Below are positions 1 to 64,000 of a DNA stretch of 64,000 nt, in pieces. The notes below the pieces were generated by a model that did no database searches, was not told where the DNA came from, and saw only the letters and a program-made list of their open reading frames with translations. Numbering within the stretch: position 1 is the first letter of the stretch; every line of letters starts with the position of its first letter. The position numbers were made by a program, and so were the translations under genes. This stretch comes from Pseudomonas asplenii (GTDB taxonomy: Bacteria; Pseudomonadota; Gammaproteobacteria; Pseudomonadales; Pseudomonadaceae). The stretch spans positions 6,448,001 through 6,512,000 of the forward strand of contig NZ_LT629777.1 in the NCBI RefSeq assembly GCF_900105475.1, written 5' to 3'.

Positions 1-82
1 AGATGACCCCCACCAGAATCCGCAGGGCAGTCAGGCCGTAGCCGGCACGGGTGTTCAGAACGCGTTGGATCAGAGTGCTCAT
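1..82 (-). CDS. DoxX-family membrane protein, N-terminal fragment
   Basis: Only the first 27 codons lie in the window; the gene runs off the left edge. The ATG is at 82 on the minus strand. The peptide starts MSTLIQRVLNTRAGYGLTAL and moves into a hydrophobic segment, which resembles the start of DoxX-family inner-membrane proteins of pseudomonads. DoxX proteins are four-helix membrane proteins linked to redox or thiol stress in other bacteria. The AT-rich stretch just upstream (about 118-185) probably holds its promoter. With so little sequence the family call is tentative. Confidence 0.45.
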   Translation of the reverse strand, partial: MSTLIQRVLNTRAGYGLTALRILVGVI

Positions 83-183
83 GGTTGAATCCTTCTTCAA
101 ATGTCGAGTTGATGGCGCCATATTAATCAGATTTTAAAATTGAAAAAGCGCAAAAAACCCGACATAACAATCTAAAAATTAGA

Positions 184-1617
184 TCATTTTCGTGAAGCAA
201 CCTTTCGTCCATTTCGCTCCAGGGAAGCCCCTTCCAGCGAGCCACGCTCGCGATCGAACGCCAGGTAATACTTGTTCACGCTATTAACATAGTTGACCGG
301 AGCCATTCCCACTTGCTCCATCGCGACCCGCTCGACCTGGAAGAACCACTGGTTGGGATTCAAGCCGCGCCGCCGCGCCTCGGTGCGCATGCCCTGAACC
401 CGTTCGGGCCCCATGTTGTAGGCCGCCAGGACAAAGGCCATGCGTTCGCGCTCGTTGAGCTTGGGGCTGGAGAAGAATTTGCGACGGATCATCGCCAGGT
501 ACTTGGCCCCGGCCTGCACATTGTTATCGACATTCTGGATATTACCGACGCCGACCCGCTGCGCCGCCGCTGGGGTGATCTGCAGCAATCCGGTGGCACC
601 GCTCGCCCCACGGGCGTTGGGGTCCAGCGCCGACTCCTTGAACGCCAGCGCTGCCAGGTTCAACCAGTCGATGCCCTGGGCCTGGGCATGACGTTGCAGA
701 ACCGGCCGCAGCTTCTCCAACTTCTGCCGATCGCTGCGGGCCAATGGATAATGCACCTGGTACAGCCGTCGATAGATACGCAGGAACGCCACATCCTGGT
801 CGGATGGCGATTTGTAGGTCTTGAAAAAACGATCGATGCTGGCCAGCAGCATCGAGGCATCACGCCGCACGAACCAATGCATCTGTCCCGGCTCGCCGAC
901 CAGTATCTGCCGGTCGAAACGCAGCTTGGGCATGACCTTGGCCCAGCGCTCGGCAATCGGCTGTTCGACGATGGTCAGGTGGAAGATCCCACCCTGGACC
1001 ATCTCCAGCACATCCTCTACCGCCAGGCTCGGGTCGACCCATTCGACCTTCACCGGTGGCAGCTTGTGCAACGCCAGTTTCTGGTTGATCTGGTTCAGCA
1101 CATCGATGGCGGCGCTGCCGGTGCTCAGGGTCAGCGTCCGCCCGGAAAGCTGTTCCACACGGGTAACGCGCTTTTCGCCCTTGAGCCCCACCAGCAGCAG
1201 CGGCACCGGGTTGCCGATCGGCTCACTGGCACTGACCGCATGCCCCGGTTGCGCCTCAAGCAGTTCGCCCGGCGCGACCAGGTCGCCCTCACCACGCTGC
1301 AGCGCCCCCAGCAACTGGTCCTTGGCCTTGGGAATGAGCTTGAGGGTGATTTCCTGGTTGTCCCGGGCATGTCCGTTCAGGTACAGCTCGAAAGCCCGCA
1401 GGCGGTGATACTCGACACCGATCGCCTCGCCCTGGATTTCTCCCGAGCTGTTGCGACTCTGGTTGACCAGCACCCGCAGGACGCGGCTGCTGCGGATTTC
1501 CGCCAGGTCGCGGACCTTCCCCGCCTGACCGACTTCCTGGGGGCCGGCCAGGCGCGCAACCGCCGGCAGCGGCAGCAGGGACAGGCACAGCAGGAGCAAC
1601 AGCGAGGCTCGCTTCAT
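184..1617 (-). CDS. MltF-type membrane-bound lytic transglycosylase
   Basis: This is a periplasmic murein hydrolase that cleaves the MurNAc-GlcNAc bond to form 1,6-anhydro ends. The ATG at 1617 is preferred over the longer open frame because it begins a signal peptide (MKRASLLLLLCLSLLPLPAV, cleavage near residues 20-22). Residues about 40-285 form a solute-binding-protein-like domain and about 310-445 an SLT domain. Catalytic Glu is E328 in FKESALDP, followed by the GASGATGLLQITP motif. That order is the MltF architecture; the length (477 aa) is slightly shorter than E. coli MltF. Its position near tatD, an MCP and tgpA suggests orthology to P. aeruginosa MltF2 (PA2865, from memory) rather than MltF. 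Confidence 0.88.
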   Translation of the reverse strand: MKRASLLLLLCLSLLPLPAVARLAGPQEVGQAGKVRDLAEIRSSRVLRVLVNQSRNSSGEIQGEAIGVEYHRLRAFELYLNGHARDNQEITLKLIPKAKDQLLGALQRGEGDLVAPGELLEAQPGHAVSASEPIGNPVPLLLVGLKGEKRVTRVEQLSGRTLTLSTGSAAIDVLNQINQKLALHKLPPVKVEWVDPSLAVEDVLEMVQGGIFHLTIVEQPIAERWAKVMPKLRFDRQILVGEPGQMHWFVRRDASMLLASIDRFFKTYKSPSDQDVAFLRIYRRLYQVHYPLARSDRQKLEKLRPVLQRHAQAQGIDWLNLAALAFKESALDPNARGASGATGLLQITPAAAQRVGVGNIQNVDNNVQAGAKYLAMIRRKFFSSPKLNERERMAFVLAAYNMGPERVQGMRTEARRRGLNPNQWFFQVERVAMEQVGMAPVNYVNSVNKYYLAFDRERGSLEGASLERNGRKVASRK

Positions 1618-1856
1618 CCGTTCACCGCAAAGAATACTGTCCCGCCGCAAGCCGCCAGGCCTGATACGAGTCGATGGAAACCGGGCGTCTGTTGAACCCG
1701 AATTAAAATGCACAAGACGGCGGCGCGAGCGGACGTGAAAACGGCCGCTACTGGCTCGCGGTCTTGAAAGACAGTCATAACTCGTTGTAGTTCTTGGTTT
1801 TTATTATAAATCTACAGCTCTGATATGCTTTTGGGCCTGTAGCCTGAGGACGAACC

Positions 1857-2663
1857 ATGCAACTCATCGATATCGGCGTCAACCTGACCAACTCGGCTTT
1901 TTCCGGAAAACACCGGGAAATACTGGACCGCGCCCAGGCCGCCGGGGTCTGCCAACTGGTACTGACCGGCACCAGTCTCGAGGGTAGCGAACAGGCTCTG
2001 GAGCTATGCCGGACGCTGGATGAAAGCGGTCTTCAGCTGTTCGCCACGGCCGGTATCCATCCGCATTCCGCCAGCGACTGGAATGCCGACAGCGCCGCTC
2101 GTCTGAAAGACCTGCTCACGCAAACGAATGTCTGCGCAGTCGGCGAATGCGGACTGGACTTCAACCGCGATTTCTCGCCGCGCCCACAACAGGAAAAAGT
2201 CCTCGAAGAACACCTGGCCCTGGCGGCGCAACTGCAGTTGCCGGTGTTCCTTCACGAGCGCGATGCCAATTCACGGATGCTGGAGATCCTGCGCGACTAC
2301 CGTGACCGCCTGCCCGCCGCCGTGGTGCATTGTTTTACCGGCGAGCAACGGGCACTGTTCAGCTATCTGGACCTGGACCTGCATATCGGCATCACCGGCT
2401 GGATCTGCGACGAGCGCCGTGGCACTCACCTGCACCCACTGGTACGGGAGATTCCCCGGGGCCGCCTGATGCTGGAGAGCGATGCGCCCTACCTGTTGCC
2501 CCGCAGCCTGCGGCCCAAACCGAAGAGCGGTCGCAACGAACCGGCCTTCCTCACTGAAGTGCTGCGCGAGGTCGCCCTGCATCGCGGTGAAAGCGAAGCC
2601 GACCTGGCGGCCCACAGCACCGCCTGCGCCCGGGCATTCTTTGGTTTGCCATCGATTGCTTGA
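1857..2663 (+). CDS. tatD: TatD-family metal-dependent hydrolase
   Basis: 268 aa, the normal TatD length. TatD enzymes are metal-dependent TIM-barrel nucleases of the amidohydrolase type; E. coli TatD is a 3'-5' exonuclease and is not needed for Tat export. The N-terminus [15 protein letters not shown] matches TatD itself better than YcfH or YjjV. Metal and active-site motifs are [10 protein letters not shown] (first conserved Glu), VFLHERDA and VVHCFTGE (histidines) and LESDAPYL near the C-terminus (Asp). A GAGGA ribosome-binding site lies about 8 bp before the ATG. The MCP gene starts about 85 bp downstream on the same strand, so co-transcription is possible. Confidence 0.9.
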
Positions 2664-2748
2664 CCCACATCAAGAAGTACCGCCGGGGGCGTGGCACAAT
2701 GATGTCACCTTGCCAATACTGTTTCCGCTCAATCAGAGAAGACCTTCC

Positions 2749-4227
2749 ATGGGTGCCTGGCTTAGCAACATCTCGCTGAAATACAAATTCTGGGCCGTCA
2801 ACGCCGTGGCCTTCGTCACCACTCTGTTGCTGGTGCTGTACGCGGTACAGCTGGAGCAGCAGGCCCGCACCGACGCCGCGCGCACGGCCGCCCAGAGCGA
2901 AGCACGACTGCTGGGCAGTTGGCCCGCCGGCCAGCCCCTGCCACAGAATGACCAGTTGCTCGTCTTCCAGAGCGGCCAGACCCCCAGCCTGAACGGCCAG
3001 ATGCTGCCACGCCTGGCTGATGCCCAGGGCTGGGTCACCTACGACTACATGCCACTGTTCGGCGACAACCCGCTGCTCGGCGCTGAAGTGCTCAGCCATG
3101 GCAACCAGCGGGTGGCCGTGCTCGCCTATGCGCCCAGCATGGCGCAAGTGTTCAGCGACCGTTTCACCCATTACGCCGTGGCCGTGTTCATCCTGATGCT
3201 GGCGATGCTCGGCGCCTCGCAGTTGCTGATCCGCTTCCTGCTCAGCCAGCTCAACACCCTCAAGGACGTGATGCTGCACGTGGAGCGGACCGGCGACCTG
3301 TCTACCCGCGTACCGCTGGCCTGCAAGGACGAAGTCGGCCAGATGGCCAGCGCCTTCAATGCCATGCAGGCCGGCTACCAGCGCGTGGTCGGCACCGTCG
3401 CCCGCACCGCCGCACAGTTGGATGTCGGTGCGGCGCGGCTGGCCTCGAGCATGAACGACGTGCAGCACGGCATGCTCGGCCAGCAAAGCGAAACCGACCA
3501 GGCCGCCACCGCCATCAACGAGATGACCGCGACGGTCTACCACATTGCCCAGCACGCCGGCGCTACCCGCGATCTGTCGAAGACCGCCGATACCCTGGCC
3601 GGCAGCGGCAAGGAAGTGGTCAACCGCGTCCAGCAGTCGATCGCCGGCCTGTCCAGCGGTGTGCAGCAGACCGCCGAGATGATCCAGCGCCTGGCCGAGG
3701 ACAGCCAGAAGATCAACAGCGTGGTCAACGTGATCCACAGCATCGCCGAGCAGACCAACCTGTTGGCCCTGAACGCCGCCATCGAGGCCGCCCGGGCCGG
3801 GGAAATGGGTCGTGGTTTCGCCGTGGTCGCCGACGAGGTGCGCAACCTGGCCAAGCGTGTGCAGACCTCCACCGATGAAATCACCACCATGGTCTCGGCG
3901 TTGCAGTCCGGTACCCGCGATGCGGTGGACTTCATGCAGGAAAGCTCGCTCAAGGCTGACGACTGCGTCCAGCAGGCCCAGGAAGCCGGGGCCGCCCTGG
4001 CGGAAATCACCGGTGCAGTGGCACAGATGCGCGAGAGCAATACCCAGATCGCCGTGGCCGCCGAGCAACAGAGCCAGGTCGCGGAAGAAATGAATCGCGC
4101 CGTGGTGAGCATCCGCGATGTCACCGAAAACACCGTACAACAGACCGTCGACTCGACCAGCACCAGCAATGAGCTGGCAACCCTGGCCGGTGAATTGAAC
4201 AAGGCCATTGGTCAACTCAAGCTATAG
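2749..4227 (+). CDS. Methyl-accepting chemotaxis protein
   Basis: Chemoreceptor of 492 aa in the inner membrane. The ATG at 2749 gives a proper first membrane helix (about residues 10-32); the open frame extends further upstream only by overlap with tatD. A small periplasmic domain of roughly 110 residues follows, then a second helix (about 142-165), a HAMP domain and the cytoplasmic signalling domain. The hairpin tip that binds CheA/CheW is present ([20 protein letters not shown], then [15 protein letters not shown]). The C-terminus IGQLKL lacks a CheR-tethering pentapeptide. The sensor domain is too short for a double Cache domain; the ligand is unknown. By position it may correspond to P. 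aeruginosa PA2867. Confidence 0.92.
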
Positions 4228-4311
4228 ACGCGATAGCAAGAGTTGATTCGTCGCCGACGTTTGCCCGACTTATCCTTGGTCCATCGAATCAACGAACCAA
4301 GGAGCATCACC

Positions 4312-4545
4312 ATGGGCAAACGTCATCCTGATTTTCCCGCCTGGCAATGGCGCGTGGCACCGAGCATTTCGAGCGACGGTACCCGCGAAGGCCTGCAACT
4401 GCTGTCGATGGTCCTGTTTGCCCTGGCCTTCCTGCTGGTGGCCAGCGGGGTCTTCACCCAGGACCCGACCAACGTTGCCATCGGCGTGATCGGCCTGGTT
4501 GCCGCCGCCGGCCTGCAGCGCAAGCGCCATATGCTGGAGGCCTAG
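4312..4545 (+). CDS. Small hydrophobic membrane protein
   Basis: 77 aa, start at 4312 chosen because AAGGAG at 4299-4304 lies 7 bp upstream and the Met-Gly-Lys start is followed by a coherent protein. The N-terminal third is polar (HPDFPAWQWRVAPS), then come two adjacent hydrophobic stretches (about residues 32-47 and 53-66) separated by a short polar loop (TQDPTN). The C-terminus is basic (QRKRHMLEA). This predicts a two-helix inner-membrane protein. I do not recognise a family and assign no function. It is 85 bp after the MCP gene and may share its transcript. Confidence 0.7.
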   Translation: MGKRHPDFPAWQWRVAPSISSDGTREGLQLLSMVLFALAFLLVASGVFTQDPTNVAIGVIGLVAAAGLQRKRHMLEA

Positions 4546-4582
4546 AGCAACCTTGATCCGGCTCCCGAAAACTGGCGCAACC

Positions 4583-5380
4583 TTAGCCAAAGATGGTGAC
4601 GGTCTGCCGGCTCAGGGCGATCAAACGGTCGTCCGGGCTCCACAAGGCCGCCGCCACATGTCCGTAGCCATCGCGGGCATGTTCGATCACGGCGAGGTAT
4701 TTGCACCAGTCCAGAGTCGTGAGTTCCAGCAACGGCTGAACGAACTCAATGGTCCAGGTCAGGCTGCTGCCGGCTGCCATCTGCTTCAGATGCGACAACA
4801 GCGCCGGTGGCCAGGCGTCAACAAGGGCCAACAGATGGGTCTCGCTCAACGGCTCTTCCCTGACGTCACCGCGCAGGCGCGCCCAGCCGCCCATCTGCCG
4901 CGAGGTATTGCCGGAGAACGGAAAGCCACCAACGCCCCAACGCAGTGACAAATGCTGCGTGAACTCCGGCGTCACGCCTTTGACGTAAGGTATCTCCTGG
5001 CATTGTTCCCAGTGCTTGATTAGCGGAGCCGGCTCGGCCTCAACCGCCACCGCCGACGCTCGCGAGGCACCGAAACTGCCCTGCACCAGGGTCACCACCT
5101 GGCCGTTCTGCACCGCCCTTCCCAGGACTTGGCTGACCGCCTTGCCCTCGCGCAGCACCTCGACCTCGAAACTGACCGGCACCAACGGCTCGACCGGACC
5201 GACAAAGGTCACCGCCAATGAACGCACAGGACGCTCGAGCGACACCCGCGCACGCATGGCTTCGTACTGGAGCGCAACCACCAGGCCACCAAAGCTGGCA
5301 CGGCCCTGGGCCCAGTCGGCCGGAATGACCACAGCCTGGGGATCGCGACGGACCACTTCGAGCAAATCTGAAAAACCCAT
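4583..5380 (-). CDS. TesB-like acyl-CoA thioesterase, double hotdog
   Basis: 265 aa from the ATG at 5380; the longer open frame upstream has no ribosome-binding signal and unlike composition. Sequence features such as GRASFGGLVVALQYEAM near residues 20-40, RPVRSLAVTFVGPV and the C-terminal LTWTIEFVQPL are typical of the two-hotdog thioesterase fold that hydrolyses acyl-CoA to free acid and CoA. Substrate length cannot be read from the sequence. It stands between a convergent small membrane gene and the CHAD gene, 131 bp away, so it may be the distal gene of the minus-strand moxR operon or separate. Confidence 0.8.
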   Translation of the reverse strand: MGFSDLLEVVRRDPQAVVIPADWAQGRASFGGLVVALQYEAMRARVSLERPVRSLAVTFVGPVEPLVPVSFEVEVLREGKAVSQVLGRAVQNGQVVTLVQGSFGASRASAVAVEAEPAPLIKHWEQCQEIPYVKGVTPEFTQHLSLRWGVGGFPFSGNTSRQMGGWARLRGDVREEPLSETHLLALVDAWPPALLSHLKQMAAGSSLTWTIEFVQPLLELTTLDWCKYLAVIEHARDGYGHVAAALWSPDDRLIALSRQTVTIFG

Positions 5381-5511
5381 GCACACCTCGGCTAAGAATT
5401 CTCTGATACCCGCTGCACAGCGTGCATCGTAGCAACAAGGGATCTTAACCAGCCTCCCCGCCGGGTAAAGCGTCCATTGCCGCCAAATCACCGGTCAAAC
5501 AGGTCGTGGCC

Positions 5512-6282
5512 TCAGGCAAAGCAGCTTTCGCCGAGTTTTTCCAGCCTCCGATCGGCCTTTTCTTCGGCGCGGGCCATGGTCGTGCGCCAGCCATTGACGC
5601 AGGGTTGCAGGTCTTCCTGAGTCTGCGCCTGGGCCAACCACTGCCAGCAGTCATGCCAATCACCCAGGGCTTCCTGGGCAGCCTTGAGCCGCCGCAATGC
5701 CGAGGCCGGCAGCCGGTCCAGTTCAGGGTAGGCTTCGGCAGCGTAACGCACCCGCTTGATCAGCAGCCGCAGACGATGACGGTCGTGACCCGGAGCGTGC
5801 AAGGCCTCGTCCAGCGCCCGCCATTGCTTGGCCAGGCGATTCTCGATGCGCTTGCGCAAGCCCTTGAGCAGGCCCTGATGCTCAGCGGCCCGCAAGAAGC
5901 GAGGGAAGGCATCGAGTACATCGAGCAGATGCTTGAGTTCCGGACTACGCGCGACTTTCCAGTAATCCTCGGCCAATTGCGCGGTCCGTCGCGTGGCCGC
6001 AGCATGATGCCCCTGCCGGTGCAGGTAGGCTGCCAGCACTTCACGATCGCGGATCGGCGTGGTCAGTCGCCCCACTTCGGCCGCCGCCTGCTCCAATGGC
6101 TCGACGCCCGGCAAACCGCGCAAGGGCCGCAACAGGCTGCGCAGGCGCCGCACGGCGATACGCAGATCGTGCAGCCCTTCGTCATCGGTCAGCGCATCGA
6201 CCCGTGCATGACAGGCCAACAACCGTACCTCAAGATTCACCACCTGAACCACCAAATGATCCACCAGGGCCGACATCGACAT
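5512..6282 (-). CDS. CHAD domain protein
   Basis: CHAD domains are alpha-helical bundles with conserved histidines and basic residues that bind inorganic polyphosphate. Here the signature is near residue 37 (HDLRIAVRRLRSLLRPLRGL), with further Arg-rich helices (LRLLIKRVRYAAEAYPELDR). There is no CYTH domain, so this is a stand-alone CHAD protein of 256 aa. The ATG at 6282 overlaps the TGA of tgpA by one base (TGATG) and has GGAG 5 bp upstream; TTG at 6291 and ATG at 6276 are alternatives. Translational coupling ties it to the MoxR-DUF58-TgpA operon, an association whose meaning I cannot tell. Confidence 0.85.
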   Translation of the reverse strand: MSMSALVDHLVVQVVNLEVRLLACHARVDALTDDEGLHDLRIAVRRLRSLLRPLRGLPGVEPLEQAAAEVGRLTTPIRDREVLAAYLHRQGHHAAATRRTAQLAEDYWKVARSPELKHLLDVLDAFPRFLRAAEHQGLLKGLRKRIENRLAKQWRALDEALHAPGHDRHRLRLLIKRVRYAAEAYPELDRLPASALRRLKAAQEALGDWHDCWQWLAQAQTQEDLQPCVNGWRTTMARAEEKADRRLEKLGESCFA

Positions 6283-8252
6283 CACTCCCAAATCGAACTT
6301 CCAAGACTACGACGCAATGACCGCAACGCCTGTTGCAATGCATCCATCGACGGGGTTTGTTCAGCATAACGTTGACCGACGAACAACTCGCCAAACTCAC
6401 GAATACTCTGCGCCTGGCGCGGCAACCGCAAGGCCGCGCGCTCGACGAAAGCCAACGGGCCCTCGCCCGGCTCACGCACCAGGCCGCGACGGCTTAGCAG
6501 CTTCTCGAAGGTCGCGAACGCGCGCAGTTGCGGATCGGACTTGCTCTGCCAGGGACGCAGCAGCCACAGCGACAAGAGTGCCAGAATCAGCACCAGTCCG
6601 ACCGGCAGCAGCACCCCGGACAGATCGCCGAACCAGCGCCCCAGCAAGCTGAATTGCTGCTCGCCCTGATAACCCAGAACCCAGCGTTGCCAACCATAAT
6701 TGAGATTATCCCAGCCCAGGCGCAATGCATTGAGCCAGCTCAGTTGGCGGTAACGCAGCGGCGAGAACGCCGAGACGCCCGGCATGCCCTCATCGGCGGC
6801 CAGAGCCTGCTCCAGCCCCTGGTCGATCCGCTGCGGTGCCACTGCGTAGGTCGGATCGACACTGCGCCAGCCCTGCCCAGCCTGCCAGTACTCGACCCAG
6901 GCATGGGCGTCGTATTGGCGCACCGCGAGGAAATGCCCCGCCGTGTTCAATTCGCCACCCTGATAACCGGCCACGACCCTGGCTGGAATACCCGCCGCCC
7001 GCAGTACATAGGTCATCGCGCCAGCGAAGTGCGCGCAAAAGCCCTGACGACTGTCGAAGAGGAACCCGTCGACGCTGTCGGCGCCCAGGGTCGGCGGCCT
7101 GAGGGTATAGTGATAGGGCTCGTCGTGAAAGTGCTTGAGCAGCGCCGCCACCAACGCGTCAGGCTGTGGATAAGTGCGCCGCAATTGCGCCGCCCACTGA
7201 CGCGTCCGGGGATCGCCCTGGACCGGCAACTGCAGGGTCCGGCGCCGCGCCCGCTCATCGAGCTGCGGATCGCGCGGCACCTGTGGCCAGGAACTGGTCC
7301 GATAGAGCAGCGCCTGCTGCACCGGTCGCTGGCGCTGCAGCCGATAGTCCGCCAACTGGCGCGCATCGTCGAGGTCGCTGCTGGCCACATCAAGCGTTGG
7401 CAGCCAGGGCTTGCCACTCGGTTGCAGGATGATGCTGTAGCGCCAGGGCTCACCACTGGCCTGCCATTTCGGCGCCGGGCTGGAGGCGATCCCCGCCGAC
7501 TGGCTCCAGCGTCGACCATCGAACTGCTCCAGGGTCAACGCGCGCCAGTACAGCTCCTGGCGCGCAGGCAGCGGACCGTCGAAGCTGGCACGAAACGCCA
7601 GGTCGGCGGAGCGCCCGAGTTCGGCGATATCGCCCGGCGACATGCTCTCGGACAACCCCGTCAGGCCCTTGTCTCTCGGCAGCGGCAACGACCACAACGG
7701 CGCGATCCGCGGGAAGAACACGAACAACACAAGCATCAGCGGCAAGGCTTGCGCCAGCAGGGTACCGGCCAGCCTCAAGGTCGCCAGCGGCCGGGTCTCG
7801 GGACCTTGCTGCAAGCCGATCAGCGCCGCCAGCAGTGCGCCGATCGGCAACAGGCTGTAGAGCGCCCAGGGCAGGCTGTCTTCGAACAGATAGGCCACCG
7901 CTACACAGAACAGCCCGAGAAAGATCAGGACCAGCGCATCGCGATGGGTGCGGGTTTCCACCAGTTTGAGGATGAACATCGCCACCAGCAGCACCGCGCC
8001 GGCGTCCAGGCCGATCAGGCTGCTGCGGGAAAGCCAGATGCCGCCGATGGTGAACAGCAGCAACAGCAATTCCAGCAAGCGCCCGGGAAACGCCGCCCGC
8101 ATGCGATACACCTGGATACGCCAGAACGTGCAGCCGAGCCAGAAGGCAACCATCCAAACCGGCACATGGAACCAGAACGGCACCATGACCAGAGCCTGGG
8201 CCACCAGCAACCAGACCAGGCTGGCCCGAGAGATCGTCGGCGCACCGTTCAC
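6282..8252 (-). CDS. tgpA: TgpA-type transglutaminase-like membrane protein (DUF3488)
   Basis: 656 aa. The GTG at 8252 is chosen because it overlaps the upstream TGA (GTGA) and leads directly into the first membrane helix. About six helices fill residues 10-180, then a periplasmic part carries a transglutaminase-like domain with the catalytic triad Cys406 (RQGFCAHF), His450 (YDAHAWVEYW) and Asp466 (SVDPTYAV). One more helix lies near residue 560, followed by a cytoplasmic tail. P. aeruginosa TgpA (PA2873) has the same layout and was reported to be essential there. Its substrate is not established. It is third in the moxR-DUF58-tgpA-CHAD unit. Confidence 0.9.
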   Translation of the reverse strand: MNGAPTISRASLVWLLVAQALVMVPFWFHVPVWMVAFWLGCTFWRIQVYRMRAAFPGRLLELLLLLFTIGGIWLSRSSLIGLDAGAVLLVAMFILKLVETRTHRDALVLIFLGLFCVAVAYLFEDSLPWALYSLLPIGALLAALIGLQQGPETRPLATLRLAGTLLAQALPLMLVLFVFFPRIAPLWSLPLPRDKGLTGLSESMSPGDIAELGRSADLAFRASFDGPLPARQELYWRALTLEQFDGRRWSQSAGIASSPAPKWQASGEPWRYSIILQPSGKPWLPTLDVASSDLDDARQLADYRLQRQRPVQQALLYRTSSWPQVPRDPQLDERARRRTLQLPVQGDPRTRQWAAQLRRTYPQPDALVAALLKHFHDEPYHYTLRPPTLGADSVDGFLFDSRQGFCAHFAGAMTYVLRAAGIPARVVAGYQGGELNTAGHFLAVRQYDAHAWVEYWQAGQGWRSVDPTYAVAPQRIDQGLEQALAADEGMPGVSAFSPLRYRQLSWLNALRLGWDNLNYGWQRWVLGYQGEQQFSLLGRWFGDLSGVLLPVGLVLILALLSLWLLRPWQSKSDPQLRAFATFEKLLSRRGLVREPGEGPLAFVERAALRLPRQAQSIREFGELFVGQRYAEQTPSMDALQQALRSLRRSLGSSIWE

Positions 8253-9232
8253 GCCGGTTTTCCGAACAGCGCCAGGGCGCGCAGGCAGGCCTCGCAATGG
8301 GCCGCACCACTATCGGTCGCCAGACGTTGACCCGGCAACTGCAGGGCAAACGGCTGCTCGCGCCGGGTCAGTTCCAGAACCCAATGGCACAGCCGCGACA
8401 GACGCTGCTCGACATCACCGCCCAAAGCAAGAAAATCCAGGCAATGCTCCTGCCCCTCAAGGCGGGCGAAGTCCTTGATCAACAAGCCTTGCCCACGCGA
8501 ATAGGCCTTCCAGTGCAAGCGCCGCCAGGAGTCGCCGGGTTGGTAGGGTTTGAGGCCCTGATAATCGTCGACACCCTGACCGTGAGCCCGCACGCCCTCC
8601 TCCGGCTCGTCTTCCGTCAGGCTGGCCAGGATGGGCAGTTCGCCTTCCAGCGGCTGTGGATAAACCAGCACCTGCTGGCCCAGATCGACCCAGCTCCAGG
8701 CCCGCACAATACCCAGGGGAAAACTGCTGTGCACACCGATACGCGGGGCCACCAGCCAGCCGCGTTTCTGGGTCGGTCGGGTCAGATGCAGCTCGTGAAC
8801 GCCCGTCGGCGGTACATCCGCGAGCTGCGTCGGTTGCGCCGACCAACCGAGGTGGATCGCCTGATGGCTTTTCCCGGTACTTTCCAGGCGCACCACGAAG
8901 CGCGCCTCTTCACCAACGAACACCGCCGGCCCGACCCCGGCACTCAGTACCAGCCCCCGCAGGTTGCGGTAGGTGTGCAGGATCGCCACGACGAACACCG
9001 ACAACAACAGAAAACACAGGCCATAGGCGAGGCTGTTCTGGTAATTGATCGCCACCAGCAGGATCAGCAACAGCAGAGCCGCGAATACCGCGCCCGCCCG
9101 GTTGGGCAGGATGAAGATGCGCCGCTGGGTCAGTTCCACCCGTGCCGACGGCGGCAGACGCCGGGCCAGCCAGGCTTGCCAGACCTTGCGCAGCCGGGCG
9201 CTCAAAGCGCCGACACCTCGCGCAGCAGCCAT
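8249..9232 (-). CDS. DUF58 domain protein
   Basis: 327 aa with two membrane helices near residues 45-85 (FAALLLLILLVAINY, then LCFLLLSVFVVAILH) and a C-terminal DUF58 segment containing the conserved YQPGDSWRRLHWKAYSR region. DUF58 proteins have a von Willebrand A-like fold and occur beside MoxR ATPases and transglutaminase proteins in many bacteria. The chosen ATG at 9232 overlaps the moxR gene by 31 bp; a TTG at 9205 forming a 4-bp TTGA overlap is an alternative. Overlap with tgpA is 4 bp. The three proteins probably act as one complex, which is inference from context. Confidence 0.85.
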   Translation of the reverse strand: MAAARGVGALSARLRKVWQAWLARRLPPSARVELTQRRIFILPNRAGAVFAALLLLILLVAINYQNSLAYGLCFLLLSVFVVAILHTYRNLRGLVLSAGVGPAVFVGEEARFVVRLESTGKSHQAIHLGWSAQPTQLADVPPTGVHELHLTRPTQKRGWLVAPRIGVHSSFPLGIVRAWSWVDLGQQVLVYPQPLEGELPILASLTEDEPEEGVRAHGQGVDDYQGLKPYQPGDSWRRLHWKAYSRGQGLLIKDFARLEGQEHCLDFLALGGDVEQRLSRLCHWVLELTRREQPFALQLPGQRLATDSGAAHCEACLRALALFGKPA

Positions 9233-10119
9233 TGCACCAGCGCGCCGCCGCCCAGGCCGGTCGGGTCGGCACGCTCACGCAGGCGATGGCCGACCACCGC
9301 CGGCAGCACCGCCTGCACATCCTCCGGAATCACGTAATCGCGCCCGGCCAGTAACGCCCAGGCCCGGGCTGCAGCGAGGATCGCCAGGCTCGCCCGGGGC
9401 GAAAGGCCCCAGGCGAACTGTGCTTCGCTACGGGTCGCGCCGACCAGACGCAGAACGTAGTCCACCAGCGGATCACTGGCCCGCACCTGCTTGACCTCCT
9501 GCTGCAAGGCGGCCAGTTCGCCATGACTGAGGATCGGCGGCAGACGAGGTAGCAGGTCACGCCGCGAAGCCCCCAGCAGCAGGGCCTTTTCCGCCGCCTG
9601 GGCCGGGTAGCCAAGAGACACACGCATCAGGAAACGATCGAGCTGCGACTCGGGCAAGGCAAAGGTGCCACCCTGCGTGCTGGGGTTCTGCGTGGCGATC
9701 ACAAAGAACGGCGACGGTAGCGGTCGGGTGGCGCCTTCGATGGTCACCTGGCCTTCTTCCATGGCTTCGAGCAGGGCGCTCTGGCTCTTGGGCGTGGCCC
9801 GGTTGATTTCATCGGCCAATACCAGTTCGGCGAAAATCGGCCCGGGATGGAACACGAAGCCGCCGCTGTCCTTGTCGAACACCGAAGTGCCGAGAATGTC
9901 GCTGGGCAGCAGATCGGAAGTGAACTGGATACGCTGGAAACTCAGGCCAAGGACCTTGGCCAGGGTATGACTGAGGGTGGTTTTGCCCATGCCGGGCAGG
10001 TCTTCGATCAACAGATGGCCGTCGGCCAGAATGCAGGTCAGCGCCAGACGCACCTGCGCATCCTTGCCCAATATCACCTGATTGACGGCTTGCAGGCAGG
10101 CTTGCAGTTTACTGCGCAT
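9202..10119 (-). CDS. MoxR-family AAA+ ATPase
   Basis: 305 aa, the usual MoxR length. Walker A is at residues 41-48 (LPGMGKTT) and Walker B is LVLADEINRATPKSQ; the arginine-finger region and the sensor-2 region (RASLAILAAARAWALL) follow. MoxR ATPases are chaperone-like proteins that mature or remodel partner complexes, commonly partners encoded next door with VWA/DUF58 domains. It is the first gene of the minus-strand operon moxR-DUF58-tgpA-CHAD, with overlaps throughout. No promoter stands out in the preceding 250 bp. Confidence 0.92.
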   Translation of the reverse strand: MRSKLQACLQAVNQVILGKDAQVRLALTCILADGHLLIEDLPGMGKTTLSHTLAKVLGLSFQRIQFTSDLLPSDILGTSVFDKDSGGFVFHPGPIFAELVLADEINRATPKSQSALLEAMEEGQVTIEGATRPLPSPFFVIATQNPSTQGGTFALPESQLDRFLMRVSLGYPAQAAEKALLLGASRRDLLPRLPPILSHGELAALQQEVKQVRASDPLVDYVLRLVGATRSEAQFAWGLSPRASLAILAAARAWALLAGRDYVIPEDVQAVLPAVVGHRLRERADPTGLGGGALVQWLLREVSAL

Positions 10120-10368
10120 CGGCAGACATCCAAACGTGGGGAAACAGCAAGGATAGTACCGAACCGGTAAAACCAGGCTCTACCCTGCCGTTGTGGCAAG
10201 CACTCTTACCCTTGTAGAGCCGGCTTCATCCGCAAAGAACGATGACGAGGTCTTGCTGAAAACACCCGTCGCCCTCTTGGCGAATGAAACCGGCCACACA
10301 AGAGGCATTCCAATCCCTTGCAGAGAAAGGGCTCCTACACCGTCAGGCGCCCCGCCTCCCGATACCGA

Positions 10369-10647
10369 TCAACGACCCGCGCGCGACTCACGGATGTAGA
10401 ACCGCGCCTTCTCGGCCTTGGCCGAGCAACCCTCGTAGGCTTCGAACTGCTGCTGGGTCTTGGCCCCGGTCAGCAACGAGAGCGCCTTGGAGTAGCTCAC
10501 GGTCCCGGCAAAGCCTTCGGCCTTGGCCAAGTCCAGCTCATGCCAGGCCGCATCCAGCTGGGTCCCGCAGCTTTCGCGGTAAGCGGTCTTGCCCGCACAA
10601 CCGGCCAACGACAATGCAATCAACGGCACACAGATCCAGGCTTTCAT
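10369..10647 (-). CDS. Small lipoprotein, function unknown
   Basis: 92 aa from the ATG at 10647. The N-terminus MKAWICVPLIALSLAGC is a lipoprotein signal with lipobox LAGC, so Cys17 should be lipidated. The mature part is mostly helical with two further cysteines (ESCGTQ and YEGCSAKAE) that might form a disulfide. Alternating Ala, Leu and Glu/Lys residues suggest a short helical hairpin. The residue after the lipid Cys is Ala, which does not signal inner-membrane retention, so the outer membrane is likely. I do not recognise a named family beyond small pseudomonad lipoproteins. Confidence 0.75.
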   Translation of the reverse strand: MKAWICVPLIALSLAGCAGKTAYRESCGTQLDAAWHELDLAKAEGFAGTVSYSKALSLLTGAKTQQQFEAYEGCSAKAEKARFYIRESRAGR

Positions 10648-10838
10648 CGATGACACCTCAAGAAAAAAACAGTCGTGCAGCTTATGACGGCGCGCCAGGC
10701 AAAAAGTGCCTTGTCCGCTCCAGCAAGCTTAACCAATCCATGGAAATCGGCGCCAGCCCGTCCTCGTCAAGGACGCGGCGATTGTACCGCAGCCTGCCTT
10801 GGGTGCATTGTGGGTGACCGGCTGGAAAGGAGTGCATG

Positions 10839-11879
10839 ATGAAAAAACGTGTCGCATTGGTGCTGGGCTCGGGTGGGGCCCGCGGTTACGCCCATATCGG
10901 GGTGATCGAAGAGATCGAAAGGCGCGGTTATGAGATCGCCTGTATCGCCGGCTGCTCCATGGGCGCAGTGGTCGGCGGTATCTATGCTGCCGGCAAGCTC
11001 GACGAGTACCGCAACTGGATCGAGAGCCTGGACTATCTGGATGTCCTGCGCCTGGTCGACGTCAGTTTCAGGCTGGGAGCGATCCGTGGCGAAAAGGTCT
11101 TCGGCCAGATCCGCAAGATCGTCGGCGAAATCGATATCGAAAACCTGCGGATTCCCTACACAGCAGTCGCCGCCGACCTGACCAATCAACAGGAGATCTG
11201 GTTCCAGGAAGGTTGTCTGCACCAGGCCATGCGCGCCTCGGCGGCCATTCCGAGCCTGTTCACCCCGGTCATGCAGGGTAATCGCATGCTGGTCGACGGT
11301 GGCATTCTCAACCCGCTGCCGATCGTGCCGGTGGTCTCCAGCCACTGCGACCTGATCATCGCCGTCAACCTCAACTCCACCAACCAGAAGCAGTACCAAC
11401 TGCCGGTGATCCAGCGCCCGCCCGCCTTCAAGAGCCGCTTCAATGCGCTGCTCAGTTCCATGGGTTCGCGCCTGCCGTTCCGGCGCAAGCAGGCCGAGGA
11501 GTTGCTGCGCCTGGAGCAGCAGACCCTCGCCGCGGACGCGGCAGACATCACCAACGCCTGGCTCGACCCCGCCGAACCGACCGCTCAACAACCGGCGGCG
11601 GCACCGCAGGACGCTGGTGCGCCGAAGTCCGCGACCGGTTCGTTCATCATCGACAATGTCGGCCCGGCGTCATTGCTGGACCTGATCAACCAGAGTTTCG
11701 AAGTGATGCAGACGTCGCTGGCGCAGTACAAGATCGCCGGTTATCCGCCGGATATCCTGATCAACGTGCCCAAGCGGGTGTGCCGGTTCTTCGAGTTCTA
11801 CAAGGCGCCCGAGTTGATCGCCCTGGGGCGCGAGATCGCCCGCGATACCCTCGATCGCTACGAGGAGGAGCGCCGCTGA
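10839..11879 (+). CDS. Patatin-like phospholipase (RssA type)
   Basis: Patatin proteins are Ser-Asp dyad lipid acyl hydrolases. All marks are here: oxyanion loop GSGGARG at residues 10-16, nucleophile elbow GCSMG with Ser40, and catalytic Asp153 in VDGGILNP. 346 aa. The ATG at 10839 is preferred over the one at 10836 because AAAGGAG at 10826-10832 is 6 bp away rather than 3. There is no signal peptide, so it is probably cytoplasmic or membrane-peripheral. A Pro/Ala-rich linker follows the catalytic domain (about residues 248-268). It converges with kdpE. Confidence 0.88.
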   Translation: MKKRVALVLGSGGARGYAHIGVIEEIERRGYEIACIAGCSMGAVVGGIYAAGKLDEYRNWIESLDYLDVLRLVDVSFRLGAIRGEKVFGQIRKIVGEIDIENLRIPYTAVAADLTNQQEIWFQEGCLHQAMRASAAIPSLFTPVMQGNRMLVDGGILNPLPIVPVVSSHCDLIIAVNLNSTNQKQYQLPVIQRPPAFKSRFNALLSSMGSRLPFRRKQAEELLRLEQQTLAADAADITNAWLDPAEPTAQQPAAAPQDAGAPKSATGSFIIDNVGPASLLDLINQSFEVMQTSLAQYKIAGYPPDILINVPKRVCRFFEFYKAPELIALGREIARDTLDRYEEERR

Positions 11880-11953
11880 GGTTGCAGGTGAGCAGCCTGC
11901 CACACAAGCCGCCCTCGCCCCACTCGCCCCTTCACTCCAAAATCAGCCCGTTA

Positions 11954-12649
11954 TCAGCCCCGGTTATCGAGCAGGCGATAGCCGATACCGGCCTCGGTGA
12001 CGATGAAACGCGGGCAGGTCGGGTCATCCGCCAGTTTCTGACGCAGGTGCCCGACCACGATCCGCAGGTAGTGGCTGTCCTCGGTATGGGTCGGCCCCCA
12101 GATGTCCTTGAGCAGTTGCTGCTGGGTGATGACCCGCCCGGGATGCCGTGCCAACTGGGCAAGCACCGCATACTCCTTGCGGGTCAACGCCACTTCCACG
12201 CCTTCCAGCGACACCCGGCGATACGCCAGGTCGACGGTCAGCGGACCGAATATCAGCGCCGCCTCCTGGACCTCGCCAGCCGGCACCTGGCGCAGCAGCG
12301 CACGGATGCGCGCGAGAAACTCCTGGATGCCAAAGGGCTTGGTCACATAGTCATTGGCACCACCGTCCAGGGCCTGGACCTTCTGGGCTTCACTGGCCCG
12401 CACCGACAGCACCAGCACCGGCGCGCCGGACCATTCGCGAAACTCGCGCAGCACCTGCTGGCCGTCCATGTCCGGCAACCCGAGGTCGAGCACCAGCAGG
12501 TCGGGCTTGTTCAAGGCGGCATGCGCCAGCCCTTCGGTGCCGGTACCCGCCTCCAGTACCTTGTAGCCCTGGGAAGCCAGGCTGATACGCAGGAACTTGC
12601 GAATCTGCGGTTCGTCGTCGATGACCAGAATGGTCGCTATCGGATTCAT
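11954..12649 (-). CDS. kdpE: KdpE response regulator
   Basis: 231 aa OmpR-type regulator: receiver domain residues 1-120 with phosphoacceptor Asp55 (LLVLDLGLPD) and acidic pocket DDE at 11-13, then a winged-helix DNA-binding domain (LTRKEYAVLAQLARHPGRVI, ending TEAGIGYRLL). It is phosphorylated by KdpD under K+ limitation and activates kdpFABC. It lies 36 bp after kdpD on the same strand, after kdpFABC. An alternative assignment to another OmpR regulator is unlikely given the position. Confidence 0.95.
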   Translation of the reverse strand: MNPIATILVIDDEPQIRKFLRISLASQGYKVLEAGTGTEGLAHAALNKPDLLVLDLGLPDMDGQQVLREFREWSGAPVLVLSVRASEAQKVQALDGGANDYVTKPFGIQEFLARIRALLRQVPAGEVQEAALIFGPLTVDLAYRRVSLEGVEVALTRKEYAVLAQLARHPGRVITQQQLLKDIWGPTHTEDSHYLRIVVGHLRQKLADDPTCPRFIVTEAGIGYRLLDNRG

Positions 12650-12685
12650 GGTTGGCGCATCGTCATGAGGAATCGTCGAAGCATA

Positions 12686-15337
12686 TCAGGCTTCACTTTC
12701 AAATCCCGGCTGCTCCTGCAAGGGCAGGAATAAGGTGATACAGGTACCCCGACCGTCGATCCCCTCTGCCACGCCGATATGCCCGCCGTGGGCACCGACC
12801 ATACCCTGACAGATCGCCAGTCCAAGCCCCGTGCCCTGGCCGCCGCGATCACCACGAGCAGCGGTATAGAACATGTCGAAGATCTTGCTCCGCTCCTCCT
12901 CTGGAATACCCGGGCCTTCATCACTGACCGAGAAGAACAGTTCGCCGTCGGCAGCTCCCGCACCGATTTGCAGGCGACCCTGGCTCGGCGAAAACCGCGC
13001 GGCGTTTTCCATGACATTGACCAGGGCCTGCTCGATCAGCGCCGCATGCACGTAGAGCAACGGCAGCTCATCGGGCACCCGCGTGCTGACCTGCAACGGC
13101 GCCAGCACCGCACGCAAGCGATTCAGGGCGCTGCCGACGATATCCGCCGGCGCTACCCAGTCCCGGGCCAGTTTCAGCGCGCCGTGACCAAGGCGCGTCA
13201 TGTCGAGCAGGTTCTGGATATAGCGGTCGAGCCGTTCGGCCTCGTCGCGGGTGCCTTCCAGCAGTTCCTGGCGATCGTCCGGCGGAATCGCTTCGCCCAG
13301 GGCCAGCAGGCTGTCGATACTGCCACGCATCGAAGTCAGCGGCGTGCGCAGGTCATGGGAAACCGACGCCAGCAGGGCACTGCGCAGTTGCTCGGTTTCC
13401 CCGTGCAGACGCGCCGCCTCCAGATCATCGGCCAGTTGCGCCCGGGCCAGGGCCTGGGCCAGTGGTTGGCTCAACGCGGTCAGCAGGCGACGGCGCTGGC
13501 CGGTCAACGCCTGGCCTTCGCGGGGACGCACACCGAGTAACGCCAGCGGCCCCTCCTCCGCCGACAGCGGCCACCACCACCAACGCCCGAACGGCAAGGT
13601 GCCGGTACCCATTCCAGCGGGTTGGTCGTGCTGCCAGGCCCAGTCGGCGGCAGCACGTTCGGCTTCGGAAAACACCAACGCCCCACCGCTCTCGACAGTC
13701 CAGCCCCCCTGACCATCACGATTGAGCAGGCACAACTCCAGTTCCTCCCAACCGCTGAGGTGTTGCGACGCGGCACTGATGACCGCCTGGCGATCGGTGG
13801 CAGCGGTCAACTTGCGCGACAGGTCGAGCAGTTCGCTGGTTTCCTCCTGGGTATCGCGCAGCGCCTGCAATTGTCGGCGCTGGCGGGCCGCCAGGTTGCC
13901 GGTCAACGCCGCCATCATCAGGAAGAACAGCAGCGTCAGCACATCCTCTTCGCGCTGGATGGCGAAGGAAAAGTTCGGCGGGATGAACAGGAAGTCATAG
14001 GTCAGGAACGACAGCACCGCGCAGGCCAGGGAAGGGCCAAGACTGCTGCGCACCGCCACCAGCAGCACCGCAGCGAGGAATACCAGGGAGATGTTCGGCA
14101 GCGGCAACACACTGGCCACCCCCCAGGCCAGGCCACTGGCCAACACCGTTGCCAGCAGCGCCAGCAGGTAGTCGAGCCAGACCACCGCCTGGGGTTCGCG
14201 AACGCGCGGCGGGTGCGGCTCCTCCAGGCTGTCGAGGACGTTGATTTCCAGCCCACGGGCATTACGCAACAGCCGCGCGGCCAATCCGCCGCCGAACAAG
14301 CGGCGGCGCAGGCGCTGGCGGGACTGGCCGACCAGCACCAGGCTGGCCCGACGCTCGGCGGCATGCTGGATCAGCGTCTTGGCCACCTCCCCGGCCCGCA
14401 GCAGGACCACTTCGCCACCGAGCCGCTCGGCCAGTTGCTGGGCACTTTGCAGACGCAGCCGCGACTGCTCGTCACGATGGCGACCGTTATCCACATGCAC
14501 CAGGCTCCAGGGCAGATGACGGCGCTGAGCGACCCGGCTGGCATGCCGCACCAGGCGCTCGGCCTGGGCATCGCCGTCCACGCCAACCAACAACCGCCCG
14601 CGAATGGCCGGCGCGGCCTGACCGAGGGTCCGATAGCCCAGGGCCAGATCATTGTCGACCTGGGCGGCAGCGGTCTGCATCGCCAGCTCGCGCAAGGCGT
14701 TGAGATTGGTCTGGGTGAAAAACGCGTCGATTGCCGCCCGGGCCTGCTCCGGTACGTAGACCTTGCCGTCGCGCAGGCGCTCGAGCAATTCCCGTGGAGG
14801 CAAATCGATCAGCAACAGTTCGTCGGCTTCCTGCAAGACCCAATCCGGCAGCGTCTCGCGCACCTGCACGCCGGTGATGCCGCGCACTTGGTCATTGAGG
14901 CTTTCCAGGTGCTGAACGTTGACCGTGGTGAACACGTCGATGCCGGCGGCGAGCAGTTCCTGGACATCCTGCCAGCGTTTCAGATGGCGGCTGCCTGGGG
15001 CATTGCTGTGGGCCAGTTCGTCGACCAGCACCAGTGTCGGGCGGGCCTTGAGCAGGCCGTCGAGATCCATTTCCTCAAGCTGTACGCCACGATACTCGGA
15101 GCGTACCTGAGGCAGTTGCGGCAGCCCGGTGAGCAGCATCTCGGTCTCTGCCCGGCCATGGGTCTCGACCACGCCGACGATCAGCTTCACACCCTGGCGC
15201 AATTGCGTATGCGCCGCCTGCAACATCGCGTAGGTCTTGCCCACTCCCGGCGCGGCCCCCAGGAATACCTTGAGCCGGCCACGGCCGGTGCGGGGCAGTT
15301 CGGCTAACAGCGCGTCGGCGCGACCGGAATCACTCAT
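12686..15337 (-). CDS. kdpD: KdpD sensor histidine kinase
   Basis: 883 aa from the ATG at 15337 (the longer frame lacks a better site). Order: KdpD N-terminal domain with Walker A at residues 27-35 (GAAPGVGKT), universal-stress-protein domain (about 245-365), four close membrane helices of the DUF4118 type (about 395-490), a GAF-like region, HisKA with phosphoacceptor His661 (SVSHDLRTPL), and HATPase (VMENAARFSP, SDEGPGI, GQGTGLGLAI). It senses low K+ or cell ionic state and controls KdpE. It starts 149 bp after kdpC, a gap that carries a perfect 14-bp hairpin. Confidence 0.96.
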   Translation of the reverse strand: MSDSGRADALLAELPRTGRGRLKVFLGAAPGVGKTYAMLQAAHTQLRQGVKLIVGVVETHGRAETEMLLTGLPQLPQVRSEYRGVQLEEMDLDGLLKARPTLVLVDELAHSNAPGSRHLKRWQDVQELLAAGIDVFTTVNVQHLESLNDQVRGITGVQVRETLPDWVLQEADELLLIDLPPRELLERLRDGKVYVPEQARAAIDAFFTQTNLNALRELAMQTAAAQVDNDLALGYRTLGQAAPAIRGRLLVGVDGDAQAERLVRHASRVAQRRHLPWSLVHVDNGRHRDEQSRLRLQSAQQLAERLGGEVVLLRAGEVAKTLIQHAAERRASLVLVGQSRQRLRRRLFGGGLAARLLRNARGLEINVLDSLEEPHPPRVREPQAVVWLDYLLALLATVLASGLAWGVASVLPLPNISLVFLAAVLLVAVRSSLGPSLACAVLSFLTYDFLFIPPNFSFAIQREEDVLTLLFFLMMAALTGNLAARQRRQLQALRDTQEETSELLDLSRKLTAATDRQAVISAASQHLSGWEELELCLLNRDGQGGWTVESGGALVFSEAERAAADWAWQHDQPAGMGTGTLPFGRWWWWPLSAEEGPLALLGVRPREGQALTGQRRRLLTALSQPLAQALARAQLADDLEAARLHGETEQLRSALLASVSHDLRTPLTSMRGSIDSLLALGEAIPPDDRQELLEGTRDEAERLDRYIQNLLDMTRLGHGALKLARDWVAPADIVGSALNRLRAVLAPLQVSTRVPDELPLLYVHAALIEQALVNVMENAARFSPSQGRLQIGAGAADGELFFSVSDEGPGIPEEERSKIFDMFYTAARGDRGGQGTGLGLAICQGMVGAHGGHIGVAEGIDGRGTCITLFLPLQEQPGFESEA

Positions 15338-15409
15338 GTATGGGGTTCTCACTGTTGGAACGGATACTGCCACCCGGATAGGGGGTTAGGGTTTTGGGTC
15401 GGGCTGGAA

Positions 15410-15442
15410 GGCCTCTTCGCGGCGGTTAGCCGCGAAGAGGCC
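15410..15442. repeat. Perfect 14-bp inverted repeat between kdpC and kdpD
   Basis: Left arm 15410-15423 and right arm 15429-15442 are perfectly complementary with a 5-nt loop (GGTTA). The arm GGCCTCTTCGCGGC resembles the REP sequences common in P. putida-type genomes. There is no T-run on the minus-strand side, so a classical intrinsic terminator is not shown. It could still stabilise the kdpFABC transcript end or lower read-through into kdpDE. Confidence 0.7.
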
Positions 15443-15486
15443 AGCCAACCTTGTCCAATTTCCCACAAACAACAGCACTCACCGAG

Positions 15487-16038
15487 TTATTTCGAGAGAT
15501 CGGCCAGCGCCGCATTCAATGCAAGCACATTGACCACCGGCGGGCCAATCAACGGCTGTTCGATGTGCGCCTCCAGCAGTTTTTCGACGGTGGCCGCCGG
15601 CAGGTTGCGCGCCTGCGCCACCCGCGCCAGTTGATAGCGAACGGCGGCGGGTGGCAAGTGCGGATCAAGGCCACTGCCAGACGTGGTCAGCAGCGCCAGG
15701 GGAACCGGCCCCTGGCTTGGTACGGCCTGCTTGGCCGCATCATCGAAAATTCGCGTCGCCAGCGCCGGGTTGCTCGGGGCCAGGTTGCTTGCGCTACTGG
15801 ACACCGTGGCAAAGGCCCCGGCCGATGGGCGCGGGTGGAACCAGGCATCGCCAGTGAAGTCCTGGGCAATCAGTGACGAACCGCGGACCTTGCCATCGGC
15901 ATCGATCAGCAGGCTGCCATTGGCCTGGTCGGGGAAAACGGCCTGGGCCACACCGGTCACCACCAGCGGATAGGCAATACCGGTCAACAGGGTCATCAGG
16001 GCCAACAGGCTCAGGGCTGGGCGCCATACGGTAGACAT
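15487..16038 (-). CDS. kdpC: KdpC subunit of the potassium-transporting ATPase
   Basis: 183 aa, normal for KdpC. One N-terminal membrane helix (about residues 8-30, [18 protein letters not shown]) anchors a periplasmic domain. The conserved [20 protein letters not shown] stretch is typical of the family. KdpC stabilises the KdpFABC complex and increases affinity for ATP and K+. It follows kdpB by about 76 bp. Confidence 0.95.
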
Positions 16039-16114
16039 GTTCAGTTCCTCAATTCGGGTAATGCAGCGATTGGGCCAGGCCAGCCCGCGCCTGCAAGGGA
16101 GCGGGCTGGAGGGG

Positions 16115-18172
16115 CTACACCAGATGCAACGCGGTCAGCAGCAGGTCGATGGCCTTGATGCCCACGAACGGCACCAGAATCCCGCCCAGGCCATAGATCA
16201 GCAGGTTGCGTCGCAGCAGCTGCGCGGCGCTGGCCGCCTGCACTCTTACGCCACGCAGCGCCAGCGGGATCAGCACGACGATGATCAGCGCGTTAAAGAC
16301 GATCGCCGAGAGGATCGCGCTCTGCGGACTGGCCAACTGCATGACGTTGAGCACCCCGAGCTGTGGATAGATCGCCGCAAACAGCGCCGGCAGGATCGCG
16401 AAGTACTTGGCCACATCGTTGGCGATCGAGAAGGTGGTCAACGCACCCCGGGTCACCAGCAACTCCTTGCCGATCTGCACCACGTCCAGCAACTTGGTCG
16501 GATCGCTGTCGAGGTCGACCATGTTCGCCGCTTCCCGCGCGGCCTGGGTGCCATCGTTCATCGCCATGCCGACATCGGCCTGAGCCAGTGCCGGGGCGTC
16601 GTTGGCGCCGTCGCCGCACATTGCCACCAGGCGACCGTCGTTCTGTTCCAGACGGATACGCGCCAGTTTCTTCTCCGGCGTGGCCTCGGCCAGTACGTCA
16701 TCGACCCCGGCCTCGGCAGCGATCGCCGCCGCCGTCAGCGGGTTGTCGCCGGTCACCATGACGGTGCGGATCCCCAGTTTGCGCAGTTCGGCGAAGCGCT
16801 CGCGGATGCCCGGCTTGACCACGTCCTTGAGATGAATAGCGCCAAGCAGCTTGCCTTCGCCACAGACCAGCAAGGGAGTGCCGCCACTCTGGGCAATCTT
16901 GTCGATCTCCCGGGACAGCGCCGGTTGCAGGTCACTGCGTTGCTGACCCAGGAATGCCAGCAGCGAATCCACCGCACCCTTGCGATACACCCGGCCCTGA
17001 TGGTCGACACCGGACAAGCGGGTTTCGGCGCTGAACGGCACGGCGGTCAGTTCGGTAGCCGCCGGTTCCGGCTGTGGATAAAGATCACGCAGGTATTCGA
17101 CGATCGACTTGCCTTCAGCGGTCTCGTCGGCCAGCGAGGCCAGCAAGGCGCCTTGGGCCAACTCGCGCACCGGCACACCCGGCGCCGGATGAATCGCACT
17201 GCAACGGCGGTTACCGAAGGTGATGGTGCCGGTCTTGTCCAGCAACAGCACATGCACGTCGCCGGCCGCCTCCACCGCCCGGCCAGACTTGGCGATCACG
17301 TTCAGACGCACCAGGCGGTCCATCCCGGCAATACCGATGGCCGACAGCAAACCGCCAATGGTGGTCGGGATCAACGTCACCAGCAGCGCCACCAGGAACA
17401 CCAGCGGCAGGCTGCCACCGGCAAAGTGGGCGAACGGCTGCAGGGTCACCACCACCAGCAGGAAGATCAGCGTCAGACCGATCAGCAGGATGTCCAGCGC
17501 AACTTCATTGGGCGTCTTCTGGCGCTTGGCGCCTTCCACCAGGGCGATCATGCGGTCCAGGGTCGACTCACCGGGGTTGCTGGTGATGCGTATCAACAAC
17601 CAGTCGGATACCAGCCGAGTGTTGCCGGTGACAGCCGAACGGTCGCCGCCGGATTCGCGAATCACCGGTGCCGATTCACCGGTGATCGCTGCTTCGTTCA
17701 CCGCGGCGATGCCCTCGATCACCTCGCCGTCGCCGGGAATCATTTCGCCGGCTTCGACGCGCACCACATCCCCCTTGCGCAAGCTGTTGGCGGGCACCAC
17801 CTGGAAGCTGTTGTCAGCCTTGCGCCGCCGTGCGCTCAAGCCCTCGCTGCCGGCCTTGAGGCTGTCGGCGCGGGCCTTGCCCCGCCCTTCGGCAAGGGCT
17901 TCGGCGAAGTTGGCGAAGAGCACGGTGAACCACAGCCAAATGGCGATCTGCACCGCGACGAAGGTCGGCACGGCGCTGTTGGGGATCAGGCAGAGGACAG
18001 TGGTCAGGATCGCTGTCAGTTCCACCACCAGCATCACCGGCGCGCGTTGCAACTGGCGCGGGTCGAGCTTGACGAAAGCTTGTACCAGCGCCGGCCGCCA
18101 CAGGTCGGCAAAAGTGGTCTTGGGCTGTTCGACGACAGCCGGTTTTGTTGCGGGAAGCGGCATGTTCATCAT
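16115..18172 (-). CDS. kdpB: KdpB, catalytic P-type ATPase subunit
   Basis: 685 aa. Phosphorylated Asp312 sits in [11 protein letters not shown]; the actuator-domain TGES motif is at 164-167, and the hinge motif [19 protein letters not shown] follows later. The TGES serine corresponds to the regulatory serine phosphorylated in E. coli KdpB. It drives K+ uptake through KdpA. The ATGs at 18172, 18169 and 18163 are all possible; 18172 and 18169 fit the GAGGA just upstream. It starts 7 bp after the kdpA stop. Confidence 0.96.
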
Positions 18173-18179
18173 CAGATCC

Positions 18180-19889
18180 TCAGTTCTTCAGTCCAGGCAC
18201 AATCAGGCTCAAATGCTCTGCAATCGGTCCCAGAGCCAAGGCCGGCAGGAACGTCAGGCCACCCACCAGCAGGATCGTCACGGTCAACAGGGTGACGAAC
18301 AGCGGGCCATGGGTTGGAAAGCTGTTCTGCCCGACCGGCACGGTTTTCTTCAGAGCCAGGCTGCCTGCCAGGGCCAGCACCGGGAGGATGTAGCCGAAGC
18401 GACCCAACAGCATGGCGAGGCTCAGCATCAGATTGTGGAACGAGGTGTTGCCGCTGAAACCGCCGAACGCCGAGCCGTTGTTGGCACTGGCCGAGGTGTA
18501 GGCGTACAGCAACTGGCTGAAACCATGGGCGCCGGGATTGCTGACCGCACCAGCCGGGCCAGGCAGGCTGGCGGCGATGGCACCGAGCACCAGGGTGCCG
18601 ATCGGCATCACCAGCAGGGTCACCACCAGCAGTTGCACTTCCCGGGCCTGGAGTTTCTTGCCCAGATATTCCGGGGTCCGACCGATCATCAGGCCGGCGA
18701 GGAACACCGCGATCAGCACGTTCAGCAACATGCCGTAGAGGCCCGCGCCGACGCCGCCGAAGATCACTTCACCGACCATCATGTTGACCAGCGCGACCAT
18801 GCCGCTCAGCGGGTTGAGGCTGTCGTGCATCGCGTTGACCGAACCGTTGGACGCGGCGGTGGTGGTCACCGCCCAGAGCACCGTACCGGTGGTGCCGAAA
18901 CGGGTTTCCTTGCCTTCCAGCGGCGCGGTCTGCTCCACCAGCGGGTTGTTCAGCGTCGGGTTCGGCTGGTACTCGGCATACAGCGAGACCGCGCCACCGA
19001 TCAGCAGCAGGGCCAGCATACAACCGAGAATCGCGCGGCTCTGGCGCAGGTCCTTGACGTAGTGACCGAAGGTGAACACCAGTGCCGCCGGGATCAGAAT
19101 GATCGAGGCCAGTTCGATCAGGTCGCTCCAGGCCGTCGGGTTTTCGAACGGGTGCGCCGAGTTGGCACCGAAGAAACCGCCGCCGTTGGTACCCAACTGC
19201 TTGATGGCGATCTGGCTGGCCGCCGGGCCGAGCGGAATCACCTGGTCGACACCCTGCAGGGTCACGGCATTGACGTAGTGCGCGAAAGTCTGCGGCACGC
19301 CCTGCCATACCAGGAACAGCGCCAGCAACAGACACAGCGGCAGCAGGCCATAGAGGGTGGCGCGGGTCATGTCGACCCAGAAGTTGCCGAGGGTTGCCGC
19401 CGAACGACGGGCGATACCCCGACACAGCGCGACCAGCACAGCCAGGCCGGTGGCGGCACTGACGAAGTTCTGCACGGTCAGGCCGGCCATCTGGCTCAGG
19501 TAGCTGAGGGAGGCCTCGCCGCTATAGTTCTGCCAGTTGGTGTTGGTCATGAAACTGACCGCGGTATTGAACGCCAACGTCCACTCCTGACCCGGCAGGT
19601 TCTGCGGGTTGAGCGGCAGGTATTGCTGGAACAGCAGGATCGCGAACAGCAGTGCGAAACCGGCGAAGTTGAAGGCCAGCAGGGCCAGGGTGTACTTCTG
19701 CCAGCTCTGTTCCTCCTTGTCATCGACACCGGACAGGCGATAGCAGACCCGCTCCACCGGCCCCAATACCGGCGTCAGCCAGGTACGCCGCCCCTCCATC
19801 ACGTTGTAGTAAAACCGCCCCAGAGCGGGCGCAGGCAACAGCACCAGCGCCAGGAAGGCCAAGATCAGCCAATAGTCATAAGCCTGCAT
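18180..19889 (-). CDS. kdpA: KdpA, K+-binding and translocating subunit
   Basis: 569 aa with about ten membrane helices, a KcsA-like superfamily protein with four selectivity-filter repeats; one is visible as [19 protein letters not shown] and another as [14 protein letters not shown]. It forms the K+ entry path in KdpFABC. The N-terminus [19 protein letters not shown] is a clear first helix. It begins 11 bp downstream of kdpF. Confidence 0.96.
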
Positions 19890-19900
19890 AACCGCCGCTC

Positions 19901-19990
19901 CTAGTTCCGATCCGCGCGCAACAGCGCAACCAGTAGATAGATGAACAGCGCCACTGCCAGCAGCAGTGACACCGCGTCCAGAATGCCCAT
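19901..19990 (-). CDS. kdpF: KdpF, small stabilising subunit
   Basis: A 29-residue single-helix peptide: MGILDAVSLLLAVALFIYLL followed by VALLRADRN. KdpF of other bacteria is also about 29 residues with a C-terminal basic motif, and it stabilises the Kdp complex in the membrane. The ATG is at 19990 and the TAG at 19901-19903, 11 bp before kdpA. GGAGAAAT lies just upstream of the start. It is the first gene of the kdpFABC operon. Confidence 0.92.
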   Translation of the reverse strand: MGILDAVSLLLAVALFIYLLVALLRADRN

Positions 19991-20354
19991 GGGATTTCTC
20001 CGTGATACGGCGATTGCCGCGTGTGGGAGCATTGTCGGAAGGAAGGCCGTAAAGGAACGAGAGCGACGCCTGGGGCGATACGTAAAGAAGGCGTAAAGAG
20101 TCAGTTTACAGAGGCATTACGCCCTAGAATCGGCAGGGCGCTACCCCCGGAACCCGCAGCCAGGGCGCCGGATGCCGGGGCTTTATGTCGAAACTGTTAC
20201 ATAACCGACAACCGCTCAACATGCGACGCCTGTAGCGTCTCGCGCGGCTACACTTGAAATGGACACTCGTGCCTGCGGGCCGGGCCCTCCCTACGTGCAA
20301 CAACCTCGCGGAACGTTTCCCGCTTCGCGGCTTTACCGGCAGATAATCACACGC
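19991..20354. promoter_or_regulatory. Divergent control region with three phased CGTAAAG repeats
   Basis: This 364-bp gene-free stretch separates kdpF (minus) from a response regulator (plus). CGTAAAG occurs at 20048-20054, 20081-20087 and 20092-20098, so the spacings are 33 and 11 bp, i.e. whole turns of B-DNA. An inverted TTTACA follows at 20105-20110. Head-to-tail half-sites 11 bp apart fit tandem binding of OmpR-family regulators. KdpE or the adjacent regulator are both candidates. I see no clear sigma-70 boxes to assign either transcription start. Confidence 0.5.
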
Positions 20355-21119
20355 ATGCAGAACACTCCCGCTCCTCTGGCCGATGTCAACAAAACGCTAT
20401 CGCCGGGCGATGACAAGCGCTGGAATGTCCGCGCGCTGATCGTCGACGACGATATTCCGATCCGTGAACTGCTGATCGACTACCTGGCCCGTTTCAGCAT
20501 CCAGGGCATTGGGGTCACCGACGGCGCGGCAATGCGTCAGGCCCTGCAACTGGAAACCTTCGATGTGGTGGTCCTGGACCTGATGCTGCCAGGCGAGGAT
20601 GGCCTGTCGCTGTGCCGCTGGCTGCGCACCGAATCGGATATCCCGATCCTGATGCTGACCGCCCGTTGCGAACCCACCGACCGGATCATCGGCCTGGAAC
20701 TGGGCGCCGACGACTACATGGCCAAACCGTTCGAGCCACGGGAACTGGTGGCGCGCATCCAGACCATCCTGCGCCGGGTACGCGACGACCGCACCGAGCA
20801 ACGGGCCAACATCCGTTTCGACAACTGGCGCCTGAACAGCGTATTGCGCCAGTTGATCGCCGACGATGGATTGGTGGTGCCGCTGTCCAATGCCGAGTTC
20901 CGCCTGCTCTGGGTATTCATCGAACGACCACGCCGGGTACTGAGCCGCGAACAGTTGCTCGACGCTGCCCGGGGTCGCTCGATCGAAGCGTTCGATCGCA
21001 GTATCGACCTGCTGGTGTCGCGGCTGCGGCAGAAACTGGGCGACGATCCGAAATCGCCACAGTTGATCAAGACCGTACGCGGTGAAGGTTACCTGTTCGA
21101 CGCGCGAGACATCGGCTGA
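20355..21119 (+). CDS. OmpR-family response regulator
   Basis: 254 aa from the ATG at 20355. A polar N-terminal extension of about 24 residues precedes the receiver domain (LIVDDDIPIRELL), whose phosphoacceptor is Asp75 (VVVLDLMLPGEDG). The winged-helix domain ends with IKTVRGEGYLFDARD. Its stop overlaps the start of the following kinase by one base (TGATG), so the two form a two-component pair. It is divergent from kdpFABC, but kdpDE already serve that operon, so its target is not known. I do not recognise a specific named ortholog. Confidence 0.88.
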   Translation: MQNTPAPLADVNKTLSPGDDKRWNVRALIVDDDIPIRELLIDYLARFSIQGIGVTDGAAMRQALQLETFDVVVLDLMLPGEDGLSLCRWLRTESDIPILMLTARCEPTDRIIGLELGADDYMAKPFEPRELVARIQTILRRVRDDRTEQRANIRFDNWRLNSVLRQLIADDGLVVPLSNAEFRLLWVFIERPRRVLSREQLLDAARGRSIEAFDRSIDLLVSRLRQKLGDDPKSPQLIKTVRGEGYLFDARDIG

Positions 21120-22168
21120 TGCGTCCCCGCTTCAACACGCTGTTCGGACGCCTGTTCGGCGTGTTGATGCTGGCTATCGTGCTGGCGCATCTATTGGCCT
21201 TTATCTGGTTCCATCATTACGGTGGTGGACCTCCCCCACCACCGCCCTCGTCCTCAACGATGTCGGAGCCGTTCGACCCGCGCTTCCCGCCACCGCACGG
21301 TCATCGACCACCACGGCCATGGTTCGGCGGACCGATGGTACCGCTGACCTTCCAGTTCATCGCCCTGACGATCGCCGCCTGGTACGGCGCCAAGTTGCTG
21401 ACCCGGCCGATCAAGCGCCTGAGCGAGGCCGCCGAGCGCCTGAGTGAAGACCTCGACAGTCCACCACTGGATGAAACCGGTCCATGGGAAGCACGCCAGG
21501 CCGCCGCCACCTTCAACCTGATGCAACGGCGCATCCGTGAGCAGGTGCAGCAGCGTGGCCGCATGCTCGGTGCGGTGTCCCACGACCTGCGCACGCCGTT
21601 GTCACGCCTCAAGCTGCGTCTGGAACAGATCGACGACGTAAAACTGCAGGGGCAGATGCGTCAGGACCTCAACGACATGATCGGTATGCTCGATGCCACC
21701 CTGAGCTACCTGCATGAACAACGCACCAGCGAAACCCTGCAATGGATGGACGTGCAGGCCCTGGTCGAGTCCCTGTGTGAAAACGCCCAGGATCAAGGAG
21801 CCCAGGTCCGTGCCAGTGGGCATTGCGCGCCCTTGCTGGTACAGCCGATGGCCTTGCGTTCGTGCCTGAACAACCTGATGGACAACGCCCTGCGCTACGC
21901 CGGCGATGCCCTGATCACCCTCGAGGACAGCCGGCGCCAGTTGATCATCCGGGTCATCGACCACGGTCCCGGCATCGCCGCCGACAAGCGCGAGGCGGTA
22001 TTCGAACCTTTCTATCGCCTGGAAGGCTCGCGCAACCGCAACTCCGGCGGGGTCGGCCTGGGCATGACCATCGCCCGTGAAGCCGCGCAACGCCTGGGCG
22101 GAGAGCTGTTGCTGGAGGACACCCCCGGTGGCGGCCTGACCGCCGTGGTCAGCCTGCCCCGCGCCTGA
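21119..22168 (+). CDS. Sensor histidine kinase with Pro/His-rich periplasmic loop
   Basis: 349 aa, partner of the preceding regulator (1-bp overlap). Membrane helices at about residues 10-30 and 74-93 flank a periplasmic loop (31-73) that holds a run of six prolines, many more prolines, and His32, His33, His60 and His62. HAMP follows, then HisKA with His155 (GAVSHDLRTPLSRL), and HATPase (NLMDNALRYA, DHGPGIA, GGVGLGMTIA). Compact loops rich in His can bind metal ions, so metal sensing is possible but unproven. Confidence 0.88.
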   Translation: MRPRFNTLFGRLFGVLMLAIVLAHLLAFIWFHHYGGGPPPPPPSSSTMSEPFDPRFPPPHGHRPPRPWFGGPMVPLTFQFIALTIAAWYGAKLLTRPIKRLSEAAERLSEDLDSPPLDETGPWEARQAAATFNLMQRRIREQVQQRGRMLGAVSHDLRTPLSRLKLRLEQIDDVKLQGQMRQDLNDMIGMLDATLSYLHEQRTSETLQWMDVQALVESLCENAQDQGAQVRASGHCAPLLVQPMALRSCLNNLMDNALRYAGDALITLEDSRRQLIIRVIDHGPGIAADKREAVFEPFYRLEGSRNRNSGGVGLGMTIAREAAQRLGGELLLEDTPGGGLTAVVSLPRA

Positions 22169-22235
22169 TCGTCATGTGTGGCGGCCGGTACAAAGCCCAC
22201 ATACCCTCGACAACTGCCCCTGGGAGTCTGCATGA

Positions 22236-22255
22236 GCCGGTGTTGCGCCACCGGC
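22236..22255 (+). terminator. Hairpin after the two-component operon
   Basis: GCCGGTG (22236-22242) and CACCGGC (22249-22255) form a 7-bp stem with a 6-nt loop, 68 bp after the kinase stop. There is no strong T-run, so termination is only likely. It also lies 27 bp before the EF-hand gene start and could shape that leader. Confidence 0.4.
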
Positions 22256-22282
22256 CTTGCCAACACTTAGGGAGTGAGCATC

Positions 22283-23116
22283 ATGATCGGTAGCGTCAGC
22301 AGTCTACTGAGCTATGTCGGCTACAACAGCACGACGACGGCCACGCAACGCCAACAACAATTCCAGAAACAACTGCTCGCCAAGCTCGATACCAACGGCG
22401 ACGGTTCCATCAGCCAGGATGAACTCAAGACCGCCCAGTCAAAAGATGGCGACAACAAACTGCTGGCGGATCTGAGCCAGAATTTCACTTCGCTCGACAG
22501 CGACAGCAGCGGTGGCATCAGCCTTGACGAGCTGGCCGCACTCAAGCGCCCGGAACATGGCGACCATGCGCCTGATACCCAACTGGCCGATGCCCTGCTC
22601 AAGGCGCTGGACAGCAATGGCGATGGCACCCTCAGTAACGATGAACTGGCCACCGGCCTGAGCAATGCCGGCAGCAGCGCCGACAGCACTTCGCTGTTCT
22701 CGGCCCTGGACAAGGACTCCAGCGGTAGCCTCAGCGTTGACGAACTGGCCGCAGCCCTCGCGCCGCCTGTGCCGCCAGTCCAACTGTCGAGCAGCCAACT
22801 GTTCAGCCAACTGGACACCGATGGCGATGGCAGTATCAGCCAGGCCGAACTGGCCAGCGCGCTGCAGGGCAGCACTGACAGCAGCTCGAACTGCGCGGTG
22901 ACCACCGACAGCACGACAACCGTCAGCACCGGCAATACCGCCAGTGCCCTGCTGCTCAAGGCCCTGGCCGATGCCAGTGGCACCTCGACCAGCACCACTC
23001 AGAAGGCTCAGGACAACATCGCCGAAGCCCTCAGCCGCCTGATGGTCAGCCTCAACACCCAGTATCAGAACCGCAATACCGTGACGGCGACCAGCAGCAC
23101 CGCTGCCGCAGCCTGA
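22283..23116 (+). CDS. Five-EF-hand calcium-binding protein (XopAW-like)
   Basis: 277 aa. The ATG at 22283 is used because AGGGAG at 22269-22274 is 8 bp away; the GTG at 22274 overlaps that site. Five EF-hand loops are visible at about residues 36-47 (DTNGDGSISQDE), 72-83, 110-121, 143-154 and 178-189, each starting with Asp and ending with Glu. The N-terminal 35 residues are rich in Ser, Thr and Gln with no acidic residue, and there is no classical signal peptide. The C-terminal 90 residues are Ser/Thr-rich. Similar pseudomonad proteins are often labelled XopAW-family type III calcium-binding effectors; secretion is not shown here. It is monocistronic. Confidence 0.82.
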   Translation: MIGSVSSLLSYVGYNSTTTATQRQQQFQKQLLAKLDTNGDGSISQDELKTAQSKDGDNKLLADLSQNFTSLDSDSSGGISLDELAALKRPEHGDHAPDTQLADALLKALDSNGDGTLSNDELATGLSNAGSSADSTSLFSALDKDSSGSLSVDELAAALAPPVPPVQLSSSQLFSQLDTDGDGSISQAELASALQGSTDSSSNCAVTTDSTTTVSTGNTASALLLKALADASGTSTSTTQKAQDNIAEALSRLMVSLNTQYQNRNTVTATSSTAAAA

Positions 23117-23167
23117 TCCCTGAGGGCACCGCTCACAGAGCTTCCCACTCAGGGAGAGTGCGGGCCC

Positions 23168-24220
23168 TCAGACTTTCTCGTCGTGCCGCCCCTGGCTCGC
23201 ACTCCAGTCGAGCAGCAGGCTGTAGGCCACCGCCAACAAGGTGGGGCCGATAAACAGACCGATAAAACCGAAGCTGATCAAACCGCCGAAGACGCCCAGC
23301 AACACCACCACCAATGGCAAATTGCCGCCCCGGCTGATCAGGTACGGCTTGAGTACGTTGTCCACGCCACTGATGATGAACGTGCCCCAGATGCCGAGGA
23401 ACACCGCCATACCGTACTCGCCCTTCCAGGCCAGCCAGGCCGTGGCTGGAATCCACACCAGCGGCGGTCCCATGGGGATCAGGCTGAGCAGAAAGGTCGC
23501 CAACCCCAGCACCAGGGCACCCGGCACCCCGGCGATCAGGAAGCCGATCAGGGCCAGCACGGCCTGGGCCGCCGCCGTACCGATCACGCCATTGACCACC
23601 CGTTGCACCGTACCGGCCACCAGCCCCTGGTAATAACCGGCACGTTCGCCGATCAGTCGCTCCAGCAGGCTGAGGACGAACGCCGCCAACCGAGGCCCAT
23701 CCCGATAGAAAAAAAATACGAAAAGGATGCTCAGGGTCAGTTCGAGAATCCCGCTGCCGATCTGTGCGCTGCGGGCCAGCAACCAGTTGCCGACCTGCCC
23801 CAGATAGGGCTTGACCGCCACCATCAGCGCCGCGCCCTGCTCATCGATGGTATTCCAGATACCCACCAGCCGCTCACCGACCAGCGGTACCCCTGCCAGC
23901 CAGGAAGGCGCCTCGGGCAGGCCGTCGACCTGAACATCCTTGATGAAGGCCACCGCATCGCGCACATGGTCCGCCAGGTTGAGCCCCAGCCACACCAGCG
24001 GAGCCGCCACCAGCACCATCCAGCCCAGGGTCAGCACGCCGGCGGCCAGCGTCTCGCGTCCACCCAGCAGACGCGTGAGCAACAGCATCAGCGGCCAACT
24101 GGCAAAGGCCAGCACCGCGCCCCAGAACAGCGCCGACCAGAACGGCGCCATCACCCACAAACTGGCACCAAACAGCACCAGGAGCAGTATCTGCACCAAC
24201 AGTCGATCATTATTGAGCAT
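23168..24220 (-). CDS. AI-2E family transporter (YdiK/PerM type)
   Basis: 350 aa integral membrane protein with about eight helices arranged as in the AI-2E exporter family: two helices at the N-terminus, a hydrophilic periplasmic region (about residues 70-140), then six more helices. The pattern IPMGPPLVWIPATAWL and GNLPLVVVLLGVFGGLISFG near the C-terminus is characteristic. Family members export autoinducer-2 or act as Na+(Li+)/H+ antiporters; many have no known substrate. It is convergent with the EF-hand gene. Confidence 0.88.
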   Translation of the reverse strand: MLNNDRLLVQILLLVLFGASLWVMAPFWSALFWGAVLAFASWPLMLLLTRLLGGRETLAAGVLTLGWMVLVAAPLVWLGLNLADHVRDAVAFIKDVQVDGLPEAPSWLAGVPLVGERLVGIWNTIDEQGAALMVAVKPYLGQVGNWLLARSAQIGSGILELTLSILFVFFFYRDGPRLAAFVLSLLERLIGERAGYYQGLVAGTVQRVVNGVIGTAAAQAVLALIGFLIAGVPGALVLGLATFLLSLIPMGPPLVWIPATAWLAWKGEYGMAVFLGIWGTFIISGVDNVLKPYLISRGGNLPLVVVLLGVFGGLISFGFIGLFIGPTLLAVAYSLLLDWSASQGRHDEKV

Positions 24221-24291
24221 GGGGATTCCACAGAGAGATTCAGAGAGGAAAGCTTAGGCGAACTCACGAACGTGCGTTCGCCGCGTCACGA

Positions 24292-25110
24292 CTATCGCAA
24301 CAGTTCCAGGTGCAGGCCGGCGGTCTTGCCGTCCCCCAGTTCCAGCCGGGCCGCCCTGACTCCGGCGGCCACCAGCGCCTGGCGCCAGGCCTCGGCGGCA
24401 CTGCCCGACAGGCTGATGCGCGAGGTGGTATCGAGATTCAGGCCCCTGGAGATCAGCGAAACCCAGGTAGCCTGCGGCTCGCCGACCAGCTTCGGCAGGT
24501 CGAGCTTGCCGGTATCGCGCAACTCGCGCAGCAAGGTCGCCGACGTCGGCAGCAACTCGCCCAACGGTGCATTCGCGGCAAACTGCTCGACATGCAGGTA
24601 CGCCCGGCGATTGCCCCGGGTAATGCTGTACAAGGCCATCAGCGAATCATCCTGCGGCGCGGCCAGGCGCAGCAACAGGTAGGCCTGCTGATCGTCGGCC
24701 CCGGACAGCAGCGGATTGCCGAAGACCTCATTGGCCCACAGGCTGTTCTCGCCGCAATCGCGGGCCTGACACCAGAACAGCAACTGCGCGCCCTCCTTCT
24801 GCAAGGCTTCACGGGCTGCAGTAAAGGCTTCGTTGGCGCTGCGTTCCGGCGGCAGCTCGTAGGTCACCGAGGTCATCTGCCCACGGGCATTGACCTGGCC
24901 TTCGCTGCGCAGCCGGTTGCTGATCTTGCGGATCGAGCCCTGTGGATAAATACGCTCCAGCTCGGCGGGTGCCCGGTAGTCGACGATCTGGGCATCGGCC
25001 AGGCGCGGTACCAGCGGCAGGTCATGGCTGCCCGGTACGTCGGCGGCCAGCAGCGTACTGCTGACACAGGCCAGGCCCAGGGCCGCAGCCAGGGTGGTGG
25101 ATAATTTCAT
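24292..25110 (-). CDS. DUF4892 periplasmic protein
   Basis: 272 aa from the ATG at 25110. The signal peptide is MKLSTTLAAALGLACVSSTL with cleavage near LAADVPG. The mature protein has two parts: an N-terminal domain with the motif YELPPERSANEAF and a cysteine pair in FWCQARDCGENSLWANEVFGN that may form a disulfide, and a C-terminal part (about 195-272) that looks like a repeat-type alpha/beta domain. This matches DUF4892 proteins of Pseudomonas. No function is known to me. It is the distal gene of a run with the two alpha/beta hydrolases. Confidence 0.78.
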   Translation of the reverse strand: MKLSTTLAAALGLACVSSTLLAADVPGSHDLPLVPRLADAQIVDYRAPAELERIYPQGSIRKISNRLRSEGQVNARGQMTSVTYELPPERSANEAFTAAREALQKEGAQLLFWCQARDCGENSLWANEVFGNPLLSGADDQQAYLLLRLAAPQDDSLMALYSITRGNRRAYLHVEQFAANAPLGELLPTSATLLRELRDTGKLDLPKLVGEPQATWVSLISRGLNLDTTSRISLSGSAAEAWRQALVAAGVRAARLELGDGKTAGLHLELLR

Positions 25111-25239
25111 CGGATCGGCAGCGCCTGAACAGTGGGCACGGATGCCGTAACGGGACGACATGAAGTCGCGGCAGTATCGAGGTCTGGCATGGTTGTCTCC
25201 CTTTCAACCCGTCAAGCCTCGACAGTTGCCGGGCGCAAG

Positions 25240-26094
25240 TCAAGGAATGCCGAAGAAGCGATTGAAACAGTCTGCAACAAGGGCCGCCCCAGCCTCGTCG
25301 TTCAAATGCAGATGATGACCACCCGGCAGCACCTGCTGCTTGAAGGGTAGCTGCTCCAGCAGACTGCGATGCTGAACCAGCATGCCTTGCTCGGCCACCA
25401 CCAGTTGTGCCGGACACGCCACCCGGCGGACGAAGGCCATGGCCTGCTCGTCGGTCAGGCGCAGCGGCGAAGCCAGTGTCAGGCGGTTGTCGCTACGCCA
25501 GGTGTAGCCGCCGGGAACCGGCATCAGGCCGCGCTGGGCCAGCAACTCGGCGGCTTCGCGGCTGACCGCCACCAGGCCCTTCATCCGCGCCTCGACGGCC
25601 TGCGCCAGGCTTGGATGCACCGACTTGCGTTTGTCTTGCAGGCGCAATTGCGCCTGCAAGGCCATGCCCAGGCGCTCGGCCGCGCTCTCGCCGCTGGCGG
25701 TAGGCGGGATTACACCGTCGATCAGCGCCAGATGCGAAACCCGCTCGGGCAACGCCCCGGCCAGCACCACCGAGACAATCGCACCGAGGGAGTGCCCCAA
25801 CAGCGCGAAACGCTGCCAGCCCAGTTGCTCGGCCACCTGCAACACATCATGGACATAATCCCAGAGGGCATAACCGGCCCCCACCGGGCGGTGTCCGGAA
25901 TGCCCATGGCCGGCCATGTCGAGGGCGACGATACGCAGCCCCTTCAACTTCGGCGCAAGGCGCACAAAACTGTTGGCGTTATCCAGCCAGCCATGCAGGG
26001 CAATCACCGGCAGACCGTCTTCCGGGCCGAACAGATGAGCCGCCAGTTCGATATGCGGCAGACTCAGGCGCACTTCCTCGACCGCCGCGCTCAT
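25240..26094 (-). CDS. Alpha/beta hydrolase
   Basis: 284 aa, cytoplasmic. The nucleophile elbow is GHSLGA with Ser102; the oxyanion region is LHGWLDNANSF near residue 34; the catalytic His lies in GGHHLHL near the C-terminus. A helical lid region covers about 130-200. The substrate cannot be read from the sequence; similarity is to general esterase/haloperoxidase-like hydrolases. Its start overlaps the stop of the next upstream hydrolase gene by 4 bp (ATGA), so the two are translationally coupled. Confidence 0.9.
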   Translation of the reverse strand: MSAAVEEVRLSLPHIELAAHLFGPEDGLPVIALHGWLDNANSFVRLAPKLKGLRIVALDMAGHGHSGHRPVGAGYALWDYVHDVLQVAEQLGWQRFALLGHSLGAIVSVVLAGALPERVSHLALIDGVIPPTASGESAAERLGMALQAQLRLQDKRKSVHPSLAQAVEARMKGLVAVSREAAELLAQRGLMPVPGGYTWRSDNRLTLASPLRLTDEQAMAFVRRVACPAQLVVAEQGMLVQHRSLLEQLPFKQQVLPGGHHLHLNDEAGAALVADCFNRFFGIP

Positions 26095-26900
26095 GGTTGA
26101 CGCCCTTCGCTGGCGCGCCGCTCCCAGCGGGCGAAGATGTCCTTGAGCAGTTGCGCGGTGTCCAGTGGACGTTCCAGTGGAAACATGTGGCCTCCGGGCA
26201 TGCTCAGGGATTCACCCTGGGGCAAACGCCCTACGGTGCGGGAGTGATGACGCATCACCACGCGACTGGAGCGACCGCGCACCATCGCCAGCGGTACTTC
26301 AAGATGTCGGGCCAGGCCCGGACTGGTATGGGGTACGCCGCGATAGATCTTGATTTCGGTGTCCGGATCGAAGCTCAGGCGCAGGCGACCGTCCTCGGCA
26401 CGCAGGCCGTGTTGCAGATAGGCGTCGAAGCAATCCGGGTCGAAACCGCGAAACAGGGCCTTGCCCGCAAAATACTGGCGAGCCGCCTCCAGATCGCTGA
26501 ACTCCTCGCGGCGACCCAGGGTACGCCCGGCCGGGGTCAGCCGGTCGATGAAACCCAGGCGCTTGGCCGCCCGGATCACCCACTGGTCGGCCCGGGTCAG
26601 CACCGGCGAGTCGAGCATCACCAGTCCCTTGTACAGCTGCGGCCGCCGCAACGCCGCATGCAGGTGCAGGACCCCGCCCAGGGAATGGCCGACGCCCCAG
26701 ACCGGCCCGGGCTGCTGTTCGAGATGGTGGATCAGTTCATCGACCAGGTTGCGCCAGTTGTCATCCACCGGGAAACGCGGGTCGTGGGCATGCTGTTGCA
26801 GATGGGCAACTTCATACTCCGGCGACAGGGCCGCGAACAGCTTGCCGTAGGTACCCGAGGGGAACCCGTTGGCGTGGGCGAAGAAGACGTGCTGCGACAT
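26091..26900 (-). CDS. Alpha/beta hydrolase
   Basis: 269 aa. Motifs: HANGFPSGTYG near residue 9 (oxyanion segment), GHSLGG with nucleophile Ser73, and MPGGHMFPLERP with the catalytic His near residue 242. It is a paralog in fold, but not a close copy, of the following hydrolase, with which it overlaps by 4 bp. Paired hydrolases in this order occur near the corresponding thioesterase gene in P. aeruginosa (PA1621-PA1622, from memory). Substrate unknown. Confidence 0.9.
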   Translation of the reverse strand: MSQHVFFAHANGFPSGTYGKLFAALSPEYEVAHLQQHAHDPRFPVDDNWRNLVDELIHHLEQQPGPVWGVGHSLGGVLHLHAALRRPQLYKGLVMLDSPVLTRADQWVIRAAKRLGFIDRLTPAGRTLGRREEFSDLEAARQYFAGKALFRGFDPDCFDAYLQHGLRAEDGRLRLSFDPDTEIKIYRGVPHTSPGLARHLEVPLAMVRGRSSRVVMRHHSRTVGRLPQGESLSMPGGHMFPLERPLDTAQLLKDIFARWERRASEGRQP

Positions 26901-27012
26901 ACCGGAGCCCTTTCAAGGGAAAACAGGTGTCCATTGTCGACAGGACACCGGCCGCCAGCAATGACCGTAACTGCCAGGAAGGATGACAGTCCGGCCAAGA
27001 CCATGGCGTCGT

Positions 27013-27456
27013 TCAGCGGTTCGGCGGGGTCTGCCCAACTGGCACCACAGCCATGGTCAGGCGCGAGACGCAGTGGGTCTTGCCGTCGTCGTTGGTCAGG
27101 CGAATGTCCCAGACATGGGTGCTGCGACCGATATGGATCGCGGTCGCCACCGCCGTGACCCGTCCGCTGCGCACACCCCGCAGGTGGTTGGCGTTGATTT
27201 CCAGGCCCACGCAGTAGTATTGGCTGGTATCGACACACAGATAGCTGGCCATCGAGCCAACCGTCTCGGCCAACACCACCGAGGCACCGCCATGCAGCAG
27301 GCCGAACGGCTGGTGAGTACGGTGGTCGACCACCATGCTGGCGGTCAGCGACTGGTCGTCGAAAGATTCGAAGCGAATATCCAGCACTTCGCTGATGGTG
27401 TTCTTCCCCGCTGCATTGAGCTGGTCGATGTTCGGAACGGTGCGCCACAAGGTCAT
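27013..27456 (-). CDS. Hotdog-fold acyl-CoA thioesterase (PA1618/YdiI-like)
   Basis: 147 aa, a single hotdog domain. The catalytic region is GLLHGGASVVLAETVGS, with the general-base Glu typical of the 4-hydroxybenzoyl-CoA thioesterase/YdiI subgroup, followed by LEINANHLRGVRSGRV. P. aeruginosa PA1618 is the structurally known relative. GAGGAG lies about 6 bp before the ATG. The gene immediately upstream on this strand should be an AMP-binding ligase, but only its last 35 or so codons remain (27481-27591). Confidence 0.9.
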   Translation of the reverse strand: MTLWRTVPNIDQLNAAGKNTISEVLDIRFESFDDQSLTASMVVDHRTHQPFGLLHGGASVVLAETVGSMASYLCVDTSQYYCVGLEINANHLRGVRSGRVTAVATAIHIGRSTHVWDIRLTNDDGKTHCVSRLTMAVVPVGQTPPNR

Positions 27457-27480
27457 CTTGCACTCCTCGATTATTGTTAG

Positions 27481-27594
27481 TCATTCCTGGCACAGCATCG
27501 GCTGCCCGTGCGCGCTCCAGGCCTGGAACCAGCGTTGCTCGATCACGGCCCGCCTGATCTTCAGGGTAGGCGTGAGAAAGCCGTTTTCAACCGC
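27481..27594 (-). pseudogene. Remnant: C-terminal tail of an AMP-binding acyl-CoA ligase
   Basis: Reading the minus strand toward a TGA at 27483-27481 gives VENGFLTPTLKIRRAVIEQR and then WFQAWSAHGQPMLCQE. ENGFLTPTLKIRR is the hallmark of the C-terminus of AMP-forming long-chain acyl-CoA synthetases. Just upstream, an in-frame TGA appears at 27597-27595 and no ligase sequence follows; a pentapeptide-repeat gene on the other strand starts about 225 bp away. In P. aeruginosa an AMP-binding enzyme gene (PA1617) directly precedes the thioesterase gene. So this is a deletion scar of that gene. Confidence 0.85.
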
Positions 27595-27821
27595 TCAACT
27601 ATCTTTCACCCCCCCAGCACACGCAAGCGCTGATGTCAGTCGAGGGCCTGGCTGACCTGTTCCAACACGGTCGCCAGCCCTGCCCGCCGCTTCGCACTCG
27701 ACGCCTGCTCGAACCTCGCGGCCCCATCCCCTGCACTGAAGAAACGGGGAGTGGAATCTGATAGTTGCAGGACGGCCGCTGCTGTCGAATTGCCGGTTTC
27801 CCAGTCCCTTACGAGGCTTTC

Positions 27822-28646
27822 ATGTCGACGATAGGCAATCTCTTGCGCAGCCTTATTCCCTTGCACAACCGCCGACCCAAAGCAGGCCAGGCTCCACTCG
27901 TAGTCGGGACGGACCGTTACCGGCCCTCCTGGCCGGGACAGGACCCGATAGCGGAGCCTTCGAGAATCGAAAGGGACATGACCCTGCTGGGGCTCAAGGA
28001 TTCAATGGATTCGGCACGCGACTTTATCGCCAGTACCCCCGCGCTACGTGCCTATCCCCTTTACGGCCTGCTTGAGCTGATGGTGGCCAGCGCCATCCGA
28101 TTTCCCAACATCCTGCGCAGTTGGGACGGTGTGGCACTGGAGGGTGGCGGTCGGGTGTCACTGCATGTGCAGAAAAAGCTTTTCGACCTGCGGGTGCCGA
28201 CCACCTTGTCACCCCAGATGACCAAGGCCCTGAAGAACTGCGCCCTGAACATCGCCGCCAACCTGGACGGCAGCACCGCCCCCCTGCCCTTCGACGACAT
28301 CGACATCCACCAGCCGTTCAGGCACTGGAACAAGAACACGATCTGTCAGGTATTGCGGACCCTGCAAGTGACAAACGTCAACATGACCGGAGCCGACCTG
28401 AGTGGCGGCGACCTGGCCGGCGTACGCTTCTTCGGCCAGTACCACGAGGCGAACTTCATGGCAGCCAATCTGAAGGGTGCGCTGTTGTCGAGCGGGTTCA
28501 AGGGTAACAACTTCAACTATTGTGACCTGCGCCACGCCATGCTCTCAGGCTACCTGGAGCAGTGCACCTTCAAGGGGGCGAAGGTCAATACGGTGACCTT
28601 GAAACAGGCCCGCAGCGAACTGAGCGGGGCCGTGCTGACCCCGTGA
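27822..28646 (+). CDS. Pentapeptide-repeat protein, function unknown
   Basis: 274 aa from the ATG at 27822. Residues 1-185 match no family I know: a basic/hydrophobic start (MSTIGNLLRSLIPLHNRRP), a disordered Pro-rich stretch (about 30-48) and a helical middle. From about residue 188 pentapeptide repeats appear (NMTGADLSGGDLAGVRF, then ANFMAANLKGALL and later CDLRHAMLSG), enough for two to three coils of a right-handed beta helix. The first acidic residue is far from the N-terminus. It stands alone on the plus strand inside an otherwise minus-strand block, at the site of the truncated ligase gene, which suggests acquisition. Confidence 0.72.
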   Translation: MSTIGNLLRSLIPLHNRRPKAGQAPLVVGTDRYRPSWPGQDPIAEPSRIERDMTLLGLKDSMDSARDFIASTPALRAYPLYGLLELMVASAIRFPNILRSWDGVALEGGGRVSLHVQKKLFDLRVPTTLSPQMTKALKNCALNIAANLDGSTAPLPFDDIDIHQPFRHWNKNTICQVLRTLQVTNVNMTGADLSGGDLAGVRFFGQYHEANFMAANLKGALLSSGFKGNNFNYCDLRHAMLSGYLEQCTFKGAKVNTVTLKQARSELSGAVLTP

Positions 28647-28652
28647 ATGCGA

Positions 28653-29102
28653 TCAGACGTGACGAACACCGTTGAGTGTCATGGCCCCGGCCAGCGGCCA
28701 GTCCCCTTCCAGCTCCGCCAGGCTGGCGGTGTTCATCGGTTGCGGGCTGCGCAGATGGCCCGCTTCGAGCAGGCTGATCAGGCTGCCAACCAACGGCTGG
28801 TGGCTGACCAGCAGCAAATTGTCGGCGCTATCGAGCTGCTCCAGTACCCGCGATGGATGGCTATCGGGCGTCAGCCAGGGCACGGTGATGATCGACGGCT
28901 CGAAGCCCAGGACGTCGCGCACCAGTTGCGCCGTCTGCTGGGCCCGTACATAGGGACTGGCGTAGATCGCCGCCAGGGGCTGGCCGATCAGGTGGGCAGC
29001 GCTGCGCAGTACTTCCTGACGCCCATGAGCGGTCAGATTGCGCTCGGCGTCGCTGCTCCTCTGCGGCTCGGCCTGCCCATGACGCAACACCCACAGCTTC
29101 AT
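28653..29102 (-). CDS. sixA: SixA phosphohistidine phosphatase
   Basis: 149 aa histidine-phosphatase superfamily protein. The RHG motif is at residues 7-9 (LRHGQAEP) with the phosphate-accepting His8; the second conserved Arg and His lie in YASPYVRAQQTA and LLVSHQPLVG. SixA dephosphorylates phosphohistidine, for example on Hpt domains or the nitrogen PTS proteins. It overlaps the upstream DUF4389 gene by 4 bp and converges with the pentapeptide gene at a 6-bp gap. Confidence 0.92.
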   Translation of the reverse strand: MKLWVLRHGQAEPQRSSDAERNLTAHGRQEVLRSAAHLIGQPLAAIYASPYVRAQQTAQLVRDVLGFEPSIITVPWLTPDSHPSRVLEQLDSADNLLLVSHQPLVGSLISLLEAGHLRSPQPMNTASLAELEGDWPLAGAMTLNGVRHV

Positions 29103-29434
29103 AACTTGGGTTCCTCGTCACGCGCGGGGTGCGGCGCTGGCGGCACGCTGTGCGCAGCCTCGCCTTCCGGCGCGCGCGGGGTCGGCCAGTCGGCGAATGG
29201 CCAGGGTTTCTGGTCACTGTGGAAGGTGCCGAAACGGCCGATCTGGGCGAGGAACTGGCTGAGGCTGTCACCGAAACTCATCAGGTTGCCGCTCGGCGCA
29301 CCATAGAATAGCCGGTAGCCCAACTGGATCAGCACCACGACGCCGAGGATGAATTGCGCGACCTGCCAGACCAGCAGGAATACCAGCATCCACACCACGC
29401 GCAGCACGATGGAATCATACTTGGCTTCGTTCAT
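29099..29434 (-). CDS. DUF4389 membrane protein
   Basis: 111 aa. One long hydrophobic region at about residues 10-40 (IVLRVVWMLVFLLVWQVAQF, then ILGVVVLIQLGYRLF) can form two helices or a hairpin; the conserved motif SFGDSLSQFLAQIGRFGTFHSD follows. The C-terminal 35 residues are Pro/Ala/Glu-rich and likely disordered. Genes of this type sit between gpsA and sixA in pseudomonads. Function unknown. It starts 23 bp after the gpsA stop and overlaps sixA by 4 bp. Confidence 0.85.
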   Translation of the reverse strand: MNEAKYDSIVLRVVWMLVFLLVWQVAQFILGVVVLIQLGYRLFYGAPSGNLMSFGDSLSQFLAQIGRFGTFHSDQKPWPFADWPTPRAPEGEAAHSVPPAPHPARDEEPKL

Positions 29435-29456
29435 GTCTTGCTCCTATTGCGTGGAA

Positions 29457-30482
29457 TCAGTTGAAACCGCTGGTGGAAATGAAATCGACGTCGGTCTTCG
29501 GCTCGCCGCGCATCAGCAGGGCAATCACCTGCTCCAGCGTACGGCCCTCGAACAGGATCGCATGCAGGCCCGCCACCAGCGGCATGTAGACGCCCAGCTC
29601 CTGGGCCTTGGCCTTGAGCACCTTGAGGGTATTGACCCCTTCAGCCACTTCGCCGAGGCGGTTGACCGCTTCGTCAAGGCTCAGCCCCTGGCCCAGGGCG
29701 AAACCGACCTGGTAGTTGCGGCTCTTGGGCGAGGAACAGGTGACGATCAGGTCGCCGACCCCGGCCAGACCGAGAAAGGTCATCGGATTGGCGCCCTGGC
29801 TCACGGCAAACCGGGTCATCTCGGCCAGGGCCCGGGTAATCAGCATGCTCTTGGTGTTCTCGCCCATGCCGAGGGCCACCGCCATGCCGGCAATGATCGC
29901 ATAGACGTTCTTCAACGCCCCGCCCAGCTCGACGCCAAAGCGGTCGGCGCTGGCGTAGACCCGGAACGTGCTGCCGTGCAAGGCCGCCTGGACCCGGCTG
30001 CAGAGTTCCTCGTCCTCGCTGGCGACCACCGTGGCGGTCAAGGCATGCTCGGCCACTTCACGGGCCAGGTTCGGCCCGGACAACACGCCAATCCGCGCCT
30101 GCGGGGCGATGTCTGCAAGGATTTCACTCATCAGCTTGAAGGTCTGGGGCTCGATGCCTTTGGTCAGGCTCACCAGCAGCTTGCCCCGCAAGCGCTCGGC
30201 ATGATCAGCCAGCACGCTGCGCAGGGCACTGGATGGCAGGGCGACAAAGAACAACTCGCAGCCGTCGAGCGTGGCGGCCAGGTCAGTCACCGGCTCGACC
30301 GCCGGATTGATCTTGATTCCCTTGAGATAGCGCGGGTTCTCGCGATTGACACGAATGGCCTCGGCCTGTTCAGGGTCGCGCATCCATTGGCGCACCCGAT
30401 GACCGTTCTCGGCCAGCAGATTGGCCACGGCGGTTCCGAAGCTTCCGCCCCCCAGGACCGCAATAGGGTGCTGTTCAGTCAT
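29457..30482 (-). CDS. gpsA: Glycerol-3-phosphate dehydrogenase [NAD(P)+]
   Basis: 341 aa from the ATG at 30482; the ORF extends upstream, but protein homology begins at [20 protein letters not shown]. The dinucleotide-binding GGGSFG motif is at residues 12-17, the catalytic lysine is in [10 protein letters not shown] and the C-terminal domain ends [10 protein letters not shown]. The enzyme reduces dihydroxyacetone phosphate to sn-glycerol-3-phosphate for phospholipid synthesis. First gene of gpsA-DUF4389-sixA. The divergent TonB receptor gene starts 200 bp away. Confidence 0.96.
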
Positions 30483-30681
30483 ATGCAATCCGTTTTTACC
30501 AATGGCGATGGCCGCATTATACGGAGCCACCGGGCCGCATCCAGTCCCAAACGCATTCGGCACGTTACACACTGATTCGAGGATTTTTCCGCGTTCAGGG
30601 ACAGAATGCAGGCCCAGTGCCATGGCAAACCTGTCCGGCTCGGTTAACATGGGCGGCTATTACCGTTATCAAGGCTGAGCC

Positions 30682-32805
30682 GTGCATCCTGGCCCTCCCC
30701 CTCGCCGATCCTCCGTTCTCCTGGCACTGCTGTTCAGCACGCCCGTGCTGGGCGACGACCTGTTCCTGGAAAACCAGCCGCTGCCCGAGGTATTGACCGC
30801 GACACGGCTGAAACAATCCCCCGCGTCGGTGCCCGGCAGCATGACGGTCATCGACAACGAACTGATCAAGGCCAGCGGCGCCCGCGATATCGCCGAACTG
30901 CTGCGGCTGGTGCCGGGCATGATGGTCGGCTACACCAACGGCAACCAGGCGGCGATCAACTATCACGGTACCGATGCCGCCAATGCCCGACGCATGCAGG
31001 TGCTGATCGACGGGCGCTCGGTGTACCGGGCGGGCTTGGCGACGGTGGACTGGAGCGACATTCCGGTGGCCATGGAGGATATCGAGCGCATCGAGGTCTT
31101 CCGCGGACCGAACACCGTCAGCTATGGCGCCAACGCGCTGATGGCGGTGGTCAACATTCTCACCAAGTCGCCCGGCAGCACCCACGGCTCGCGGCTCAAG
31201 GTCACCCGTGGCGAACGCGGCATCAACGACTGGTACGCCAGCCAGGGCGTCGGCTGGGACACCGGCGACCTGCGTCTGTCGATGTCCGGCAAGCAGGACG
31301 ACGGTTTCGACAGCAACCGCGTCGGTGCCGACTACCGCGACAGCCGGCGGCTGAACCGCTTCAACCTGTCGGTCAGCCAGATGCTCGATGACAGCCAGAG
31401 CCTCGACTGGCAGTTGAACGCAAAGGAAGGCACCAACCAGCGACCGTACACCTACCAGGCGGTGTTCCCCAACATCCAGGAGGCCGGCGACAACTCCGAC
31501 GTGGTAGCCAAGGACTACGCCGCCTCCCTGCGCTGGAACCTCGACCTCAGCCCGCAGCACAGCCTGTATGTGCAGGGTTCGGCGCAGCACTGGGACCGCC
31601 AGCAGGTCTGGCGCGCCTGTGATGCCAAGGTGTCGTTCAGCCCGCAACTGACCCAGTTGTGGCAGCTCAACCCCAACTATGCGGAAAACCTGGCGCGTCA
31701 CATGACCAGCTATTCGGTGGGCAGCCCACCGGCCGGCAGTGCCACCGAGCAAGCCCTGGCCAACCAGGTGCTGGATCAATGGGGCAACGGCGGCAGTAAC
31801 ACCGTCTGCGGCGATATCGACCAGAGCACCCGCGAAACCCGCTATGACCTGGAAATCCAGGACACCCTGAGCCTGTCAGACAGCCTGCGTCTGGTCAGTG
31901 GCATGAACTATCGCTACGACCAGGCCAACTCCGAAACCTATTTCAACGGCACACTCGACGACAACACCTGGCGCCTGTTCGGCCAGCTCGAGTGGCGCGC
32001 CAGCGAGCATTGGCTGCTCCAGGGCGGCGCCATGTACGAATACACGCAACTGACCGACGACTCGCTGACCCCACGTTTTGCCGTCAACTACCTGATCAAC
32101 CCACGCCATGGCCTGCGCGCCGTGTATTCGGAAGCCATCCGCTCGCCGGACATGTTCGAGAACAACGTCAACTGGAGCTACCGGGTCACCAATCTGGATT
32201 CGCCGACCTACGGCCAGAACAGCGGCCAGTATTTCGTCAAGACCCGCGGCCCGGGCAACCTCGACAAGGAGCTGATGCGCTCGCGAGAGCTGGGCTACAA
32301 CGGTTTCTTCGCCGATATCGGACTGAATCTCGACGTAAAACTGTTCTACGACGAAATCACCTCGATGATCAGTTCGCCCCTGCGCAACAACCAGTACATC
32401 GCCAGCAATGCCAACAGCGCGCGCTTTCGCGGCAGCGAAACGCAGTTCGACTGGCGCGTGAGCAGCGCCGACCGGCTACGGCTGACCTACGCCTATGTCG
32501 ATGTGCAGGCGAGCAATAGCGCCGACGCCCAGTTCACCGCTCGCAACAGCGGCTCGGCCGGCTGGCTGCGTGACTGGGGCACGGGCTGGTCGAGTTCGCT
32601 GTTCTATTACGGTGACGACGCGATCAACCAGTACCGCTTCGAGCGGGTCGACCTGCGCATCGCCAAGCGCATTCCTCTGCGCAAAGCCAGCCTCGAACTG
32701 TCGGGAGTGATGCAGCAGCGCCTTGACGACCAGCCCATCACCTGGCCCGACAACAACTATGACCAGCGCCAGGTTCTCTACTTCAGCGCCGAGCTGGAAT
32801 TCTGA
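30682..32805 (+). CDS. TonB-dependent outer-membrane receptor
   Basis: 707 aa from a GTG start at 30682. A short signal peptide (about residues 1-24, ending PVLGDD) is followed by LPEVLTATR, which resembles a TonB box. The plug domain runs from about 45 to 160 (ELLRLVPGMMVGY, IEVFRGPNTVSYGANALMAV), then a 22-strand barrel ending in an aromatic residue (LYFSAELEF), as outer-membrane sorting requires. The substrate is not evident. It is 2 bp from the periplasmic binding protein gene and heads a three-gene operon with a hybrid kinase. The matching P. aeruginosa gene would be PA1613 (from memory). Confidence 0.92.
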   Translation: MHPGPPPRRSSVLLALLFSTPVLGDDLFLENQPLPEVLTATRLKQSPASVPGSMTVIDNELIKASGARDIAELLRLVPGMMVGYTNGNQAAINYHGTDAANARRMQVLIDGRSVYRAGLATVDWSDIPVAMEDIERIEVFRGPNTVSYGANALMAVVNILTKSPGSTHGSRLKVTRGERGINDWYASQGVGWDTGDLRLSMSGKQDDGFDSNRVGADYRDSRRLNRFNLSVSQMLDDSQSLDWQLNAKEGTNQRPYTYQAVFPNIQEAGDNSDVVAKDYAASLRWNLDLSPQHSLYVQGSAQHWDRQQVWRACDAKVSFSPQLTQLWQLNPNYAENLARHMTSYSVGSPPAGSATEQALANQVLDQWGNGGSNTVCGDIDQSTRETRYDLEIQDTLSLSDSLRLVSGMNYRYDQANSETYFNGTLDDNTWRLFGQLEWRASEHWLLQGGAMYEYTQLTDDSLTPRFAVNYLINPRHGLRAVYSEAIRSPDMFENNVNWSYRVTNLDSPTYGQNSGQYFVKTRGPGNLDKELMRSRELGYNGFFADIGLNLDVKLFYDEITSMISSPLRNNQYIASNANSARFRGSETQFDWRVSSADRLRLTYAYVDVQASNSADAQFTARNSGSAGWLRDWGTGWSSSLFYYGDDAINQYRFERVDLRIAKRIPLRKASLELSGVMQQRLDDQPITWPDNNYDQRQVLYFSAELEF

Positions 32806-32807
32806 GC

Positions 32808-33752
32808 ATGAACGAGAGTCGGTCAAGGATGACAAGGGCGTGCCGCGGCTGGCTGCCAAAGCTGATGGTTTGCCTGCTGGGCCTGCTGCTGGTCTCCCAA
32901 CCCCAGCAACAGGCCCGGGCCGCCGATGTGCTGCTCACAGGGGCTGAAGACAGCCCCGGCGTGCAGGGTTTCACCAGTGCCCTGGCTCGACAGCGACCCG
33001 AAGACCGGGTGCGCTTCGTGCCGTTCGGGCAATTGCCGGCGCCGGGCCAACTGCCAGCCGGCACGCGGCTGATTCTGCTCGACCCGCCCAGCCTCGACTG
33101 GCGCCTGTCGGACAGTCAGGGCCCGGCGACACTGGTGCTGCGTATCAGCCGCCTGCAAGCCCACCAACGCCTGGGCCAATCACTTCCCCATCAGCTCAGC
33201 CTGCTCTGGAGCGATCCGCCGCCGGCTCGGCAGTTGCGCCTGATACGGACCGTGCTGCCGCAGGTCCGGCGCGTCGGCGTGCTGTACGACGAGGACAGCG
33301 AGTTCCTGCTCGCCGAACTGCGCCAGGCCGCCCAGCCACTGGGTCTGGAAATCGTCGCCCAGCGCTGGGACAACACCGTCGACAGCCGGCCGCTGCAGGA
33401 CCTGCTGCGCAACAGCGATGTGTTGCTGGGGATCGACGATACGACCTTGTACAACCCCAAAACCGCGAAAAACCTGCTGCTCAGCAGCTATGCCCGACAA
33501 CTGGCACTGATCGGCCCCAATGCCGGCTTCGTCAAGGCTGGCAGCCTGGCCAGCAGTTACAGCGACCAGAACGACTGGCTGGTCGTCCTCGACAACCTGC
33601 TCGACCAGCCTCCTTCCAGTTGGCCGCGCACCCTTTATCCTTCCCGCTTCAAGGTCCTGAGCAACCCGCAGGTTGCTCGCTCGCTGAGCCTGGAGACGAT
33701 CGACGAAGCGTCCGTCGCCACCCAGTTGGCCGAAGGAGAACCGCATCCATGA
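32808..33752 (+). CDS. Orphan ABC-type periplasmic binding protein
   Basis: 314 aa. Signal peptide: basic N-terminus, then KLMVCLLGLLLVS, with cleavage near ARAAD (about residue 38). The mature part resembles the ABC_sub_bind (TrpX-like) fold: RRVGVLYDEDSEFLLAEL in one lobe, and DVLLGIDDTTLYNPKTAKNL and ALIGPNAGFVKAGSLASSYS in the other. No permease or ATPase gene is nearby. It overlaps the following kinase by 4 bp (ATGA) and follows the TonB receptor by 2 bp, so it probably delivers a ligand signal to the kinase rather than to a transporter. Confidence 0.85.
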   Translation: MNESRSRMTRACRGWLPKLMVCLLGLLLVSQPQQQARAADVLLTGAEDSPGVQGFTSALARQRPEDRVRFVPFGQLPAPGQLPAGTRLILLDPPSLDWRLSDSQGPATLVLRISRLQAHQRLGQSLPHQLSLLWSDPPPARQLRLIRTVLPQVRRVGVLYDEDSEFLLAELRQAAQPLGLEIVAQRWDNTVDSRPLQDLLRNSDVLLGIDDTTLYNPKTAKNLLLSSYARQLALIGPNAGFVKAGSLASSYSDQNDWLVVLDNLLDQPPSSWPRTLYPSRFKVLSNPQVARSLSLETIDEASVATQLAEGEPHP

Positions 33753-35644
33753 ATCTTCGCCGGCATTGGGGCATCAACGCCCGTACCCAGATGATCAGCC
33801 TCGGCCCGGCGCTGTTGCTGACCCTGCTGCTGATCAGTTTCTTCACCTTCGTGCGAATCCAGGACCTGCGCCAGGAACTCAACCACACCGGCCAACTGAT
33901 CGCCAACCAACTGGCGCCGGCCACGGAATACGGGGTCATTTCCGGTAACAGCGACGTGCTCGAAAGCCTGATGAAAGCCAGCCTGGCGACGCCTCATGTG
34001 CGTTTTCTCGAAGTCCAGGACCGGAGCAACAATATCCTGGTCTATGTCGAACAACCCGCCGAAAGCCAAAGCCGTACCCAGCAGGTCGAGATCTTCCAGG
34101 CTCCGGTACGCCTGCAGCGGATCAAGCTCGACAGCGATTTCCTGCAAGGCGCCTACGCCAACACGACTGCGACCGGCGAGGATTATCTGGGCCGCGTGAT
34201 CGTCGGCATGTCAAACGGTGCCTTCAACCAGCGCCAGCAGGAAATCCTGCTCAAGGCCGGGATCCTCGCACTGTTCGCCCTGCTCTTCACCTTCCTGCTC
34301 GCACGCCGCCTGGCGGCCAACCTGTCGCAGCCGATCAGCGCCATGGGCCATGCGGTAAAGGCTATCCAGCAAGGCGACTACAAGACCCCGCTGCCGGTGC
34401 CGGACGACACCGAACTGGGCGACCTGGCGCGGCACATCAACAACCTCGCCAGCGGCCTTGAACAAGCCAGCCGCGAGCAGCACCAGGCCATCGCGCAACT
34501 GATCCAGACCCGCGAAGAAGCGGAGCGGGCGAACAACGCCAAGTCCGACTTCCTGGCGATGATGAGCCACGAGTTGCGCACCCCGATGAACGGCGTACTG
34601 GGCATGCTGCAACTGCTCGAAACCACGGAAATGAGCGAGGAACAGGCCGAATACGCAGCACTGGCCTCGGAATCCACCGAACACCTGCTGAAGGTCATCA
34701 ATGACATCCTCGATTTCTCGCGAATCGAACGCTCGGCCCTGGAGCTGGAGCACATTCCGTTCGCCCTTGGCGAGTTGATCGGCAGTTGCGCCCAGGCATT
34801 CCAGCACAGCGCCGTACAGCGCGGCCTGCAGTTGAACCTGCGATTCCCGGCCGGACTGGAAAAGCTGCAGGTCAAGGGTGATCCGACACGCATCCGGCAG
34901 ATCCTGGTCAACCTGATCGGCAACGCGCTCAAGTTCACCGAACACGGCAGCGTGAGCATCGAGCCCGCCTGGCAGGTACTGGACGACGAATTGATCTGGT
35001 TCAGTTGCACCGTACGCGACAGTGGCATCGGCATTTCCGCCGAACGCCTGGAACTGATGTTCGATGCCTTCCAGCAGGCCGACAGTTCGATTTCCCGGCG
35101 TTATGGCGGCACCGGCCTCGGCCTGCCGATTGCCCGGACCCTGGCCGAACGCATGGGCGGTACCCTGCATGCACGCAGCGAAGAAGGCCAGGGTTCGGTG
35201 TTCACCCTGGAAATACCGCTGGCCCTGCAGTACCTGGCCGAACCGGAGGCTCTGCCGCAACTGCTGGCGAGCCATGGCAAGGGGCGCAAGGTCCTGCTGG
35301 TGGAAGACAACCCGGTGAACCAGACCGTGATCGAAGCGATGCTGCACAGCCTGGGCTTCGAAGTCAGCCTGGCGCACGATGGCATCGAGGCGGTCGAACA
35401 GGCGAGAAACGGCAGTTTCGCGGCGGTGCTGATGGACTGTCGGCTACCGCTCGTCGACGGCTATGAAGCCACCCGGCAGATCCGCCAACTGCCTGATAAC
35501 GCCCAGTTGCCGATCATCGCCCTGACCGCGAACGCCCTGCAAGGCGACCGCGAAGAATGCCTGCAGGCCGGTATGAACGATTACCTGGCCAAGCCCTTCA
35601 AACGCGCTGACCTGCAGCGGATTCTCCAGCGTTGGGTGCCTTGA
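33749..35644 (+). CDS. Hybrid sensor histidine kinase/response regulator (PA1611-like)
   Basis: 631 aa. Helices at about 16-36 and 168-186 flank a periplasmic domain; HAMP (about 188-240); HisKA with His274 (MMSHELRTPMNGVLG); HATPase (NLIGNALKFTEHG, DSGIGIS, GGTGLGLPIA); C-terminal receiver with Asp563 (VLMDCRLPLVDG). There is no Hpt domain, so an external phosphotransfer protein is needed. Position next to fabA corresponds to P. aeruginosa PA1611, which passes phosphate to HptB and interacts with RetS in the Gac/Rsm network. That ortholog call rests on synteny and layout recalled from memory. Confidence 0.88.
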   Translation: MNLRRHWGINARTQMISLGPALLLTLLLISFFTFVRIQDLRQELNHTGQLIANQLAPATEYGVISGNSDVLESLMKASLATPHVRFLEVQDRSNNILVYVEQPAESQSRTQQVEIFQAPVRLQRIKLDSDFLQGAYANTTATGEDYLGRVIVGMSNGAFNQRQQEILLKAGILALFALLFTFLLARRLAANLSQPISAMGHAVKAIQQGDYKTPLPVPDDTELGDLARHINNLASGLEQASREQHQAIAQLIQTREEAERANNAKSDFLAMMSHELRTPMNGVLGMLQLLETTEMSEEQAEYAALASESTEHLLKVINDILDFSRIERSALELEHIPFALGELIGSCAQAFQHSAVQRGLQLNLRFPAGLEKLQVKGDPTRIRQILVNLIGNALKFTEHGSVSIEPAWQVLDDELIWFSCTVRDSGIGISAERLELMFDAFQQADSSISRRYGGTGLGLPIARTLAERMGGTLHARSEEGQGSVFTLEIPLALQYLAEPEALPQLLASHGKGRKVLLVEDNPVNQTVIEAMLHSLGFEVSLAHDGIEAVEQARNGSFAAVLMDCRLPLVDGYEATRQIRQLPDNAQLPIIALTANALQGDREECLQAGMNDYLAKPFKRADLQRILQRWVP

Positions 35645-35731
35645 ATGCCACGTGCGACTGGCGTGAAAGACGAAAGTGCGGCAGTCTTAGGCACCCAAAC
35701 AAGCCGTGAAACCGGCTTGATTTATAATTTC

Positions 35732-35749
35732 AGTGCACAAGTGTACATT
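35732..35749. promoter_or_regulatory. Operator-like inverted repeat upstream of fabA
   Basis: AGTGCACAAGTGTACATT is an imperfect palindrome: 8-bp arms matching at 6 of 8 positions around a central AG. Its pattern (A-TG-ACA ... TGT-CA-T) resembles the TetR-type FabR/DesT operators that control unsaturated fatty acid genes in E. coli and P. aeruginosa. It lies about 130 bp before the fabA start. The assignment is inference from motif shape and location. Confidence 0.5.
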
Positions 35750-35881
35750 CATGTCCCGTGTGCTGTGACTTTCACTACAACGCAATAGTCTATGTGTAGG
35801 CTGTCGATTCGAGGCATGAGGGCTTCGATCGGCCGGGAAGAGTCAGTCCCCCCTGCCGCATGTAACTATTGAGGAGCTCGC

Positions 35882-36397
35882 ATGACCAAACAAAACGCCT
35901 TTACCCGGGAAGATCTGCTGCGCTGCAGTCGCGGTGAGCTGTTCGGCCCAGGTAACGCGCAACTGCCCGCCCCGAACATGCTGATGGTGGATCGCATCAC
36001 CCATATCAGCGAAGAGGGTGGCAAGTACGGCAAAGGTGAATTGGTCGCCGAACTGGATATCACCCCGGACCTGTGGTTCTTCGCCTGCCACTTCGAAGGC
36101 GATCCGGTGATGCCAGGCTGCCTGGGCCTCGATGCCATGTGGCAACTGGTCGGCTTCTTCCTCGGCTGGCAAGGTCTGCCGGGCCGTGGCCGTGCGCTGG
36201 GTTCGGGCGAAGTGAAATTCTTCGGCCAGGTCCTGCCAACCGCCAAGAAAGTCACCTATAACATCCATATCAAGCGCGTCCTCAAAGGCAAGCTGAACCT
36301 GGCCATCGCCGACGGTTCGGTCAGTGTCGACGGCCGCGAAATCTACACCGCCGAAGCCCTTCGGGTCGGCGTGTTCACCTCCACTGACAACTTCTAA
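35882..36397 (+). CDS. fabA: 3-hydroxydecanoyl-ACP dehydratase/isomerase
   Basis: 171 aa, exactly the FabA length. Active-site His70 (FACHFEGDP) and Asp84 ([12 protein letters not shown]) are at the canonical positions. It dehydrates 3-hydroxydecanoyl-ACP and isomerises the trans-2 to the cis-3 product, starting unsaturated fatty acid synthesis. GAGGAG just upstream of the ATG is the ribosome-binding site. It is 11 bp from fabB, forming the classical fabAB operon. Confidence 0.98.
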
Positions 36398-36408
36398 GGG
36401 TTATCCGC

Positions 36409-37629
36409 ATGCGCCGCGTCGTTATCACTGGTCTGGGCATCGTTTCTTGCCTGGGCAATGACAAAGAGACCGTCTCCGCTAACCTGCGTGCAAGCCGCCC
36501 TGGCATCCGCTTCAACCCGGAATATGCCGAAATGGGTCTGCGTAGCCAGGTTTCCGGCTCCATCGACCTCAACCTCGAAGAACTGATCGACCGCAAGATC
36601 TATCGTTTCGTCGGCCACGCGGCGGCCTACGCCTACCTGGCCATGAAAGACGCGATCAGCGATTCCGGCCTGACCGAAGAGCAGGTGTCCAACCCGCGTA
36701 CCGGCCTGATCGCCGGTTCCGGCGGTGCTTCGACCCTGAACCAGATGGAAGCGCTGGATACCCTGCGCGAAAAAGGCGTCAAGCGTGTGGGTCCATACCG
36801 CGTGACCCGCACCATGGGCAGCACCGTTTCGGCGTGCCTGGCCACTCCGTTCAAGATCAAGGGCCTGAACTACTCGATCTCCTCCGCCTGCGCCACCAGT
36901 GCCCACTGCATCGGTACCGCCATGGAGCAGATCCAGATGGGCAAGCAGGACATCGTCTTCGCCGGTGGCGGTGAAGAAGAGCACTGGAGCCAGTCGTTCC
37001 TGTTCGACGCCATGGGCGCGCTGTCCACCCAGTACAACGACACGCCGCAGAAAGCCTCGCGTGCCTACGATGCCAAGCGTGACGGTTTCGTCATCGCTGG
37101 CGGTGGCGGCATGGTGGTGGTCGAGGAACTGGAACACGCTCTGGCCCGTGGCGCGAAGATCTATGCCGAAATCGTCGGCTACGGCGCGACCTCCGATGGC
37201 TACGACATGGTTGCCCCAAGCGGCGAAGGTGCCGTGCGCTGCATGCGGATGGCAATGTCCACCGTTGACGGCCCGATCGACTACCTGAACACCCACGGCA
37301 CCTCGACTCCGGTCGGCGACGTCGCGGAAATGAAAGGCGTACGTGAAGTCTTCGGCGACAAGGCTCCGGCCATCAGTTCGACCAAGAGCCTGTCCGGTCA
37401 CTCCCTGGGTGCTGCCGGCGTGCACGAGGCGATCTACTGCCTGCTGATGATGGAAGGCAACTTCATTGCCGGTTCCGCCAACATCGACGAGCTGGATCCG
37501 GAAGTCGCCGACATGCCGGTCCAGACCCAGACTCGCGAAAACGTGCAACTGAACAACGTGATGAGCAACAGCTTCGGCTTCGGTGGCACCAACGCTACCC
37601 TGGTGCTGAAGCGCTGGCAGGGCAAGTAA
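36409..37629 (+). CDS. fabB: Beta-ketoacyl-ACP synthase I
   Basis: 406 aa. Active-site Cys161 ([11 protein letters not shown]) and the two catalytic histidines in [11 protein letters not shown] and [12 protein letters not shown] are present. It elongates the cis-3-decenoyl-ACP made by FabA. It is followed 22 bp later by a strong terminator. Confidence 0.98.
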
Positions 37630-37650
37630 GCCCGGCCTGATCGCGACATG

Positions 37651-37685
37651 AAAAACGCCCCGACTGGTTCGGGGCGTTTTTTTTG
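37651..37685 (+). terminator. Intrinsic terminator of fabAB
   Basis: AACGCCCCGA and TCGGGGCGTT form a GC-rich stem with a short loop, followed by eight T residues. It closes the fabA-fabB transcript. Confidence 0.92.
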
Positions 37686-37825
37686 CGGCCACCGCCAGAC
37701 TCGCCCGTCATGTTCGATATGCTCGGCACACCGGGCATGATCGCCAAATAAAGCTGAACACCATCATGACTCGGTGTTCTATAAGATTCAGGCACTATCC
37801 CGTCACGTTCGCCAAGAGGTTCGTC

Positions 37826-38242
37826 ATGACCATCACCATCAACACAGAATCCCACGAAGGTTTTCGTCACAGCGTGCAGATCGATGATCATCAGTTGTTC
37901 ACTGATGTACCCAAAACCCTCGGCGGGGAAGGTTCCGCACCGGACCCGCACGACTATTTCGATGCCGCACTAGGCACCTGCAAGGCCCTGACCCTCAAGC
38001 TGTACGCGCAGAAAAAAGGCATCCCGCTGACCGGCGTCACCGTCGAGGTCAAGCGCGACAACAGCCAGGAGCAGAAAGGCACGTATGGCCTGCAGGTCAA
38101 GCTGACCCTCAAGGGCGTGCTGAGCGATGCCCAGCGCGACGAACTGCACAAGGTTGCCGACCGCTGCCCGATCCACAAACTGATGACCACCAGCGAAGTC
38201 AGCATCGAGACCCTGCTGGCCGAGGGTGCCTTCAGTCAGTAA
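37826..38242 (+). CDS. OsmC-family protein
   Basis: 138 aa from the ATG at 37826. OsmC/Ohr proteins are thiol peroxidases with two cysteines. Here one Cys is in GTCKALTLKLYAQKKG (near residue 52) and the other in DRCPIHKLMTT (near residue 114), both at expected places. The conserved DPHDYFDAALGTC matches the OsmC rather than the Ohr branch. It reduces organic peroxides if active. It starts about 180 bp after the fabB terminator and is followed by the pirin gene. Confidence 0.88.
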   Translation: MTITINTESHEGFRHSVQIDDHQLFTDVPKTLGGEGSAPDPHDYFDAALGTCKALTLKLYAQKKGIPLTGVTVEVKRDNSQEQKGTYGLQVKLTLKGVLSDAQRDELHKVADRCPIHKLMTTSEVSIETLLAEGAFSQ

Positions 38243-38301
38243 GGGCGCTGACGCAAAAGCGGGTTATGCTCTGCGCATTGCCCGCCTAGCCTGGAAGCCC
38301 C

Positions 38302-39171
38302 ATGAGTACACCGTTGGTGATTCGTCCTCGCGCCGAGGACGTCGAAGGTCAACCCATCCTCCGTCCCCTGCCCTCTGCCCAGTGCCGCAGTGTCGGCCCG
38401 TTCGTATTTTTCGATCACATGCTGGAAACCCGCTATCCGCCGGGCAGCGGCATGGATATCCGGCAACATCCGCATATCGGTCTGTCGACCCTGACCTACC
38501 TGTTCGAGGGCCGGTTGCAGCACAAGGACAGCCTGGGCTACGACCAGCAGGTCGGCCCCGGTGAGGTGAGCTGGATGACTGCCGGCAGCGCCATCGCCCA
38601 TGTCGAGCGCACGCCGGCCGAACTGATCGCCAGCGGCTCGACGCTGCATGGCTTGCAAGTGTGGCTGGCCTCGCCCCGGGAACAGGAACAAGGCGTCGGG
38701 CACTACAGCCATCACCCGGCCGCCAGCCTGCCGACCAGCGAGAGCCTGGGCGTGAAGATCCGCCTGATCGCCGGCAGCGGCTTCTGCCTGACCTCCCCCG
38801 TGCCAGTGCTGTCGCCAACGGTCTATGCCGAGATACGGATGGAGCCGGCGACCACCCTGCTGGTGCCTGATGAGTATGAGGAACGGGCGCTGTACGTACT
38901 CGCAGGCGAGGTCGAGCTGGATGGAGAGCGGCTGGAGCCGCGCAGCCTGGTGATCCTGCCCCAGGGCGAGAGCCCGACGCTGGCGGCCGAGGGTGATGTG
39001 CACCTGGTATTGATTGGAGGTGCACCGTTGGACGGGCCACGGCGGATGAACTGGAACTTCGTTGCCAGCGATCCAGCGCTGATCGACCAGGCTCGCGCAC
39101 GCTGGGCGGCCGGGGACTGGCCGAAAGTGCCTGGGGAAACCGGGCGTATTGAGCTGCCTGTCAGGCCATAG
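38302..39171 (+). CDS. Pirin-family cupin protein
   Basis: 289 aa, two cupin domains. The N-terminal cupin has the metal ligands HPHIGLSTLTYLFEG and later HKDSLGYDQQVGPGEVSW; the C-terminal cupin is more divergent (YVLAGEVELDGERLEPRSLV). Bacterial pirins can act as quercetinases or regulators of metabolic enzymes; the function here cannot be decided. It lies 59 bp after the OsmC-like gene. Confidence 0.88.
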   Translation: MSTPLVIRPRAEDVEGQPILRPLPSAQCRSVGPFVFFDHMLETRYPPGSGMDIRQHPHIGLSTLTYLFEGRLQHKDSLGYDQQVGPGEVSWMTAGSAIAHVERTPAELIASGSTLHGLQVWLASPREQEQGVGHYSHHPAASLPTSESLGVKIRLIAGSGFCLTSPVPVLSPTVYAEIRMEPATTLLVPDEYEERALYVLAGEVELDGERLEPRSLVILPQGESPTLAAEGDVHLVLIGGAPLDGPRRMNWNFVASDPALIDQARARWAAGDWPKVPGETGRIELPVRP

Positions 39172-39212
39172 AGCCCTCGCTGGCCTGACAGGCGGTCTGG
39201 GGATGTTCGGGA

Positions 39213-39308
39213 CCGCCATCGCCAGCAAGCCGGCTACCACAGGGTTCTACGGCGCCTCCAGGACATGTCTCTGGCACGATGACTGTGTGGGAACCGGCGA
39301 TAGGGCCC
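39213..39308. repeat. Degenerate REP pair (REPIN-like)
   Basis: ATCGCCAGCAAGCCGGCT followed by ACCACAGG near 39218-39243 is a typical Pseudomonas REP arm. A second, inverted partial arm (GTGTGGGAACCGGCGATAGG, about 39285-39304) lacks the central CTTGCTGG. Together they form a decayed inverted REP doublet between two convergent genes. Confidence 0.7.
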
Positions 39309-39326
39309 TCAAGGGCAACAGAGATC

Positions 39327-40055
39327 TCAGCCGGCGAACACTTCTTCCAGCAGGTTATGCATGGCCGTGAAGGACCGGCTGGCGGTCTTCGCGTCATACA
39401 TCATCTTGCCCGGTACATTCGCATGCGGATCGGTGAACGAATGCACCGCCCCACCATAGCTGAGCAGTTGCCAGTCGACCCCGGCAGCATTCATTTCCTC
39501 TTCGAACGCCGGCAATTGCTCACGTGGCACCAGCGGATCGGAAGCGCCATGCAACACCAGCACCGCCCCCTTGATGTTGTTCGCATCCGCCGGGTTCGGC
39601 GTATCCAGCGTACCGTGGAACGACACGGCAGCCTTCAGCGGCGCGCCGGTTCGGGCCAGCTCCAGCGAACAGCAGCCACCGAAGCAGAAGCCGAAAGTCG
39701 CCAGCCTGGAGGTGTCAACCGCTGCCAGCGCCTGCCCCTGCAAGGCTTCGAAAGCGACTTGCATACGTTTGCGCAGCTCAGCTCGATCATTCTTCAATGG
39801 CATCATCGCGGCACCCGCTTCGTCACCGTTCTGCGGGCGTACCGAGCTGCCGTAGAGATCGGCGATCAATACCACATACCCTTTGGCCGCCACCGACTGG
39901 GCAATTTTTTCAGCCCCCGCGCTGACGCCCATCCAGTTGGGTGCCATCAGCAGCCCCGGACGCGCGCCCTTGTGGCTGGCATCAAAAGCCAGGCGACCTT
40001 CGTAGGATTGGCCATCAATCTCATAGGCCACGGAACTGACAGTGATTTGGCTCAT
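39327..40055 (-). CDS. Dienelactone hydrolase family protein
   Basis: 242 aa from the ATG at 40055. The nucleophile is Cys124 in FGFCFGGCCS, the catalytic His is in GGAVHSFTDP, and the Asp lies in HGASDPLVP. Dienelactone hydrolases open cyclic lactones in chloroaromatic catabolism, but family members next to htpG are common in pseudomonads without such pathways (PA1597 in P. aeruginosa, from memory). Real substrate unknown. Confidence 0.88.
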   Translation of the reverse strand: MSQITVSSVAYEIDGQSYEGRLAFDASHKGARPGLLMAPNWMGVSAGAEKIAQSVAAKGYVVLIADLYGSSVRPQNGDEAGAAMMPLKNDRAELRKRMQVAFEALQGQALAAVDTSRLATFGFCFGGCCSLELARTGAPLKAAVSFHGTLDTPNPADANNIKGAVLVLHGASDPLVPREQLPAFEEEMNAAGVDWQLLSYGGAVHSFTDPHANVPGKMMYDAKTASRSFTAMHNLLEEVFAG

Positions 40056-40083
40056 TACATACTCCGTAAGGACATCCAAAAAA

Positions 40084-40108
40084 TGAAAAACCCGCCGAAG
40101 CGGGTTTT
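40084..40108 (-). terminator. Intrinsic terminator of htpG
   Basis: Reading the minus strand, AAAACCCGCTTCGGCGGGTTTT forms a CCCG/CGGG-based stem extended by A-T pairs, followed by a T-rich tail. It lies 13 bp after the htpG stop. Confidence 0.85.
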
Positions 40109-40120
40109 CCTACAGCGTTA

Positions 40121-42028
40121 TCAGGCAGACAGCTCGACCAACAGCTTGTTCAGTCGGCGCACATAGGCCGCCGGATCCTTCAGGCTGTCACCGGCTGCCA
40201 AGGCCGCCTGGTCGAGCAGGATGTGCGACAGGTCACCAAAACGATCCTCGTCCGGCTCGGCGTCGAGTTTCTCGATCAGCGGATGGCTCGGGTTGAATTC
40301 GAAGATCGGCTTGGAGTCCGGTACCTTCTGCCCGCTGGCCTCGAGGATCTGGCGCATCTGCAGGCCAAGATCCTGCTCACCGATCGCCAGGATCGCCGGC
40401 GAGTCGGTCAGGCGATGGGAAACCCGCACTTCGCTGACAACGTCGCCCAGGGCAGCCTTGAGGCGTTCGACCAGGCCTTCCTTGCTCTTGGCGACTTCCT
40501 CGGCAGCTTTCTTGTCCTCTTCCGAGTCCAGGTTGCCCAGGTCCAGGTCGCCACGCGCGACGTCGACGAAGCTCTTGCCATCGAATTCGTTGAGGTAGCT
40601 CATCAGCCACTCGTCGATACGGTCGGTGAGCAGCAGCACTTCGATGCCTTTCTTGCGGAAGACTTCCAGGTGCGGACTGTTCTTGACCTGGGCATAGGTC
40701 TCGCCGGTCAGGTAGTAGATCTTGTCCTGACCTTCCTTGGCACGAGCCAGGTATTCGGCCAGGGAAACCACCTGCTCGCCTTCTTCGCCCTGAGTCGAGG
40801 CAAAACGCAGCAGGCCGGCGATTTTTTCCTTGTTGGCGAAGTCTTCGGCCGGGCCTTCTTTCAGGACCTGGCCAAAGTTCTTCCAGAAGCCCTTGTACTG
40901 CTCGGGTTCGTTCTTCGCCAGTTTTTCCAGCATGTCGAGGACACGCTTGGTCAGCGCCGACTTCATCGAATCGATGATCGGGTCTTTCTGCAGGATTTCC
41001 CGCGAGACGTTCAGGGACAGGTCGTTGGAGTCGACCACACCCTTGATGAAGCGCAGGTACAGCGGCAGGAAGGATTCGGCCTGATCCATGACGAATACAC
41101 GCTGCACGTACAGCTTGAGGCCCTTCGGCGCTTCACGCTGGTACAGGTCGAACGGTGCGCGGGCCGGCACATAGAGCAGAGAGTTGTACTCCAGCTTGCC
41201 TTCGACCTTGTTGTGGCTCCAGCTCAGCGGGTTCTCGTAGTCGTGGCCGATGTGCTTGTAGAACTCCTGGTATTCCTCGTCCTTGACCTCGGTACGCGGA
41301 CGGGTCCACAGCGCGCTGGCACGGTTGACGGTTTCCCATTCCTGCGCAGGAGGCTCTTCGCCTTCGGCGACAGCGGCGGCTTCCTTCGGTACTTCGATCG
41401 GCAGTGCGATATGGTCGGAGTACTTCTTGATGATGTTGCGCAGGCGCCAGCCATCGGCAAACTCATCCTCACCGGATTTCAGGTGCAGGACGATGCGGGT
41501 ACCGCGATCCGCCTTGTCGATGGTTGCGACTTCGAACTCACCCTCGCCCTTCGACGACCAGTGCACACCTTCGCTGGCCGCAAGGCCGGCGCGGCGGCTG
41601 AACACTTCAACCTGGTCGGCGACGATAAAGGCCGAATAGAAGCCCACGCCGAACTGGCCGATCAGGTGCGAATCCTTTTTCTGGTCGCCCGAGAGGTTCT
41701 TCATGAAGTCGGCGGTGCCGGACTTGGCGATGGTCCCCAGGTGAGTGATCACATCGTCACGGCTCATGCCGATACCGTTGTCCTCGAGGGTGACGGTCCT
41801 GGCGTCCTTGTCGAAGCTCACACGGATTTTCAGTTCCGCGCCACCTTCCAGCAACTCGGGCTTGGACAGGGCTTCGAAACGCAATTTGTCGACAGCGTCG
41901 GAGGCGTTGGAGATCAATTCGCGCAGGAAGATCTCCTTGTTCGAATACAACGAATGGATCATGAGGTGCAGCAGTTGCTTCACCTCGGTCTGGAAGCCCA
42001 GGGTTTCCTTTTGAGTTTCCACACTCAT
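40121..42028 (-). CDS. htpG: Molecular chaperone HtpG (Hsp90)
   Basis: 635 aa from the ATG at 42028 (an ATG at 42034 is also possible). ATP-binding GHKL domain at the N-terminus ([41 protein letters not shown]), middle domain with the YVRRVF-like segment YVQRVFVMD, and a C-terminal dimerisation domain. It is a cytosolic ATP-dependent chaperone. Monocistronic, with its own terminator; no obvious heat-shock promoter was confirmed upstream. Confidence 0.97.
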
Positions 42029-42116
42029 GGTCATCAAACTCCAATTTGGATGGCAATGGCCGCCCTGCAAGGTTGGCGGCGGGTTGTCATCAAAGTTGGG
42101 GGCTGTGACGAGGATT

Positions 42117-42572
42117 TCAAGTGCCCGGCAACGCTTCCTCGATCTTGAAATGGGCGCGGGCGGTGGCTATCGGTTCGGCCTCGGTACTCTGCCAGGCGGT
42201 CACCGCCACATTCGCCACCCGCCGCCCCTGGCGGCAGACCTGGCATTTGGCGTAGGTATCGCGAAACTGCCCGGCGCGCAGGTAGTCGACGGAGAAATCG
42301 ATGACCTTGGGCGCCCCGGGCGAACCGGTGAATACCAGCAGATGCAACGCCGCCGCCAGCTCCATGAAACCGGCAATGACCCCGCCATGGATCGCCGGTA
42401 ATAAAGGGTTACCAATATTGTCCTTGTTCGCTGGAAGGCAGAACAGCAACTCATCACCGAGCCGTGAGCACTCGATACCGATCAGCTTGGCGTAGGGAAT
42501 CCGTTGCAGGAGCTGACCGTAGTCGCCTTGTTGGTGGGCACGCTGGAGTTGTTCCTTGAATGCGTTGCTCAT
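42117..42572 (-). CDS. PaaI-type hotdog thioesterase
   Basis: 151 aa. The ATG at 42572 overlaps the previous stop (ATGA). The hotdog motif is [19 protein letters not shown] and the second strand motif is [12 protein letters not shown]. It lacks the usual N/D-G-x-x-HGG spelling seen in its neighbour and may have a different specificity. It is translationally coupled to another thioesterase gene of the same superfamily. Confidence 0.87.
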
Positions 42573-43045
42573 GCCACACCGCCGCTGATCGAATTGCCGA
42601 ACGCCAGGCTGCCCCTGATGCCTTTGCCCATGCGCATGAAGGTACCGACCACGTGGGCGATGGGGTTGTCCGGATCGTCCTGGTAGGCATGGCCTCGAGC
42701 AAAGATGATATCGCGGGTCACCCGGTAGCATTCGGCATAACCATGGACGTCCTTGCCGGGCTCGGCCGGGTGCATGTAGTCGATGCGCAGGTCGAGGGTC
42801 GGGCAGACTTCGAATTCGGGCAGGACACACAGGGTTGCCATGCCGCAGGCGGTATCCATCAGCGAACTCAAGGCCCCGCCATGGATAAGACCGTTCTCGG
42901 GGTCGCCGACGATTTTTTCGCTATAGGGCAGGATCAGGGTCACTCCCCGGCCATCGATATCATGCAGTTGCAGGCCGAGGACCTGGCAATGCCGCAGAGC
43001 ACTGAGAAAACGCGTGGCGCGCTCAAAGACGGCGGTTTGGCTCAT
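42569..43045 (-). CDS. PaaI-type hotdog thioesterase
   Basis: 158 aa from the ATG at 43045. Canonical PaaI motif: NGLIHGGALSSLMDTACGMA with the conserved Asp, then TLDLRIDYMHPAEPGKDV. These enzymes hydrolyse short or aromatic acyl-CoA esters. The two coupled genes may form a heteromeric hotdog assembly, which is an inference from their 4-bp overlap and shared fold. Confidence 0.9.
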   Translation of the reverse strand: MSQTAVFERATRFLSALRHCQVLGLQLHDIDGRGVTLILPYSEKIVGDPENGLIHGGALSSLMDTACGMATLCVLPEFEVCPTLDLRIDYMHPAEPGKDVHGYAECYRVTRDIIFARGHAYQDDPDNPIAHVVGTFMRMGKGIRGSLAFGNSISGGVA

Positions 43046-43208
43046 GAATGACAATCCTCGTCGGGTGGCTGGCAACGCCAAATTATGGACACTGAAAAAA
43101 GTTCCGCACTTCAAACACTTATATATCTTTGGAAATAAAGGAACTTAAGCCATGGCTGAGCGTTCAAAAGGCCAGTAGTCACTATTTCCACAAAGGAGCA
43201 ACAACCCC

Positions 43209-43454
43209 ATGCGTAAGACTTTAGCTATTGCCTTGATGCTGACCGCTTCCTTGGGTCTCGCTGCCTGCGATAAAAAATCCGAGGACAAAGCTCAAGACGC
43301 AAACCAACACGCCGAGCAAGCTCAGCAAAAAATGAACGAAGCTCAGGATAAAGTGAACGACGCCGCGAAGGAAAACGCCGAAGCTGCCAAAGCTCAGGCT
43401 GAATCGAACAAGGCGGCCGCCGAAGAAAGTGCCAAAGAGGCTACCGGTTCTTGA
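43209..43454 (+). CDS. Small Ala/Glu/Lys-rich lipoprotein
   Basis: 81 aa. Lipoprotein signal MRKTLAIALMLTASLGLAAC with lipobox LAAC; Cys20 should be lipidated. Asp follows at +2 (CDKK), which favours inner-membrane retention under the E. coli rule, though pseudomonads vary. The rest is a near-continuous charged Ala/Gln/Glu/Lys coiled coil with heptad character, reminiscent of small envelope or stress lipoproteins. AAAGGAG precedes the ATG. A terminator follows. Function unknown. Confidence 0.82.
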   Translation: MRKTLAIALMLTASLGLAACDKKSEDKAQDANQHAEQAQQKMNEAQDKVNDAAKENAEAAKAQAESNKAAAEESAKEATGS

Positions 43455-43495
43455 GTCACTGAAGTTCCTTCTACAGAAGAACTTCGATAGCAAAA

Positions 43496-43528
43496 ATAAA
43501 GCCCGCCCTGAGCGGGCTTTATTTTTTG
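43496..43528 (+). terminator. Intrinsic terminator of the small lipoprotein gene
   Basis: AATAAAGCCCGC and GCGGGCTTTATT pair in a perfect stem around CCTGA, followed by a T-run. Confidence 0.92.
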
Positions 43529-43615
43529 CGCGATTGATTCCTGGCCAGGGTGGGTTATTTCAAGCCATGAATAACCGATACGAGGTACAGGGATTTTTAT
43601 ATAAGTCCCGAAGAA

Positions 43616-43658
43616 GCAAAAAGCCCCATGTCGCATCCGACACAGGGCTCTTCGTTTT
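43616..43658 (-). terminator. Intrinsic terminator of brnQ
   Basis: On the minus strand, AGCCCTGTGTCGG pairs with CGACATGGGGCT around a short loop, followed by TTTTTGC. It ends 42 bp past the brnQ stop. Confidence 0.8.
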
Positions 43659-43699
43659 ATCCACATCCCGCTCATGACAGGCCAGACAAGCCACTCAAA

Positions 43700-45013
43700 T
43701 CAGGCAATCGCCTCGCTAGGCTTGCCCAACATCCGGTCGATGACCACAGCCACCACCAGCATCACGACCGACGGCACCAGCCAGGCCAGCCCCTGCTCAC
43801 TCAGCGGCAGGTGGGACAGTTGCGAAGGCAACCAATCCGCCAGCCCCGCACCCTTGAGCGCATCGATCATGCCGAACAGCAGCGACACCAGCATCACCGG
43901 CCCCACGATCCGCCCTTGCGAACGCCAGAACGACTGGCAGAAGCTCAACGCCACCAGCGCGATGCACGGTGGATAGATCGCCGTCAGCACCGGAATCGAG
44001 AACGCAATCAGCTTGGTCAGCCCCAGGTTCGACACCAGCAGCGAAAACGCCGCCAGGATGATTACCAGGGTCTTGTACGACAGCGGCAGAACCCGGCTGA
44101 AATACTCGGCACAGGCGCAGGTCAGGCCAACCGCCGTCACCAGGCACGCCAGCGAAATGAGCACCGCGAGGAAGCCGCTGCCCAGCGAACCGAAGGTGTG
44201 CTGCACATAGGCATGCAGGACTGCCGCACCATTGGTGGCGCCAACCGCCACTTCATGGCTGCCCGCCCCCAGGCGGAACAGGCTGATGTACACCAGCGCC
44301 AGGCCAACGCCGGCAATCAGCCCGGCGATGATCGCGTAGCGGGTGATCAACCGTGGCGATTCGACGCCACGCGAACGGATGGCGTTGACGATAACGATAC
44401 CGAACACCAGGGCGCCCAGGGTATCCATGGTCAGGTAGCCATTGATGAACCCCTGGGAGAAAGGTGCTGCGACGTACTCGGGGGTAGCCGTGCCGATATC
44501 ACCGGCTGGCAAGGCGAAAGCCGCGATGCCCAGTACCGCCAGCGCAATGATCTTCAGCGGTGCGAGGAAACGCCCCACGGTATCCAGCAAACGCCCTGGA
44601 TACAGGGAGATGAAGAACACCAGCAGGAAGTACACCGAACTGTAGAGGAACAGCGCCAGCGGGCTTTCACCGGTCAGCGGCGCCAGACCCACTTCGAAGG
44701 ACACCGTCGCGGTGCGTGGCGTGGCGAACAGCGGACCGACCGCCAGGTAGCAGACCGCCGCCAGCAGGCCGCCGGCGATCTTGCCAATCGGGCTGCTCAG
44801 GTCGTCCATGGCACCACCGACCTTGGCCAGCGCCACGACAGTGATCACCGGCAGGCCGACGGCGGTGATCAGGAAGCCCAGCGCCGCCATCCAGACATGG
44901 GGACCGGACTGCAGACCAACGATTGGAGGGAAGATGATGTTGCCGGCCCCGACGAACAGGGCAAACGTCATAAAGCCCAGTGCCAGGATGTCCTGGCCTT
45001 TCAACACTTTCAT
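43700..45013 (-). CDS. brnQ: Branched-chain amino acid:cation symporter (LIVCS family)
   Basis: 437 aa with twelve predicted helices, the normal BrnQ/BraB size. N-terminal signature [20 protein letters not shown] is diagnostic. It imports leucine, isoleucine and valine with Na+ or H+. The place beside sucD matches braB (PA1590) of P. aeruginosa, from memory. The 314-bp upstream region contains hairpins and an open reading frame whose end is rich in branched-chain codons. Confidence 0.94.
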
Positions 45014-45327
45014 TTAAGGAAATACCACACTGCTGAATCGGAATTTAGAGGGGGATTTCCCGTAGGGTTAGGGAAATGCTGTCGACCCGTATGAGGTTGA
45101 CCCGTTTAGCGCGTCGATCCCTTTTGGGGAGCGAACACAAAATGGCTGCCAGACTAACGAATTTGCGCGCGAAACGCACTGTTAGAGGGCATATTGTCCG
45201 ATAAGCGACATTCTCTTGTCGCGTTTTCATATGATTTTTTTATTGTCTGGGCTGGCCTCCTGGCCCCCAGAAAGCACAAAGGCCACCCGAAGGTGGCCTT
45301 TGCCTGAAGCAGGAAGTCAGCCGAAGC
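45014..45327 (-). promoter_or_regulatory. brnQ leader and sucD 3' region
   Basis: A 314-bp gene-free region. On the minus strand it holds the sucD terminator (45278-45301), a GCGACA/TGTCGC hairpin at 45207-45220, and, just before brnQ, a hairpin ATTTCCC-loop-GGGAAAT at about 45054-45076. A 61-codon open frame at 45230-45045 ends in a stretch with many Val, Leu and Ile codons. Leader control of brnQ is possible but no clear ribosome-binding site precedes that frame. Confidence 0.4.
45278..45301 (-). terminator. Intrinsic terminator after sucD
   Basis: AAAGGCCACC (45278-45287) and GGTGGCCTTT (45292-45301) form a perfect 10-bp stem with a 4-nt loop, 26 bp after the sucD stop. The following minus-strand bases are only moderately T-rich. 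Confidence 0.82.
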
Positions 45328-46212
45328 TTACTTCTTCACTTCCCAACCGGTCAGCTCGGCCAGGGCCTTGCCGATATCGGCCAGCGAACGCACGGTTTTC
45401 ACACCAGCGTCTTGCAGAGCAGCGAATTTCTCGTCTGCAGTGCCTTTGCCGCCGGAGATGATTGCACCGGCATGGCCCATGCGCTTGCCCGGAGGAGCAG
45501 TCACACCCGCGATGTAGGAAACAACCGGCTTGGTCACGTTAGCCTTGATGTAGGCAGCCGCTTCTTCTTCAGCCGAACCGCCGATCTCGCCGATCATGAC
45601 GATCGCTTCGGTCTGCGGGTCTTCCTGGAACAGCTTCAGGATGTCGATGAAGTTCGAACCCGGGATCGGGTCACCACCGATACCAACGCAGGTCGACTGG
45701 CCGAAACCGGCGTCGGTGGTCTGCTTCACAGCTTCGTAGGTCAGGGTGCCGGAACGGGAAACGATACCGACCTTGCCTGGCAAGTGGATGTGACCTGGCA
45801 TGATGCCGATCTTGCACTCGCCCGGAGTGATCACGCCTGGGCAGTTAGGGCCGATCAGGGTAACACCCAGCTCGTCGCACTTGACCTTGGCATCCAGCAT
45901 GTCCAGGGTAGGAATGCCTTCGGTGATGCAGACGATCAGCTTGATGCCGCCGAAGGCTGCTTCCAGGATCGAGTCCTTGCAGAAAGGTGCTGGAACGTAG
46001 ATCACGCTGGCGGTGGCGCCAGTGGCTGCTACAGCGTCTTTCACGGTGTTGAACACTGGCAGGCCCAGGTGCTCGGTGCCGCCTTTGCCCGGAGTGACAC
46101 CACCGACCATCTTGGTGCCGTACTCGATCGCTTGCTGGGTGTGGAAGCTACCCTGCGAACCGGTGATACCCTGGCAGATAACCTTGGTGTCTTTATTGAT
46201 CAGGACGCTCAT
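45328..46212 (-). CDS. sucD: Succinyl-CoA synthetase alpha subunit
   Basis: 294 aa. The phosphohistidine loop is near residue 246 ([13 protein letters not shown]), and the CoA-binding Rossmann segment is [19 protein letters not shown] at the N-terminus. With SucC it converts succinyl-CoA to succinate with nucleotide phosphorylation. Its ATG overlaps the sucC stop by one base (TAATG). Last gene of the sdh-suc cluster, followed by a terminator. Confidence 0.98.
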
Positions 46213-47378
46213 TATTTGCCCTCCGCAGCTTTGACAACTTGTTGAGCAGCGTCGGTCAGGCTGGTAGCAGCGATGATGTTCAGACCGCTTTCTGCCAGTA
46301 CTTTAGCGCCCAGTTCAGCGTTGTTGCCTTCAAGGCGCACAACAACCGGGATTTTCACGCCAACTTCTTTCACGGCGCCGATGATGCCTTCGGCAATCAT
46401 GTCGCAACGAACGATGCCGCCGAAGATGTTGACCAGTACTGCAGCGACGTTGGTGTCGGACAGGATGATCTTGAACGCTTCGGTTACGCGCTCTTTGGTA
46501 GCACCGCCGCCCACGTCGAGGAAGTTGGCTGGCTTGCCGCCGTGCAGGTTGACGATGTCCATGGTACCCATGGCCAGACCGGCACCGTTGACCATGCAGC
46601 CGATGTTGCCTTCCAGCGCGACGTAGTTCAGTTCGAACTTGCCAGCGTGGGCTTCGCGCGGATCGTCCTGGGACGGATCGTGGAAGGTTTTCAGCTTAGG
46701 CTGACGATACATGGCGTTGGCGTCGATGTTGATCTTGGCATCGAGGCAGTGCAGATCGCCGTCGGCCTTGATCACCAGCGGGTTGACTTCCAGCAGGGCC
46801 AGGTCATGGTCCTGGAACAGTTTGGCCAGACCGACGAAGATCTTGGCGAACTGAGCAACCTGCTTGCCTTCCAGACCCAGCTGGAATGCCAGCTCGCGAC
46901 CCTGGAATGGCTGAGCGCCAACCAGTGGATCGATAGTGGCCTTGAGGATTTTCTCAGGGGTGTCGTGAGCGATTTTCTCGATGTCCACGCCACCTTCGGT
47001 GGAAGCCATGAACACGATGCGACGGCTCGAACGGTCAACGACAGCGCCCAGGTACAGCTCTTTAGCGATATCAGTGCACGATTCAACCAGGATCTTGGTG
47101 ACCGGCTGACCATTGGCGTCAGTCTGATAGGTCACCAGACGCTTGCCCAGCCACTGCTGTGCGAAGGCTTTGGCGTCTTCTTTGCTGCGAACCAGCTTGA
47201 CGCCGCCCGCTTTACCGCGACCACCGGCGTGAACCTGGGCTTTGACTACCCACTCGGAACCACCGATCTTGTCGCAAGCTTCTGCTGCTTCTTCCGGGGT
47301 GTCTACCGCGTAGCCTTTGGATACTGGCAGGCCGTATTCAGCGAACAGCTGCTTACCCTGATACTCGTGAAGATTCAT
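46212..47378 (-). CDS. sucC: Succinyl-CoA synthetase beta subunit
   Basis: 388 aa from the ATG at 47378, the usual start ([20 protein letters not shown]). ATP-grasp domain at the N-terminus ([19 protein letters not shown]) and the CoA-ligase domain at the C-terminus ([16 protein letters not shown]). It binds nucleotide and succinate. A longer upstream open frame continues through the leader but is not conserved-looking. The 339-bp leader is highly structured. Confidence 0.98.
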
Positions 47379-47570
47379 GCTTTTTACCGTCTTCGTTAGG
47401 TACTGCGCGTTCGGTGCTGCACTGATGACCAGGGCCGCACCACCTGTGACTGCTGCTTGCATCGCCTTCCGGTTGCCCGGTACAACGACGCAAGACTGCG
47501 TCCAGCGGATGTTCCGCGGTGAGTCTTGCGCACAAGGCTCACGACGGGCAATCCGCCGTGGTTTCTTATT
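47379..47570 (-). ncRNA. sucC leader, likely structured RNA (sucC motif)
   Basis: The sucC-proximal part of the 339-bp gap before lpd. It holds a long hairpin with arms GCAAGAC (47490-47496) and GTCTTGC (47523-47529), with inner pairing of AGCGGA to TCCGC, and a second palindrome around 47540-47560 (CACGACGG and CCGCCGTG). A candidate cis-regulatory RNA named sucC has been described upstream of sucC in pseudomonads by comparative genomics; the match here is by location and structure only. Confidence 0.5.
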
Positions 47571-47605
47571 ATCCTCAGGCTCTATACGCAAACTGCCTGC
47601 GCGAC

Positions 47606-47690
47606 GATCATGCTGCGTTAAAAACAGGCTCGCAATGCTCATGTAGGTCCCTACACTCCGCTTGCTCACCTGTTTTTGCCTTGCCTGATC
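47606..47690. repeat. Extended palindromic element between lpd and sucC
   Basis: Nested inverted repeat: outer arms GATCATGC and GCCTGATC, inner arms AAAAACAGG (47620-47628) and CCTGTTTTT (47669-47677), with further pairing of GTAGG to CCTAC near the centre. It could fold into a long hairpin on either strand. It looks like a dispersed intergenic repeat that I have seen in several gammaproteobacterial genomes. Confidence 0.65.
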
Positions 47691-47717
47691 GCCGCTCGGC
47701 GAGTTTGCGAACAGACC

Positions 47718-49157
<1,440 letters not shown>

Positions 49158-49266
49158 TCATTCCTTATCGAATCAAACCGGACGGTTCCTTTTGGGAACC
49201 GTCGTGGGATGGAGCTGATCATGTGTGCGCAGGCGGGTTCGAACACCTCGCCTGCGCCGACGGCAA

Positions 49267-50457
49267 TCAGATATCCAGCAACAGACGAGCCGGGTCTTCC
49301 AGCAGGTTCTTGATGGTGACCAGGAAAGACACGGCTTCCTTGCCATCGATCAGGCGGTGATCGTAGGACAGTGCCAGGTACATCATCGGCAGGATAACGA
49401 CCTCACCCTTGACCGCCATCGGGCGCTCATTGATGTTGTGCATGCCCAGGATGGCCGCTTGTGGCGGGTTGACGATTGGCGTCGACAGCAGAGAACCGAA
49501 TGTACCACCGTTGGTGATGGTGAAGGTGCCGCCGGTCATTTCGTCGATCGACAGTTTGCCATCACGTGCCTTCTTGCCGAAGGTGGCGATGCCGTTTTCG
49601 ATTTCGGCCAGGCTCATCAGCTCGGCGTTACGCAGGACCGGTACCACCAGGCCACGGTCGCTGGAGACCGCTACGCCAACGTCGGAGTAGCCGTGGTAGA
49701 CGATGTCGCCGCCGTCGATGGAAGCGTTGACCGCCGGGAAGCGTTTCAGCGCTTCGGTGGCCGCCTTGACGAAGAACGACATGAAGCCCAGGCGCACACC
49801 GTTGTGGCTCTTCTCGAACAGATCCTTGTACTTCGAACGCAGGTCCATGATTGGCTTCATGTTCACTTCGTTGAAGGTGGTCAGCATCGCCATGTTCGAC
49901 TGGGCTTCGACCAGACGCTTGGCCACGGTGGCACGTACGCGAGTCATCGGTACGCGCTTCTCGGTGCGATCGCCTGCGGCGAATACCGGCGCGGCAGCGG
50001 CAGGTGCAGCTTTCTTCGCGGCAACAGCTGCGACCACGTCTTCCTTGGTCACGCGACCGCCTTTGCCAGTGCCGGCAACGGAAGCGATGTTGATACCGTT
50101 CTCTTCAGCCAGCTTGCGGGCAGCCGGTGCAGCGATCGGATCGTCTTCGCCATCGGCGGCGGCAGGCGCGGCGGCCTGGGCAGCAGGAGCAGCGGCAGCA
50201 GCCGGAGCGGTGGCAACACCACCTTCCTCGATGGTGCCCAGCACTTGTGCGGACAGAACGGTGTCGCCTTCGTTGGCAACGATGGCGCCCAGGACGCCGT
50301 CGGCCTCAGCCAGGACTTCCAGTACTACCTTGTCGGTTTCGATGTCGACGATCAGGTCGTCGCGCTTGACCGCTTCGCCCGGCTTCTTGTGCCAGGTGGC
50401 AACGGTGCCATCGGCAACCGATTCCGGAAATTGGGGGGCTTTGATCTCGATAGCCAT
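49267..50457 (-). CDS. sucB: Dihydrolipoyl succinyltransferase (E2) of 2-oxoglutarate dehydrogenase
   Basis: 396 aa. One N-terminal lipoyl domain with Lys43 in [10 protein letters not shown], an Ala/Pro-rich linker, a peripheral subunit-binding domain ([21 protein letters not shown]), a second Ala-rich linker and the catalytic domain with [11 protein letters not shown]. It transfers the succinyl group to CoA. It lies 41 bp after sucA. Confidence 0.98.
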
Positions 50458-50498
50458 TATCTGTGGTTCCTTAAATTCGGTTTCAGGTGCGCGAGGCG

Positions 50499-53330
50499 TT
50501 AAACAGTAAAGGCATCTTGCAGCAGTTTTTCCTGCTGCTCAGCGTGCATCGAGGCATAACCACACGCCGGTGCAGCAGACGCGTCACGTCCTGCGTACTC
50601 GAGTACGAGGGACTTGTTGTGACCGCTGAGGATACGGCGGAAGTGATGCTGGCTGCTGTACCAGGCGCCCTGGTTCATCGGTTCTTCCTGACACCAGACC
50701 GCATGCTTGAGGTTGGTGTACGGCGCCAGGATTTCAACCAGATCGTCCTCTGGGAACGGATACAACTGCTCGATACGCACGATGGCGATATCGTCACGCT
50801 CTTCGGCACGGCGTTTTTCCAGCAGGTCGTAGTAGACCTTGCCGCTGCACAGAACGACGCGCTCGACCTTTTTCGGGTCCAGGGTGTCGATTTCCGGGAT
50901 AACGGTCTGGAACGAGCCTTCCGCCAGATCTTCCAGTGTGGAGATCGCCAGTTTGTGACGCAGCAGCGATTTCGGGGTCAGCACGATCAGCGGCTTGCGC
51001 AGCGGACGGATGACCTGACGACGCAGCAGGTGGTAGATCTGAGCCGGGGTGGTCGGCACGCAGACCTGAACGTTGTGCTCGGCGCACAGCTGCAGGTAGC
51101 GTTCCAGACGAGCCGAGGAGTGCTCCGGCCCCTGACCTTCATAACCGTGCGGCAGCAGCATGGTCAGACCGCACAGGCGGCCCCACTTGTGCTCGCCACT
51201 GGTGATGAACTGGTCGATCACTACCTGGGCACCGTTGGCGAAGTCGCCGAACTGGGCTTCCCAGATCACCAGCGCGTTTGGCGTGGTGGTCGAGTAGCCG
51301 TATTCGAAGGCCAGTACCGCCTCTTCCGACAGGAACGAGTCGTACAGGTCGAAACGTGGCTGCTGGTCGTACAGCTTCTGCAGAGGGATGTAGGTGCTTG
51401 CATCCTTCTGGTTGTGCAGTACGGCATGACGGTGCGAGAACGTACCGCGGCCGATGTCCTGGCCGGTCATGCGGATCGGATGACCTTCGAACAGCAGGGT
51501 CGCGTACGCCATGGTTTCAGCGTAGCCCCAGTTGATCGGCAGGCCGCCGGCCTGCATCTTCTGACGGTCTTCGTAGATCTTCGCGACCTGGCGCTGGACC
51601 ACGAAGCCTTCAGGCGTTTCCAGCAGCTTGGCGGACAGTTCCTGCAGGGTCTTGAGATCGAAACGGGTGTCGTGACGCGCAGTCCAGGCGTGGCCCAGGT
51701 AAGGACGCCAGTCGACGAACAGTTCCTTGTTCGGTTCCTTGACCAGGCTTTTCACCACGTGCAGGCCGTTGTCCAGAGCGTTGCGGTACTCGTCGACCTT
51801 GGCCTGGACACGTGCGTCGTCCAGCACCTTGGCCTGAACCAGACGCTCGGCATACAGTTCGCGGGTGGTGCGCTGCTTGGTGATCTGCTGATACATCAGC
51901 GGCTGGGTGCCGCTTGGCTCGTCGGCCTCGTTGTGACCACGACGGCGGTAGCAGACCAGATCGATGACCACATCGCGCTTGTACTGCATGCGGTAGTCGA
52001 CAGCAAGCTGGGTCACGAACAATACGGCTTCCGGATCATCACCATTCACATGGAGGATCGGCGCCTGGATCATCTTCGCGACGTCGGTGGCGTACTCGGT
52101 GGAACGCGCATCCAGCGGGTTGCTGATGGTGAAACCGACCTGGTTGTTGATCACGATGTGGATCGTGCCGCCGGTCTTGAAGCCACGGGTCTGCGACATC
52201 TGGAAGGTTTCCAGAACCACGCCCTGACCGGCGAACGCTGCGTCACCGTGGAGGGAGATCGGCAGAACCTTGTCACCGCTGGCATCGTTGCGACGGTCCT
52301 GACGGGCACGCACCGACCCTTCGACCACCGGGGAAACGATTTCCAGGTGGGACGGGTTGAATGCCATGGCCAGGTGGACTTCGCCGCCGGTGGTCATCAC
52401 GTTGGAAGAGAAGCCCTGGTGGTACTTCACGTCGCCGGAGCCCAGCTCAACCTTCTTCTTGCCTTCGAACTCGTCGAACAGCTCGCGCGGGTTCTTGCCG
52501 AAGGTGTTGACCAGTACGTTCAGACGACCACGGTGGGCCATGCCGATGACGATTTCCTTGACGCCGTAGGAACCGGAACGCTGGATCATCTCGTCCAGCA
52601 TCGGGATCAGGCTCTCGCCACCTTCCAGACCGAAACGCTTGGTGCCCGGGTATTTGGTACCGAGGTATTTTTCCAAACCTTCAGCAGCGGTGACGCGCTC
52701 AAGCAGATGGCTCTTGATGTCCGGGGAGAACGCCGGACGGCCACGTACACTTTCCAGACGCTGCTGGAACCACTGGCGCTGCTCGGAGTCGACGATGTGC
52801 GTGAACTCGGCGCCGATGGTGCGGCAATATGTCTGCTGCAACGCTTCGTGAATTTCGCGTAGGCTCGCTTCCTCTTTGCCGATGAACAGGTCGCCGGCAC
52901 GGAAGGTCGTATCAAGATCGGCATTGGTCAAGCCGTAATGATTGATCGACAGGTCAGCAGGTGCAGGACGCTGCCAGAGTCCCAGCGGATCGAGCTGGGA
53001 TGCCTGGTGGCCACGCATCCGGAAGGCCTGGATCAATCGCAGCACTTCAACCTGCTTCTTCTCGTGCTCACTGCTCACGCTACCGGCGGAAACCGGTTGG
53101 GCGCGGCGCTGGTTCTTTGCCAGCAGCACGAAATGATCGCGAATCGTCGAGTGCGATACATCAGTGGCAGAGTTGCCATCGGAAGGCAACGTCTGAAATT
53201 TGGTGCGCCATTCTTCTGGCACAGCGTTAGGGTCGTGCAGGTAGAGCTCATAGAGCTCTTCCACATAGGCTGCGTTACCACCTGAAAGATAGCCGCTTTC
53301 CCACATGCGCTGCATCACGCTTTCTTGCAT
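50499..53330 (-). CDS. sucA: 2-oxoglutarate dehydrogenase E1 component
   Basis: 943 aa, usual length. N-terminal segment that helps bind E2 ([20 protein letters not shown]), thiamine-diphosphate region ([23 protein letters not shown]) and transketolase-like C-terminal domains ([17 protein letters not shown]). It decarboxylates 2-oxoglutarate and succinylates the E2 lipoyl group. It starts 261 bp after the sdhB stop, with hairpins in between, so a separate promoter or leader control is likely. Confidence 0.98.
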
Positions 53331-53591
53331 GCTTGGTCACCCTCGGTTAGGGGACACCATCGGCGAATACACCAAGCACGCTTGAAGCAATCGCAATACA
53401 GCGACCAAAACAAGCCACTCAGAATCACGCTGATAGTCCGGGTACCAGCCCGGATGCCCCTGCTGGTCTTCATTTCTTCAAAATAAGAGCAACCGCTTTG
53501 TAAGCCATTGCTCTGGTTAAACTGCGGCGCCGGTTGAAGCCTGCGCCGCAGCCTCTACGGGTGTTGCGGTCCTACGGTTGCAACAACTGAA
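53331..53591 (-). ncRNA. sucA leader with stable hairpins (sucA-II-like)
   Basis: Between sdhB and sucA three clear hairpins are present: CTGCGGCGC/GCGCCGCAG (53522-53530 with 53543-53551), AGAGCAA/TTGCTCT (53486-53492 with 53508-53514) and TCCGGG/CCCGGA (53437-53442 with 53449-53454). A structured RNA class called sucA-II was predicted in the sucA 5' region of Pseudomonas. Assignment here is by location; I cannot run a covariance model. The GC-rich hairpin nearest sdhB may instead attenuate or process the sdh transcript. Confidence 0.5.
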
Positions 53592-54296
53592 TCACACGCC
53601 GCTCTGCAGCAACATGTTACGGATGTGACCAATGGCCTTAGTCGGGTTCAGGCCTTTGGGACATACGTTGACGCAGTTCATGATGCCGCGGCAGCGGAAT
53701 ACGCTGAACGGATCATCGAGCGAAGCCAGACGCTCGGAAGTCTTGGTGTCGCGGCTGTCTGCCAGGAAGCGGTAGGCTTGCAGCAGGGCGGCCGGGCCCA
53801 GGAACTTGTCCGGGTTCCACCAGAAGGACGGGCAGGACGTCGAGCAGCAAGCGCACAGGATGCACTCGTACAGGCCGTCGAGCTTCTCGCGTTCTTCCGG
53901 CGACTGCAGACGCTCGATGGCCGGAGCCGGCGTATCGTTCTGCAGGAATGGCTTCACCTTCTCGTATTGCTTGTAGAAGATGCTCATATCGACGACCAGG
54001 TCACGGATAACCGGCAAACCTGGCAGCGGACGAACGATCAGCTTGTTGCCCTTGACCACGGCAGACAGCGGCGTGATGCAGGCCAGGCCGTTCTTGCCGT
54101 TGATGTTCATGCCATCAGAGCCGCAGACGCCTTCACGGCAGGAACGACGATAGGAGAACCCTTCGTCCTGTTCCTTGATCAGCGCCAGTACGTCCAGCAC
54201 CATCAGGTCCTTGCCACCGGTATCGACCTGGAACACCTGGGTTTTCGGTGCCGAGTCGGCGTCGGGGTTGTAACGATAAACTTCGACTTGCAACAT
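53592..54296 (-). CDS. sdhB: Succinate dehydrogenase iron-sulfur subunit
   Basis: 234 aa from the ATG at 54296, placed 6 bp after AAGGTGA; a GTG at 54305 would add three residues. Cluster ligands: 2Fe-2S in CREGVCGSDGMNINGKNGL followed by AC; 4Fe-4S and 3Fe-4S in CILCACCSTSCPSFWW and CRGIMNCVNVCPKGLNP. It passes electrons from SdhA to the membrane quinone site. Last of sdhCDAB. Confidence 0.98.
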   Translation of the reverse strand: MLQVEVYRYNPDADSAPKTQVFQVDTGGKDLMVLDVLALIKEQDEGFSYRRSCREGVCGSDGMNINGKNGLACITPLSAVVKGNKLIVRPLPGLPVIRDLVVDMSIFYKQYEKVKPFLQNDTPAPAIERLQSPEEREKLDGLYECILCACCSTSCPSFWWNPDKFLGPAALLQAYRFLADSRDTKTSERLASLDDPFSVFRCRGIMNCVNVCPKGLNPTKAIGHIRNMLLQSGV

Positions 54297-54306
54297 AGCG
54301 GTCACC

Positions 54307-56079
54307 TTAATAAGTCCGGACTTTAGGTTCGAAAGTCGGAACAGTCTTCGGCGAGAAGTTCACGGCACGTTTCGCAACGCGTTTCTCACCCGGGAAGTAC
54401 AGGGTGTGGCACAGCCAGTTTTCGTCGTCGCGGTCTTCGTAGTCTTCACGGGCGTGGGCACCGCGGGACTCTTTACGCACTTCTGCAGCGATGGCGGTGG
54501 CTTCGGCCACTTCCAGCAGGTTCTGCAGTTCCAGGGCTTCGATACGTGCGGTGTTGAATGCCTGCGACTTGTCGTTGATCTTGACGTTGGCGATACGCTC
54601 GCGCAGTTGAGCCAACTGGGCGATACCCTTCTGCATGTATTCGCCAGTACGGAATACACCGAAGTAGTTCTGCATGCAGCTTTGCAGCTCGCGACGCAGG
54701 GTAGCCACGTCTTCACCGTCTGTACGGCCATTCAGCGCGGACAGGCGTGCCAGGGCAGCCTCGATGTCAGCGTCGGTGGCGTCATCGTATTCGATGCCGT
54801 CGGTCAGGGCTTTTTCCAGATGCAGGCCAGCCGCGCGACCAAAGACTACCAGGTCGAGCAGCGAGTTGCCGCCCAGGCGGTTGGCGCCGTGAACCGATAC
54901 GCAAGCCACTTCACCCACTGCGAACAGGCCAGGGATGATGGTGTCCACGCCTTCGGCGTTCTGGGTGATAGCCTGGCCATGAATGTTGGTGGGAACGCCG
55001 CCCATCATGTAGTGGCAGGTTGGAACGACCGGAACCGGAGCAACGACCGGGTCAACGTGAGCAAAGGTCTTGGACAGCTCACAGATGCCTGGCAGGCGGC
55101 TGTGCAGCACTTCCTCGCCGAGGTGGTCGAGCTTGAGCATCACGTGGTCGCCATTCGGACCGCAACCGTTGCCGGCGATGATTTCCTTCACCATCGAACG
55201 GGCAACCACGTCGCGACCGGCCAGGTCCTTCGCGTTCGGAGCATAACGCTCCATGAAACGCTCGCCGTGCTTGTTGATCAGGTAACCACCTTCACCGCGG
55301 CAACCTTCGGTTACCAGTACACCGGCGCCGGCGATGCCGGTCGGGTGGAACTGCCACATTTCGATGTCCTGTACCGGAACGCCTGCACGCAGCGCCATGC
55401 CGACACCGTCACCGGTGTTGATCAGGGCGTTGGTGGTGGACGCATAGATACGACCGGCACCGCCGGTGGCCAGTACGGTGGCCTTGGAACGGATGTAGCT
55501 GGTTTCGCCGGTTTCGATGCAGATGGCGATCACACCGACGAACGCGCCTTCCTGGTTCTTCACCAGGTCAACAGCATAGTACTCGTTCAGGAAGGTGGTG
55601 CCGGCTTTCAGGTTACCCTGGTACAGGGTGTGCAGCAGAGCGTGACCGGTACGGTCGGACGCGGCGCAGGTACGTGCCGCCTGGCCGCCCTTGCCGAAGT
55701 CCTTGGACTGACCACCGAACGGGCGCTGGTAGATACGACCGGACTCGGTACGGGAGAACGGCAGACCCATGTGGTCCAGCTCGAACACCGCGGCCGGGCC
55801 TTCCTGACACATGTACTCGATAGCGTCCTGGTCACCGATGTAGTCGGAACCCTTGACGGTATCGTACATGTGCCAGCGCCAGTCGTCGTTCGGATCCGCG
55901 GAGGCGATGGCGCAGGTGATGCCACCCTGGGCGGATACGGTGTGCGAACGGGTCGGAAACACCTTGGTGATCACAGCCGTCTTGTGACCGCCCTGGGCCA
56001 GCTGCAGCGCGGCACGCATGCCTGCGCCGCCGCCGCCAATGATGATGGCGTCGAAAGAAATCGTTGGAATGTTAGCCAT
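54307..56079 (-). CDS. sdhA: Succinate dehydrogenase flavoprotein subunit
   Basis: 590 aa. FAD-binding [17 protein letters not shown] at residue 16, the covalent-FAD His in [11 protein letters not shown], and the active-site segment [20 protein letters not shown]. It oxidises succinate to fumarate. It begins 3 bp after the sdhD stop and is followed by sdhB after 10 bp. Confidence 0.98.
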
Positions 56080-56082
56080 GAA

Positions 56083-56451
56083 TCAGATACCCCAGAGAAT
56101 CTGCACACCCCAGACGAAGTACGCGAACATTGCGACGCCGCATACCACCTGGAACAGGAAACGCACTACAGTCGCGGACTTGCCGAACGCCATCGGCGTC
56201 AGGTAGTCGGTCGCGATGGTCCACATGCCGACCCAGGCGTGAGCGCCCAGGGCCACCAGGGCCAACAGACTGAAGATGCGCATCCAACCGTGAGAGAACA
56301 GCTCATGCCATTGGGCATAGCCCAGGCCCGGGTTGGCGATGATGTATCCGATCAGGAACAGAAAATATGCCGCGAGAACAACCGCCGACACGCGCTGTGC
56401 CATCCAGTCATAGAGGCCCGAACGCGAGAGGTTCGTGACGTTGGTTACCAT
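56083..56451 (-). CDS. sdhD: Succinate dehydrogenase membrane anchor subunit
   Basis: 122 aa, three membrane helices. The ATG at 56451 (MVTNVTNLSRSGLYDWMAQR) is used; a TTG two codons earlier is also open. The YDWMAQRVSAVVLAAY region contains the Arg and Asp/Tyr residues near the quinone site, and GAHAWVGMWTIATDY the haem-ligand region. It overlaps sdhC by 7 bp. Confidence 0.95.
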   Translation of the reverse strand: MVTNVTNLSRSGLYDWMAQRVSAVVLAAYFLFLIGYIIANPGLGYAQWHELFSHGWMRIFSLLALVALGAHAWVGMWTIATDYLTPMAFGKSATVVRFLFQVVCGVAMFAYFVWGVQILWGI

Positions 56452-56831
56452 ATCCAAACTCCTGCCAGAACGATTACCACCACGGAAATGGCGATAACGA
56501 TTTTCGAGCCCAGCTTGCCGCCTTCCAGCGTCTCACCGATGCCCATGTCCATGATCAAATGGCGCACACCGGCAACCAGGTGATACAGCAAGGCGGACAG
56601 GATGCCCCAAATCACTAGCTTGGCTAGCGGACTGGTCAGACACGCTTTCACCTGACCGAAGCCTTCCTCGGAGCTCAGCGACTTGTCCAATGCGTAGAGC
56701 ATGATGGCCAGGCTGACAAAGAGGATGACACCGGAAATACGGTGAAGGATGGACGTGTAAGCAGTGACTGGGAGTTTGATGGTCCTTAGGTCTAGGTTTA
56801 CAGGTCGTTGGCTTTTCACGGCTTTTTTCAC
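56445..56831 (-). CDS. sdhC: Succinate dehydrogenase cytochrome b556 subunit
   Basis: 128 aa from a GTG start at 56831, with three helices. The family motif SILHRISGVILF and the haem-ligand His in LLYHLVAGVRHLIMDMG are present. It anchors the catalytic subunits and binds haem b and quinone. First gene of sdhCDAB-sucAB-lpd-sucCD. Confidence 0.95.
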   Translation of the reverse strand: MKKAVKSQRPVNLDLRTIKLPVTAYTSILHRISGVILFVSLAIMLYALDKSLSSEEGFGQVKACLTSPLAKLVIWGILSALLYHLVAGVRHLIMDMGIGETLEGGKLGSKIVIAISVVVIVLAGVWIW

Positions 56832-56954
56832 ACTGAAGAGCCCCTAACAATCAGGGCAAAGTTGTTGGGCAAGTGCACTGGTCAGGTACCCACCACCCAG
56901 GGAGTGACGACCCCCAATAAATCAGGCCCAAAAGCCCATGGCGGTCGGACGCCG

Positions 56955-56983
56955 AGTATAGACAGTTAGGCTACTAATGACAA
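56955..56983 (-). promoter_or_regulatory. Sigma-70 promoter for sdhCDAB
   Basis: On the minus strand, TTGTCA (56983-56978) and TATACT (56960-56955) are separated by 17 bp, close to the ideal sigma-70 promoter. It lies about 125 bp upstream of the sdhC start and leaves a long leader. Confidence 0.78.
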
Positions 56984-57097
56984 CGCAAAGGACTACCCCT
57001 AACGGTGCATTGCGTTAACCGGACAAAAGGCGTAAACAGCCGTCAATTTCGAGGAAAAATGCTGTTCAAAGCCTTCTGGCGTAAGACTTTTGGCAAA

Positions 57098-57125
57098 TTG
57101 ACTTTCGAATTTATCTCACTATAGT
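57098..57125 (+). promoter_or_regulatory. Sigma-70 promoter for gltA
   Basis: TTGACT (57098-57103) and TATAGT (57120-57125) are 16 bp apart. The gltA ATG is about 58 bp further, with a strong AGGAGG at 57174-57179 as ribosome-binding site. Confidence 0.75.
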
Positions 57126-57183
57126 GGTGCGGGCCCTGCGTGGGGGGTCTGTCAGATGATTTCAAGCATAAATAGGAGGCCAC

Positions 57184-58473
57184 ATGGCTGACAAAAAAGC
57201 GCAGTTGATCATCGAGGGCGCAGCCCCCGTCGAGCTGCCCATTTTAACCGGCACCGTTGGTCCCGATGTAATCGACGTGCGGGGCCTGACGGCCACGGGC
57301 CGGTTCACATTCGACCCAGGCTTCATGTCGACCGCATCCTGCGAGTCGAAAATCACCTATATCGACGGTGATAACGGCATTTTGCTGCATCGTGGCTACC
57401 CGATCGAGCAACTTGCCGAAAAATCGGATTACCTGGAAACCTGCTACCTGCTGCTCAATGGCGAACTGCCAACTGCCGAGCAGAAGGCCCAGTTCGTCAG
57501 CAACGTCAAGAACCACACCATGGTGCACGAGCAGTTGAAGAGCTTCTTCAACGGCTTCCGCCGCGACGCCCACCCGATGGCCGTCATGTGCGGTGTAGTT
57601 GGCGCCTTGTCGGCCTTCTACCACGACTCCCTGGACATCAATAACCCGCAGCACCGCGAAATCTCGGCGGTCCGCCTGGTTGCCAAGATGCCGACCCTGG
57701 CAGCGATGGTGTACAAGTACTCCATGGGCCAGCCGATGATGTACCCGCGCAACGACCTGTCGTACGCGGAGAACTTCCTGCACATGATGTTCAACACCCC
57801 GTGCGAGATCAAACCGATCAGCCCGGTGCTCGCCAAGGCCATGGACCGGATCTTCATCCTCCATGCCGACCACGAGCAGAACGCCTCGACCTCCACCGTG
57901 CGTCTGGCGGGCTCCTCGGGTGCCAACCCGTTCGCCTGTATCGCCGCCGGTATCGCCGCACTGTGGGGCCCTGCCCACGGCGGTGCGAACGAAGCGGTAC
58001 TGACCATGCTCGATGAAATCGGCGATGTCTCGAACATCGACAAATTCATCGCCAAGGCCAAGGACAAGAACGATCCGTTCAAGCTGATGGGCTTCGGTCA
58101 CCGGGTCTACAAGAACCGCGACCCACGCGCCACCGTGATGAAACAGACCTGCGACGAAGTGTTGAAGGAACTGGGCATCAACAACGATCCACAGCTGGAA
58201 CTGGCCATGCGCCTGGAAGAGATCGCCCTGACCGATCCGTACTTCATCGAGCGCTCGCTGTACCCGAACGTCGACTTCTACTCGGGGATCATCCTCAAGG
58301 CGATCGGCATTCCAACCAGCATGTTCACCGTGATCTTCGCCCTGGCGCGGACCGTCGGCTGGATCTCCCACTGGAAGGAAATGCTCTCCAGCCCTTACAA
58401 GATCGGCCGTCCACGTCAGCTGTACACCGGCTACGAGTCGCGCGACATCACCAAGCTGGAAGACCGCAAGTAA
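57184..58473 (+). CDS. gltA: Citrate synthase (type II)
   Basis: 429 aa, hexameric NADH-sensitive type by length. Active-site histidines lie in [14 protein letters not shown] and [16 protein letters not shown], and the catalytic Asp in [16 protein letters not shown]. It condenses oxaloacetate and acetyl-CoA. It has its own promoter and is followed by a terminator. Confidence 0.98.
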
Positions 58474-58506
58474 GATCTGTCTTGCGTAACACCTGCGCTG
58501 CAGCGG

Positions 58507-58534
58507 AAACGGCCTCTATCTAGAGGCCGTTTTC
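58507..58534 (+). terminator. Intrinsic terminator of gltA
   Basis: AAACGGCCTC and GAGGCCGTTT form a perfect 10-bp stem around a short AT-rich loop, followed by TTTCATTT, about 35 bp past the gltA stop. Confidence 0.88.
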
Positions 58535-58655
58535 ATTTGTGTGTCCCGTCCTGAATAAGGTCTACACCTATTTCAGGACTAGACAGTGCCCTCTGGCTGG
58601 CCTGCATTGCCTGGACCGCTGCGAAAGCGCCCTCAAAGCCACCTACCCTCTTCCC

Positions 58656-58689
58656 CAATAAAAATGCCCCGGTCTTTCGACCAGGGCAT
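58656..58689 (-). terminator. Intrinsic terminator of the actP operon
   Basis: On the minus strand ATGCCCTGGT pairs with ACCGGGGCAT around a 6-nt loop and is followed by TTTTATT. It lies about 42 bp after the actP stop. Confidence 0.88.
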
Positions 58690-58730
58690 TGGCTTGCTCG
58701 CTACTTATATATAAAAGCCTATACAAATTC

Positions 58731-60389
58731 TCAGTGGGAAACCGCCCCGCTCGCCCCCAGACCGGTCTGCGAACGCACGAACTGCGGGAAGAACAGCGCC
58801 CGCTCGTTTTCCGCCGCGGCCGACTTGTCAGTGATGGAGAAGAACCAGATCCCGACGAAGGCGATGGCCATCGAGAACAGCGCCGGATACTCGTAAGGGA
58901 AGATGGCCTTTTCATGGTGCAGGATCTGCACCCAGATGGTCGGACCGAGGACCATCAGCCCTACCGCACTGAGCAGACCCAGCCAGCCACCGATCATCGC
59001 CCCACGGGTGGTCAGCTTCTTCCAGTACATGGAGAGCAGCAGCACCGGGAAGTTGCAACTGGCGGCAATCGAGAACGCCAGACCCACCATGAACGCGATG
59101 TTCTGGCTTTCGAAGAGGATACCCAGGCCGATCGCCAACACACCGAGTGCAACGGTGGTGATCTTCGACACGCGGATTTCGTCCTTCTCATTGGCCTTGC
59201 CCTTGCGCAATACGCTGGCATACAAGTCGTGGGAAACCGCCGAGGCACCCGCCAGGGTCAGGCCGGCAACCACCGCGAGAATGGTCGCAAAAGCCACCGC
59301 CGAAATGAACCCGAGGAAGATGCTGCCGCCCACGGCGTTAGCCAGGTGCACCGCCGCCATGTTGTTACCGCCCAGCAGGGCACCTGCCGCATCCTTGAAC
59401 GCCGGATTGGTGCTGACCAGCAGGATCGCGCCAAAACCGATGATAAAGGTCAGGATGTAGAAGTAGCCAATGAAGCCGGTCGCGTACAGCACGCTCTTGC
59501 GAGCTTCCTTGGCGTCGCTCACGGTGAAGAAGCGCATCAGGATGTGAGGCAGGCCAGCCGTACCGAACATCAGTGCCAGGCCCAGGGAGAATGCCGAGAT
59601 CGGGTCTTTCACCAGGCCGCCAGGACTCATGATCGCCTCACCCTTGGGGTGAACCTTGATCGCCTCGGAGAACAGCATGTTGAAGTCGAAGTTGACGTGC
59701 TTCATCACCATCAGGGCCATGAACGAGGCACCCGACAGCAGCAGAACTGCCTTGATGATCTGCACCCAGGTGGTCGCCAGCATGCCACCGAACAGCACGT
59801 AGAGGCACATCAGGATCCCTACCAGGATCACCGCCACATGGTAGTCCAGGCCGAACAGCAGCTGGATCAGCTTGCCGGCACCGACCATCTGCGCGATCAG
59901 GTAGAACGCCACCACCACCAACGAGCCACAGGCCGACAGCGAGCGGATCTGAGTTTGCCCGAGGCGATAGGAGGCCACGTCGGCAAAGGTGTATTTACCC
60001 AGGTTGCGCAGGCGCTCGGCGATCAGGAACAGGATGATCGGCCAGCCCACCAGGAAACCGATGGAGTAGATCAGGCCGTCGTAGCCCGAGGCATACACAA
60101 GCGCGGAAATCCCCAGGAAGGAGGCCGCCGACATGTAGTCGCCGGCAATCGCCAGGCCATTCTGGAACCCGGTGATCTTGCCGCCCGCCGCGTAGTAGTC
60201 GGCTGCCGACTTGTTACGTTTGGACGCCCAGTAGGTAATGCACAGGGTTGCACCGACAAACGCGATGAACATCACGATGGCCGAGACATTGAGGGGTTGC
60301 TTGTGGACTTCGCCGGTCAGCGCGTCGGCTGCCCAGAGCGCGGGGGCGAAGGCCATGAAACCCAAGGCTGCGGATAGACGCCGGATCAT
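58731..60389 (-). CDS. actP: Sodium:solute symporter, ActP (acetate permease) type
   Basis: 552 aa, about 13 helices preceded by a signal-like N-terminus (about residues 1-25). SSS-family motifs are seen, e.g. [17 protein letters not shown] and [20 protein letters not shown]. ActP imports acetate and other short carboxylates with a cation. It overlaps the DUF485 gene by 4 bp, the usual yjcH-actP arrangement. The place next to a betaine-binding protein matches P. aeruginosa PA3234, so the physiological substrate may differ from acetate. Confidence 0.92.
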
Positions 60390-60697
60390 TGCCGAGCCTC
60401 CTTGAGGATTTCATTGTTCAGGTCGTCGAACTCGCCATTGGCGCGACGCACGTAGATTGCCGTAAGAATGAAGGCCGAGACGATCAGACCGACGCCCAGC
60501 GGTATCCCCCAGGTAATCGACGAGGTCGGACTGAGCTTGGCGCCCAGCACCTGCGGTCCATATGCAATCAGAAGAATGAAACCCGAGTACAACCCGAGCA
60601 TGATCGCCGAGAGAATCCAGGCGAATCGTTCCCGTTTCCTGACCAGCTCCTTGAAACGCGGACTGTTCTGGATCGAGAGGTAAATGCTGTCGTTCAT
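60386..60697 (-). CDS. yjcH: DUF485 membrane protein (YjcH)
   Basis: 103 aa from the ATG at 60697. Two helices at about residues 25-47 and 62-84, with the DUF485 signature [19 protein letters not shown] at the N-terminus. It is the constant small partner of ActP symporters; its exact role is unknown. First gene of yjcH-actP. Confidence 0.9.
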
Positions 60698-60850
60698 TGT
60701 TTTTATCCTCGCAGCACAGATGAGATGAAACATTTTTTACTTTAGGCGGCTGTGAAAGGGAAACCAGACGACCTTAGTATTAGAACGACATTAGTTCAGT
60801 TCTACGCTCTTGGCCGCCGCGCAGACAAATGTTCAACGAACAGAAACACG

Positions 60851-60882
60851 AAGGCCGTCAGGCGAAAACGCCGGACGGCCTT
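60851..60882 (-). terminator. Intrinsic terminator of the betX-like gene
   Basis: AAGGCCGTC (60851-60859) and GACGGCCTT (60874-60882) pair perfectly, with GGCG/CGCC continuing into the loop. It lies about 30 bp after the stop of the binding-protein gene; the minus-strand tail is only moderately T-rich. Confidence 0.8.
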
Positions 60883-60911
60883 GGGTACCGCGAGCTAGAG
60901 CTGTCGGGGGA

Positions 60912-61763
60912 TTACTGGGTCCACTCGCTGACGCGTTCGGGGTGCTTGGCGACCCAGTCCTTGGCCGCCGCTTCAGGCTTGGCACCGTCCTGAATCGCCA
61001 ACATCACTTCGCCGATTTCATCCTTGGATGCCCACTGGAACTTCTTCAGGAACGCAGCCACTTCCGGCGCCTTCTTGTCCAGCTCCTTGCTGCCGATGCT
61101 GTTCACGGTCTCCGCCGCGCCGTACACACCTTTCGGGTCTTCGAGGAAGCGCAGCTTCCACTTGGCGAACATCCAGTGCGGAACCCAGCCGGTGACGGCA
61201 ATCGATTCCTTCTTCTCTTCGGCACGGGTCAGCTCGGCAATCATCGCCGCGCCCGAACTGGCCTGCAGCTTGTAGCCATCGAGGCCGTAATCCTTGATGG
61301 CCTGCTCGGTCTTGATCATCACACCTGAGCCGGCATCGATGCCAACGATCTTTTTCTTGAAGCTCTCATCGGTCTTGAGATCGGCGATGGAGTTGGCCTT
61401 GACGTACTCCGGCACGATCAGACCGATCTTGGCATCCTTGAAGTTGGGGCCGTAGTCGACCACCTTGTCCTTGTTCTTGGCCCAGTATTCGCCATGGGTC
61501 ACCGGCAGCCAGGCGGAAAGCATGGCATCGAGCTTGCCGGTCGCCACGCCCTGCCACATGATCCCGGTGGCCACGGCCTGCAACTTCACGTCATACCCCA
61601 GTTTCTGCCTGATCACCTCAGCGGCCACGTTGGTGGTGGCAACGCTATCGGACCAGCCGTCGACGTAACCGATGGTCACGGTCTTGGTGTCGGCACTGGC
61701 CAGGCTGGAACTGATGGCAAGCACCAGAGCGGCACCTGCGCCTAAGAGTCGTCGCATCTTCAT
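60912..61763 (-). CDS. betX: Glycine betaine-binding periplasmic protein (BetX-like)
   Basis: 283 aa. Signal peptide MKMRRLLGAGAALVLAISSS with cleavage near LASADT. OpuAC fold: TIGYVDGWSDSVATTNVAAE, LQAVATGIMWQGVATGKLDA and AVTGWVPHWMFAKWKLRFL, where the Trp residues should form the aromatic cage for a quaternary amine. No permease or ATPase gene is adjacent, as for the orphan binding proteins of pseudomonads that share the CbcWV transporter. The neighbourhood yjcH-actP matches PA3235-PA3234, next to betX (PA3236), from memory. Confidence 0.82.
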   Translation of the reverse strand: MKMRRLLGAGAALVLAISSSLASADTKTVTIGYVDGWSDSVATTNVAAEVIRQKLGYDVKLQAVATGIMWQGVATGKLDAMLSAWLPVTHGEYWAKNKDKVVDYGPNFKDAKIGLIVPEYVKANSIADLKTDESFKKKIVGIDAGSGVMIKTEQAIKDYGLDGYKLQASSGAAMIAELTRAEEKKESIAVTGWVPHWMFAKWKLRFLEDPKGVYGAAETVNSIGSKELDKKAPEVAAFLKKFQWASKDEIGEVMLAIQDGAKPEAAAKDWVAKHPERVSEWTQ

Positions 61764-62093
61764 CGTTACTTCCCCGAAAGTGCTGCGCCCGGCGGATGCC
61801 GGACGGCCTCAACGTATAGTTATGGTGCACGGCGCCCCCTTCACGCCTCACGGCCAAACCCGTTCGATCATCAGTGGAGTACTGATACACCGATCATCAA
61901 CCCAGCCCGTCGACCAACCTGATCTGACAGCGACCTCAAGACAGCGAGAAGCGACATCAGAAAGCCAGCAATCGCCCAGTTGGGAAAACACCTCATCCGA
62001 CACCGACGACTTTGCATGACAAAATACTGCGCGAGCCCAAGGCCTGAGTAATTCCGGGTAATATGCCCGGCTTTGCTCCCAGATAGCCTGACC
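61764..62093. other. Divergent intergenic region, betX-GH17
   Basis: 330 bp without a gene. It carries an ATCAG/CTGAT inverted repeat (61870-61886), two copies of GATCATCA starting at 61866 and 61892, and a CCGGG/CCCGG hairpin (62054-62070) close to the GH17 start. A TATAGTTAT stretch near 61816 may belong to a promoter. I cannot assign transcription starts. Confidence 0.4.
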
Positions 62094-63644
62094 ATGCCCG
62101 CCACCGCCCGCTTCCCGCTATTGCCTTATCTGTTCGCCTGCCTGCTGGGGCTCTTCGCCCTCTGCGGATTCTGGTATGGCCTCGGCCAGCCGGTGATCCT
62201 GCCCGATGCCGCGACCCCCACCCACAAGCTGCAATGCGCGTCCTATACACCGTTCGACAAGGATCAGTCGCCCTTCGACCAGCCGTTCAAACCACGCCTG
62301 GAACGCATGGACGCCGACCTGGCGTTGCTGGCGACGCGCTTCGAATGCATTCGCACCTACTCCATGACCGGCCTGGAAGCCATGCCGGAACTGGCGCGCA
62401 AGCATGGCTTGAAGCTGATGATCGGGGCCTGGGTCAACAGCAATCCGGTGGACACCGAAAAGGAAGTCGATGCCCTGATCGCCTCGGCCAATGCCAATGC
62501 CGACGTGGTCAGCGCGGTCATCGTCGGTAACGAAACCCTGCTACGCAAGGAAGTGACAACGGCCCAACTGGTCAGGCTGATCCACAAGGTCAAGGCCCAT
62601 GTGAAGCAGCCAGTGACCTACGCCGATGTCTGGGAGTTCTGGCTCAGCCACCCAGAGGTGGCTCCCGCAGTGGATTTCCTGACCATCCACCTGCTGCCGT
62701 ACTGGGAGGACGATCCGGCAGGCATCGACGCGGCCATCGATCATGTCGCGCAGATCCGCCAGACCTTCGGCAACCGCTTCGCACCCAAGGACATCCTGAT
62801 CGGCGAGACCGGTTGGCCAAGCGAAGGTCGCCAACGGGAAACCGCACTGCCGAGCCGGGTCAACGAAGCGCGGTTCATTCGCGGTTTCGTCAACCTGGCC
62901 GAACAGAACGGCTGGCACTACAACCTGATCGAAGCCTTCGACCAACCCTGGAAGCGTGGCAGCGAAGGTGCGGTGGGCGGTTACTGGGGCCTGTTCGATG
63001 CCGACCGCCAGGACAAGGGCATACTGGCAGGACCTGTCTCCGACCTGCCGCACTGGCCACAATGGCTGGCATTCGGCGCCGTACTCTTTGTCGCCACCCT
63101 GTTGATCGGTGGGCGTGTGCGCAGCACCCGCAGTGCCCTGCTGCTACCGCTGCTCGGTGCGCTGGCCGCCTGTTCCATCGGCGCCTGGGGCGAACTGGCA
63201 CGGGTGACCAGCCGTTCTACCGGCGAATGGCTCTGGGCCGGCCTGCTAGTGGGCCTGAACCTGCTGGTACTGGCCCATGCGGCCTTGACCCTGGGCAATC
63301 GCTCGGGCTGGCGCCAGGGCGCCTTCGAATGGTTGGAGCAGCGTTCCGGCTGGCTGCTGGCAGCAACCGGCTTCGCGGGAGCGGTGATGATGCTGGAGCT
63401 GGCGCTGGACCCGCGTTATCGCAGCTTCCCGAGTGCAGCACTGCTATTGCCAGCATGGGTATTTCTGCTGCGCCCGGTGCGCGCCCCACGGGGAGAGACC
63501 GCTTTGTTGGCCTTCATCATAGGCGCCGGCATCGTGCCGCAATTGTACCGTGAAGGCCTGCAGAACCCGCAGGCCTGGGGCTGGGCGGCGGTCAGCGTGC
63601 TGCTGGTCGTGGCGCTGTGGCGCAGCTTGCGTATTCGCCGCTGA
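62094..63644 (+). CDS. GH17 beta-glucan transferase/hydrolase, membrane-bound
   Basis: 516 aa. An N-terminal helix (about residues 8-30) leads to a periplasmic GH17 domain (about 45-320) with acid/base Glu147 (VIVGNETLL) and nucleophile Glu238 (ILIGETGWPSEGR). The C-terminal 190 residues form about six to seven membrane helices. Related proteobacterial GH17 enzymes act as beta-1,3-glucan transglycosylases and are often labelled beta-(1-6) glucan synthase; they probably remodel osmoregulated or cyclic glucans. The GT2 partner gene (NdvB-type) is not in the window. Confidence 0.85.
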   Translation: MPATARFPLLPYLFACLLGLFALCGFWYGLGQPVILPDAATPTHKLQCASYTPFDKDQSPFDQPFKPRLERMDADLALLATRFECIRTYSMTGLEAMPELARKHGLKLMIGAWVNSNPVDTEKEVDALIASANANADVVSAVIVGNETLLRKEVTTAQLVRLIHKVKAHVKQPVTYADVWEFWLSHPEVAPAVDFLTIHLLPYWEDDPAGIDAAIDHVAQIRQTFGNRFAPKDILIGETGWPSEGRQRETALPSRVNEARFIRGFVNLAEQNGWHYNLIEAFDQPWKRGSEGAVGGYWGLFDADRQDKGILAGPVSDLPHWPQWLAFGAVLFVATLLIGGRVRSTRSALLLPLLGALAACSIGAWGELARVTSRSTGEWLWAGLLVGLNLLVLAHAALTLGNRSGWRQGAFEWLEQRSGWLLAATGFAGAVMMLELALDPRYRSFPSAALLLPAWVFLLRPVRAPRGETALLAFIIGAGIVPQLYREGLQNPQAWGWAAVSVLLVVALWRSLRIRR

Positions 63645-63664
63645 CTTTCAGGCTCACCACTCAC

Positions 63665-63764
63665 CTGTGGGAGCCCGCTTGCTGGAGATCCGCCGCAAAC
63701 GGCCATTCAATGAGATTGGCAGTGCCTGATACGCCGCTATCGCCAGCAAGCCGGCTCCCACAAG
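63665..63764. repeat. REP doublet (REPIN)
   Basis: CTGTGGGAGCCCGCTTGCTG at about 63665-63684 and its inverted partner CGCCAGCAAGCCGGCTCCCA at about 63741-63760 are two Pseudomonas REP sequences facing each other about 55 bp apart. It lies between two convergent genes, the normal place for such mobile doublets. Confidence 0.85.
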
Positions 63765-63766
63765 GT

Positions 63767-63814
63767 GGACTGCCCCCAAGGGTTGGATTAGTGTCCAACT
63801 TCTTGGGGCAGTCC
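63767..63814. repeat. Palindrome resembling joined insertion-sequence ends
   Basis: GGACTGCCCCCAAG (63767-63780) and an inverted CTTGGGGCAGTCC (63802-63814) enclose a second pair, TTGGA/TCCAA. The string GACTGCCCC-AAG-AGTTGGACA read on the minus strand resembles the terminal inverted repeats of IS3-family elements. No transposase is present. It may be a minimal non-autonomous remnant or a bidirectional terminator. Confidence 0.5.
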
Positions 63815-63839
63815 AAGGCCAGTTTTTTGCATCCAACCG

Positions 63840-64000
63840 CTAGGCCGACCGCACCAGCCGCAAACCGGCGAGCACCACAGCGAACACCGCCAGGCTGGTG
63901 TTGTACAACGCCAGCGCCGGAAACCCGATCAGCAGCGCCAGTACCGCCAGCCCCCAACCCAGCCGACGCGGCAGCACGAACGCCAGCACCGCCGCGCCCA
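63840..64000 (-). CDS. Membrane protein, C-terminal fragment
   Basis: Only the last 53 codons are inside the window, ending at the TAG at 63840-63842. The visible part has one or two hydrophobic helices (LGWGLAVLALLIGFPALALY, and SLAVFAVVLAGLRLV) and a short basic end. A VanZ-like or other small membrane protein is conceivable, but I cannot name the family from this piece. Confidence 0.6.
   Translation of the reverse strand, partial: GAAVLAFVLPRRLGWGLAVLALLIGFPALALYNTSLAVFAVVLAGLRLVRSA

Follow-up and report, generated by a model that had tools for sequence, protein, structure and literature searches.

Three genes follow each other on the forward strand of the Pseudomonas asplenii stretch that we analysed (64,000 nucleotides of contig NZ_LT629777.1, hereafter the window). 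They encode a TonB-dependent receptor (TBDR) of 707 amino acids (30682..32805; GTG at 30682, TGA at 32803-32805), an orphan periplasmic binding protein (SBP) of 314 amino acids (32808..33752; ATG at 32808, TGA at 33750-33752) and a hybrid histidine kinase of 631 amino acids (33749..35644; ATG at 33749, TGA at 35642-35644). The start and stop codons, read directly from the sequence, leave 2 bp between the first two genes and a 4-bp overlap (ATGA) between the last two, in agreement with the coupled layout claimed in the preliminary description. Its statement that no transporter gene is present also holds for the ten flanking genes of the window (seven upstream, three downstream), among which Pfam identified hydrolases, a thioesterase, a pentapeptide protein, a phosphatase-like protein, a DUF4389 protein, GpsA, FabA, FabB and OsmC, and neither an ABC permease or ATPase gene adjoining the SBP gene nor any anti-sigma or ECF sigma gene. 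This Pfam check concerns the window locus; kinase adjacency elsewhere was followed in separate surveys of loci. Upstream, gpsA is divergent (29457..30482, reverse strand; start set by eye at the methionine of MTEQ, 199 bp from the TBDR start). Downstream, fabA (35882..36397, forward strand), assigned by Pfam and synteny, precedes fabB (36409-37629). A hairpin search placed a terminator-like hairpin of seven pairs between the kinase gene and fabA (35700..35719, forward strand), although the four such sites in the region do not exceed the chance rate (5.0 expected). PADLOC gave two weak matches, with the kinase alone.

The TBDR has a plug and a TonB barrel (Pfam). Its N-terminus carries PEVLTAT (30784..30804, forward strand), found by comparing N-termini by eye, a TonB-box-like sequence; inspection by eye showed PEVLTxx, PVVLTxx or looser forms at the equivalent position of numerous distant receptors from the same gene arrangement. 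The best NCBIfam match, both here and for three distant partner TBDRs, is the TOL_0244 family TonB-dependent receptor (NF053590), to which the P. asplenii protein, scoring 161 bits where membership requires 645, is a relative rather than a member. A TBDR adjoining a regulator could indicate cell-surface signalling through the receptor N-terminus, as in FecA or FpvA. We rejected this reading as very improbable, because Pfam detects no STN signalling domain at that N-terminus and no sigma or anti-sigma gene is in the neighbourhood.

The SBP has a Sec-type N-terminus (by eye) and resembles type I binding proteins. It matches PF04392 (ABC_sub_bind) weakly, with 20.7 bits against a cut-off of 25.9, and three distant partner SBPs gave 49.8 bits, 22.8 bits and no match. 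Foldseek also ranked type I SBPs first, with a low-confidence AlphaFold model as query (the two models obtained had pLDDT values of 62.8 and 61.1, from shallow alignments of 18 and 17 sequences). The solved proteins among the closest by both profile and fold are TrpX (3lft), 3lkv and CD0873 (6hni/6hnj), with 16-17% identity in the fold alignment. The title of the 3lft structure gives L-Trp as bound, and we take the ligands of CD0873 and 3lkv to be tyrosine and phenylalanine, respectively. TrpX is part of an ABC importer, and PF04392 relatives are usually components of such importers. This background favours an alternative in which the TBDR and SBP are a nutrient-uptake pair for an unlinked inner-membrane permease and the kinase simply shares their operon. 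In contrast to an ABC importer with a PF04392 protein, however, the SBP gene has no permease or ATPase gene beside it and its product scores below the family cut-off.

In the kinase, Pfam recognizes sCache_4, HAMP, HisKA, HATPase_c and Response_reg domains, all on the forward strand. The periplasmic sensor region covers residues 35-162 (33851..34234; bounds set by eye, with sCache_4 at 36-101) and is followed by HAMP (34310..34465), HisKA (34538..34729; phospho-acceptor His274 in SHELRTP), HATPase_c (34877..35224) and the receiver (35291..35626), whose phospho-acceptor Asp563 corresponds to Asp565 of PA1611. The kinase lacks an Hpt domain, as had been claimed: PF01627 matches 15 places in the same genome, none at the kinase. 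Its assignment by position as the ortholog of PA1611, a hybrid kinase of the HptB/GacS network of P. aeruginosa, is confirmed as far as the gpsA/fabA-fabB locus and the receiver sequence can tell. We take gpsA to be the other neighbour of PA1611 in P. aeruginosa. Passages of a fabAB study place PA1611 beside fabA and term PA1612-PA1611 an operon (PMC3462791). The two kinases share the fabA neighbourhood, the domain order and the receiver contact residues: of the 18 HptB-contact residues of PA1611 that could be read in Table 3 of PMC7467158, 16 recur unchanged (exceptions V570 to L568 and N605 to E603), in a paper that counts 20 in total and derives the interface from a docking model. The P. 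asplenii genome also carries hptB-hsbR-hsbA-type genes, with Hpt, REC-SpoIIE and STAS genes side by side. The ligand of this branch had been described as undefined, and the signal of PA1611 is indeed given as 'Unknown' in a review table (PMC5812489). The literature passages on PA1611 that we consulted make no mention of PA1612 or PA1613 as its inputs, and none of the titles and abstract openings returned by searches of open-licence PMC papers presents the trio as a single unit for sensing.

Of the 119 Pseudomonas genomes surveyed, 118 have the kinase, 88 the SBP (87 intact and one remnant) and 82 the TBDR. The distribution is strictly nested: all three genes are present in 82 genomes, and no genome has the TBDR without the SBP. 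The co-occurrence expected across the genus stands in this nested form, but 31 of the 118 kinases lack an intact SBP and 36 lack a TBDR match. Genomes that keep the kinase without its partners, named in the preliminary description as the refuting case, do exist, although the kinases concerned have a faster-evolving periplasmic domain (see below). Since the kinase is kept without an intact SBP in these genomes and in all 18 drawn from genus g12, the SBP is not essential to kinase output. Elsewhere in the family, a TBDR accompanies the SBP in 61 of 62 genomes (the exception being G122) and is found in none of the eight SBP-lacking genomes tested. SBP-kinase adjacency was scripted for 60 kinases with an SBP and read from coordinates in the other genus and family genomes. 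A search for close relatives in named genomes returned 18 loci, all from Pseudomonas.

Beyond the family, we retrieved 88 of the 89 genomes of the order with an SBP match (G513 was left out), yielding 90 loci. All three genes lie on one strand in 68 of these; the TBDR has been relocated downstream in four, and gene order is altered in some (L195, L199 and L202). The linkage of TBDR, SBP and kinase is far beyond chance, given its recurrence in 82 of 119 genomes of the genus, in 68 of 90 order loci and, for the TBDR, in 61 of 62 SBP-bearing family genomes. The claimed partnership of these genes with the kinase is thereby borne out well outside Pseudomonas. Synteny inertia beside gpsA and fabA, with no functional link, might account for the local picture: in named SBP-bearing genomes the trio lies between gpsA and fabA, a GpsA match lies upstream in 35 of 36 loci (L055-L090; the remaining one is a 2-kb contig end), and gpsA is upstream of the kinase in SBP-lacking genomes too. 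We rejected this explanation as largely refuted and extremely unlikely, because the trio recurs across the order in stretches of which none of 90 contains a GpsA or FabA match. Judged from these comparisons, the three genes form a conserved module, nested in its presence and independent of its genomic place.

At the class level the module was found in 28 of 40 loci, a count biased to close relatives since the 40 retrieved, out of 71 listed places, were mostly the stronger matches. In two of them (L347 and L363), Pfam shows a Cache-HAMP-PAS-GGDEF-EAL protein in the place of the kinase. Two class loci have the order TBDR-SBP-trmO-fabA, without a kinase. An apparent GGDEF output in L367 and L371 was discarded as a false motif match; the ORFs start like FabB and lie behind fabA (FabA match in both) and trmO (Pfam, L367).

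To compare kinases with and without an SBP, we used 30 of the 31 SBP-lacking kinases (G080 being without a locus) and 60 of the 87 with an intact SBP; roots and loss counts come from a phylogeny built with the kinase core, the receiver and FabA. The ratio of periplasmic to catalytic branch length is 3.86 without the SBP versus 1.04 with it (3.7 times), whereas the receiver/catalytic ratio is 0.79 versus 0.91. A length filter left 26 of 30 SBP-lacking and 38 of 60 SBP-bearing kinases for the test on terminal branches. The clade-level test covered nine of ten clades without (L211 excluded) and eight of nine with the SBP (L261 excluded), a too short branch being the reason for exclusion, and is modest in strength (p = 0.02). 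On the wider tree, high ratios also occur in the SBP-bearing lineages L259 (8.7), L261 (6.4) and L172 (5.4), and SBP-lacking L207 has a low one (0.12). We dropped branch-rate coevolution as an argument, because SBP branch rates correlate as well with the catalytic core (partial rho 0.50) as with the periplasmic domain (0.46).

In alignments, one peak of excess divergence in SBP-lacking kinases covers residues 62-70 (33932..33958, forward strand), within the sCache_4 match. The strongest signal, however, falls outside that match, at residues 122-133 (34112..34147, forward strand; L..I.L..DF..), a candidate SBP-docking loop. The pair [DE]130 and F131 is present in 60 of 60 kinases with an SBP versus three of 30 without, and F131 itself in 60 of 60 versus five of 30; 17 of the 30 have gaps in the segment. 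The sole SBP-bearing sequence scored as gapped is that of L250 (G050), whose kinase slice is cut at the contig start. Three lineages that lost only the TBDR (L235, L248 and L262) retain the segment, as does G060 (L216), in which an SBP remnant is still present. The [DE]F pair is also kept in SBP-lacking L205 and L210, and in other genera its exact form occurs in two of eight SBP-bearing kinases examined. The faster periplasmic domain and the mostly erased segment indicate that absence of the SBP accompanies a changed kinase; at the sequence level, it is the input and not the output of the kinase that evolves faster.

These data bear on two further explanations. The Cache domain could bind the ligand itself, with the TBDR and SBP merely raising its periplasmic concentration, so that their loss alters supply and the sensor drifts or retunes. 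The peak at residues 62-70 and the role of sCache_4 as a ligand-binding fold of GacS-type kinases agree with this, but the strongest signal lies elsewhere, and in three lineages it follows the presence of the SBP rather than that of the TBDR; we regard this explanation as unlikely. The nutrient-uptake reading gains from 11 of 91 loci with TBDR and SBP but no nearby kinase (two at contig ends, eight from genus g44). We find it more doubtful still, as loss of the SBP goes with changes in the sensor domain but not in the catalytic core or receiver, and the GGDEF-EAL substitutes retain a Cache-HAMP input.

The best explanation, and in our opinion the probable one, is a sensing module spanning three compartments, in which the SBP carries a ligand supplied by a dedicated TBDR and serves the kinase as co-receptor. 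Ligand passage, direct SBP-kinase contact, ligand identity and the sign of the signal are what we infer here. The TBDR would bring the ligand through the outer membrane and the SBP, with no adjacent transporter, would capture it in the periplasm and dock on the Cache domain, the likeliest contact being around residues 122-133. HAMP, HisKA and receiver may then relay this state to HptB (HsbR/HsbA) and, following the P. aeruginosa pattern, to RetS/GacS.

TorT-TorS, LuxP-LuxQ and ChvE-VirA are SBP-assisted kinases. The window locus shows the same association of a periplasmic SBP without its own transporter and an adjoining membrane hybrid kinase, but its SBP is from another family and the kinase sensor is sCache_4. 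We know of no dedicated TBDR in the operons of those three systems. The P. asplenii module would be a further form of SBP-assisted sensing; LuxP-LuxQ also appears in a passage of PMC12189002. The L347 and L363 variants would have their SBP feed a GGDEF-EAL protein. NspS-MbaA of Vibrio is likewise an SBP with a GGDEF-EAL receptor, but it is not known to have a TBDR and its SBP belongs to another family. More tentatively, and with somewhat less than even confidence, we suggest a widespread gammaproteobacterial cassette in which a TonB-dependent transporter serves sensing rather than nutrition, importing a single signal molecule that an SBP presents by docking on a Cache-HAMP receptor. This one input would be coupled to a hybrid kinase in most loci and to a GGDEF-EAL protein in two, and PA1613-PA1612 would supply the input arm that PA1611 has been lacking. 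PA1611 is part of the switch between motile and biofilm lifestyles in pseudomonads, and the trio offers a candidate input for a kinase whose signal is listed as unknown, now directly testable through the TBDR and SBP genes and a kinase segment of 12 residues. In G241, the compared genome nearest to PA1611 (receiver 96% identical), the TBDR, SBP and kinase genes are contiguous.

The window is chromosomal DNA of a Pseudomonas with P. fuscovaginae and P. gingeri as close relatives. In the interval from gpsA, which is divergent, to fabA-fabB it carries genes for a TonB-dependent receptor (TBDR; 30682-32805, plug and barrel), a periplasmic binding protein with, by eye, a Sec-type N-terminus (SBP; 32808-33752, after a 2-bp gap) and a hybrid kinase that overlaps the SBP gene by 4 bp (33749-35644; sCache_4-HAMP-HisKA-HATPase-REC). 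Domain searches detected no Hpt in the kinase and no STN domain in the TBDR, and none of ten genes flanking the trio encodes a transporter. The analysis confirmed the layout in the preliminary description, including the spacing and the lack of Hpt and transporter. The SBP matches PF04392 weakly; 3lkv, TrpX 3lft and CD0873 are among its nearest solved relatives, both by profile and by fold. A hairpin (35700-35719) lies in the kinase-fabA intergenic region (35645-35881), the region that in P. aeruginosa contains a 30-bp fabA regulatory element (PMC3462791).

The window kinase is the ortholog of PA1611, as previously assigned from position. The assignment is borne out by its receiver, whose best PDB match is the crystallised PA1611 receiver (7c1j). 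Of 18 contact residues taken from Table 3 of PMC7467158, where the interface was modelled by docking, 16 are identical in the window receiver. STAS, REC-SpoIIE and Hpt genes stand side by side in the same genome, as expected for hsbA-hsbR-hptB. In G241, the surveyed genome nearest to P. aeruginosa by this receiver (96%), the TBDR (3790021-3792093), SBP (3792127-3793020) and kinase (3793026-3794918) genes all lie on the plus strand. From this layout, and from the naming of PA1613 in work on iron acquisition proteins (PMC9864456), we infer PA1612 to be the SBP and PA1613 to be the TBDR. The trio offers concrete input candidates for the PA1611 branch, whose signal is given as unknown in one review table (PMC5812489).

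The three genes proved strictly nested among 119 Pseudomonas genomes: the kinase was found in 118, the SBP in 88 (one a remnant, in G060) and the TBDR in 82, and no genome had a TBDR without an SBP or an SBP without the kinase. An intact SBP is lacking in 31 kinase genomes; there gpsA lies directly upstream of the kinase or, in G060, of the decayed SBP. Five genomes have an intact SBP without a TBDR match: G001, G022, G092, G107 (with TBDR fragments left) and G050 (at a contig end). G041 alone gave no kinase match at the threshold used. The order gpsA-SBP-kinase recurs in 18/18 named close-relative loci, with TBDR in 17 and fabA in 17 (the sequence of L100 stops before fabA). The broad spread of the genes, together with the remnants seen in G060 and G107, suggests loss rather than gain.

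Speaking against a coupling, many genomes retain the kinase without SBP and TBDR, so that neither is required for its output. As the decisive test of whether the kinase responds to the SBP, we compared 60 kinases of the genus from genomes with an intact SBP (SBP+) and 30 from genomes without (SBP-), using a tree built on the kinase core, the receiver and FabA. The summed branch length of the periplasmic region relative to the catalytic core was 3.86 on SBP- versus 1.04 on SBP+ branches; for the receiver it was 0.79 versus 0.91. Terminal branches gave median ratios of 2.94 (SBP-, n=26) and 0.69 (SBP+, n=38; p about 1e-6, uncorrected for relatedness), and maximal clades medians of 3.35 (9/10 SBP- clades) and 1.01 (8/9 SBP+ clades; p = 0.02). 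When the tree was built from the kinase alone (123 sequences, including the 90 of the main set), the ratios were 4.04 and 1.90, and a few SBP+ lineages (L259, L261, L172) were as fast as SBP- ones. The correlation of SBP and kinase-domain rates showed no specificity, which also counts against a coupling. Periplasmic change on SBP- branches could reflect either relaxation or adaptive retuning. In pairs matched for catalytic divergence (core ratio 1.05, receiver ratio 1.01), excess mismatch peaks around residues 62-70 and 122-133, and less near 96-101 and 204.

Segment 122-133, a candidate SBP-docking loop, has F131 in 60/60 SBP+ versus 5/30 SBP- kinases, and [DE]130 with F131 in 60/60 versus 3/30 (L205, L210, L216); 17/30 SBP- kinases have gaps there. 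Kinase genomes without SBP and TBDR, the case named beforehand as counting against coupling, do exist, but in most of their kinases this segment is altered. The segment tracks the SBP rather than the TBDR, since it is kept in three SBP-bearing lineages without a TBDR match (L235, L248, L262) and in G060, where an SBP remnant is left. The exact [DE]F pair occurs in 2/8 SBP+ kinases outside the genus, so the docking proposal is strongest within Pseudomonas.

Most likely, the TBDR would bring in a molecule for the SBP, which would in turn act by contact on the kinase Cache domain. The trio is best read as a variation on SBP-assisted sensing; the earlier interpretation is supported in outline and corrected in detail. 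The nearest solved SBPs bind aromatic amino acids, in 3lft Trp by the structure title. Such ligands may serve as a lead for screening only, and the TBDR suggests a ligand that is bigger, or less abundant, than free amino acids.

In the family draw of 158, the kinase occurs in 110 genomes and the SBP in 74; TBDR matches were found in 61/62 SBP+ family genomes outside the genus and in none of the 8 SBP- genomes tested. In genus g18 (12 genomes; L171), the trio kinase ends before the receiver domain (frames about 490-530 aa), and this genus therefore has a non-hybrid version; one of the 12, G160, has stops within the matched range. The order draw of 293 gave SBP matches in 97. We examined 91 loci, 7 of them at contig ends: 90 order loci, taken from 88 genomes that do not belong to the family, plus a single family locus. 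TBDR and kinase lie nearby on the SBP strand in 69/91 (68/90 order loci); the others have the kinase only (5), the TBDR only (11) or neither (6). The existence of TBDR-SBP pairs without a nearby kinase speaks against a coupling. No receiver was detected in 5/69 trio kinases (L184, L188, L195, L272, L297); in L195, Pfam detects nothing but the ATPase domain. Gene order is SBP-kinase-TBDR in L195 and L199 and SBP-TBDR-kinase in L202; L194 has two TBDRs. Because none of the 90 order loci has a GpsA or FabA match, the trio moves independently of its Pseudomonas place. Two SBP genes share one locus in L176, L264, L267 and L274.

The class draw of 274 gave SBP matches in 62 genomes. Among 40 loci fetched, 28 combine a TBDR with a match to the kinase profile; in 10 there is a kinase-profile match but no TBDR, and in 2 the reverse. 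In two of the 28, Pfam places an sCache_4-HAMP-PAS-GGDEF-EAL protein after TBDR-SBP in the kinase's place (L347:3430-5913; L363:7175-9658): the input is unchanged, the output different. Constant output with swappable input fits these variants and also a receiver that stays unchanged once the SBP is lost. In two class-level genomes (L367, L371), TBDR-SBP is followed by trmO-like, fabA and fabB-like genes without a kinase, suggesting that the cassette has long been linked with the region around fabAB. In genus g44 (L324 and its relatives), TBDR-SBP has no kinase and lies 3' of an ORF resembling, by eye, prephenate dehydratase.
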